From: Nitrospirota bacterium
Lineage (GTDB): Bacteria > Nitrospirota > Nitrospiria > Nitrospirales > UBA8639
Reading direction: 5' to 3'
NCBI GenBank assembly: GCA_027623995.1
Contig: JAQBUF010000034.1
Location: forward strand, 1-36,071
Length of the DNA: 36,071 nucleotides
Under the pieces are notes generated by a model, which saw only the letters and a list, made by a program, of their open reading frames with translations, searched no databases and was not told the DNA's origin. Of the stretch, positions 1 through 36,071 are shown in pieces (the stretch's first letter is position 1; every line of letters begins with the position of its first letter). The position numbers were made by a program, and so were the translations under genes.

Positions 1-137
1 TGTTGACAATAGTCCTCCAACCACGCCAGGTAGGTTTCCCGATCATCGTTGGTCAAAAAGATATCTTCCCGGCGGTTACCACGTTGGGTAATGTGATGAG
101 GCACCTTGGCAAAAACAGTTCGAGCGAGACGTGGCAT
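1..137 (-). CDS. REP-associated tyrosine transposase (RayT/Y1_Tnp), partial
   Basis: The reading frame starts at an ATG at 137 and runs off the left edge, so only about the first 45 residues are visible. They read MPRLARTVFAKVPHHITQRG followed by NRREDIFL, the characteristic N-terminus of the IS200-like transposases associated with REP sequences (Y1_Tnp superfamily). The catalytic HUH and tyrosine motifs lie further downstream and are not in the window. These single-copy, non-IS transposases act on short REP hairpins, and a REP-like hairpin lies 25 nt upstream of the start with a doublet at 4921-4978. The family call is by recognition of this stretch; whether the full gene is intact cannot be seen. 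Confidence 0.8.
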   Translation of the reverse strand, partial: MPRLARTVFAKVPHHITQRGNRREDIFLTNDDRETYLAWLEDYCQ

Positions 138-161
138 AGGCGAACTCTATCATATCTTTAT

Positions 162-186
162 AAAAAAGGGTAGCGTCCCCTTTTTA
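162..186. repeat. REP-like hairpin next to the REP transposase
   Basis: An imperfect inverted repeat of the form AAAAAAGGG-tagcgt-CCCCTTTTT lies between the transposase start and the 3' end of the TetR gene. The same core, AAAAGGGGA followed by a short spacer and a TCC/CCC-T run, recurs twice at 4921-4978. Its position beside a RayT-type transposase fits a REP element. Confidence 0.6.
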
Positions 187-236
187 CTTCCAGCAATCCG
201 ACACCCTTCACCAACCACATGGCAGGACTCTTCTTG

Positions 237-821
237 TCATGAAGTCGCCTTCTCGATCAAAGCCTTAGCCGCCCTCTTCGCGATTTTGGCCGTTTTGGGA
301 TTTTGAGAGACTTGAGCTGTGACGGTCGCGCCTTCCAATAATAACGCCAATTCCTCTGCGAGCTCTTGTGGATTAGACGTTCCGACTTGTTCACAAAGCG
401 AAAGAATGTAGCCTTTCACTAATTTCTTATAATCCTTACAAATCTGACGAATGGGTGTATCGTTGTCGGAGTATTCCCCAATGGTGTTGATAAACAAGCA
501 CCCGTAGAAGTTACTTTGCTGAAACCATCGTTCTGCAAAATCAAAGATTGCTAACAACCGCGCTTGAGGGGTCTTTCCCCCACCTTCCACCCGCCGCATG
601 AATTCATTCCTGGCCATTCCGTCGTACTGACGCAACACCGCCAGCACCAATTCTTCCTTCGACCGGAAATGCGCGTACAAGGTTTTTTTGGTGACGCCGG
701 ACCGTTCCACAATCGCGTCAATCCCAGTCGCATGAATGCCATTCTTTCCGAATAATTCCAGCGCCGTCTGAATGAGTACCTCCCGTTTAGAGGAACCACC
801 TCTTTTTCGATTTCCTTCCAT
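237..821 (-). CDS. TetR/AcrR family transcriptional regulator
   Basis: A 194-residue protein with the usual TetR length and layout. The N-terminal helix-turn-helix is clear at about residues 14-58: a TALELFGKNGIHATGIDAI helix pair, then SGVTKKTLYAHFRSKEELV, where TLYAHF is the family's recognition-helix signature. The C-terminal ligand domain (about 70-194) is all helical with no recognisable ligand class. The ATG at 821 is used; a TTG lies directly before it at 824, and AGAAGG just upstream can serve as ribosome site. It is divergent from the YHS/P460 cluster, and the shared 236-nt spacer holds a near-perfect palindrome at 997-1016, so it probably represses that cluster. Control of its own gene is possible but not shown. 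Confidence 0.9.
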   Translation of the reverse strand: MEGNRKRGGSSKREVLIQTALELFGKNGIHATGIDAIVERSGVTKKTLYAHFRSKEELVLAVLRQYDGMARNEFMRRVEGGGKTPQARLLAIFDFAERWFQQSNFYGCLFINTIGEYSDNDTPIRQICKDYKKLVKGYILSLCEQVGTSNPQELAEELALLLEGATVTAQVSQNPKTAKIAKRAAKALIEKATS

Positions 822-996
822 CAACCTTCTCGTTTACGAATTTAATTTTGAAATTTTCCTTCTACCGAATAACCACCCACAAAAAATCTACCATAAATAA
901 CCTTTCCTACCAAGCACTTGGATGATTTTGTCATTAAAGCAATAAAATTTTTCTTAGTTGTAACGAAATCAAACCTGGCCTGACTAACCTCCATAA

Positions 997-1016
997 AGTA
1001 TACAGATCGGTATACT
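997..1016. promoter_or_regulatory. Probable TetR operator
   Basis: A 20-bp inverted repeat with perfect 7-bp arms, AGTATAC and GTATACT, around a six-base centre AGATCG. It is self-complementary at 18 of 20 positions. The right arm contains TATACT, which could be the -10 box of the downstream YHS gene, whose start is 41 nt away, although no convincing -35 lies at the right distance. Size, symmetry and position between a tetR gene and a divergent cluster are typical of TetR operators. Confidence 0.65.
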
Positions 1017-1057
1017 AAAAAATATTCACCATTTACTCATCACAAAGGAGATTTATC

Positions 1058-1519
1058 ATGAACATGAGGAAAACAGTTTTAGGTTCTCTGTTCGCGTTGT
1101 TCATGGCCGTCGTGGCCACACCAGCTTTGGCCGGAGATGTCACGCAAAGCACCCCTGGGATTAGTGGCTATGATCCCGTCGCTTACTTTACAGATGGCAA
1201 GGCAGTGAAGGGTTCCGGGTATCACGTGGCTGACTACAAAGGCGTCACGTATGCCTTTGCCAACAAAGACCACAAGGCGATGTTCCAAGCCAATCCGGAA
1301 AAGTACGTCCCGGCCTACGGAGGCTACTGCGCCTATGGCGTAGCCGTTGGGAAAAAGTTTGTGTCCGATCCGGAAGCTTGGAAGGTCGTCAACGGCACAC
1401 TGTATTTGAACCTGGATAAGGATATTCAAAGTAAATGGGCGAAGGATATTCCAGGGTATATCAAAAAGTCCGAGGCCAATTGGAAAGAAATCAAAGATAA
1501 GGCCGCGTCGGATTTATGA
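1058..1519 (+). CDS. Exported YHS-domain protein
   Basis: 153 residues. Residues 1-25 form a signal peptide ending in TPALA, so the mature protein begins near Gly26 and should be periplasmic. The YHS domain covers about 36-105: SGYDPVAYFTDGKAVKG, then YAFANKDHKAMFQANPEKYVPAYGGYCAYGVA with a single cysteine at 91. YHS domains are small modules often found with metal-transport and redox proteins; the free-standing exported form has no settled biochemical role. The ATG at 1058 follows AAAGGAG at 1044-1050. It is the first gene after the putative operator and heads the run of exported proteins to 3619. A 78-nt gap with a GC-rich hairpin separates it from the cytochrome P460 gene. Confidence 0.88.
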   Translation: MNMRKTVLGSLFALFMAVVATPALAGDVTQSTPGISGYDPVAYFTDGKAVKGSGYHVADYKGVTYAFANKDHKAMFQANPEKYVPAYGGYCAYGVAVGKKFVSDPEAWKVVNGTLYLNLDKDIQSKWAKDIPGYIKKSEANWKEIKDKAASDL

Positions 1520-1531
1520 GAAAAGAGGGTG

Positions 1532-1560
1532 AGGCCCGTCACCCGCTACATGGCGGGCCT
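1532..1560 (+). terminator. GC-rich hairpin after the YHS gene, possible attenuator
   Basis: Seven-base arms AGGCCCG and CGGGCCT enclose a 15-base loop, 12 nt after the YHS stop. There is no downstream T-run, so it is more likely an RNA-stabilising or attenuating structure than a full terminator. It would set YHS expression apart from that of the following genes. Confidence 0.3.
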
Positions 1561-1597
1561 TACCCGAATTTCCACCGACATCGTTAAAGGGGAAACC

Positions 1598-2194
1598 ATG
1601 AAACTGATCACCATCATCTCAACGGGACTCATGCTCATTCTGGCTAGCTGGACAGGATGGGCCATGATCAACGAGGACACCCCGTTTGCCCAAAACGTGA
1701 ATCCCGAAAACGGAGCAATTAGCGTTCCCGGCGATTACAGGGAATGGCCGACACTCGGTACTTGGGCACATGCCAAAGTAGAGGGAAGCCCTGGGTTACA
1801 AGAATACCACGTCGTGTATACGCATCCTGAGACGATCAAGTATTACCAGAAAAAGGGGAAATTTCCCGATGGTGCAGTGTTAGTCAAAGAACTACTGAAT
1901 ACTGAAACCATGGCCATGACCACGGGCCCGGCCGTAGGGCATGCCACTACGGTGAAAGGCTGGTTTGTCCTAGTTAGGGACACCAAAGGCCGATTCCAAG
2001 CATCAAGTTTGTGGGGGGATGGCTGGGGATGGTCACTGTTTAATTCAGACGATCCCCATCACACCGTGTCTAAAAATTACAAGACCGATTGCATTCCTTG
2101 TCACACGCCTGCCCGAGATCTGGCCAGGAAAAGTGCGATCGACGAAGATAAGTGGATTTACACGTTCGGATATCCCGTGCTGCAAAGGGAATAA
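1598..2194 (+). CDS. Periplasmic cytochrome P460 family protein
   Basis: 198 residues from the ATG at 1598, which has AAAGGGG upstream and begins a clean signal peptide (MKLITIISTG...SWTGWA). The frame is open back to a GTG at 1529, but that would put 23 non-hydrophobic residues before the signal. The fold signature is good: YHVVYTHPETIKYYQKKGKFPDGAVLVKE (about 68-96), WGDGWGWSLF, then the c-type haem site CIPCH (Cys165, Cys168, His169) and a final KWIYTFGYPVL. P460 enzymes carry one haem c cross-linked to a lysine and oxidise hydroxylamine or NO in ammonia oxidisers and methanotrophs. Which lysine would cross-link here cannot be assigned without alignment. In a nitrite oxidiser it could detoxify hydroxylamine or NO; that is inference. 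Confidence 0.85.
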   Translation: MKLITIISTGLMLILASWTGWAMINEDTPFAQNVNPENGAISVPGDYREWPTLGTWAHAKVEGSPGLQEYHVVYTHPETIKYYQKKGKFPDGAVLVKELLNTETMAMTTGPAVGHATTVKGWFVLVRDTKGRFQASSLWGDGWGWSLFNSDDPHHTVSKNYKTDCIPCHTPARDLARKSAIDEDKWIYTFGYPVLQRE

Positions 2195-2224
2195 CCCCTA
2201 GACAACAAAAAAGGAGGAAAGGTC

Positions 2225-2617
2225 ATGTTGAATAGCAAAACCATCTGTATCGCATTTGGGTCCGTCTTTGTATTGGTTGGACTCTTGGGATTCATTCCCA
2301 ATCCTATCGTGTCATCTGAGGGCATGTTTGAAACGAATGTCCTACACAATTTCGTACACCTCTTAACAGGCGCCGCGTTTCGTTTCGGGAGCGTGGTTTT
2401 GGACGGAAAAGAAAATCTGACCCTCAAGGCCATCACCGTTGCCTATTTTGGCGTGGCCCTGCTGGGGTTTTTTACCGAAGGCAACATGCTCTTAGGCATG
2501 GTGCACATTAACGAAGCTGACCGATGGCTCCACCTGGGTCTGGCGATGGCCATGGTTGTGTCCACCATTGGGGCGTCTCAGCTATCAACTCAATTGGTGG
2601 CAAGTAGTCACGCGTGA
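2225..2617 (+). CDS. DUF4383-like four-helix membrane protein
   Basis: 130 residues with about four hydrophobic segments: near 7-27, 42-58, 68-90 and 100-122. The pattern of a first helix ending GLLGFIPNPI, then NVLHNFVHLLTGAAFRFG, a third helix AYFGVALLGFF, and HLGLAMAM near the end, is that of DUF4383 membrane proteins. Histidines in the LHNFVHLL helix and in DRWLHLG are conserved-looking, but no function is established. The start is secure: AAGGAGG at 2211-2217 and ATG at 2225. It begins 30 nt after the P460 stop and 49 nt before the next gene's start, so co-transcription is likely. All evidence here points to an inner-membrane member of the redox cluster. Confidence 0.72.
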   Translation: MLNSKTICIAFGSVFVLVGLLGFIPNPIVSSEGMFETNVLHNFVHLLTGAAFRFGSVVLDGKENLTLKAITVAYFGVALLGFFTEGNMLLGMVHINEADRWLHLGLAMAMVVSTIGASQLSTQLVASSHA

Positions 2618-2666
2618 TCACACATTCACTATCAATCATCAATTCATTTCAACAAGGAGAAGTATC

Positions 2667-3272
2667 ATGAACACATTCACCAAATCGTTCCTCACTCTCA
2701 CATTAGCCAGCGCGGTGTTGGTCGGTTGCATGACGGCCAATGGCCCGGCAACTGCCGAACAGAGTATGGGGCAAGCCCACATGACCAAGACCCGCATGAC
2801 GAAAGAAGAAGCAGCTGCGCCCAAGCTCAACGACTTGGAGATCGCACACATTGCTTACACGGCAGGTGCCATTGATATCCGATATGCGCATCTGGCCTTG
2901 GCTCTTTCCGAAGATCCCGAAGTTCTAAATTTTGCCGAACTGATGATCCGTGACCACACGGCTGTGAATAACAAAGCTCTGGCATTGGTCCAGAAACTCC
3001 AAATCACGCCACAAGACAACGCGATGAGCCAACAACTCAGCCAACAAGCTCAACAAATTCGAGAAGAATTGTCTCAGCTTCGAGGAAAAGAACTGGCGAA
3101 ACGCTATGCCGCGAATGAATTGGGATACCACCAGACCGTGAACAACGTGGTGGAGAACACCTTCATCCCGACTGCGCAAAACCACGAACTCAAAGCGCTT
3201 CTCACGGCCGCCCTACAAACCTTCAAGGTACATGAGGGCCATGCGGAAGCCATGAATAAGAAAGTGATGTAA
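2667..3272 (+). CDS. DUF4142 (ferritin-like) lipoprotein
   Basis: 201 residues from the ATG at 2667, preceded by AAGGAGA. The frame extends upstream to 2556, but that part overlaps the DUF4383 gene and lacks a signal. Residues 1-20 are a lipoprotein signal ending in the lipobox LVGC, with Cys21 as lipid anchor. The mature part is helical. It carries the DUF4142 pattern: NDLEIAHIAYTAGAIDIRYAHLAL, DPEVLNFAELMIRDHTAVNNKALALVQKL, and a last helix LQTFKVHEGHAEAMNKKV. Family members resemble four-helix ferritin-like bundles and are commonly exported, with no defined reaction. Acid and histidine residues (H36-type IAHI, RDHT, HEGHAE) could bind metal. The cupredoxin gene starts 2 nt after its stop. 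Confidence 0.85.
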   Translation: MNTFTKSFLTLTLASAVLVGCMTANGPATAEQSMGQAHMTKTRMTKEEAAAPKLNDLEIAHIAYTAGAIDIRYAHLALALSEDPEVLNFAELMIRDHTAVNNKALALVQKLQITPQDNAMSQQLSQQAQQIREELSQLRGKELAKRYAANELGYHQTVNNVVENTFIPTAQNHELKALLTAALQTFKVHEGHAEAMNKKVM

Positions 3273-3274
3273 GC

Positions 3275-3619
3275 ATGAATGGGGAACCAGTCCTCATGCG
3301 GTTCATCGTTGGGTTGATCGCGCTAGGAATCTTTAGTGGGGAGGCCGTGGCGCAAACGGCCTCCCTCCCACAGCGACACGTCGTTCACATCGAAGCCTTT
3401 GCGTTTCAACCCCCACAGATCATCGTTTCACCGGGAGACACGATTGTGTGGGTCAACCAAGATATTGTGCCCCACTTCATCAGCATTGCCGAAGGCCAAT
3501 GGCAATCACCGATCATAGAGGAAGGCCAGTCATGGGAAATGGTGGTGGATCAGACGGGCAGCCATGCCTACATCTGCGTGTTTCACCCCAAGATGATGGG
3601 AGCATTCGCCACCAATTAA
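3275..3619 (+). CDS. Exported plastocyanin/amicyanin-like cupredoxin
   Basis: 114 residues from ATG 3275, two bases after the DUF4142 stop; a second ATG at 3296 (Met8) starts the signal peptide MRFIVGLIALGIF...AVAQ directly and may be the real start. The mature domain has the type 1 copper ligand set: His67 in DIVPHFIS, then Cys101, His104 and Met107 in CVFHPKMMG. The C-x2-H-x2-M spacing is that of amicyanin rather than the longer plant plastocyanin loop. The core strand IEAFAFQPPQIIVSPGDTIVWVN is typical. It should be a small periplasmic blue-copper electron carrier. As a partner for cytochrome P460 in the same cluster it is attractive, but that is only inferred from position. Confidence 0.85.
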   Translation: MNGEPVLMRFIVGLIALGIFSGEAVAQTASLPQRHVVHIEAFAFQPPQIIVSPGDTIVWVNQDIVPHFISIAEGQWQSPIIEEGQSWEMVVDQTGSHAYICVFHPKMMGAFATN

Positions 3620-3647
3620 TGAAGCAGACCACGTTAAGGAGCCAGCA

Positions 3648-4241
3648 ATGAAGAGGAAATTTTCTCTACTCCTTCAAGAAGTGAAAGCATGCAATCTCTG
3701 TCAATCCGTGCTTCCCCTCCGACCACGCCCAGTTCTCCAACTTCATCCTAAGGCTTCCATTCTTATCGCTGGACAGGCTCCTGGACGAAAAGTTCATGAA
3801 ACCGGCATACCCTTTGATGATCCGAGTGGAGATCGACTTCGGGAATGGATGGGCATCCATCGGGACACCTTTTATGATGCTCGGAAAATTGCAATTCTTC
3901 CCATGGGTTTTTGCTATCCAGGAACCGGGAAATCGGGAGATCTCCCTCCCCGTCCCGAATGTGCTGCAACCTGGCGAGCTCAGCTATTAGCGCATTTACT
4001 CAACATCAAGCTCATCCTCGTGATTGGCCAATATGCGCAGGACTATCACCTGCACGATTCTCCCTATACCAACCTCACCGCAACCGTCAAAGGCTGGAAG
4101 CATTTTTGGCCTGAACGCCTTCCCCTGCCACATCCCAGTCCACGAAATAATATGTGGCTAAAACGCAATCCCTGGTTTACCACAGACCTCCTCCCTGTTC
4201 TCAGGGAACACGTTCAGACAGTATTACGGATCAGCTCCTGA
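3648..4241 (+). CDS. Uracil-DNA glycosylase family protein, possible Fe-S type
   Basis: 197 residues; ATG 3648 with AAGGAG upstream, 28 nt after the cupredoxin. The UDG superfamily motifs are present: motif 1 GQAPGRKVHETGIPFDDPSG (42-61) and motif 2 HPSPRN (162-167). Four cysteines, Cys15, Cys18, Cys89 and Cys105, are spaced C-x2-C-x70-C-x15-C, which resembles the 4Fe-4S ligand pattern of family 4 glycosylases. It would excise damaged bases, probably uracil, in the cytoplasm. The subfamily is not one of the well-studied ones, so substrate is uncertain. It is the only evident cytoplasmic protein after the exported cluster and may be read through from it. Confidence 0.72.
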   Translation: MKRKFSLLLQEVKACNLCQSVLPLRPRPVLQLHPKASILIAGQAPGRKVHETGIPFDDPSGDRLREWMGIHRDTFYDARKIAILPMGFCYPGTGKSGDLPPRPECAATWRAQLLAHLLNIKLILVIGQYAQDYHLHDSPYTNLTATVKGWKHFWPERLPLPHPSPRNNMWLKRNPWFTTDLLPVLREHVQTVLRISS

Positions 4242-4466
4242 GTTACGCGAACGGTTTGGTCCACAGGTTAAGATCACGCTTTGCGAAGGTTACCGAAATT
4301 TTCTAGGTTCAGGATCAATGAATTCGGCGAGTAACCATGACTGCATATTGGCCAATCAGGGCATTCGATGCGAGGCTCAAATACTCCAAGGTGAGTTAAA
4401 GTGGTGCGTCATCGAAAGTATCCTTGTAGGAATGGCAGCTGGAAGATTCTTTTGGACAACCAACTA

Positions 4467-4901
4467 ATGGCCAATTCACTTGAACGTCACCTCACCTTCG
4501 CACGCCTGTCAGATATCTCGCCGGACGAAATTATTGCGCATATGTCAGACCCTCGCGTGGCTGAGCATATGCCGCTCCTCACCTTCAAATGGGAACACGA
4601 CGCGGTCACCAAATTTATTGCGGCCAAAGAGGAGTACTGGCGTCGCGATGGGCTTGGGCATTGGGCCATAAGTTGTCATGGCCGCTATGTTGGATGGGGC
4701 GGCTTTCAGAAAGAAGGCGATGAGTGGGATTATGGATTGGTGCTGAAGCCGGAAAGTTTTGGGCTTGGTGCGGTTATCTCAAAGAAGGCCATTGCGTTTG
4801 CGATGGCCGATACACGCATTCCCCTTGTGACATTCCTGTTGCCACCATCGCGCAAAAACCCAAAGCGGACGTTCAAAGATACAACTTTGTATCATCACTA
4901 A
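4467..4901 (+). pseudogene. GNAT (RimJ/RimL-type) N-acetyltransferase, C-terminus apparently lost
   Basis: 144 residues from ATG 4467 (open upstream to GTG 4401 without support). The N-terminal three quarters match acetyltransferase_3 proteins: LTFARLSDISPDEI, then GHWAISCHGRYVGWGGFQKEGDEWDYGLVLKPESFGLG and VTFLLPPSRKNPK, which holds the start of the acetyl-CoA binding end. Family members are usually about 165-180 residues and go on from SRKN with a helix and a final strand. Here the frame ends after an unrelated tail (TFKDTTLYHH), 18 nt before a REP doublet. No other frame restores the missing end, so truncation is likelier than a simple frameshift. It may be inactive. The 225 bases before it hold no other gene. 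Confidence 0.6.
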
Positions 4902-4920
4902 ACTTCTTCGTAACGTTATA

Positions 4921-4978
4921 GAAAAGGGGACGTTATCCTTTATTTTGCCTCGAAAAGGGGAACGCTTCCCTTTATTTT
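4921..4978. repeat. REP-like doublet
   Basis: Two tandem copies of one unit lie in direct orientation: about 4922-4946 (AAAAGGGGACGTTATCC then TTTATTTT) and about 4953-4978 (AAAAGGGGAACGCTTCCC then TTTATTTT). Each can fold as AAAGGG/CCCTTT around a short loop. The core matches the hairpin at 162-186 beside the REP transposase. The rest of the 4902-5171 interval shows no gene. Confidence 0.6.
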
Positions 4979-5171
4979 CTCTCCCAAGCCCTCTATTGCG
5001 GACGGCATTGAATTGGCAGCAAGTCTTGCATTGATTCCCGGCCAGACTACCCAACTATCCATCTGGATTTGAAGAACTTTACAGGATTTAATTGCAAAAA
5101 TCCCGTTAATGTCTAAAAAGAGTTTTTTGATTAGGGGGCAATGAATTACAAACTGAGAAAGGAAGAAAAAT

Positions 5172-5246
5172 TGGAGCGGGTGAAGAGATTCGAACTCTCG
5201 ACCAACGGCTTGGGAAGCCGATGCGCTACCACTGCGCTACACCCGC
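5172..5246 (-). tRNA. tRNA-Gly (CCC)
   Basis: Read on the minus strand, 75 nt fold into a full cloverleaf. The acceptor stem is GCGGGTG/CACCCGC, the D arm GCGC-AGTGGTA-GCGC, the anticodon loop TTCCCAA (anticodon CCC), and the T arm GAGAG-TTCGAAT-CTCTT. The discriminator T is followed by an encoded CCA. The outermost anticodon-stem pair is a T-T mismatch. It is isolated, with no other tRNA beside it. Confidence 0.95.
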
Positions 5247-5371
5247 TCACATGGTAGAAGAGAGGCATTCTAAACAGGGGTCTGACGGCAAGTCAAGGAA
5301 GAGACCCTTCGAGATGGGTTCGCTTCTTATGTTGGAATATTTTCCTTAGCCATTTTCGGTATTGGCGATTT

Positions 5372-5465
5372 CGTGATGCGTAATGGGTGATGCGTAATGC
5401 GAAAAAGAACGAAGACTCTCTCTTTCTCTCAGGCTTCACGCCTCACGTTTTACGCATTACGGATT
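5372..5465. repeat. Inverted repeat element built of GTAATGCG/TTCACGC words
   Basis: The left arm repeats GTGATGCGTAATG twice (5373-5401) and the right arm is CTTCACGCCTCACG then TTTTACGCATTACGG (5433-5463). A perfect 9-bp pairing, CGTAATGCG (5393-5401) with CGCATTACG (5453-5461), spans a 51-base centre. The CTTCACG word is the same as the 7-bp unit repeated ten times at 7367-7436, so the two loci appear to share a repeat family. No gene lies in 5247-5529. Confidence 0.5.
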
Positions 5466-5529
5466 AACAGAACGATGCAGAAAAACTCTTACAAAACACG
5501 TAAGAAATGCGTCTCCAACATACCTCCCG

Positions 5530-6756
5530 CTAGGAAATCTCCACTTTCACCAACGCGTATTTTCGTTTACCGATTTTCATTTGATAGTCATTGCCGTCTT
5601 GGAATTCAATGATGGCGTTGGCGTCTTGATAACGTTCATTATTTATAGTCAAGGCCCCTTGCGTAATAAGCCGTCTAGTTTCACCTTTGCTGGGAGTGAG
5701 GCCTGTTCGCATGATGAGGTCGACGACGCCCATTGACGGAGTCGCAGGATTTTTGAAGTCTTCTTTTTTTAGGATGACCGTAGCGTCCGGCTCATCGGGA
5801 AATTCGCGTTTTCGAAATTTCTGTTGAAATTCTTCTTTGCCTTGTTGGGCTCCTTCCAAACCGTGGTATCGACTCACGATTTGTTCTGCCAAGGCGATCT
5901 TGGCTTCCATGGGGTGTTGTTGTTTCACTTCATCAAGGTTATTCGACGTGAGTAGTTCATAATATCGAAACATAAGCTCATCGCTAATCGACATCACTTT
6001 ACCAAACATGTCACCCGGCGGATCTTCCAACGCGATATAGTTGCCAAGGCTTTTGCTCATCTTTCGCACACCATCGGTACCTTCCAACAAGGGCATCGTG
6101 ATAACCACTTGGGGTGTTTGTCCGAAAGCTCGCTGCAAGTCACGTCCAACGAGGAGATTAAATTTCTGATCCGTTCCCCCAAGTTCCACATCAGCCTTGA
6201 GAACCACCGAGTCATAACCTTGAACCAGAGGATAGAGAAATTCATGCACATGGATGGGCTTTTGGTCACGGTAGCGTTTGGAAAAATCATCGCGCTCTAG
6301 CATGCGGGCGACGCTGTAATGGGAACACAAATCAACCATTTCTTCGGCACCCATCTTTTGCATCCATCGACTATTAAATTCGATGCGTGTTTTGTCGGGG
6401 TCGAGTATTTTAAAAATTTGGCGCTCATAGGTTTTGGCATTGGACAGCACTTCTTCTTTGGTGAGTGCTTTTCGAGTATCTGACCTTCCCGTTGGATCAC
6501 CGATTATTCCCGTAAAGTCCCCGATGAGAAAAATCACTTCATGCCCGAGTTCCTGGAAATGGCGGAGTTTTTGGATCAACACCATGTGTCCAATGTGCAA
6601 ATCAGGGGCCGTGGGATCAAACCCGGCTTTGATCCGCAGGGGACGACCTTCTTTAATAGACGCCGTCAGGCGCGTTTCCAGTTCCTGCTCTTGGATAATT
6701 TCGATGGTGCCCCGCCGGATAAGATCGAGCTGACGGGTTAATTCGGTATTAGGCAT
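5530..6756 (-). CDS. tyrS: Tyrosine--tRNA ligase
   Basis: 408 residues, full length for the bacterial TyrRS group with about 400 residues. This class I synthetase activates tyrosine with ATP and loads tRNA-Tyr. Visible are the HIGH signature (His54-His57), [12 protein letters not shown] (80-90), the tyrosine-pocket region [23 protein letters not shown], and KMSKS at 232-236. An S4 RNA-binding domain occupies about 340-405 ([23 protein letters not shown]). ATG 6756 has AAGGAA five bases upstream. The comEA-like gene ends 18 nt before it, so the two are probably co-transcribed. No T-box leader is seen. Confidence 0.97.
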
Positions 6757-6774
6757 GAGATTCCTTTTTATTTA

Positions 6775-7257
6775 TCATCCTTGTGACTTCTTTGCCACAA
6801 CGTAGGGAGAGATCTTGAGTAATGGGCGTAAGGCTTGAAGTTTTTTCTTGCCAATCCCTTTCACTTGCTGCAGAGCTTGAATCGATGGAAAGTCACCGAC
6901 TTGTATTCGATGATCGATAATGCGCTTGGCCAGGGTTGGCCCGATTCCAGGCAAGGCTTCTAACTCTTGAGCCGTACTGAGATTGAGGTCGATGGCATTG
7001 GTCTTGGAACCGTGACTGTTTAATTCAACTAGCTTAGGTTGATCAGGCAACTTTACCGTATGCTCAACTTTGCGATCGGGGGCGGAAGAGATCGGTGCCT
7101 CCGCAAGAGATACTGGCACAGATGGCTGCGAAGCGATTCGGAGAGTTTCCACACGGCGATCCACCACCGGCCAGTTCAATGCCATGACAAGCCCAAGCGT
7201 GCCAGCTAACAGAACGAACTTAATGGTGAGTGAACGAATCATGGATGGCTTTACCAC
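6775..7257 (-). CDS. ComEA-like helix-hairpin-helix protein
   Basis: 160 residues. A GTG start at 7257 has GGAG seven bases upstream; an ATG at 7242 lies five codons in with no clear ribosome site. Residues 7-28 form one membrane anchor, followed by a low-complexity linker. The C-terminal ComEA domain has two HhH motifs: IDLNLSTAQELEALPGIGPTLAKRIIDHR (89-117) and the VKGIGKKKL stretch (132-140). ComEA proteins bind double-stranded DNA at the cell surface during uptake for transformation; many Gram-negative homologues are periplasmic. Membrane anchoring here suggests the DNA-binding part is on the periplasmic side. No other competence gene is in the window, so a role in uptake is inferred from family only. 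Confidence 0.82.
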   Translation of the reverse strand: MVKPSMIRSLTIKFVLLAGTLGLVMALNWPVVDRRVETLRIASQPSVPVSLAEAPISSAPDRKVEHTVKLPDQPKLVELNSHGSKTNAIDLNLSTAQELEALPGIGPTLAKRIIDHRIQVGDFPSIQALQQVKGIGKKKLQALRPLLKISPYVVAKKSQG

Positions 7258-7318
7258 TCATCTTCTCCACAAGCAGGGCGAGATTTGAGTGGAAAAATTT
7301 ATGATAAAATCCCCCTAG

Positions 7319-7337
7319 CCCCCTTTGCCAAAGGGGG
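7319..7337. repeat. C-run/G-run hairpin
   Basis: CCCCCTTT-gcc-AAAGGGGG is a perfect 8-bp stem with a three-base loop, preceded by TCCCCCTAG. It sits between comEA and lpd, 30 nt from the tandem array. It could end lpd transcription on the minus strand, but no T-run follows; similar dispersed hairpins are common in environmental genomes. Confidence 0.45.
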
Positions 7338-7366
7338 AACCTCAGTGGAACAATTACGGTCTTTTT

Positions 7367-7436
7367 CTTCACGCTTCACGCTTCACGCTTCACGCTTCAC
7401 GCTTCACGCTTCACGCTTCACGCTTCACGCTTCACG
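7367..7436. repeat. Tandem array: ten exact copies of CTTCACG
   Basis: Seventy bases are made of ten uninterrupted perfect copies of a 7-bp unit. On the minus strand the unit reads CGTGAAG. The first unit of the array read by lpd supplies that gene's TGA stop (7432-7434). Slippage would alter copy number without changing the lpd protein. It is too short and spacer-free for a CRISPR. Confidence 0.95.
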
Positions 7437-8841
7437 TCCCCAGTCGTTTCGGGGCTTGATGGATCGCGATATCATGCACATCTTCAGCCGCTTCCATGAG
7501 GCCTTCGGCTTGGGTGGGATGGGCGTGAATCATTTCTGCCATCTGCGTGGCTGTGGCCTTCATCTGCATAGCCATGGCTGCTTCATGCACGAGATCAGCG
7601 GCATGGGCTCCGACCAAATGCGCTCCTAGAATGGCGTCCGTATCTGGATGGGCGATCACCTTGGCAAATCCGATGGTATCCCCTATCGCATGGCTTTTCC
7701 CTAAACCCGCGAATCGAAATCGTCCGACTTTTGGCTCAATCCCCTGCTCACGAACTTGCTGTTCAGTCAGCCCCACTCGGCCCACTTCAGGAAGCGTAAA
7801 GATTCCTGCAGGAATGACATTATAGTCGATGGCGTGTTCATGGCCCATAATATTTTCTACCGCGACTTTTCCTTGTGCTGAGGCGACATGAGCCAACATG
7901 GCTTTCCCGACGACATCCCCGATCGCATACACACCTGGCACATTCGTTTCCATTCGGTCGTTGATGGAAATCTCGCCTCGCTGTCCCAACTGTACGCCTA
8001 CTTTTTCTAATCCTAATCCGCTCGTATTAAAGCGACGACCGATAGACACAAGAATCATATCCGCATCCACTGATGTACCGTTTTCAAGAGTGACGGTTGT
8101 GGCTGATTCACTTCGAGTGACCTTCTCCACTTTCGTCCCCAGGTAAAATTGCACTTTGCGTTTTTTGAGTTCTCGTTCAATAAGAGCGGAGACTTCTTCA
8201 TCTTCAAGTGGCAGCAATCGTGACATCATTTCAACGATTGAGACTTTCGAACCCAACCCAGAATAGAGTGACGCAAATTCACAACCCTCAACACCACCAC
8301 CGACGATCAATAGATGTTCAGGTACACGGGTAATTTCTAAGGCCTCTTTACTCGTGATGATCGTGGTGCCGTTTATTGGAAACAGAGGAAGATTGGGCCA
8401 GGATGAACCCGTAGCGAGAATAACAGCGTCCGCCTGAATTGCTTCGGACGTGCCATCCGCTTTTTGCACGTCTACAGTTCGATCATTTTGCAGCGAACCG
8501 GTTCCTTCGATATGGGTGACGCCCCAACCTTTGAACAACGTGGCAATGCCTTTGACCAAACCCGTCACGACACGATTTTTTCGCTCAACCATTTGTGTGG
8601 GATTCAAAGTCGTTGGTCCCGCCAGTGTCAGCCCAAGGTCCTCAGCTTTTTTGAGTTTCTCGCTCAGCTCGATCACCGACAATAATGCCTTGCTGGGGAT
8701 ACACCCAGAATTCAGACACACTCCACCTAACGCTTGGTTCTCGACGACGGTGACCTGAGCGCCAAGCTGCGCGGCACGAATGGCCGCGACGTACCCACCT
8801 GGGCCAGCGCCAATAATCACGATGTGTTTGGATTGAGACAT
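7432..8841 (-). CDS. lpdA: Dihydrolipoyl dehydrogenase (E3)
   Basis: 469 residues from ATG 8841 (the frame is open to 8880, but homologues start near MSQSKHIVIIG). This FAD enzyme reoxidises dihydrolipoyl groups of 2-oxoacid dehydrogenases or the glycine cleavage H protein, reducing NAD+. Visible are the FAD-binding GAGPGG (11-16), the redox disulfide in GGVCLNSGCIPSK (Cys42, Cys47), the NAD site GGGVEG, the GDVVGKAMLAHVASAQG stretch, and the C-terminal dimer motif HAHPTQAE with the catalytic His. It is followed by the tandem array, which forms its stop codon. gcvH lies 180 nt upstream, which supports service to the lipoylated H protein. Confidence 0.96.
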   Translation of the reverse strand: MSQSKHIVIIGAGPGGYVAAIRAAQLGAQVTVVENQALGGVCLNSGCIPSKALLSVIELSEKLKKAEDLGLTLAGPTTLNPTQMVERKNRVVTGLVKGIATLFKGWGVTHIEGTGSLQNDRTVDVQKADGTSEAIQADAVILATGSSWPNLPLFPINGTTIITSKEALEITRVPEHLLIVGGGVEGCEFASLYSGLGSKVSIVEMMSRLLPLEDEEVSALIERELKKRKVQFYLGTKVEKVTRSESATTVTLENGTSVDADMILVSIGRRFNTSGLGLEKVGVQLGQRGEISINDRMETNVPGVYAIGDVVGKAMLAHVASAQGKVAVENIMGHEHAIDYNVIPAGIFTLPEVGRVGLTEQQVREQGIEPKVGRFRFAGLGKSHAIGDTIGFAKVIAHPDTDAILGAHLVGAHAADLVHEAAMAMQMKATATQMAEMIHAHPTQAEGLMEAAEDVHDIAIHQAPKRLGT

Positions 8842-9021
8842 TAGGACCTGAGAGAACAGACCTTGGGCATATCGCGCCAAGATTTGGGTCGGATTTGGAC
8901 GGAACGATTGAGAAAGACCCGAGGCATAGCACAGCTCTGTTGAGGGTGTTTCGATTGAGGCCCGTTCAAAGACGGCCCGAAGATTGGATACGAGATGTCC
9001 AAGGTATATTCTCTCAGGTCC

Positions 9022-9405
9022 TTAGCTCTGCGAGGAAATAAATTCTTGGTACTGGGCGGCGGTCATCAGACCGTCAACTTCGGCAGGATTCGAAAGTTCG
9101 AGAACCACAATCCATCCTTGACCATAGGGATCTTTGTTGAGGTGTTCGGGATGATCTTGCAGGTCGGTATTCACTTGCACAATTTTTCCGCTCACAGGGG
9201 AATAGATGCTTGACGTCGCCTTGGTGGATTCAACTTCTCCAATTTCTTGATCCTGTTCCATCACCGTGCCTATTTGTGGCAGGTCCACGAATACCACATC
9301 ACCAAGCGCCTCTTGCGCAAAGTCGCTAATGCCGAGGGTCACCTGTTGGCCATCTTGCCGAACCCATTCATGCTCTTTGTGATATCGCAAACCTTCAGGA
9401 ATCAT
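9022..9405 (-). CDS. gcvH: Glycine cleavage system H protein
   Basis: 127 residues, the usual size. It carries the lipoyl group that shuttles the aminomethyl intermediate between GcvP and GcvT. The start MIPEGLRYHKEHEWV and the lipoylation site EVESTKATSSIYSPVSG (Lys62) are diagnostic, as is the final NPAEVDGLMTAAQYQEFI. ATG 9405 follows AAGGAGAG. gcvT and gcvP are not in this window; the neighbour lpd provides the E3 activity. A second role in lipoate relay is possible for stand-alone GcvH proteins. No glycine riboswitch is seen in the 67 nt upstream. The 180 nt between gcvH and lpd show no feature. Confidence 0.96.
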   Translation of the reverse strand: MIPEGLRYHKEHEWVRQDGQQVTLGISDFAQEALGDVVFVDLPQIGTVMEQDQEIGEVESTKATSSIYSPVSGKIVQVNTDLQDHPEHLNKDPYGQGWIVVLELSNPAEVDGLMTAAQYQEFISSQS

Positions 9406-9472
9406 TCCACTCTCCTTCGTTCTGTACTCAAAATTTTCCCCCGTATTTCTTTAAAGAAGGGGGTCTGGATTG

Positions 9473-10969
9473 TCAAGGAACCGGGAAGAAATCATGAAGT
9501 TCCCCCACCCCCTCAGGCCAATCGTTTTTTTTTACTTGTTGTTCATTCAAAACCATACCGAACCCAACACGAGGTTCCTGTGCTGGGACAATCACCCAGA
9601 CCTTTTGAGGCTCATCCAAAAATTTCACCATTCGCTGAATGAGATCATGATCAAATGATCGAGGGTTTGACTGGGACGTATTGGGCAAATTCAAATACAT
9701 GCCGGAGCTTGCGGTATTGGACACACGAGTGACAAAAAAATCAAACGGGGCATGAGCCATTTCCACCCAATCTTCACTAAAGTTGGCTAAGGCATACACC
9801 GGGGCATGAAGACTTTCTTGATGGATCTCTACTCCAAATTGCAGGTGAGGAAATTGTTCCCTGACGGATTGCATCAACTCATTCATCACTCGAAGGCGTT
9901 CACGCGATTTCCAGCCAGCCCATTTCCAAAACACATCCGGATAGGTGTCCATCAGGATTTCTTGAATTTCCTCCGGACCGCGTTGAGGCGTGCGTACAGG
10001 ATTACCTCTCAGGAATAGAGAGGCGGGATGCAGTTGGGCATCAAACGCCTCGGCAAATCGTTTCATGGCGATTGGGCTCAATCCTTCATAGGGCCCCAAA
10101 GGCGCATCTTCTTGAAACACCATCCCCGCAATTTTGAATCGACTTAACTTGGAAAGCATGTCGAGCAACGCCGTTTGATATTCCAATGAAAACAGCGAGA
10201 AGTACGAAGACCTCCGCACTCGTTGAGACTGCGGTTCAAAGGACCAATCATGCCATTCAGCCAGGTCCTCCTCGGATTCTTGGGCAAACATTCCTAAACA
10301 GGGAAGTGACACGCCAAGATAGACGGCTTGTCCCATCTGATAGGCATCATCAATGAGAGGACCAAGTCCTCGACCAAGACGGTTGCCCCAATCAGCTTGT
10401 GTATTGTCGGCTTCATCCATCGCTCCATCCGGTGTTGGAGGGACGGGGCATCCAAGGTTGATCAACACCACGCCCCCTCGGGTGTGACGAATGTGCGACA
10501 TGAGCGATGAAATTTCTGATCCGCCTTGCAGGTCATGTAATGCCACAGAGACACCGTTCGTGGTCGAAGGCAAGGCCTCAATACCAAGGGTTTCGATCAG
10601 AGTTTGAGCCCGCAAACTGGCCTCATGGCGATAGGGGTGATTGGTTGAAGAATGTGCCAGGCGCTGAAATCGGCCTAAGGCCAATCGAAGATTTCCCGAT
10701 TGTTCATACGACCGCGCTAACCACCATTCTGCTTCCGGCACCCACTTTGAATGGCGATGTGTCTTCACAAAACGATTCAACAACAACACGGCCTCGGGAT
10801 AGTCCGATCGAACGAACGCCAGTTTGGCATCTTCAAGCAAACGCGCCTCGGCTTGCGCACGGAGCTCCAACAGCCCGACTTCCGGTGATGGGGACTTAAC
10901 GCAGCCAACAAGAAATACCGTGAGTAACACAGGCAGAAGAAGAAACTTGGTCAGTGCCAAAGAAGGCAT
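9473..10969 (-). CDS. Lipoprotein with TPR region and PgaB-like glycosidase domain
   Basis: 498 residues. A lipoprotein signal ends in LVGC with Cys23 as anchor. Residues about 35-125 look like two or three TPR-type helix pairs (RSDYPEAVLLLNRFVKTHRHSKWVPEAEWWLARSYEQSGN). The remainder, about 140-495, resembles the C-terminal glycoside hydrolase domain of PgaB (GHL13/GH153): FKIAGMVFQEDAPLGPYEGLSP with an acidic pair Glu287-Asp288 where PgaB has Asp-Asp, then KWAGWKSRERLRVMNELMQSVREQFP. PgaB's own deacetylase domain is absent. In PgaB this half cleaves or binds de-N-acetylated poly-GlcNAc. The family link is by recognition of short motifs, so moderate. ndk ends 87 nt upstream, with a hairpin between. 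Confidence 0.62.
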   Translation of the reverse strand: MPSLALTKFLLLPVLLTVFLVGCVKSPSPEVGLLELRAQAEARLLEDAKLAFVRSDYPEAVLLLNRFVKTHRHSKWVPEAEWWLARSYEQSGNLRLALGRFQRLAHSSTNHPYRHEASLRAQTLIETLGIEALPSTTNGVSVALHDLQGGSEISSLMSHIRHTRGGVVLINLGCPVPPTPDGAMDEADNTQADWGNRLGRGLGPLIDDAYQMGQAVYLGVSLPCLGMFAQESEEDLAEWHDWSFEPQSQRVRRSSYFSLFSLEYQTALLDMLSKLSRFKIAGMVFQEDAPLGPYEGLSPIAMKRFAEAFDAQLHPASLFLRGNPVRTPQRGPEEIQEILMDTYPDVFWKWAGWKSRERLRVMNELMQSVREQFPHLQFGVEIHQESLHAPVYALANFSEDWVEMAHAPFDFFVTRVSNTASSGMYLNLPNTSQSNPRSFDHDLIQRMVKFLDEPQKVWVIVPAQEPRVGFGMVLNEQQVKKNDWPEGVGELHDFFPVP

Positions 10970-10984
10970 GGGATTGGTCGATCC

Positions 10985-11023
10985 TGCCTGGATACCCCCT
11001 AACAGCTCAGGGGCATCCAGGCA
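10985..11023 (-). terminator. Hairpin between ndk and the TPR lipoprotein gene
   Basis: Nine-base arms TGCCTGGAT and ATCCAGGCA, continued by CCCC/GGGG, enclose about 11 bases. It is a strong stem 34 nt beyond the ndk stop. The T-run of a classical terminator is missing on the minus strand, so it may be an attenuator or mRNA end-stabiliser. Confidence 0.4.
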
Positions 11024-11056
11024 ATAGAAGGAACGTTGGGTATGGTGGCTGAATGA

Positions 11057-11467
11057 TTATTTCAACTCAGGGAAAAAGTAGCCGATTTCAAATGTCGCGG
11101 TTTCCGTGGCATCAGAGCCGTGCACGGCATTGGCTTCAATGGAAGCTCCATGGGCCGCACGAATGGTTCCAGCCTCGGCTTTTTTGGGATCAGTGGCCCC
11201 CATTAAATCACGATTCTTGGCAATCGCGTTCTCGCCCTCAAGCACGATCACCACCACCGGCCCGGAAGCCATATAGGTCGTCAAGTCATTAAAGAACGGA
11301 CGTTCACGGTGCACGGCGTAAAAGCCTTCTGCATCCGTTTTGGATAACGTCGTCATTTTCATGGCGATTGGATGAATCCCCGCGCCCTCATATCGATGAA
11401 TAATATCGCCAATCGCATGTTTTGCCACGGCATCCGGTTTAATAATCGCTAACGTTCGTTCACTCAT
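11057..11467 (-). CDS. ndk: Nucleoside diphosphate kinase
   Basis: 136 residues, standard length. It transfers the terminal phosphate from ATP to other nucleoside diphosphates through a phosphohistidine, in the cytoplasm. The N-terminal [12 protein letters not shown] and the active-site NAVHGSDA with His116 are both intact, as are ERPFF and [17 protein letters not shown] 11467 follows AAAGGA. It stands alone between two hairpins (10985-11023 and 11496-11514), so it is probably its own transcription unit. Confidence 0.97.
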
Positions 11468-11495
11468 GCCACAATCCTTTCTAGATAATAAACGT

Positions 11496-11514
11496 CACAT
11501 CGAGGTTCGATGTG
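11496..11514. terminator. Small perfect hairpin upstream of ndk
   Basis: CACATCGA-ggt-TCGATGTG has an 8-bp stem with a three-base loop, in the 109-nt gap between the GH13 gene's 3' end and ndk. It could terminate the GH13 operon or lie in the ndk leader. No T-run follows directly. Confidence 0.35.
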
Positions 11515-11576
11515 GATAGACAACACCTCAAATGAGGGAAACGCTTTGTTTTAGCACAACTTTGGCCTTAGACCAA

Positions 11577-12872
11577 CTATGGCTCTTGATACAGAAAGAA
11601 CACTCTGGCGGGTCCAATTTCAAGGTGAGATTCTATAAGGGGTTTGGAGCTACATTGGTCGGCCAGGGTCAGATCCAAGACGGTGATCGGCTTATCAGGC
11701 GCGGCTAGCTCATCTACTGCCAACTGAGCAGCATGGTCCCAATCCCTATTCAATACGATCCACCCAAGTTGTCCCGGCGCATATTCTGACGTTCGCGAAA
11801 GCACGAGCAAAGACGGATGGTTGACCGCCACTCGACTTAAGGTCCCCTCCCCTTGCAACAGAGGGACTCGCAGTTTCGTTTCATTGACGGCCAGTACAAA
11901 CATTTCAAGTTTCATGGTTCCAGCTTCCCAGTCAGAAGGTTGCATCTCTACGACATGCAGCTTCTTTCGAAAGCCAAACTCATAACCAATGGGCATCATC
12001 ACTCCTGCGGAAAATGTCGCGGCGAAGGCATATCGTTGACGTTGAATCTTTTCCAGACCGTTGGTTTCTTGAGCCAGACGATCGGCATCATGGTTTTCAG
12101 GAAAAGAAATCGACGGCATATCTTCAAATTCTCGATGCTGGTCCAAGCACCAATCATCATGAAAATTCCACCACTTCGAACTGTTACAAAAATTGTGAAA
12201 CCCTGCACCGCGCAAGGCGCGGGTTTGCTCCACAGTACACCCTAAATTTTCAGCCCAAAACACGGCGTGGGGATTGACCTTCCGCGCTTCTTGGATCAAC
12301 ACCCGCCATAAATTCGCTGGCACCTGATAGGCAGCATCGCATCGAAACCCATGAAACCCCAGATCGAGGTATTGAAGAACCAGCTCCTTCCAAAAATTCC
12401 ACAATCCCTCTCGGTCGGCCGACCCCTCATTATCAACAATGCCCAAATCTCCCCACACCGTTCGCAATTCAGGATTATGGGGATCGACGGCACCTGGATT
12501 TCTCACATGGCCATCATCATCCCATTGAAACCATGCAGGGTGACGTTGAATAAGTGGGGAATCAATCGCCGTGTGGTTGATCACCAAATCGATCATGGGA
12601 TGAAGCCCAAGATCGGTGATCTGCCGAAGAACGGGTTCCAAGGCATCTAATGAATGGCTTGGAGACCCCGGAGGGACAAAGGCTGGATTGAGTCGATCGT
12701 ATTCTTTTGTGGAGTACAGGCTGCCTGAATATCCAGGGTAGTTAATTGGATTGATATAGATCCAATTGAAACCCATGGATGCCGCGCGGACTGCGTGATC
12801 AACCCATTGATCACACGAACCCGCCAAGCGAGGGAATACATTATAAATGAGAGGAGTGCGAAGGTAGTCCAA
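11577..12872 (-). CDS. GH13 (alpha-amylase family) glycosidase or glucanotransferase
   Basis: 431 residues. The four GH13 regions are visible: I DLVINH (95-100), II GFRCDA with the nucleophile Asp179, III FWAENL with the acid/base Glu208, and IV FPENHD (257-262). The GFRCDAAYQVP and ENLGCTVEQTRAL wording recalls GlgE-like maltosyltransferases more than secreted amylases, but domain B is short and the N- and S-domains of GlgE are absent. There is no signal peptide, so it is cytoplasmic. Start: a TTG at 12872 is the only usual start before the first core strand (TPLIYNVFPRL), since an in-frame TGA lies nine bases upstream. It begins 14 nt after the molybdopterin-domain gene. Exact substrate is unknown. 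Confidence 0.78.
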   Translation of the reverse strand: MDYLRTPLIYNVFPRLAGSCDQWVDHAVRAASMGFNWIYINPINYPGYSGSLYSTKEYDRLNPAFVPPGSPSHSLDALEPVLRQITDLGLHPMIDLVINHTAIDSPLIQRHPAWFQWDDDGHVRNPGAVDPHNPELRTVWGDLGIVDNEGSADREGLWNFWKELVLQYLDLGFHGFRCDAAYQVPANLWRVLIQEARKVNPHAVFWAENLGCTVEQTRALRGAGFHNFCNSSKWWNFHDDWCLDQHREFEDMPSISFPENHDADRLAQETNGLEKIQRQRYAFAATFSAGVMMPIGYEFGFRKKLHVVEMQPSDWEAGTMKLEMFVLAVNETKLRVPLLQGEGTLSRVAVNHPSLLVLSRTSEYAPGQLGWIVLNRDWDHAAQLAVDELAAPDKPITVLDLTLADQCSSKPLIESHLEIGPARVFFLYQEP

Positions 12873-12886
12873 GGAATTTCAACGAT

Positions 12887-13330
12887 CTAACAGGAACGCT
12901 CTTCAGGCCGAGTATCTGTTCCCGGTCCAGTTGAAACTTTAATTTGACCAATATTTTTGACATTCGCACAGAGGTCACCCAATCCAGGGGTAATCAGCCG
13001 AAAAGGACCACCTTTGTTCTGAGGCAAGGGCAGCCCATCGACTTGATAGACGAGGATACCAAAATCCCTAGCTTGATGAATCGTGAGGCTGGCTGAATAT
13101 TGGCCATCCTGGGAAGTAAAGGTCACATGATCTGCAACAGGATGGGCCGTGACCAACTCTAAGAGGCCTGACAATTTAATCCCTTGTCCTTGCATGCCCG
13201 GCATGAGAGTACTGACATCCAACACATGAAACTCCTGGCGAAGCTCAGCAAAGGTCGCCTCACTAACCCTTATAGGGTCAATTCCTGGACTAAGAAGGTT
13301 AAAGCTCGGGAGTTCTGAATTATTTGGCAT
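12887..13330 (-). CDS. Small molybdopterin-domain (sulfite oxidase-like) protein
   Basis: 147 residues. It resembles the Oxidored_molyb fold of sulfite oxidase-type enzymes: GIKLSGLLELV, then DHVTFTSQDGQYSASLTIHQA, DFGILVYQVDGLPLPQNKGGPFRLITP and LCANVKNIGQIKVS. The GGP(F/L)RL and C-x-NVK elements are typical of the domain's end. The protein is half the usual length of a catalytic domain and lacks the upstream Mo-binding part with its cysteine ligand. It may bind the pterin or act only as a structural remnant. No signal peptide is visible. The ATG at 13330 has no good ribosome site. It is the upstream partner of the GH13 gene, 14 nt apart, a pairing with no obvious logic. Confidence 0.6.
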   Translation of the reverse strand: MPNNSELPSFNLLSPGIDPIRVSEATFAELRQEFHVLDVSTLMPGMQGQGIKLSGLLELVTAHPVADHVTFTSQDGQYSASLTIHQARDFGILVYQVDGLPLPQNKGGPFRLITPGLGDLCANVKNIGQIKVSTGPGTDTRPEERSC

Positions 13331-13735
13331 AGTTTATTTTTAAGAGAATTTGATAGTTTTGGGGTTTACATAATGATGAAAGAAAGACCCACTTGAAACG
13401 ACAGGAAACCTCGTCCATTTCAGACAATCATTTTTTCTTGTCGGTAAAATCTGTTTGGAGTTTAACCCTATGATTTTACAGAATAATTTATTCTGGCATG
13501 AAGGTCAAAGACTGCGAGAAACTCCTTTAGATTTTTTCTCTACTTCAGCTTGGTGTCACCCAACCGATAGAACCAATAGGACCCATCATTACCTAAATCT
13601 CCATTAAAGAATAAGAATACGTAAAATCACGAATCTCCTGACAAAAGACTCTTGCGGAACGACCAAGAAGCATGAGAACATGGTGCCTCGTCAACACTAG
13701 GCTACAGCTACTGCTCAACATGTAGGAGTGCCTCG
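13331..13735. other. 405-bp AT-rich spacer without a gene
   Basis: It separates the divergent molybdopterin-domain and lytic transglycosylase genes, so it should hold both promoters; none is convincing by eye. The only clear structure is the 17-bp palindrome at 13479-13495. No RNA gene is recognised. Confidence 0.6.
13479..13495. promoter_or_regulatory. 17-bp palindrome, possible regulator site
   Basis: CAGAATAA-t-TTATTCTG is a perfect 8-bp inverted repeat around one base, in the spacer between two divergent genes. The length and symmetry suit a dimeric regulator, but AT-rich palindromes also occur by chance and no regulator gene is adjacent. Confidence 0.25.
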
Positions 13736-14500
13736 ATGTTTTCCCTCTTCTCAGCAGCCAAAAACAAAAGTCCTCGCACTGGAAGCGACATCGCCAAACT
13801 CGTGGCGAAAGATCTTACGGCCTGCGCGGTCCTGTTCACCCCTCTGATTTTCCTGGGGTCTTCGTACTTCCAAGAAACGCCTCCAGTCCCTAAGAACCAA
13901 TCCGTGGTGTTCACCAAAACGCAGTCGGACCTTCCATGGTTTGATGTCCAACGCTTTCAATATCATATTGAAACGCGACTCCCTCTCTATCAGGAACAAT
14001 TTGAAGAAGTGTCCAAACAATATGGAATTCCCTGGACCTTGCTGGCCGCTCAAGCCTATCAAGAATCCCGCTGGGATCGGCATGCAAAAAGTCCAACAGG
14101 AGTCCTGGGCCTCATGATGCTCACCCGCGACACAGCCTCATCCTTAGGGATAAAAAATCGTCTCGACCCCTATAAAAGTATTGAGGGCGGGGCTCGATAT
14201 TTTGCCTACCTCAAGGAGCAAGTTCCTGACAATATTGTCAAACGAGACCGAACTTGGATGGCCCTCGCCGCGTACAATGTTGGGTTAGGCCATATCAAAG
14301 ATGCTCAACGGCTTGCGGAGAGAATGGATAAAAACCCATATTCGTGGAAAGAATTAAAAACGGTACTCCCGCTCCTGGCCAAAAAGCAATACTATTCGTC
14401 GCTAGAATATGGGTATGCCCGTGGCTGGGAACCAGTGCAGTATGTCAAACGCATTCGCGCCTACCACGCCCTCCTCGAACATTACTTCCGCGAAGTATAG
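13736..14500 (+). CDS. Lytic transglycosylase (SLT/MltF-like catalytic domain)
   Basis: 254 residues. A membrane segment at about 28-45 (TACAVLFTPLIFLGSSYF) anchors it, with the catalytic domain in the periplasm. The SLT domain covers about 85-215: YGIPWTLLAAQAYQESRWD with the catalytic Glu110, SPTGVLGLMMLTRDTASSLGI and WMALAAYNVGLGHIKDAQRLA. This layout is that of the C-terminal half of MltF. It would cleave the MurNAc-GlcNAc bond to leave 1,6-anhydro ends during wall remodelling. The amino-acid-binding half of MltF is missing, so it is a single-domain relative. ATG 13736 follows TAGGAG. It is a single-gene unit. Confidence 0.87.
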   Translation: MFSLFSAAKNKSPRTGSDIAKLVAKDLTACAVLFTPLIFLGSSYFQETPPVPKNQSVVFTKTQSDLPWFDVQRFQYHIETRLPLYQEQFEEVSKQYGIPWTLLAAQAYQESRWDRHAKSPTGVLGLMMLTRDTASSLGIKNRLDPYKSIEGGARYFAYLKEQVPDNIVKRDRTWMALAAYNVGLGHIKDAQRLAERMDKNPYSWKELKTVLPLLAKKQYYSSLEYGYARGWEPVQYVKRIRAYHALLEHYFREV

Positions 14501-14660
14501 CCGTTTTCCTACTGCTTGGTTTGTGGCTTCAATCAATCCTATCTTTTTATTTTCTCTGATCTACCAAAAATTAGCTCAACATAATTACGAAGTTTCAACC
14601 ACGCTATGTGAATGATTGAGCGGAGGACTTCATCAAAGACACCAAAGGGTACCTGGCTTG

Positions 14661-16010
14661 TTATTCGCGGATCTGGCCAGATCCAAATACGATATATTTT
14701 GAACAGGTCAAATCCTCAAGTCCCATCGGACCACGTGCGTGAATGCGTGTGGTGCTAATCCCGATTTCTGCACCAAGGCCAAATTCCTTGCCATCATTCA
14801 ACCTGGATGAAGCATTCACCATCACCGCCCCTGCATCGACTTCACGCATGAACCGCACCGCTCGACCATAATCATTCGTCACAATCACTTCAGTATGTTG
14901 CGAGCCATGCTTCCGGATATGCTCCATCGCGTGATCGATATCCTTGACCACTTTCACAGCCAGGGTGAGCGACAAAAATTCTTGCCCATAGTCCTCATCC
15001 GTGGCGGGAATAGCCTCGGGAATATAGCCACAGGTTTTTTCACAACCACGCACTTCCACCTTGGCTTCAACTAGAGCTTTCCCTAATTGAGGTAGAAGGG
15101 TTCGAGCCGTTTGTTGATGCACTAACAGCGTTTCCATGGCATTACAGGTTGAAGGTCGTTGCACTTTGGCATTGAGGGCAATCTTTTGAGCCATATCGAC
15201 GTCAGCATTGCCATCCACGTAAATATGGCAAACCCCTTTATCATGCTTGATGACCGGAATGTTCGTATTCTCTGAGACCGTTTTCATTAAGGCCTCTCCA
15301 CCACGGGGAATGATCACATCGATACAGTCGTCCCGTTTCAGAAGCTCCAGCACAGCGTCACGTTCAGGTCGTTCCACAAAGGAGATGGCACCATCCGGGA
15401 TGCCAGACTTTTTTGCGGCCTCGGATAAAATAGTCGCAATCGCCGTGTTAGAATGAATGGCTTCCGAGCCACCACGCAGCACACACACGTTTCCAGATTT
15501 GAGACAAAGCGCTGCGGCATCTGCCGTAACATTGGGCCGCGACTCATAGATCATGCCAATGACTCCAATGGGAACCCGTACGCGCCCAACCTTCATCCCA
15601 TTCGGACGTACATGCATGCCCAAGGATTCCCCGACAGGATCACGTAACGCCGCGATTTCACGAATCCCTGAGGCCATTTCCTCGATTCGTTCTGGGGTGA
15701 GTCGTAGACGGTCCGCCATGGCCTCTCGACCATCACTGCTATCGAAGGCCTCTAAATCTTTTTCATTCGCCTCCATCAACTCCTCAGAGGCATTTTCTAA
15801 CCCCTCTGCCATCGCCAGAAGTGCTTCATTTTTTACAGCGGCAGTCAAACTGGCTAGCCGGGGAGCAGCAGATTTCGCGATTTTCAAAAGTTGGTCAATA
15901 TAGGTGGGAGTATCAACGATTTCTTCTTCAGGCTCTTGCCCTTCGTCATCAGCCGATTTCTCTAGCTCATCAATATCTATCTCTTCAGGTTGAACTTGAT
16001 CAGTTTCCAT
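14661..16010 (-). CDS. proA: Glutamate-5-semialdehyde dehydrogenase (gamma-glutamyl phosphate reductase)
   Basis: 449 residues; the second step of proline synthesis, NADPH-dependent reduction of glutamyl phosphate. Visible are PIGVIGMIYESRPNVTADAAALCLKSGN (147-174), RGGSEAIHSN, and the active-site KVQRPSTCNAMETLLVH with Cys289. The end EFGLGAEIGISTTRIHARGPMGLEDLTC is typical. The family is about 415-420 residues; here about 30 extra residues, very rich in Glu and Asp, precede the usual start (METDQVQPEEIDIDELEKSA...). No other plausible start lies inside, and GGGAG sits upstream of ATG 16010, so the extension is probably translated. proB is not in the window. Confidence 0.95.
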   Translation of the reverse strand: METDQVQPEEIDIDELEKSADDEGQEPEEEIVDTPTYIDQLLKIAKSAAPRLASLTAAVKNEALLAMAEGLENASEELMEANEKDLEAFDSSDGREAMADRLRLTPERIEEMASGIREIAALRDPVGESLGMHVRPNGMKVGRVRVPIGVIGMIYESRPNVTADAAALCLKSGNVCVLRGGSEAIHSNTAIATILSEAAKKSGIPDGAISFVERPERDAVLELLKRDDCIDVIIPRGGEALMKTVSENTNIPVIKHDKGVCHIYVDGNADVDMAQKIALNAKVQRPSTCNAMETLLVHQQTARTLLPQLGKALVEAKVEVRGCEKTCGYIPEAIPATDEDYGQEFLSLTLAVKVVKDIDHAMEHIRKHGSQHTEVIVTNDYGRAVRFMREVDAGAVMVNASSRLNDGKEFGLGAEIGISTTRIHARGPMGLEDLTCSKYIVFGSGQIRE

Positions 16011-16437
16011 TTCAGTAATGCTCCCACCCTATTGAATGATGTTTTTTCTCATGCAGTGAGAATTGAGAAACCTTCAGGACGCCAAGATTGGCACAAGGAC
16101 CTTCGCCATAATGCCAACAGTCAAATCAGAGGCCACGATCCAAGGTTCCGGTGCTGTTCTCCCGATACCTAATGCAGAACATGACCCACTGCAAACGCCC
16201 AACAAACCTTACATTTAGGTAAGAAAATCAGAATACCGGTGCGCTGAGAAATCCGTCAAGGAAGGGGCCAGGCTTTTCCTTTTTCCCAATTGACCAAAGC
16301 TTCCAATGGTTCCTGGACAGCGATTGGCGTCTTTGATAGCCAAAGGCTTGAAAAGGCAGAAAAATTCGTACCCTCCCCCTGTGAGCTCTGGTACAATAGG
16401 AATAGCTGCCTGGTAATAGCCACCCCCAAGGTTTGGA
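16011..16437. other. 427-bp spacer between proA and the Crp/Fnr gene
   Basis: Divergent promoter region with no supported gene. The one notable site is TGGTACAAT at 16389-16397, an extended -10 pattern reading toward the Crp/Fnr gene, about 40-65 nt before its start. No matching -35 box is evident. Confidence 0.5.
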
Positions 16438-16461
16438 GTGACAAGGGAAATCCGTATAAAA

Positions 16462-17130
16462 ATGAAACGCGACCACCTCAAATCCATTCCACTCTTCTCG
16501 GAACTCACCAATGCCGAACTCGATCTAATTGCCTCCAATGTTCGAGAGCAGAGATATCCTCGTGGAAGCATTGTCTTTTATGAAGGGGACCCTGGGGATT
16601 TTTTGATGGTGGTCCTTAAGGGAAAGGTCAAGGTCATTCTGCTTGGGGAAGAAGGTCAAGAAATTATCCTGGCCATGTTGGGGGTCCGTGACTTTTTTGG
16701 AGAAATGGCGATTCTTGAATCAGCTCCACGCTCAGCCACGGTTATGACCGTCGAGCCCTCAGAGTTTTTATGCCTTGACCAAAAGAGTTTTACCGACCTC
16801 TTACGAGACCAGCCGTCCATCACCATGAAGATTCTGAAACATTTATCCGAACGGCTTCGGCAGGCAGATGAGCAGATCCGCAGCCTAGCCATGTTTGACA
16901 TCTATGGCCGAATCGCTCAAGGCCTCCTACGATTGGGGCAAACCCAGGGAAAGCGCTTAGATGGTAAACTCGTCATTACTGACCGGCCAGCCTTCCAAGA
17001 ACTGGCGCATATGATTGGCTGCTCCCGCGAAACGGTGAGCCGCGCCATGAAAGTCCTTCAAGAAGACGGGTATCTCACCGTCACTCGTAAAGAGATCACC
17101 ATCAATCGCCCTTGGCATAATCCTAAGTAA
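16462..17130 (+). CDS. Crp/Fnr family transcriptional regulator
   Basis: 222 residues from ATG 16462 (MKRDHLKSIPLFSEL is the family's normal start). A GTG at 16438 with AAGG six bases upstream would add eight residues and may be used. The cyclic-nucleotide-binding domain covers about 8-120, with PRGSIVFYEGDPGDFLMVVLKGKVKV and GVRDFFGEMAILESAPRSATV, the latter matching the phosphate-binding cassette. A dimer helix follows, then a winged HTH with ELAHMIGCSRETVSRAMKVLQEDGYL (about 185-210). No N-terminal Fe-S cysteines are present, so it is not a true FNR. It probably binds a cyclic nucleotide, but the ligand is unknown. It is monocistronic, divergent from proA. Confidence 0.9.
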   Translation: MKRDHLKSIPLFSELTNAELDLIASNVREQRYPRGSIVFYEGDPGDFLMVVLKGKVKVILLGEEGQEIILAMLGVRDFFGEMAILESAPRSATVMTVEPSEFLCLDQKSFTDLLRDQPSITMKILKHLSERLRQADEQIRSLAMFDIYGRIAQGLLRLGQTQGKRLDGKLVITDRPAFQELAHMIGCSRETVSRAMKVLQEDGYLTVTRKEITINRPWHNPK

Positions 17131-17237
17131 GGAAACCCCAAAAAATTTGTTCGTGGACTGTATCACTCCTGCAATCCCCAATCACTAATTTGATAACCAG
17201 TGCCATCCCCAAAACTTGATTTTTTTCAGGGTTTCCT
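17130..17237. repeat. Imperfect inverted repeat after the Crp/Fnr gene
   Basis: AGGAAACCC (17130-17138) and GGGTTTCCT (17229-17237) are perfect 9-bp arms, each continued inward by an A-run or T-run (CCAAAAAAT against ATTTTTTT). About 70 bases lie between. It could be a long hairpin that ends transcription, or a very small repeat element. Nothing else is seen up to the tRNA. Confidence 0.3.
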
Positions 17238-17326
17238 GATACACCTCTCCCCTCACTTGTCGGTTGCCCTCTTTTTCTAGAGTCAAACCGAATCTCTTGA
17301 TCCGCCCGTCAATCATATCGCCACGT

Positions 17327-17402
17327 GCCGAGGTAGCTCAGTTGGCAGAGCACAGCCCTGAAAAGGCTGGTGTCGACAGTTCGATTCTGTCCCTCGGCAC
17401 CA
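17327..17402 (+). tRNA. tRNA-Phe (GAA)
   Basis: 76 nt with a complete cloverleaf: acceptor GCCGAGG/CCTCGGC, D arm GCTC-AGTTGGCA-GAGC, anticodon arm CAGCC-CTGAAAA-GGCTG (anticodon GAA), variable GTGTC, T arm GACAG-TTCGATT-CTGTC. Discriminator A and CCA are encoded. The 185 nt after it hold no gene. Confidence 0.96.
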
Positions 17403-17587
17403 TAATATCAAACGCTTAGATCAATGTTTGTAGAATGCCATGCCTGGAAACGGTAAGCCGTTAAGGAAGAGGAACTAGAGGAAAAGGCTCATCGAGTAGG
17501 TCTCCGCCCTACTCCTGGCTGGATTGATGATCTGGTACCTATTCCAGAAGCTAGGGCTAGGTGTTCGGAAGAAAGTTTTTTGAATCG

Positions 17588-18520
17588 TTACGTTGAACAG
17601 GTCCCCGGACTCAGACTCTCCAACAACGCCTTCAATCCATCTTCCAAACTTGCCTGAGGCGTATAGCCCAAAACTTCTCTAAGACGATCATTGTAAGCCG
17701 CCGAGTGTAAAATATCGCCATCGCGAGGCGCCTTGTGTTCAACTGTCAATTTCTGTTTCACGCAAGTCGAGAGTGTGTCAATGACTTGTAAGAGCGTCCA
17801 TGTTTTGCCCGTCGCAATATTACACGCTCCAGTCCCCTGACCTTCCAAAGCCGCGCGGTTCGCCTGTGCAATGTCTTTGACATAAATAAAGTCACGAGTC
17901 TGTAACCCATCGCCAAATACCACCAACGGCTGATTCTCGGCAATCCGCTCAATGAATTTACTGATCACGCCAGCGTACGGAGATTTTGGGTCTTGCCGTG
18001 GACCAAAGACATTAAAATAGCGCAGCCCGATCGAACGAAAACCATACAACGATTCAAACAATGTCGCATATTGTTCATTCACATATTTTTCCAACCCATA
18101 GGGTGATATTGGCGCGAGCATGCTCTCTTCAGTAAGAGGAACCTGTTCAGGCACGCCATACACCGCAGCACTGGAGGCGTACACAAACCGTTGCACTTTA
18201 TTTTGGCAAGCCGCATGCAAGACATTCACAAAGCCGTAGATGTTTTGGGTACACGAGGTTGGTGGGTCTTCCACCGAGGCCTGCACCGAAACCTGTGCTG
18301 CCAAATGCAGCACATGTGTGATGCCCTGCATGGCCGCATTGACCTCCTGCGGATTCCGAATATCACCGATCTGAATTTCAAGTTGAGGATGGGCCGGTAA
18401 ATTCCCACGCTTCCCGGTAGATAAATTATCAAAGACCCGAACCCACGCCCCAGCCTCCAACAACGCCTCAACCGTGTGAGACCCAATAAATCCGGCTCCT
18501 CCAGTTACAAGTACCAACAT
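17588..18520 (-). CDS. NAD-dependent sugar-nucleotide epimerase (GalE/WbpP-like)
   Basis: 310 residues, an extended short-chain dehydrogenase. The NAD site GGAGFIGSH is at 7-15, the catalytic serine region at VYASSAAVYG (114-123) and the Tyr-Lys pair in PYGLEK (Tyr141, Lys145). LRYFNVFGPRQDPKSPYAGVISKF and TRDFIYVKDIA are typical of UDP-glucose or UDP-GlcNAc 4-epimerases. The cytoplasmic product would supply sugar nucleotides for polysaccharide or LPS. Which sugar is used cannot be told from the sequence alone. ATG 18520 follows GAGGGGATGAA. No glycosyltransferase gene is adjacent. Confidence 0.9.
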   Translation of the reverse strand: MLVLVTGGAGFIGSHTVEALLEAGAWVRVFDNLSTGKRGNLPAHPQLEIQIGDIRNPQEVNAAMQGITHVLHLAAQVSVQASVEDPPTSCTQNIYGFVNVLHAACQNKVQRFVYASSAAVYGVPEQVPLTEESMLAPISPYGLEKYVNEQYATLFESLYGFRSIGLRYFNVFGPRQDPKSPYAGVISKFIERIAENQPLVVFGDGLQTRDFIYVKDIAQANRAALEGQGTGACNIATGKTWTLLQVIDTLSTCVKQKLTVEHKAPRDGDILHSAAYNDRLREVLGYTPQASLEDGLKALLESLSPGTCST

Positions 18521-18710
18521 GCTTCATCCCCTCGTTTTTCAAAAAATTGACGATAGTCTAGACGGGTACAACTAAATGGACCAAAGACTTTACAGTCTCA
18601 AAGGCCCTCCTACATTGAATCGGAACATATCACTAAAAAACTAAGGGAAAAATGGAGGGATTGGGGCATGGATGGCCTGGTCTTTCATTGCCATATTATG
18701 AATAGGAATG

Positions 18711-19691
18711 TTACTTAGAGGTTTGACAAATAGACTTTTTGCGGAACACGAGAACAGCACTTTCTAATTCAGGCGGGATCACGAAACCACTGAGTTTTGG
18801 ATCAATGACGTAGTCACAAGTTCCTTGACTCGCATAGTCCTGCCAGTTTCCACTGGCAAATTTGTAGCGACTCCCAATGACGAGATAAAGTTCGACGGAC
18901 TTCGTGGAAAAGATTCGGCGTTCAAAGTTATTTCCTGGAGGCGGCCAGGAGCACACGACAACTTGTGGCTGGTATTGTTGAAGGGCCTGTTTCGCCCCCA
19001 TATTTTTGACATCGTCTGGATATTCGATTGCATGAGTCCAACTGTGATTGTCCGTTGCGGTAATGTTTACACCCTCTTCAGCGAGAAAACGTGAGAGGGT
19101 ACCATCTCCAGCCGCAACTTCTAGGCACGAGCGATTCCCAATCAGCGCAGCCAATTCCTTGATGAGTGTTCGCGAATAAAAACAGTAAATTCCCTGCTTT
19201 TGAACTAATGGCATCAGGATTCGCTTTTGTGTCATAAAGCGCCACCAAAAACGAAACCATCCTAATGATACGGGTTTGCGGATGAGGTCACGGCGAAAGA
19301 GCAATGTCTGCATCAAAAACCCGTTGAACAAATTGAAGCGAATGTTACCCGTTGTGATTCCCGTCGCTGCCGAGAGCAGGCATTTGTCTGCCGCTAAAAT
19401 GGCCATCCGACTTCTAATCAGAAATGGTAGTGCCGACTGTAGGGTTTTATGATTATGCTGGCTTTTGCGAATTCGGTCCTTCCAAGTGTTCTCCAACGCT
19501 TTCGCTTCAGCGACAAAACCATTCAACTGTTGGATTCGACCGCCCTCAAGGGAAGAGACAAGCTTCGTCCCAACGTGATCCCATTCTGCGGGATGCCGCT
19601 CCATGAGCTCGTGTAGTGGCGGGTTGGTATTGAGCCATCCCAACTCATCCTTGGGCCCTGAAGGGCGTGATGAAAAATCAGATCGTGACAT
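18711..19691 (-). CDS. SAM-dependent methyltransferase of unknown target
   Basis: 326 residues. The C-terminal half is a class I methyltransferase: motif I CLEVAAGDGTLSRFLAEEG (189-207), the acidic residue after strand 2 in TATDNHSW (Asp214), and motif IV VVVCSWPPPGNNFER (244-258). SWPPPG occupies the place of the D/N-PP-Y/F motif of N-methyltransferases. The first 170 residues are helical and basic, with KPVSLGWFRFWWRFMTQKR, and match nothing I recognise; they may be a substrate or membrane-association domain. ATG 19691 has a weak ribosome site. It stands alone, with 190 nt downstream and 260 nt upstream free of genes. Target could be protein, RNA or a small molecule. Confidence 0.7.
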   Translation of the reverse strand: MSRSDFSSRPSGPKDELGWLNTNPPLHELMERHPAEWDHVGTKLVSSLEGGRIQQLNGFVAEAKALENTWKDRIRKSQHNHKTLQSALPFLIRSRMAILAADKCLLSAATGITTGNIRFNLFNGFLMQTLLFRRDLIRKPVSLGWFRFWWRFMTQKRILMPLVQKQGIYCFYSRTLIKELAALIGNRSCLEVAAGDGTLSRFLAEEGVNITATDNHSWTHAIEYPDDVKNMGAKQALQQYQPQVVVCSWPPPGNNFERRIFSTKSVELYLVIGSRYKFASGNWQDYASQGTCDYVIDPKLSGFVIPPELESAVLVFRKKSICQTSK

Positions 19692-19954
19692 GTTTTTATC
19701 TTGGGCGAATTACCTAAGAAAAACTAGACAAAAATGAAAGGAGGGAATTCAAAAAGATATGAGTTTTTTTAGGATAAAGTAGCTCAAGAAAGCTCCAAAC
19801 CAATGAGTTGCTAATTTCTATAACCCCTTAGACTTGTACAATTGCGAATCATTGAAGAAGGTTTTTGGCAAAAAAATTCGGCAAGTTTGGGGTGTATCCC
19901 CTAGGATACTGTGAAAATCTGAGCTCAAAAATATGAAGGAATGTCCAGCAGGTC

Positions 19955-20659
19955 TTAGGTCGAATGGACTTCGGTAAAAGCATTGACCATTGATTGAAAT
20001 ACTAAGAGACCATCTTGATTGCCAAAAACGGATTCGGCGCAGCGTTCCGGGTGCGGCATAAGACCAAAAACATTGCCGGCAGCATTTCGGATGCCAGCGA
20101 TATTATCGAGGGAGCCATTGGGATTGACTTCTGTGATGACTTGGCCGTCAGAATCGCAGTATCGGAACACCACCTGCGCGTTGGCTTGGAGGGAAGAAAG
20201 GGTAATGGGGTCGGTGTAATAATTGCCTTCCGCATGCGCGATGGGAAGTTTTAAAATTTGACCTGATTCGCAGGCATTGGTAAACGGCGTGGCGGCGTTT
20301 TCGACTTTGACGTAGACGTCTTCACAGATAAATGACAGATCTCGATTGCGCATCATCACCCCGGGAAGCAGTCCGACTTCAAGTAAAATTTGAAATCCGT
20401 TGCAAATGCCCAGAACTAGCCCACCCTTCGCGGCAAACTCTTTGAGCGCTTCCATAATAGGCGAAAATTGGGCGATGGCTCCAGTACGCAGATAGTCGCC
20501 ATAGGAAAATCCACCGGGCACAATCACGGCATCCACCCCCTCTAATGAGGTTTCTTGATGCCAAATTTCTCGAACGTGTTGGCCGAGCCCTTCTGCCACC
20601 GCATGGGCACAGTCATGATCACAATTAGATCCGGGAAAAACGAGTACGCCAAAGTTCAT
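19955..20659 (-). CDS. purQ: Phosphoribosylformylglycinamidine synthase subunit PurQ
   Basis: 234 residues; glutaminase subunit supplying ammonia to PurL in the fourth step of purine synthesis. The class I amidotransferase triad is intact: Cys86 in LGICNGFQ and the His-Glu pair in MPHPERCAE near the C-terminus. [13 protein letters not shown] and [14 protein letters not shown] confirm the subfamily. It starts 5 nt after purS and forms a purB-purS-purQ run. purL is not in the window. The first 263 nt on its 3' side are non-coding. Confidence 0.97.
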
Positions 20660-20664
20660 GAAGT

Positions 20665-20919
20665 TCAGTTTTGTTCGAAAGGTTCTAACTCGTACCGGTA
20701 ATCTTCAATCACCGTATTGGCCAATAACTTTTCACACATGGCCTTCAGTTGAGATTCGGCTTGCGATTGATCTGAGTCTCCTAACTCGACTTCGAGAAAC
20801 TTGCCTACTCGCACGTCATGGACAGAAGAAAACCCCAGAGTGGCTAACGATTGCTGAATCGCGCGTCCTTGGGGATCTAAAATTCCTGATTTTAGCGTGA
20901 CATGGATTTTGGCTTTCAT
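20665..20919 (-). CDS. purS: Phosphoribosylformylglycinamidine synthase subunit PurS
   Basis: 84 residues, the usual size for this small subunit that bridges PurQ and small-type PurL. Signatures are [19 protein letters not shown] at the start and [10 protein letters not shown] near residue 38. Presence of PurS implies the organism uses the three-subunit enzyme, so its PurL should be the short form. Separated by 3 nt from purB and 5 nt from purQ. Confidence 0.95.
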
Positions 20920-20922
20920 AAT

Positions 20923-22272
20923 CTAGGCACGTCCTTTTTTGCGGGTTGGCTTCGCGGAGCTCTTTTTTGCCGTGGCGACATTCCCGAATACTCGACGAAA
21001 GACCTGGGGCAAGTTCTTGAGATACGCCTGTGGATTAAAACAGGTGTGGATTTCTGATGCGCTGAGCTTTCGACTGATAAAGGGATCGTTGGTCACAAGA
21101 TCTTGGAAATTGCCATTTCCTTGCCAAGCCTCCATGGCATTGCGTTGGACGGCTTCGTAAGCGGATTTCCGTTCAGCCCCACGGTCAATTAAGGCCAGCA
21201 ATAGGCGTTGGGAATAGACCAATCCTCCGGTAAGATTCAGGTTCTTGAGCATCCGATCCGGATACACGACTAAATTGGTCAAGAGCTTCGTGAGACGCAC
21301 CAGCATGTAGTCCATGAGGATATTGCTATCTGGGATAATGATGCGTTCAACTGACGAATGACTAATATCCCGTTCATGCCAAAGTGCCACATTTTCCATG
21401 GCCGCGAGACTGTTACTCCGAATGACCCGTGCCAAACCACAGAGATTTTCTGATCCCACGGGATTCCGCTTGTGTGGCATGGCCGAAGACCCTTTTTGCC
21501 CCACGCTAAAGAATTCCTCGGCTTCTAAGACCTCGGTCCGTTGTAGATGCCGAATCTCCGTAGCCACCTTTTCTATGCTAGCCGCAATCAACGCCAAGGC
21601 GGTGAGATAGGCCGCATGCCGATCTCGTTGGACAACTTGATTGGACACTGGCGCAGCTTTGAGGCCAAGCTTTTTACAGACCATGGATTCAATGCGTGGA
21701 GGGAGATGGGCAAACGTGCCCATGGCACCAGAGAGTTTTCCGACCGCGATATCTTCACCCGCAGCAACAAACCGCTTGCGATGGCGCTTGAACTCTTCAA
21801 ACCACAGGGCAAATTTCACGCCTAAGGAAATCGGTTCACCATGGATCCCATGGGACCGCCCCACCATCACAGTCTCTTGATGCTCGACTGCCCGTTTTTT
21901 TAACACCGCCAACAAGGCATCAAGATCTTCCAAAATAATTCCGCCCGCCTCTACCATTTGGAGTGCCAAGCCGGTATCCAACACATCCGAGGAGGTCAGC
22001 CCTGCATGCAGGTGCCGCGCCTTAGGGCCGGCTTGTTCCGCCACAGCTTCCAAAAAGGCAATCACATCATGCTTGGTGACTTTTTCAATTTCATCGATTC
22101 GATCAGGATCAATCGTGACCTTCCGACGAACGTGAGCGGCAGTCCCTTTGGGAACTTTTTTCACTTCTTCCATGGCTTCGCAGGCCGCTAATTCAACCTG
22201 AAGCCATGATTCATATTTTCGTTGTTGGGTCCACAGGGCGCCCATACGTGGCAGGGTGTATCGTTCAATCAT
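20923..22272 (-). CDS. purB: Adenylosuccinate lyase
   Basis: 449 residues from ATG 22272 (the frame is open to 22326, but homologues begin MIERYTLPRMG). It catalyses two fumarate-releasing steps of purine synthesis. The flexible signature loop SSAMPHKRNP (262-271) holds the catalytic serine, and GRSHGIHGEP near 139-148 holds a catalytic histidine; LTSSDVLDTG is also present. The C-terminus ends in a short basic tail (AKKSSAKPTRKKGRA) not part of the lyase fold. It heads the pur genes and follows nusB by 57 nt. Confidence 0.97.
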   Translation of the reverse strand: MIERYTLPRMGALWTQQRKYESWLQVELAACEAMEEVKKVPKGTAAHVRRKVTIDPDRIDEIEKVTKHDVIAFLEAVAEQAGPKARHLHAGLTSSDVLDTGLALQMVEAGGIILEDLDALLAVLKKRAVEHQETVMVGRSHGIHGEPISLGVKFALWFEEFKRHRKRFVAAGEDIAVGKLSGAMGTFAHLPPRIESMVCKKLGLKAAPVSNQVVQRDRHAAYLTALALIAASIEKVATEIRHLQRTEVLEAEEFFSVGQKGSSAMPHKRNPVGSENLCGLARVIRSNSLAAMENVALWHERDISHSSVERIIIPDSNILMDYMLVRLTKLLTNLVVYPDRMLKNLNLTGGLVYSQRLLLALIDRGAERKSAYEAVQRNAMEAWQGNGNFQDLVTNDPFISRKLSASEIHTCFNPQAYLKNLPQVFRRVFGNVATAKKSSAKPTRKKGRA

Positions 22273-22329
22273 GAAGTGTTCCGTTAAGTTTCCTATGGAA
22301 GTACAGCACGAGCAGACCGTGCACATCCG

Positions 22330-22824
22330 TCAGCGAATGTGGGTTCGCTTTTCTTCCAACCGAGGGTCGTGCCTTAAAATTTTATCTAAAATTCCATTCA
22401 CAAATCGCTTAGCCTCATCATCAGCAAAACTTTTGGCGAGTTGCAGTGCCTCATCCACTGACACCTTTGCTGGAATGTCTGGAATCCAAATCAGCTCATA
22501 AATGGTCTGACGAAGAATATTTCGATCAACGATCGCCATACGATCCAGCGACCAATTCTCAGCAACCTGCTCAATCAGTTGATCGATCTCTTCTTGTTGA
22601 GCCTGAACCCCGACAACAAGTTGATTTGCAAACACTCGCACTGGCTTCAATGATCGCTGTTGCGCCCAGAATTCATCCAACCAGCCATCGGTGGTTCCAT
22701 GAAAGTCCCATTGAAATAGGACCTGCAACGCCAACTCTCTAGCACTATGACGAGTGAGGGAAGGTGCAGGTTGTAATTCAGAAGGTTCGTTTGATGGTTC
22801 AACCAAGGGATCTAGGACTTTCAT
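22330..22824 (-). CDS. nusB: Transcription antitermination factor NusB
   Basis: 164 residues. NusB binds boxA RNA with S10 in rRNA antitermination. The helical core starts at RHSARELALQVLFQWDF (about 25-41) and ends with SVDEALQLAKSFADDEAKRFVNGILDKI, both characteristic. About 24 residues rich in Pro, Glu and Ser precede the domain, which is longer than usual. ribH ends 27 nt upstream, the common ribH-nusB order in bacteria. Confidence 0.95.
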   Translation of the reverse strand: MKVLDPLVEPSNEPSELQPAPSLTRHSARELALQVLFQWDFHGTTDGWLDEFWAQQRSLKPVRVFANQLVVGVQAQQEEIDQLIEQVAENWSLDRMAIVDRNILRQTIYELIWIPDIPAKVSVDEALQLAKSFADDEAKRFVNGILDKILRHDPRLEEKRTHIR

Positions 22825-22851
22825 GAACGTATGAAAAATTCGATGAGCCAG

Positions 22852-23352
22852 CTAGTCTTTCAGAAAACCTGTAGGCTTCCGACCGCTTTGTTGTAATTCT
22901 TTCATTAAATTGACCATCTCAATAGCAGTGCGAGCCGCATCCGCTCCACGGTTCTTTTCAGGTTCCCCCGATCGTTCCAACGCTTGCTCAGGAGTATCCG
23001 TGGTCAGCACGCCAAAGACAATTGGGATTCCAGTTTCCAAGGCAGCCTGCGCAATTCCACGACTCATTTCTGCACTAATGTAATCAAAGTGTGGGGTCTC
23101 CCCTCGAATCACAGCCCCCAAACATATCACGGCATCGTATTGTTTGGATCTCGCTAATTGCCGAGCCACCAAAGGAATTTCAAAGGCACCAGGGACTCGA
23201 ACGGTTTCGATATTTTGGTCTTCAACACCTTGCGTCTTAAGTGTCTCCAGTGCACTGCTCATAAGTCGGCTGGTCACAAATTCATTAAACTTGCTCACGA
23301 CAATTCCAATGCGACAATCTTTCCCCTCCAAGCTACCTTCTTTTATTTCCAC
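22852..23352 (-). CDS. ribH: 6,7-dimethyl-8-ribityllumazine synthase
   Basis: 166 residues. It condenses the ribBA products' descendants into the lumazine precursor of riboflavin. IGIVVSKFNEFVTSRL, TVRVPGAFEIPLVA, CLGAVIRGETPHFDYI and VFGVLTTDTPEQALERSG are all present, including the catalytic His of TPHFDY. The start is a GTG at 23352 with AAGGG eight bases upstream. It lies 86 nt after ribBA, in the same direction. No FMN riboswitch is visible before ribBA or ribH. Confidence 0.96.
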   Translation of the reverse strand: MEIKEGSLEGKDCRIGIVVSKFNEFVTSRLMSSALETLKTQGVEDQNIETVRVPGAFEIPLVARQLARSKQYDAVICLGAVIRGETPHFDYISAEMSRGIAQAALETGIPIVFGVLTTDTPEQALERSGEPEKNRGADAARTAIEMVNLMKELQQSGRKPTGFLKD

Positions 23353-23438
23353 AAATATATCCCTTAATAAACAATTACTTGCGATAAATACTTAAATGCA
23401 TACAAAAACTTTAGCTTTAGATTTAACACCGCAACACT

Positions 23439-24641
23439 TTAGACATTATTCAATAAATGCCCAAGCTTGGCCTTCTTAGTACGAAGGTACTCAACGTTCG
23501 CTTCCCTAGGAGCAATTTCAATGGGAATTCGCTCAACCACATTTAAACCATAGCCTTCAATCCCTACAATCTTTCGTGGATTATTGGTAATCAAACGAAT
23601 TTGCTTTAACCCCAAACTGACAAGAATTTGAGCCCCGATGCCATAATTGCGGAGGTCGGGCTTGAACCCCAATTGCAAATTGGCCTCAACGGTATCACTA
23701 CCCAGATCTTGTAAGTGGTAGGCCCGAATCTTATTGAACAAGCCAATGCCCCTGCCTTCTTGGTTCAGATAGAGCAACACGCCCTTTCCTTCTTTTTCAA
23801 TCATCTCCATGGCGTGATGCAGCTGATCCCGACAGTCACAGCGAAGTGATCCAAAGACATCCGAGGTCAGACACCCCGAGTGAACACGAACCAAAGTTGG
23901 CGCTTCATCGATCGAACCTTTCACTAAAGCAATATGAGCCGCATTATCTAACTCGTTTTCGAACACCATGGCCTCAAAGTTGCCAAAGATCGTCGGCAAC
24001 TGCGCATTGACCGATTTCTTCACAAACGTCTCACGCAATAAACGGTATTGGATCAAATCTTTGATCGTAATGAGTTTAAGGTCATGCTCCTTGGCAAATT
24101 TGACCAAATCTGGCACTCGAGCCATCGTGCCATCATCATTCATGATCTCACAGATCACACCAGACGGGTTCATTCCAGCGAGACGGGCCAAATCAACCGA
24201 GCCTTCGGTTTGGCCAGCTCGCTTGAGCACTCCTCCATCATGGGCGCGAAGCGGAAAAATATGGCCAGGCTTGGTAAAATCGGCCGCTTTGCAGTTCGGG
24301 TCCACCGCCATTCGAATAGTCGTGGCTCGATCTGAAGCTGAGATTCCGGTGGTCACATCACGAGCCGCATCAATCGATACCGTAAAGGCCGTCCCAAATG
24401 GTGCGGTATTTTCAATAGATTGGGGATGGAGTTGAAGCTCGTCGGCGCGGGAAGAACTCAAAGCCAGACAGATCAGGCCTCTGGCGTACTTAGCCATAAA
24501 ATTCACCGCTTCGGGCGTGACGCATTCTGCGGCTATGACCAAATCGCCTTCATTTTCTCGGTCTTCATCATCGACCAAAATGACGCATTTGCCGTCCCGA
24601 ATATCCTGAAGGGCTTCATCTATTGAATTGAACGATTCCAC
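23439..24641 (-). CDS. ribBA: Bifunctional DHBP synthase / GTP cyclohydrolase II
   Basis: 400 residues from a GTG at 24641, which has GGAGAAAGG seven bases upstream and gives the usual start (V/M)[13 protein letters not shown]. An upstream GTG at 24665 lacks such a site. The N-terminal RibB half (to about 200) carries [12 protein letters not shown] and [18 protein letters not shown]. The C-terminal RibA half has the zinc ligands in [16 protein letters not shown] and [14 protein letters not shown]. Together they make both precursors of lumazine. The order narK, ribBA, ribH, nusB on one strand, with 72 and 86 nt gaps, suggests one transcript or overlapping ones. Confidence 0.95.
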
Positions 24642-24713
24642 GCTTTTGCCTTTCTCCAAATCCACTTCAGCTTATATGAGGTTTGGGTACCCCTGTCAAT
24701 CTGGTCTTGTGTT

Positions 24714-25922
24714 TTACTCCTGAGCCAAAGTCGGCTCCATTGCCTCTCCCAGGCACCGCTTCATCACCAACACACTCAAAGCGGCCAAACCTGTCAATAA
24801 TCCAAAGACCAGAAATCCACTAGCATAGGTGCCGGTAAGATCTTTCAAGAGACCAAACCAGACAGGCAGGAGAAATCCTCCTATCCCACCTGCCGCTCCT
24901 ATAAACCCTGAAGCTGTTCCCATCCGTCCTTGAAATCGAAGGGAGACCACCTGAAAAACCACACCGTTCCCAAATCCAAGAAATAATAGGGTCAAGACCA
25001 TCAACGGGAGAGAAATCGGCAAGGGTAACAGCCCACTCAGGCCCACACTGAGTATAGTGCTCAATGGAAACACCACCAAGAGTAGGTTAATCCCCCCCCT
25101 TCGGTCGGCCAAGTACCCACCCATCGGCCTGGCAACACTCCCCGCTAACCCGCACAGGGCCGTGACCGTCCCAGCCATGACAATCCCCAGCTGATACTGA
25201 TCGTGAAAAAACATTGGCAAAAAACTTGAAAACCCAACAAATCCACCAAAGGTCACGCCATACAAAAAACACAACCAGTATAAAAACGGCTGCTGAAGAA
25301 TAGATCGGATAGACAGGGACGCTCCTGCCCCCTTCCGGCTATTGGCGAACCCAGTTCGGTTTGGTACGACAAAGAAAAACACGAGTGCGGTAATCACGAC
25401 GGGAATAATCATGACCCCAAAGGTTCCATGCCACCCTATGAGACTGGCAATTCGAGGACCAAAGAAGGTCGCCAGCAACACGCCACTATTCCCAATTGCG
25501 GCCACTCCCATGGCGAGCCCTTGATGTTCAGGAGGATATGCTAGACTGGCGATGGGTAAGGCAATGGCGAAACTGGCCCCGGCAAATCCAAGGAGCAACC
25601 CTACACCCAACATCTGGACATAGCTGTCTCCAAAAATCCAACCCAAGAAAAGGGCCACCACTTCAAGCCCTAAAATCCCTAGGCCAACTCGCTTGGCCCC
25701 AAATTGATCGGCAAAAGGACCAACCACAATTCTCAGGAGAGCTCCACCAAGAAGCGGAACTCCCACGAGAAATCCCTTTTCGGTGGCACTCAGATCAAAT
25801 TCTTGAGCAATGGCGACACCCATAGCCCCAATCAAGAGCCACACCATAAAACTCACCTCAAAGTGCAGCCAGGCCCCTAACAAGGATGGCCAATGTCCAA
25901 TTTTTAACGCTTGCAGTCTCAT
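24714..25922 (-). CDS. narK: NarK/NasA-family nitrate/nitrite porter (MFS)
   Basis: 402 residues with about 12 membrane segments. The NNP-family signatures are present: GFAGASFAIALPIASLAYPPEHQGLAMGVAAIGNSG in helices 4-5 and FLGFGNGVVFQVVSLRFQGRMGTASGFIGAAGGIGGF in helices 10-11. The N-terminal arginine in helix 2 (LLRIVVGPFADQFGAKR) is the substrate-site candidate. It would move nitrate or nitrite across the inner membrane; nitrite import or nitrate export suits a nitrite oxidiser or an assimilating cell. Direction cannot be read from sequence. ATG 25922 has a weak ribosome site. The symbol is used in the family sense. Confidence 0.85.
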   Translation of the reverse strand: MRLQALKIGHWPSLLGAWLHFEVSFMVWLLIGAMGVAIAQEFDLSATEKGFLVGVPLLGGALLRIVVGPFADQFGAKRVGLGILGLEVVALFLGWIFGDSYVQMLGVGLLLGFAGASFAIALPIASLAYPPEHQGLAMGVAAIGNSGVLLATFFGPRIASLIGWHGTFGVMIIPVVITALVFFFVVPNRTGFANSRKGAGASLSIRSILQQPFLYWLCFLYGVTFGGFVGFSSFLPMFFHDQYQLGIVMAGTVTALCGLAGSVARPMGGYLADRRGGINLLLVVFPLSTILSVGLSGLLPLPISLPLMVLTLLFLGFGNGVVFQVVSLRFQGRMGTASGFIGAAGGIGGFLLPVWFGLLKDLTGTYASGFLVFGLLTGLAALSVLVMKRCLGEAMEPTLAQE

Positions 25923-26074
25923 TGACTAAACCAACAAATAGAGGTTGACACATCACACATATTAAATTCTCATCATCACCCTATGCCCTACATAGCCGTT
26001 TGCACTATAGAAGATCCAATTTTGCTGTCGCAATTAAAGGGCTCATTGTCAGAAGAACACAGATGAAATCATCT

Positions 26075-26103
26075 TTGTCATTCTGAGACTTCGTGTTTAT
26101 AAT
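26075..26103 (+). promoter_or_regulatory. Sigma-70 type promoter of rpoH
   Basis: TTGTCA (26075-26080) and a perfect TATAAT (26098-26103) are separated by 17 bp. Transcription would start near 26110, about 47 nt before the rpoH ATG at 26157. It is the best consensus promoter in the window. Confidence 0.75.
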
Positions 26104-26156
26104 TTTCTTGAAGTCTCGAAGATTCACCAAAATTTCGCTTAAAGAAAAACGCTTAG

Positions 26157-27170
26157 ATGAAAGACCCCAAGACCTCAAAAAACCAAGAGAAGTTGCTGTC
26201 TGAAGAAGAGGACGTCGTTGATGTAGAGTTCTCCCTTGAGGAAGATGGTCCTGAACTTCCCAGCGATACTTTCCCACAGGTAGAGAGCGAGAAAACGCCA
26301 TCACCTGATGCAGGTTCCCTCATACCTGGAACTGCCATCAATCGGTATTTAGCGGAAATCCGTCGGTATCCCTTCCTATCTAAGGAAGAGGAGATTCAAC
26401 TCTTTCACGAATATCAGACCCAAGGGAGCCGAGAGGCTGCCGTCAAACTGATTCTCGCCAACCTACGAGTCTCTGTCGCCATTGCCAAAGAATATGCCCA
26501 TACCGGCGCAGACCAGATGGATTTGATCCAAGAAGGCAATGTCGGTCTGATGCAAGCCATCAAAAAATTTGATGTCAATCGGAATGTACGCTTTTATGCG
26601 TATGCCGCCTGGTGGGTTAGAGCGTTTATATTACGGTATCTCTTGAACTCACACCGATTGGTGAAGATTGGGACCACCCAGGAGCAACGCAAACTCTTCT
26701 ACAATTTAAAAAAAGAAAAGGCCAAGCTTGAGCGTTTGGGCTTTGTCCCAGATGCCAAACTGCTCGCAGATCGTCTTCAGGTTCGCGAGCGAGATGTGGT
26801 CGAGATGGATCAGCGGCTCGGTGGATGGGAATTATCGCTGGACCAACCCATCAACAGCGAAGAAGGCCAAGGCACATTTCTCGATTTGCTTCCTTCCCAA
26901 TCCCCACGGATTGATGACAGCCTGGCGGAAGATCAGCTTCGAGTCTTATTTCGAAAAAAACTTGGAGAGTTTGCCAAAATGCTCAATGAACGCGAAGAGG
27001 ACATTCTCAGGAATCGACTGCTGTCGGAGACACCCCTCACCCTAGAGGAATTAGGGCAGAAGTATTCGATCACCAAGGAGCGCTCACGGCAACTCGAGGC
27101 AAAAATCATCAAAAAGTTGAGAGAATTCATGAAATCAGAGGTGAAGGATTTTGATGAACTCAGATTTTAA
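26157..27170 (+). CDS. rpoH: RNA polymerase sigma factor, RpoH (sigma-32) group
   Basis: 337 residues. Regions 1.2-2 (about 57-170) include DLIQEGNVGLMQAIKKFD and FYAYAAWWVRAFILRYLL. The segment QRKLFYNLK (177-185) matches the RpoH box, which in E. coli reads QRKLFFNLR and mediates control of sigma-32. Region 4 with its HTH covers about 275-325 (LTLEELGQKYSITKERSRQLEAKIIKKL). An acidic N-terminal stretch of about 55 residues precedes the sigma core, and region 1.1 of RpoD is missing. It directs heat-shock transcription; groS and groL follow directly, which fits. It has a strong sigma-70 promoter at 26075-26103 and a weak ribosome site. Confidence 0.88.
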   Translation: MKDPKTSKNQEKLLSEEEDVVDVEFSLEEDGPELPSDTFPQVESEKTPSPDAGSLIPGTAINRYLAEIRRYPFLSKEEEIQLFHEYQTQGSREAAVKLILANLRVSVAIAKEYAHTGADQMDLIQEGNVGLMQAIKKFDVNRNVRFYAYAAWWVRAFILRYLLNSHRLVKIGTTQEQRKLFYNLKKEKAKLERLGFVPDAKLLADRLQVRERDVVEMDQRLGGWELSLDQPINSEEGQGTFLDLLPSQSPRIDDSLAEDQLRVLFRKKLGEFAKMLNEREEDILRNRLLSETPLTLEELGQKYSITKERSRQLEAKIIKKLREFMKSEVKDFDELRF

Positions 27171-27395
27171 ACCCACCTCCCTCTCAGGAATGCTATAGAT
27201 TGACACAATGTTTAGGCAATAAATAGGCAGGGGAAAGCAGAATTTTTCTTAATCAAGGCCTTGACTTTCCCTAACGCCGATTTATCTACCACTTCAGCAC
27301 GGGAAATTGAAGAATTTTCCCATCAGGGATGAGACCGCACAAGATCAGCACATTAACGAATCAAATTATTTTCAACAAAAGGAGGCAGTTTTAAT

Positions 27396-27722
27396 ATGGC
27401 TACCAAGGAAAAAGAAGAAAAAAAAGAAGGCAAAGAGGGTAAAGGAACTTCGGCTAAAGGATTTCTCCCATTAGGAGATCGGGTATTTGTGACCTATACC
27501 GAAGAATTAGAGCGTACGGCCGGTGGCATTTACGTTCCTGATTCCGCCAGAGAAAAACCCCAACGCGGAACCATCGAAGGGGCTGGCGTAGACGTGAAAT
27601 GCCTCAAAGTTGGCGATCAAGTGTTATTCGATAAATATTCTGGAACAAAAATAAAAATTGAGAACGATGATTGCCTGATTCTTCGTGAAGAAGACATCTT
27701 AGGAGTGTTCGTTAAGGACTAA
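27396..27722 (+). CDS. groS: Co-chaperonin GroES
   Basis: 108 residues; the heptameric lid of the GroEL chamber. The domain begins at about residue 23 (FLPLGDRVFVTYTEELERTAGGIYVPDSAREKPQRGTI) with an intact mobile loop, and ends in ILGVFVKD. The first 22 residues are an extra stretch made almost only of Lys, Glu and Gly (ATKEKEEKKEGKEGKG), absent from ordinary 95-residue GroES. AAAGGAGG at about 27379-27386 supports ATG 27396. In the 225 nt upstream I see no CIRCE operator; a TTGACA at 27200 and TTGACT near 27264 are possible -35 boxes with poor -10 partners. Control by the adjacent RpoH is plausible. Confidence 0.94.
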   Translation: MATKEKEEKKEGKEGKGTSAKGFLPLGDRVFVTYTEELERTAGGIYVPDSAREKPQRGTIEGAGVDVKCLKVGDQVLFDKYSGTKIKIENDDCLILREEDILGVFVKD

Positions 27723-27805
27723 GCTGAAACTGGGCATTCAACCAGTTTTATAAAATGAATCTCTAGAAATTAAAGTTTTACTTAAAAATTCGAAGGAGAA
27801 AGATT

Positions 27806-29458
27806 ATGCCAAAGCAGTTACTGTATAGCGATCAAGCCCGAGCGGCCATACTCTCTGGAGTCAATCAATTGGCCAATGCGGTGAAAGTCACCTTGGGACC
27901 CAAAGGCCGGAACGCCATTTTAGATAAGAAATTTGGTGCTCCCACCATTACCAAAGACGGTGTGACCGTCGCCAAGGAAATTGATTTAGCAGATCCCTAC
28001 CAAAATATGGGTGCTCAACTGGTCAAAGAAGTGGCCAGTAAGACCAGTGACGTGGCTGGTGACGGAACCACGACGGCCACCGTGTTGGCTCAGGCCATTT
28101 ACCGCGAAGGTGTCAAACACCTCAGTGCTGGCGCCAATCCCATGGAATTAAAACGTGGGATCGATAAGGCCGTGGAAGTGTGCATTGAAGAGTTGAAAAA
28201 AATCAGCAAGCCTTGTCAAACCAAAAAAGAAATCGGCCAAATCGGCTCCATTTCTGCGAATAACGATTCCACCATTGGCGATCTCATCGCCGAAGCCATG
28301 GACAAAGTTGGTAAAGATGGTGTGATCACCGTTGAAGAAGCCAAATCCATGACCACCTCATTAGATGTCGTGGAAGGGATGCAATTCGATCGAGGCTACA
28401 TCTCTCCGTACTTCGTGACCAATGCCGAACGCATGGAAGCTGTCATGGAAGATGCCTTCATTCTCATCCACGAGAAAAAAATCAGTGCCATGAAAGACTT
28501 ACTCCCAATTCTCGAGCAAGTCGCGAAAATGGGTAAACCCCTCGTGATTTTAGCTGAAGATGTCGATGGCGAAGCCTTAGCCACTCTTGTGGTCAATAAA
28601 CTTCGTGGAACCTTGAATGTCTCTGCGGTGAAAGCCCCAGGATTCGGCGATCGACGCAAGGCCATGCTGGAAGATATTGCCATCCTCACCGGTGGGCAAG
28701 TGATTTCAGAAGAAGTCGGCTTAAAATTAGAGAACGTGAAGCTCACCGATCTTGGCCGGGCCAAGCGCATGACCATCGATAAAGACAACACCACGATCGT
28801 TGAAGGCGCTGGAGATAGCAAGAAAATTGAAGGCCGCGTGAAGCAGATCAAGGCGCAGATTGCCGAAACCACGTCCGAATACGATGGCGAAAAGCTCCAA
28901 GAGCGGTTAGCAAAAATCGTTGGCGGTGTAGCCGTGATTAACGTGGGTGCCGCAACGGAAACCGAAATGAAGGAAAAGAAAGCCCGCGTCGAAGACGCCC
29001 TTCATGCAACCAAAGCCGCCGTGGAAGAAGGTATTGTTCCTGGTGGTGGTGTGGCTCTCCTGCGTTGCGTTCCTGCTCTCGAAAAATTGAAGCTCCCAGG
29101 TGACCAACAATTCGGTGTAAATATTGTGCGCCGCGCCTGTGAAGAGCCCATTCGTTTGATTTCTGAAAATGCCGGGGTCGAAGGTTCAATCGTTGTCGAT
29201 AAAGTACGCAACGCTGCAGCAACCCATGGGTACAATGCAGGGACTGACGAATATGTTGATATGGTCGAAGCGGGTGTCATTGATCCAACCAAGGTGACCC
29301 GATGTGCATTACAAAATGCCGCGAGCGTCTCTGGGTTGCTCCTCACCACTGAGGTGACCATTACTGATGCTCCTGAAGAGAAGAGTGGTGGTGGTGGCGG
29401 TGGTGGTCATGACCACGGTGGTATGGGTGGAATGGGCGGAATGGGCGGAATGATGTAA
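27806..29458 (+). CDS. groL: Chaperonin GroEL
   Basis: 550 residues, full length. It folds substrate proteins in an ATP-driven double ring. The ATP site [14 protein letters not shown] (about 86-99), [30 protein letters not shown], and the C-terminal Gly-Gly-Met tail ([16 protein letters not shown]) are present. A Gly run and HDH precede that tail. GAAGGAG lies seven bases before ATG 27806. It starts 83 nt after groS and is ended by the terminator at 29489-29531. It appears to be the only chaperonin in the window. Confidence 0.98.
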
Positions 29459-29488
29459 TTTCCGCGTATTTGATTTTGCCTTGCTCTT

Positions 29489-29531
29489 CGAAGGCCCCAG
29501 AAGGAACACTTCTGGGGCCTTCGTTTTTTTT
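29489..29531 (+). terminator. Rho-independent terminator of groSL
   Basis: A perfect 15-bp stem, CGAAGGCCCCAGAAG paired with CTTCTGGGGCCTTCG, with loop GAACA, followed at once by eight T residues. It lies 30 nt past the groL stop. Confidence 0.95.
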
Positions 29532-29656
29532 CGAACATCTCTTCCCTTTCAGCGGTCGCACACATTGCTGGCCTGACGAAAGTCTTCTGTGTTATATATC
29601 TTTAGTCACAAAAACGACCGAAACACACTTGGATTTTTGCCGAAAGGACACAGGTT

Positions 29657-30046
29657 ATGAAGCAGTATTTAATCGGACTCATGATGGTAGGATTCGTCAC
29701 CGGAGTAATATTTGGACACACCACGAGTTCCTTTGCCGCACCTCAAGCAGAATCCATCTGCACCATCGGCATGGAAAAGGGAGAACAGGGACGGACGTGT
29801 GAAGTTCCGATTCCCGATGGCTGCACCACCGCAAAGGTCCCCGGCTATGACCAACCCTGGGCCGATATTTCAAAGGGTGGAGGAACGCAATGTCAATACG
29901 ACAAGTCAAAAACTGATTGGACCACCAAGATCACGGCCTCCTGTGGTCCTTGCACCACCGACAATTGCTCCGCACAGTTCAGCGTCAAATTCAATTGCTC
30001 CGGCGGTAACACCGGGTACAAAGCACAGCCTCGACCGAAACATTGA
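29657..30046 (+). CDS. Small exported cysteine-rich protein, unrecognised
   Basis: 129 residues. A signal peptide of about 28 residues ends in SSFAA, after which the mature protein should be periplasmic or secreted. It has eight cysteines, an even number that could form four disulfides, in the order SICTIG, RTCEVP, DGCTTA, TQCQYD, ASCGPC (two), DNCSAQ and FNCSGG. There is little hydrophobic core. I know no family with this arrangement; a small disulfide-stabilised adhesin, inhibitor or structural protein is possible, but not shown. AAAGGA is ten bases before ATG 29657. It is bounded by the groSL terminator and queG, and probably has its own promoter. Confidence 0.75.
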   Translation: MKQYLIGLMMVGFVTGVIFGHTTSSFAAPQAESICTIGMEKGEQGRTCEVPIPDGCTTAKVPGYDQPWADISKGGGTQCQYDKSKTDWTTKITASCGPCTTDNCSAQFSVKFNCSGGNTGYKAQPRPKH

Positions 30047-30091
30047 CGCCATATCAAACGTCTAAAATTTCCCACACATTTAACTGACTCG

Positions 30092-31120
30092 GTGACCGTG
30101 CTGTCTTTAGCTGAATCGATTAAACAGGCCGCCATCGCCCAGGGTTTTGATGTCGTTGGTATTAGCCGCCTCACAATCCAAGACTGCGAACCATTTCCAC
30201 AGCAACCCGATACCACCCCCCTCCCCGCCAAGTCGCTCCTTAAGCACTTACATGACTGGATGGCCTTTGGTTACCACGGAACCATGCAGTGGATGGGGAA
30301 AGAGCCAGAGCGTCGAGCTGACCCAAGGAAGGTATTACCTGACTGTCAGTCCATCATCAGCGTCGGAATCAATTATTGGACTGACAAGGATCCCGATGAG
30401 GGACCAGGAAACGGGAGGATTGCTCGATACGCCTGGGGCAAAGATTATCACCGCCTCTTCAAAAAACGCTTAAAAAATCTTGAGCTGTCAATTGCAAAGT
30501 TAGCACCAGACGCCACGACACGCAGTTACGCGGACACAGGCCCGGTCATGGAAAAAGTCTGGGCCCAACGAGCTGGCCTAGGCTGGATTGGAAAACACTC
30601 CAACCTCGTGTCGTCAGACTTTGGATCATGGCTTCTCCTAGGGGAAGTGTTAACCAACTTGGAGTTAGCCCCAGACGAACCTGGTACGGATTTATGCGGG
30701 ACCTGCACCTTGTGCCTTCAAGCCTGCCCCACCAACGCCATCACCGAACCCTATATCGTTGATGCCACGAAATGCATTTCGTATTTGACGATCGAGTACC
30801 GTGAAGACTTGGAGACTATTCCCCCAGCCCTTCGCACCAAAATGGGCAATCGAATTTTTGGCTGCGATGACTGCCTTGACGTCTGCCCTTATAACGTCAA
30901 TGCTTTGCCGACAACGGACACGGCCTTCTTTCCTAGCCCAATCACGCAAAGCCCAAATCTCGGACTCCTGTCACACATGAACGAAGACACGTTTGCCCAT
31001 ACCTTTGAAGGCACTCCGATCCGTCGCCCAAAACATGCCGGGTTTCAACGCAATGTCCAGGTGGCGATGGCCAACGATATCACCCTCTCGAAATCTCCTA
31101 ACGCAGCTCAACAATCGTAA
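30092..31120 (+). CDS. queG: Epoxyqueuosine reductase
   Basis: 342 residues; it reduces epoxyqueuosine to queuosine in tRNA using a cobamide and two 4Fe-4S clusters. The YADTGP motif holds the catalytic Asp148, followed by ERAGLGWIGKH-like residues (QRAGLGWIGKHSNL, 159-172). Cluster cysteines are at 202, 205, 208 and 212 (CGTCTLCLQACP), and 228, 258, 261 and 265 (the last three in CDDCLDVCPYN). The start is a GTG at 30092, with a second GTG two codons later; no good ribosome site helps decide. Its 3' end overlaps that of mutS2 by 23 nt in opposite orientation. Confidence 0.95.
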   Translation: MTVLSLAESIKQAAIAQGFDVVGISRLTIQDCEPFPQQPDTTPLPAKSLLKHLHDWMAFGYHGTMQWMGKEPERRADPRKVLPDCQSIISVGINYWTDKDPDEGPGNGRIARYAWGKDYHRLFKKRLKNLELSIAKLAPDATTRSYADTGPVMEKVWAQRAGLGWIGKHSNLVSSDFGSWLLLGEVLTNLELAPDEPGTDLCGTCTLCLQACPTNAITEPYIVDATKCISYLTIEYREDLETIPPALRTKMGNRIFGCDDCLDVCPYNVNALPTTDTAFFPSPITQSPNLGLLSHMNEDTFAHTFEGTPIRRPKHAGFQRNVQVAMANDITLSKSPNAAQQS

Positions 31121-33521
31121 CTCCATCGCCACCCTCACCCTGAACTCCCGGCCTATAGGATTCGATATACGGGCTCTTGGCAAGATATTGCCGCGTCGCC
31201 AGTTTAAGTTTACCCGTCCCATGCCCATGAATAATATGGAGGGACTTCGCCACGGTGAGTGCCGCCTCATCAAGTCGTGAGGCCAAGCCTTCTAACGCCT
31301 CATCAACCGTTTGCCCTCGAAGGTCAATCGTCAATAAACCAGAAATGGTTGGTGACGTGTGATTCTGTTCGTTAAACCCTTTGGGTGTGTTTCTTTTTGA
31401 AGAAGCCGAAGTTGCAGAAGCACCAGACAATGGGCCGTCGACCCCAGGCTTCTTTCCAATGAGCAACTCCACCCCGACGGAAAGTTCAGCCCCTCCCACT
31501 CGGAGGCGGACTCGTTTCTTGCCTTGGGGAGCTTCAAGTAATGTTCCGGTTGTGCCCAAGTTTGAAATTTCAACAAGGGACCCAACCTGTAAGGAATCAA
31601 AAGGAACAGTTTGACTATCATCCTGAGTATTGCGATGAAGTTCGTCTTCAATGGCATGCACACGCGCCTTCGCTTCCTTGGCCTTCACCAACGTCTTATC
31701 CTGCTTGAGCGCATCTACGGTTTGTTGAATTTCGCTTCGGGCCCGAGCAAGTTCTTCCTTGAATTTCTTTTTGACTTTTTTTAATTCCTCTCGCTCTGTC
31801 GTGCGAAGCCGATCCACCCGTTCTTGTGCTTCAGTCGCGGCTTCTTCGGTTTGACGACGAAGGGTCTCCGCCATGTCTAATTCCACTCGAAGCCGATGAT
31901 GCATATGTTGCAAATCAGAAAAAATATGATCGAGCTCGCGATCTTGTTGATGCACCAGTTCCGCAGCATGCTTCAAAATACTGGGCTTCATGCCCAATCG
32001 ACCGGCAATATCCAAGGCCGAAGACCCACCTGGAACCCCCTGAATGAGACGATAGGTAGGGGTCAAAGTCGTCACGTCAAACTCAAGACTGGCATTGAGG
32101 AACCCTGGCGTAGAGAGCGCTAAGGTTTTTAAGGAATTGTAATGAGTGGTCACCACGACTTTAAATCCACGCTCTGAAAAATGCATGAGAAGCGCCTCAG
32201 CCAAGGCCGCACCTTCGGCAGGATCGGTGGAACTAATCACCTCATCGAGCAACACCAAAATTGGACCAGAGGCCTCGGACTGCGACGATTCATCGATAGC
32301 CAACAACTCACTGAGTTTAGTGATATGGGCAGAGAAGCTGGAAAGATCGTTGGTTAAATCCTGGGTATCGCCGATATCCGCATACGTGTCCACAAAGAAA
32401 CCCATTTCGGATCCTTCAGCACAAGGAAGGTGTAGCCCCGCACGAACCATAAGACTATACAGGCCAAGTAATTTGAGATTGACGGTTTTCCCTCCGGTAT
32501 TGGGACCGGAAATCACCAACACATTGTGGTCTTTCTCCAGCACCAGATCATTGGGAATCACCTCATGGCGCGCAAGAATGAGCAATGGATGCCGTGCCTT
32601 CAATAACCGAATATGACCATCTTCCGACAGTGCCACAGGATTGCCCTGTAGACGTTGGCTTAAACGCGCCTTCGCCCCAATGCTGTCAAAAATTGTGAGG
32701 ACCTGAAGGTAGTGCTGAATGGCCTGCGTATGCTCAACTAACATTGAGGTCAGTTCAGCAAGGATTCGGAGAATCTCTCGATCCACCTCAAGATCAGCCA
32801 CTTTGATGCGATTATTCAGCTCAATCAATTCCCGAGGTTCGAGGAAAACCGTTAACCCACTCGACGACACATCGTGAACAATTCCAGAGACCTGATGCTG
32901 CATATCGACCTTGATGGGCAACACATAGCGATTTTCCCGTTGATCAAAATACGGTTCTTGCAACGCATCACGATACGGCAATGAAGTCATCATCGACTCC
33001 AAGCGTTGACGCATTCGAAACTTAAGCCCTTTGGATTCCTTAATCGCGTCATAGAGCACGGAGGACGCATCGTCCAGCACATGACCTTCCGGGCTAATGC
33101 ATTGATCAATTTCAGATTGCAAGAACCTGAGATCTTCAAGATGTTCGATATGGGCAAATAGGTGAGGAGCAAGTTCTTTCTGCGCAGTGAGGCAACGCTG
33201 TGCATGAATAATCAGAGCGATTACATCGGCAACACGCCGCAACTCTTTGGCCTCAAGAGCTGCCCCTTTTTCCACACGAATGAGTGCACTCCGACTATCG
33301 TGAAACGGCAATGCCGGAAACGGAAGAGGACCTTCAGAGAGCGCAATCATTTCAGTGGTTTCATGCAGACGACTTTGCGCCACAGCACAAGTCTCAGCCA
33401 AAGGGAGCGATCGACAGTAATCCGCCCCTAAGGATGAATGCGCTTGAGATGCCAATAGCTCAAGGAGCCTCGGCCATTCTAAGGCTTGCTGTGTCTGGTG
33501 AAATAAACTTTCGCGTGACAT
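31098..33521 (-). CDS. mutS2: MutS2 family endonuclease / ribosome rescue factor
   Basis: 807 residues. The ABC-type ATPase has Walker A GPNTGGKT (339-346), the Walker B VLLDEVISSTDP and a long coiled coil (about 520-640). A C-terminal Smr domain begins near 727 with LTIDLRGQTVDEAL and contains HGHGTGKLK. MutS2 proteins lack the mismatch-recognition domain; Smr is a nuclease, and in some bacteria MutS2 senses collided ribosomes or limits recombination. Which applies here is not visible. A linker rich in Ser and Lys (about 690-725) precedes Smr. Its stop overlaps the queG coding end. Confidence 0.95.
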   Translation of the reverse strand: MSRESLFHQTQQALEWPRLLELLASQAHSSLGADYCRSLPLAETCAVAQSRLHETTEMIALSEGPLPFPALPFHDSRSALIRVEKGAALEAKELRRVADVIALIIHAQRCLTAQKELAPHLFAHIEHLEDLRFLQSEIDQCISPEGHVLDDASSVLYDAIKESKGLKFRMRQRLESMMTSLPYRDALQEPYFDQRENRYVLPIKVDMQHQVSGIVHDVSSSGLTVFLEPRELIELNNRIKVADLEVDREILRILAELTSMLVEHTQAIQHYLQVLTIFDSIGAKARLSQRLQGNPVALSEDGHIRLLKARHPLLILARHEVIPNDLVLEKDHNVLVISGPNTGGKTVNLKLLGLYSLMVRAGLHLPCAEGSEMGFFVDTYADIGDTQDLTNDLSSFSAHITKLSELLAIDESSQSEASGPILVLLDEVISSTDPAEGAALAEALLMHFSERGFKVVVTTHYNSLKTLALSTPGFLNASLEFDVTTLTPTYRLIQGVPGGSSALDIAGRLGMKPSILKHAAELVHQQDRELDHIFSDLQHMHHRLRVELDMAETLRRQTEEAATEAQERVDRLRTTEREELKKVKKKFKEELARARSEIQQTVDALKQDKTLVKAKEAKARVHAIEDELHRNTQDDSQTVPFDSLQVGSLVEISNLGTTGTLLEAPQGKKRVRLRVGGAELSVGVELLIGKKPGVDGPLSGASATSASSKRNTPKGFNEQNHTSPTISGLLTIDLRGQTVDEALEGLASRLDEAALTVAKSLHIIHGHGTGKLKLATRQYLAKSPYIESYRPGVQGEGGDGVTIVELR

Positions 33522-33670
33522 ACGACCAACCTAATTAATGAATGGTTTCAGGTATGTGGCAGCCCTTCGCTGCATGAGGTGGCCAATCCCGAACAGTTAT
33601 TAAGGGCCTGTTGAATATTTCATATTCGGGATGCATAGATGCTCAGATTAGACGAGCAGCATCGGTGCGA

Positions 33671-33868
33671 GGGAATGTTCAAAAAAGTTCATCCAGCAAG
33701 GCCGCAGCCCTTTTGACGCACAGAGCGTACCCCAGTACGTAAGCGCGAACGCCGCGAAGAGCGGCAAGTCTGTGAGCCCGAAGGTCAGACAAAATGGCGA
33801 CGACAAGTCTATGCGAGCCTCTTCGGCAAAGCCAGGGAAGGCTACTGGCGGATTTTTTCAACATTCCC
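33671..33868. mobile_element. MITE-like element of about 198 bp
   Basis: The ends are inverted repeats: GGGAATGTTCAAAAAAG on the left (33671-33687) and, read inward from the right, GGGAATGTTGAAAAAATCC, with a further CCAGCA/CCAGTA match. The centre holds a GTAC-rich segment and a CGCGAAGAGCGGCA-type hairpin. It carries no credible gene; the 63-codon frame inside it follows the repeat. It lies in the 420-nt gap between mutS2 and the sll1863-like gene. I recall similar elements with GTTGAAAAA..CCGCCAG ends in Nitrospira and other environmental genomes. The 149 nt to its left have no feature. Confidence 0.65.
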
Positions 33869-33941
33869 ATTCAAAGAATAGCGAAGTCTGCTTCGAAACG
33901 AAAGGGAAGGGAAAGTTATGCAACAATGAAAGGCAGGGACC

Positions 33942-34421
33942 TTAAAAGAAATTCGACGCGGCTTGCTCCAACGCCACTTTCAAATCCGTGACCGCACGAT
34001 CTAAACCGACTTTGATGTCTTCCCAGGCCGCTTCGCTCGATCGAGTGGCCGTTTCGATTTTTGGAAGAAGTTCGTTTTTTTGTGACTGTAATTGTTCCAA
34101 GCGTACCAGGAGTTCATTTCGAGCCTTTTCCCGAAGTACCTCCCCTTGAGATTTTAACTCGTCAATTTTATGATCAAAATCTTTGAGTTGAGATTGCAGA
34201 TGCCGATAGAATTCTTCCTTTTTCTTTTCACTAGCCTCGCTGGACTCATTCACGACCATTTGCGTATTTTGAGCAATGGCCGGACCCAGACTAGCTTGAC
34301 CAGCGAAAACAACCGGCTGATCCAGGAAAAACAGCAAGACCAGGAACAACACCATCAGTAATGACCTTGATCCATTTATACGCAAATTTTTCTGGTTTAG
34401 CTCATTGTAATTAATTTGCAT
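33942..34421 (-). CDS. sll1863-family stress-response-like exported coiled-coil protein
   Basis: 159 residues from ATG 34421; the frame is open to 34553, but that would overlap the divergent gene's start and gives no better signal. A hydrophobic segment at about 21-40 (LLMVLFLVLLFFLDQPVVFA) acts as signal peptide or anchor. The rest is a long coiled coil: FYRHLQSQLKDFDHKIDELKSQGEVL, ELLVRLEQLQSQKNELLPK, and the end WEDIKVGLDRAVTDLKVALEQA, which matches the sll1863-type pattern (DLxSALDEAxxxF). Those proteins are tied to salt or oxidative stress by expression only. It probably sits in the envelope. It shares a 123-nt spacer with the divergent unknown gene. Confidence 0.7.
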   Translation of the reverse strand: MQINYNELNQKNLRINGSRSLLMVLFLVLLFFLDQPVVFAGQASLGPAIAQNTQMVVNESSEASEKKKEEFYRHLQSQLKDFDHKIDELKSQGEVLREKARNELLVRLEQLQSQKNELLPKIETATRSSEAAWEDIKVGLDRAVTDLKVALEQAASNFF

Positions 34422-34496
34422 GATCTGATCCCATTCTTTTTGCAACCCCGAAGAACTACGCTCTTCAACTCTTCCCCAATTTATCTTTCCTGATAC

Positions 34497-34526
34497 TTGT
34501 CCAGCACCTAAGGCTTTCCTTAGAAT
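34497..34526 (+). promoter_or_regulatory. Possible promoter with overlapping inverted repeat
   Basis: TTGTCC (34497-34502) and TAGAAT (34521-34526) are 18 bp apart, reading toward the gene at 34545. The spacer and start of the -10 box contain CTAAGG-cttt-CCTTAG (34508-34523), a perfect 6-bp inverted repeat that could be an operator. The predicted 5' leader would be only about 10-15 nt. Confidence 0.35.
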
Positions 34527-34544
34527 GCGCGAAAGGAAAAAACT

Positions 34545-35771
34545 ATGACTCAAGATGAAGCCCGAGCCTACTTAAATTACCTCTTAACCCTTAGTCTTCG
34601 CCGCGAAGATGCCTTTGGGCCGCTGTCCCTGACCTTTATTCGCGAACAGGATCTCAATCAGCTGGGCATTCTCCCCGAGGAACACTTTAGTTTGCTTCTG
34701 GCGACCATTCAGGCGTTTGCCGCTGAACCCAAACGCTACACCCAGAAACTCGAGCTTTTGCAAAAAGCGCATCAACTGCTTCCCAACACCAGATATTTTG
34801 ATCCTGAACTGGCCCAACAACTCGACCACGATATTAAGAAAACCAGTGCCGAGTTAGGCATTTATAACGAGGCCATGAAAGGGCCTCGGCACCAACCCCT
34901 TGAGAAGCAATGTCTGATTGTCGAAACCGATATTCCTGAATATTTTTTAGACCTGGCGCAAAAACGAGCGGCCGCCTACTACCAGGCTAAATACCGTTTG
35001 AGCAAAGAAGCCAAAACCGCTCAGCACTTTGGTGGTACCCCCAAAAAATTTGAACCCGACAACGACACCGTGCATAAAGAGTTTCCAGGTGCCTGTGCTC
35101 CGTTCATGACCGTTCGGACAAACACCTTTCATCTCATGCTTCCCTTTGATCTGAAAATCAGCCGAAGCCCCGAAGACCCCCTTGATGCGGGCGTCCGAAT
35201 CTTTTATGCGAAAATGGGCTATTCCTTTCCTCTTCGGTATGAAATGGGAAAGCTTTGCAGCTACCACGACGGCCAAGTCAACGACATTTCCCTAGATGAC
35301 CCAAATCTCCTCTTTGTCTCCATGTCAGCCGTCAAGGACCCTGACTTTCAGCATCAAACCGAACCAACGTCATCTGAGATACCACCAGAATATATCTACC
35401 CTGTCGCTGTACTAGAACATACCGGCAGCTTGGGGCCATTCATTCAGGTGAGTTGTAATTTCAAAATCTGGTTTGACGCCTCGATCGTGTCGATATTGAT
35501 CCAAGGTGCTCCAGATTTACACGAATATGGATTTCAGGGAGGATCAGGACTTATGACCCGATCCTATGCCTCAGATAAGGTCCACACCTATGCAGAGGCC
35601 CAATCCGAGGCATGGCAGGAGGGACTCAGCTTTAACTTTGTGAATCTCCACCTCTCACTGAGCCCTGGGACCGATTCAGCCTTAATCCCCCATAGCACTC
35701 CCATTTTTTCAGTCTATCCTGTCCTCAACCGGCAATGCTTCAAATTTGAAGACCGCCGAAACATCGGCTAG
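34545..35771 (+). CDS. Unrecognised 408-residue cytoplasmic protein
   Basis: I do not recognise a family. There is no signal peptide or membrane segment. Residues 1-130 look helical (LNYLLTLSLRREDAFGPLSLTFIREQDLNQLGI), with alternating hydrophobic positions and a Gln/Lys-rich stretch to about 105. From about 170 the protein seems mainly beta: FHLMLPFDLKISRSPEDPLDAGVRIFYAKMGYSFPLRYEMGKL, then VSCNFKIWFDASIVSILIQGAPDLHEYGFQGGSGLMTRSY and LHLSLSPGTDSALIPHSTPIFSVYP. This could be a two-domain protein with an N-terminal sensor or scaffold. ATG 34545 follows GAAAGGA. It is divergent from the sll1863-like gene and precedes the IS end by about 150 nt. Confidence 0.8.
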   Translation: MTQDEARAYLNYLLTLSLRREDAFGPLSLTFIREQDLNQLGILPEEHFSLLLATIQAFAAEPKRYTQKLELLQKAHQLLPNTRYFDPELAQQLDHDIKKTSAELGIYNEAMKGPRHQPLEKQCLIVETDIPEYFLDLAQKRAAAYYQAKYRLSKEAKTAQHFGGTPKKFEPDNDTVHKEFPGACAPFMTVRTNTFHLMLPFDLKISRSPEDPLDAGVRIFYAKMGYSFPLRYEMGKLCSYHDGQVNDISLDDPNLLFVSMSAVKDPDFQHQTEPTSSEIPPEYIYPVAVLEHTGSLGPFIQVSCNFKIWFDASIVSILIQGAPDLHEYGFQGGSGLMTRSYASDKVHTYAEAQSEAWQEGLSFNFVNLHLSLSPGTDSALIPHSTPIFSVYPVLNRQCFKFEDRRNIG

Positions 35772-35946
35772 GGCTGAAATTGTCTTCCGGTCGCACAATC
35801 CAAAAGTCTCTAGTAAGGTTAATTTTCCATTTAAAGGTACCTAAAGACGGCCGTAGCACTTTGTATCCATGTGGGTTGATCGTTTTCAATAATGGGCATT
35901 TTGGGCCAATATTTTTTTTAAGTGTAGAGCCTGTTGCACAAACCCC

Positions 35947-35976
35947 TTGATACTTAGGTGTTAATTCGTATATACT
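35947..35976 (+). promoter_or_regulatory. Transposase promoter
   Basis: TTGATA (35947-35952) and TATACT (35971-35976) with an 18-bp spacer. An AGGAGGG ribosome site (35991-35997) follows, giving a leader of about 20 nt. Confidence 0.55.
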
Positions 35977-36002
35977 GCTTTCCTCACCAGAGGAGGGTAC
36001 CC

Positions 36003-36071
36003 ATGGGCTACCATTTTCTGCCATATGATCGCGACCAACTGTATTTGCTGCCGCCAGCCCTGCAGGACTGG
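36003..36071 (+). CDS. IS1182 family transposase, N-terminal fragment
   Basis: Only 23 codons are inside the window: ATG 36003, preceded by AGGAGGG. They read MGYHFLPYDRDQLYLLPPAL then QDW, which I recognise as the usual N-terminus of IS1182-group DDE transposases. The catalytic core is off the right edge, so intactness is unknown. Strong ribosome site and nearby promoter suggest an expressible copy. Confidence 0.7.
   Translation, partial: MGYHFLPYDRDQLYLLPPALQDW

Follow-up and report, generated by a model that had tools for sequence, protein, structure and literature searches.

A TetR-linked gene module around a cytochrome P460 without the catalytic carboxylate in a Nitrospirota genome

Gene content of the locus

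The window, which is the whole stretch of 36,071 nucleotides analysed here, is contig C52 of a 3.13-Mb genome that is 99.7% complete. Close to its start five consecutive genes on the forward strand encode an exported YHS-domain protein (1058..1519), a cytochrome P460 (1598..2194), a DUF4383 membrane protein (2225..2617), a DUF4142 lipoprotein (2667..3272) and a small exported type-1 copper protein (3275..3619). A gene for a TetR-family regulator (237..824, reverse strand) is oriented divergently to them. A sequence-only reading of the window had delimited the same six genes, and its spacings of 78, 30, 49 and 2 nt are correct for these starts. The CIPCH haem site, the lipobox (LVGC) and the type-1 copper ligand set VPH...C..HP.M are likewise present as it had described them. 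For the P460 gene, which has no second copy in this genome, the ATG at 1598 is preferred over the GTG at 1529, because the signal peptide and the alignable part of the protein begin there. The cupredoxin may alternatively start at the ATG at 3296. The run of genes on this strand continues past the cupredoxin with a gene for a protein of the UDG superfamily (3648..4241), which lies 28 nt downstream. A scan of the window for consensus promoters and terminators gave no more matches than were found in shuffled sequences.

The host is probably a nitrite oxidiser, since it has a gene for a long DMSO-reductase-type protein (C75) of the size of NxrA. NXR could not be used to discriminate carriers of the module from non-carriers, as every one of the 147 Nitrospirales genomes has DMSO-reductase-type matches, none of which exceeds the curated cut-off.

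The P460 protein and its missing acid

The P460 protein is assigned to its family by PF16694 (85.4 bits, cut-off 27), and its predicted fold resembles 2je2 with a Z score of 14.6 (143 aligned residues, rmsd 2.8). The haem c attachment site CIPCH (2090..2104) corresponds to a CxxCH motif that is invariant in 28 aligned sequences. The same is true for Lys97 (codon at 1886..1888), which occupies the position of the haem cross-link lysine (Lys70 in NeP460), the cross-link itself being putative in this protein. The fold, the CxxCH motif and the lysine position are shared with the P460 proteins of Nitrosomonas europaea and Methylococcus capsulatus. Those proteins oxidise hydroxylamine and carry a distal Glu or Asp, whereas the protein described here has Phe123 (codon at 1964..1966) where, according to the alignment and a published table, NeP460 has Glu96, McP460 has Asp102 and NsP460 has Ala131.

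This substitution is not a peculiarity of one protein. Phe is found at the acid position in 90 sequences of a quick tree, calculated without bootstrap, in which they form one clade (branch SH-aLRT 97) with the acid-type sequences outside. In Pseudomonadota, Planctomycetota and some other groups a Phe-type gene often adjoins an acid-type P460 gene, usually on its downstream side (28 of 32 pairs). These neighbouring partners keep Glu or Asp in the column in which the clade has Phe, and thereby serve as an internal control of the alignment. The octapeptide LWGDGWGW is invariant in the Phe clade, and its Asp141 might stand in for the missing carboxylate.

The carboxylate is needed for the oxidation of hydroxylamine by P460 (PMC11928373). 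NsP460 from Nitrosomonas sp. AL212, which has Ala131, is inactive; activity is restored by the exchange of Ala for Glu, while Gln, Leu and Asp variants remain inactive (PMC11928373). The sequence-only reading had proposed that the P460 oxidises hydroxylamine. Because Phe replaces the carboxylate in the protein as well as in its whole clade, and because the published acid-less P460 is inactive, the protein should not, by analogy to these mutants, act as a hydroxylamine oxidase. Its job therefore probably differs from the one implied by its name, and a P460 annotation in the genomes of nitrite oxidisers should not be taken as hydroxylamine oxidation or N2O production. For one group among the nitrite oxidisers, Nitrobacter, P460 genes have already been noted (PMC12213059).

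Acid-less P460s have been called 'halfway house' proteins, of which one case is described and whose functions are yet to be resolved (PMC11928373). That case, NsP460, resembles the protein described here in that it keeps the lysine, has no carboxylate, has a non-polar pocket and carries His at the position of Arg44 in NeP460; its ferric form binds NO with a Kd of about 8 uM (PMC11928373). It differs in having Ala instead of Phe and in being a single case, whereas the Phe-type proteins form a broad clade with the LWGDGWGW motif, a gene context and a putative operator. The cytochromes c'-beta share the superfamily fold (Z 11.6-12.4) and a hydrophobic pocket, and gas binding was proposed for them. 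They are, however, without the cross-link lysine, and the presence of this lysine sets the protein apart from them.

The other proteins of the module

The YHS-domain protein belongs to NF041384 (YHS_seleno_dom) with 147.6 bits (cut-off 70), a family some of whose members contain selenocysteine in a GxU motif (PMC13188914). The single cysteine of the protein, at position 91, does not vary among 31 homologues and hints at thiol chemistry. The DUF4383 protein is assigned by PF14325, and the lipoprotein by PF13628. No significant sequence relatives of the YHS and DUF4142 proteins were found in the PDB.

The cupredoxin (PF00127) has the complete set of His, Cys, His and Met ligands when it is aligned to amicyanin, and matches amicyanins in the PDB with an E value of 5e-11. 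It is nevertheless not an amicyanin according to TIGR02657, for which it reaches 40.3 bits at a cut-off of 110.2. The UDG-superfamily protein (PF03167) falls into the uncharacterised 3IKB subgroup, its nearest match being 3ikb (E 3.5e-50). An assignment as type-4 uracil-DNA glycosylase had to be discarded (TIGR00758, 24 bits, cut-off 125.3), and a role in DNA repair would be a guess.

The TetR regulator and a predicted operator

The regulator has a TetR-type N-terminal helix-turn-helix (PF00440, 63 bits) and also matches PF16925; when compared to the NCBIfam equivalogs it did not reach any cut-off. Cysteines 109 and 129 (in the frame of 195 amino acids) are invariant in 29 homologues, which allows thiol sensing by this protein.

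Between the TetR and YHS genes a palindrome of 20 bp, AGTATACAGATCGGTATACT, was found at 997..1016, 41 nt before the YHS start. It is an inverted repeat of AGTATAC and GTATACT around AGATCG that ends on the right in TATACT, a sequence similar to a -10 box. Shuffles of the window never produced the palindrome. Its core, ATACMGATCNGTATA, occurs at 22 distinct sites in 147 genomes, and 20 of these are located 38-117 bp upstream of a YHS or P460 gene, while the reversed pattern, used as a control, gave 0 matches in the same genomes. In G001 and G014 about 36 kb lie between the YHS gene and the P460 gene, and each of the two has its own site. The exact palindrome is found only once in the genome studied here, so that the regulon looks local.

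Most of the sites in Nitrospinota and Pseudomonadota are too diverged for the operator pattern and were scored by a matrix instead. Sites that are diverged but still recognisable occupy the corresponding gap in most loci of Nitrospinota, in Woeseiaceae, in Minwuiaceae and in other alphaproteobacterial loci, some of them with weak scores (L091, L147); duplicate loci from two collections are included in the operator and matrix-scoring sets as well as in the set of locus neighbourhoods.

A palindromic site in a divergent promoter is what is expected for the TetR family. The distribution of the sites supports a small TetR regulon with a predicted operator, on which the regulator would act as a repressor. 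As the unit appears to be TetR-controlled, it is probably inducible, in agreement with the inducible unit of exported proteins proposed by the sequence-only reading. This regulatory unit is well supported, and far better backed than the chemistry of its products. NemR, a TetR protein that senses by cysteines, offers a parallel with regard to the TetR fold, the palindrome in a divergent promoter and the conserved cysteines, but the similarity to it is distant (4yze, E 3e-7), and sensing by the protein described here is putative.

Recurrence of the gene order

Gene linkage was counted in 147 Nitrospirales genomes, with the window's own copies included. Outside the window the full order of five genes is found in one of these genomes only, G101 (L065), which belongs to another family. 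There the five genes lie on a single strand, without a TetR gene and without the operator. The recurrent core is TetR-YHS-P460, which is found in Nitrospirales/Nitrospirota and in Nitrospinota. Thus the expectation of a conserved order next to a TetR gene holds for this core, and does not hold for the five genes as a whole. The sequence-only reading was prepared to be abandoned if the genes did not co-occur in other genomes. Their homologues do adjoin there, and since they recur side by side, the grouping is more than chance.

Acid-less P460 proteins are encoded in 34 of the 147 genomes and close YHS relatives also in 34, with 25 genomes having both (Fisher p 1e-13, uncorrected for kinship). 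A P460 gene lies within 1 kb of 17 of the 38 close YHS copies, and a YHS gene within 1 kb of five of the six close DUF4383 copies. The DUF4142 and cupredoxin genes are paired in 5/5 close copies, always on a contig that also bears P460. The UDG-superfamily gene is probably a sixth member of the module: six of its ten close copies, the window's own included, are at most 2.2 kb from module genes, and it also adjoins the module in several Nitrospinota loci.

Among the best 80 loci the closest P460 proteins, with at least 59% identity, are found only in Nitrospirales, in Nitrospinota (Nitrospinaceae, Nitrospina, Nitrospinia) and in one Candidatus Nitrotoga MAG. The next tier of these loci has less than 50% identity over most of the protein. 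Many Nitrospira-type genomes (f3) encode a P460 without such a TetR gene or operator. A YHS gene lies beside paired P460 genes in two loci, from a Gemmataceae bacterium and from an entry named only 'bacterium', and a Woeseiaceae locus has a TetR-YHS pair near P460 genes. Many of the loci are from metagenome-assembled genomes, and related genomes are not independent of each other.

The neighbours of the Phe-type P460 genes elsewhere were clustered behind a codon-usage gene filter and named by eye from their sequences. They include stress-type genes (MsrA, MsrB, Dyp-type peroxidase, peroxiredoxin-like, AhpD-like), and azoreductase-like genes are also among them. The stress-type neighbours are consistent with stress by reactive nitrogen or oxygen species, but give no means of telling nitrogen stress from that caused by oxygen or electrophiles.

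None of the open-access papers covered by our search names more than one of the families DUF4142, cytochrome P460, YHS domain and DUF4383. No description of the combination was found among them, as the sequence-only reading had supposed. The P460 belongs to a known haem family, and what is apparently undescribed is its acid-less clade, for which a regulatory setting and a gene neighbourhood are now defined.

Possible functions of the module

We favour, at a little short of even confidence, an inducible defence, located in the envelope, against reactive species of nitrogen or oxygen or other oxidants, in which the P460 serves as a ligand-binding haem; a role directed at reactive nitrogen in particular is plausible but unproven. 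The TetR protein would sit on the conserved palindrome at the YHS promoter and repress transcription until a reactive small molecule reaches it and releases it, perhaps via the two invariant cysteines. The exported products would then comprise the YHS protein with its one cysteine, the P460-fold haem protein with Phe in its pocket in place of the acid that accepts protons, the small membrane protein and the lipoprotein-cupredoxin pair, followed by the UDG-superfamily protein. Outside the cytoplasm the P460 may bind, and perhaps convert, NO or related reactive nitrogen or oxygen species rather than oxidise hydroxylamine, and the other proteins of the module may handle electrons or damage. The repressor action, the inducer, the ligand, the electron path and the role of the UDG-like protein in this scheme are what we infer, while the gene families, the recurrent linkage, the operator-like site, the missing carboxylate and the single clade were obtained directly by computation.

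It is possible, though rather unlikely, that the module is directed against oxidants or electrophiles such as peroxide, hypochlorite and quinones without a special tie to nitrogen. In that case the TetR protein would be a thiol switch, and the P460 would be a haem protein with a peroxidase-like or structural role. The stress-type and azoreductase-like neighbours would suit such a defence, as would the two cysteines of the regulator. However, the lysine cross-link of NeP460 suppresses peroxidase-like activity, and the closest P460s among the best 80 loci (at least 59% identity) are all from lineages of nitrite oxidisers. A UDG-like neighbour would, moreover, fit DNA deamination and damage by nitrous species.

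The model of the sequence-only reading, in which electrons from the oxidation of hydroxylamine or NO by the P460 go to the cupredoxin, is improbable. The P460 fold, the cross-link lysine and the haem motif are kept, and a cupredoxin with full copper ligands is encoded nearby. Against it speak the Phe of the clade and the inactivity of the acid-less protein in published assays, as well as the report that nitrite oxidisers do not transform hydroxylamine (PMC11928373). Also the choice of the cupredoxin as electron partner of the P460 is weak, because the gene conserved next to it is that for DUF4142 (5/5); each of the five close cupredoxin copies shares a contig with P460, but none of them is within 1 kb of it.

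We give little credence to a module for the handling of copper or other metals in the envelope, with the YHS, cupredoxin and DUF4142 proteins as metal carriers. The cupredoxin has a type-1 copper site, and a link to metal binding exists for some YHS domains, but no copper transporter or copper regulator was seen among the recurrent neighbours inspected, the regulator is of the TetR type, and conservation is stronger for the haem protein. It is just as doubtful that two or three independent small operons without a single function are neighbours by chance: YHS-P460, YHS-DUF4383 and DUF4142-cupredoxin are indeed found apart in several genomes, but the same order of five genes in another family (G101) and the constant company of P460 on the contigs of the DUF4142-cupredoxin pairs argue against it.

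The envelope defence with a ligand-binding P460 can be extended to the clade. Only tentatively, the whole cross-linked-P460 clade may have lost hydroxylamine oxidase chemistry and may trap or convert NO or a related species under inducible control by TetR. Nitrite oxidisers belonging to several phyla would have retained it, and in other bacteria it would work together with an acid-type P460 from the adjacent gene. As hosts and gene partners of the acid-less clade are now at hand, together with a predicted regulator and its binding site, the question of its function becomes testable.

Directly downstream of the module, a gene of the UDG superfamily (3IKB subgroup) is located at window 3648-4241, and its linkage to the module recurs. 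A second, broken copy of this gene is found in the Nitrospirales genome G042 (C146:9666-9988).

Phe-type P460 genes, which encode Phe at the catalytic carboxylate position, adjoin acid-type P460 genes in many loci of Pseudomonadota and Planctomycetota and in a few of Nitrospirales (L032, L035, L098-L148). In Nitrospira-type genomes the Phe-type genes are adjoined by SelO-like, MsrA-like and cytochrome c-like genes (L036, L039, L041, L063). MsrA- and MsrB-like genes are also located near the Phe-type P460 gene of a Candidatus Nitrotoga MAG (L082); the product of this P460 gene resembles the Nitrospirales proteins, and its presence in the MAG may be due to transfer or mis-binning.

A second palindromic site, which differs from the core of the predicted TetR operator by two mismatches, is present at G000:C36:7110-7125. 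The window contains two tRNA genes, at 5175-5246 and 17327-17399.
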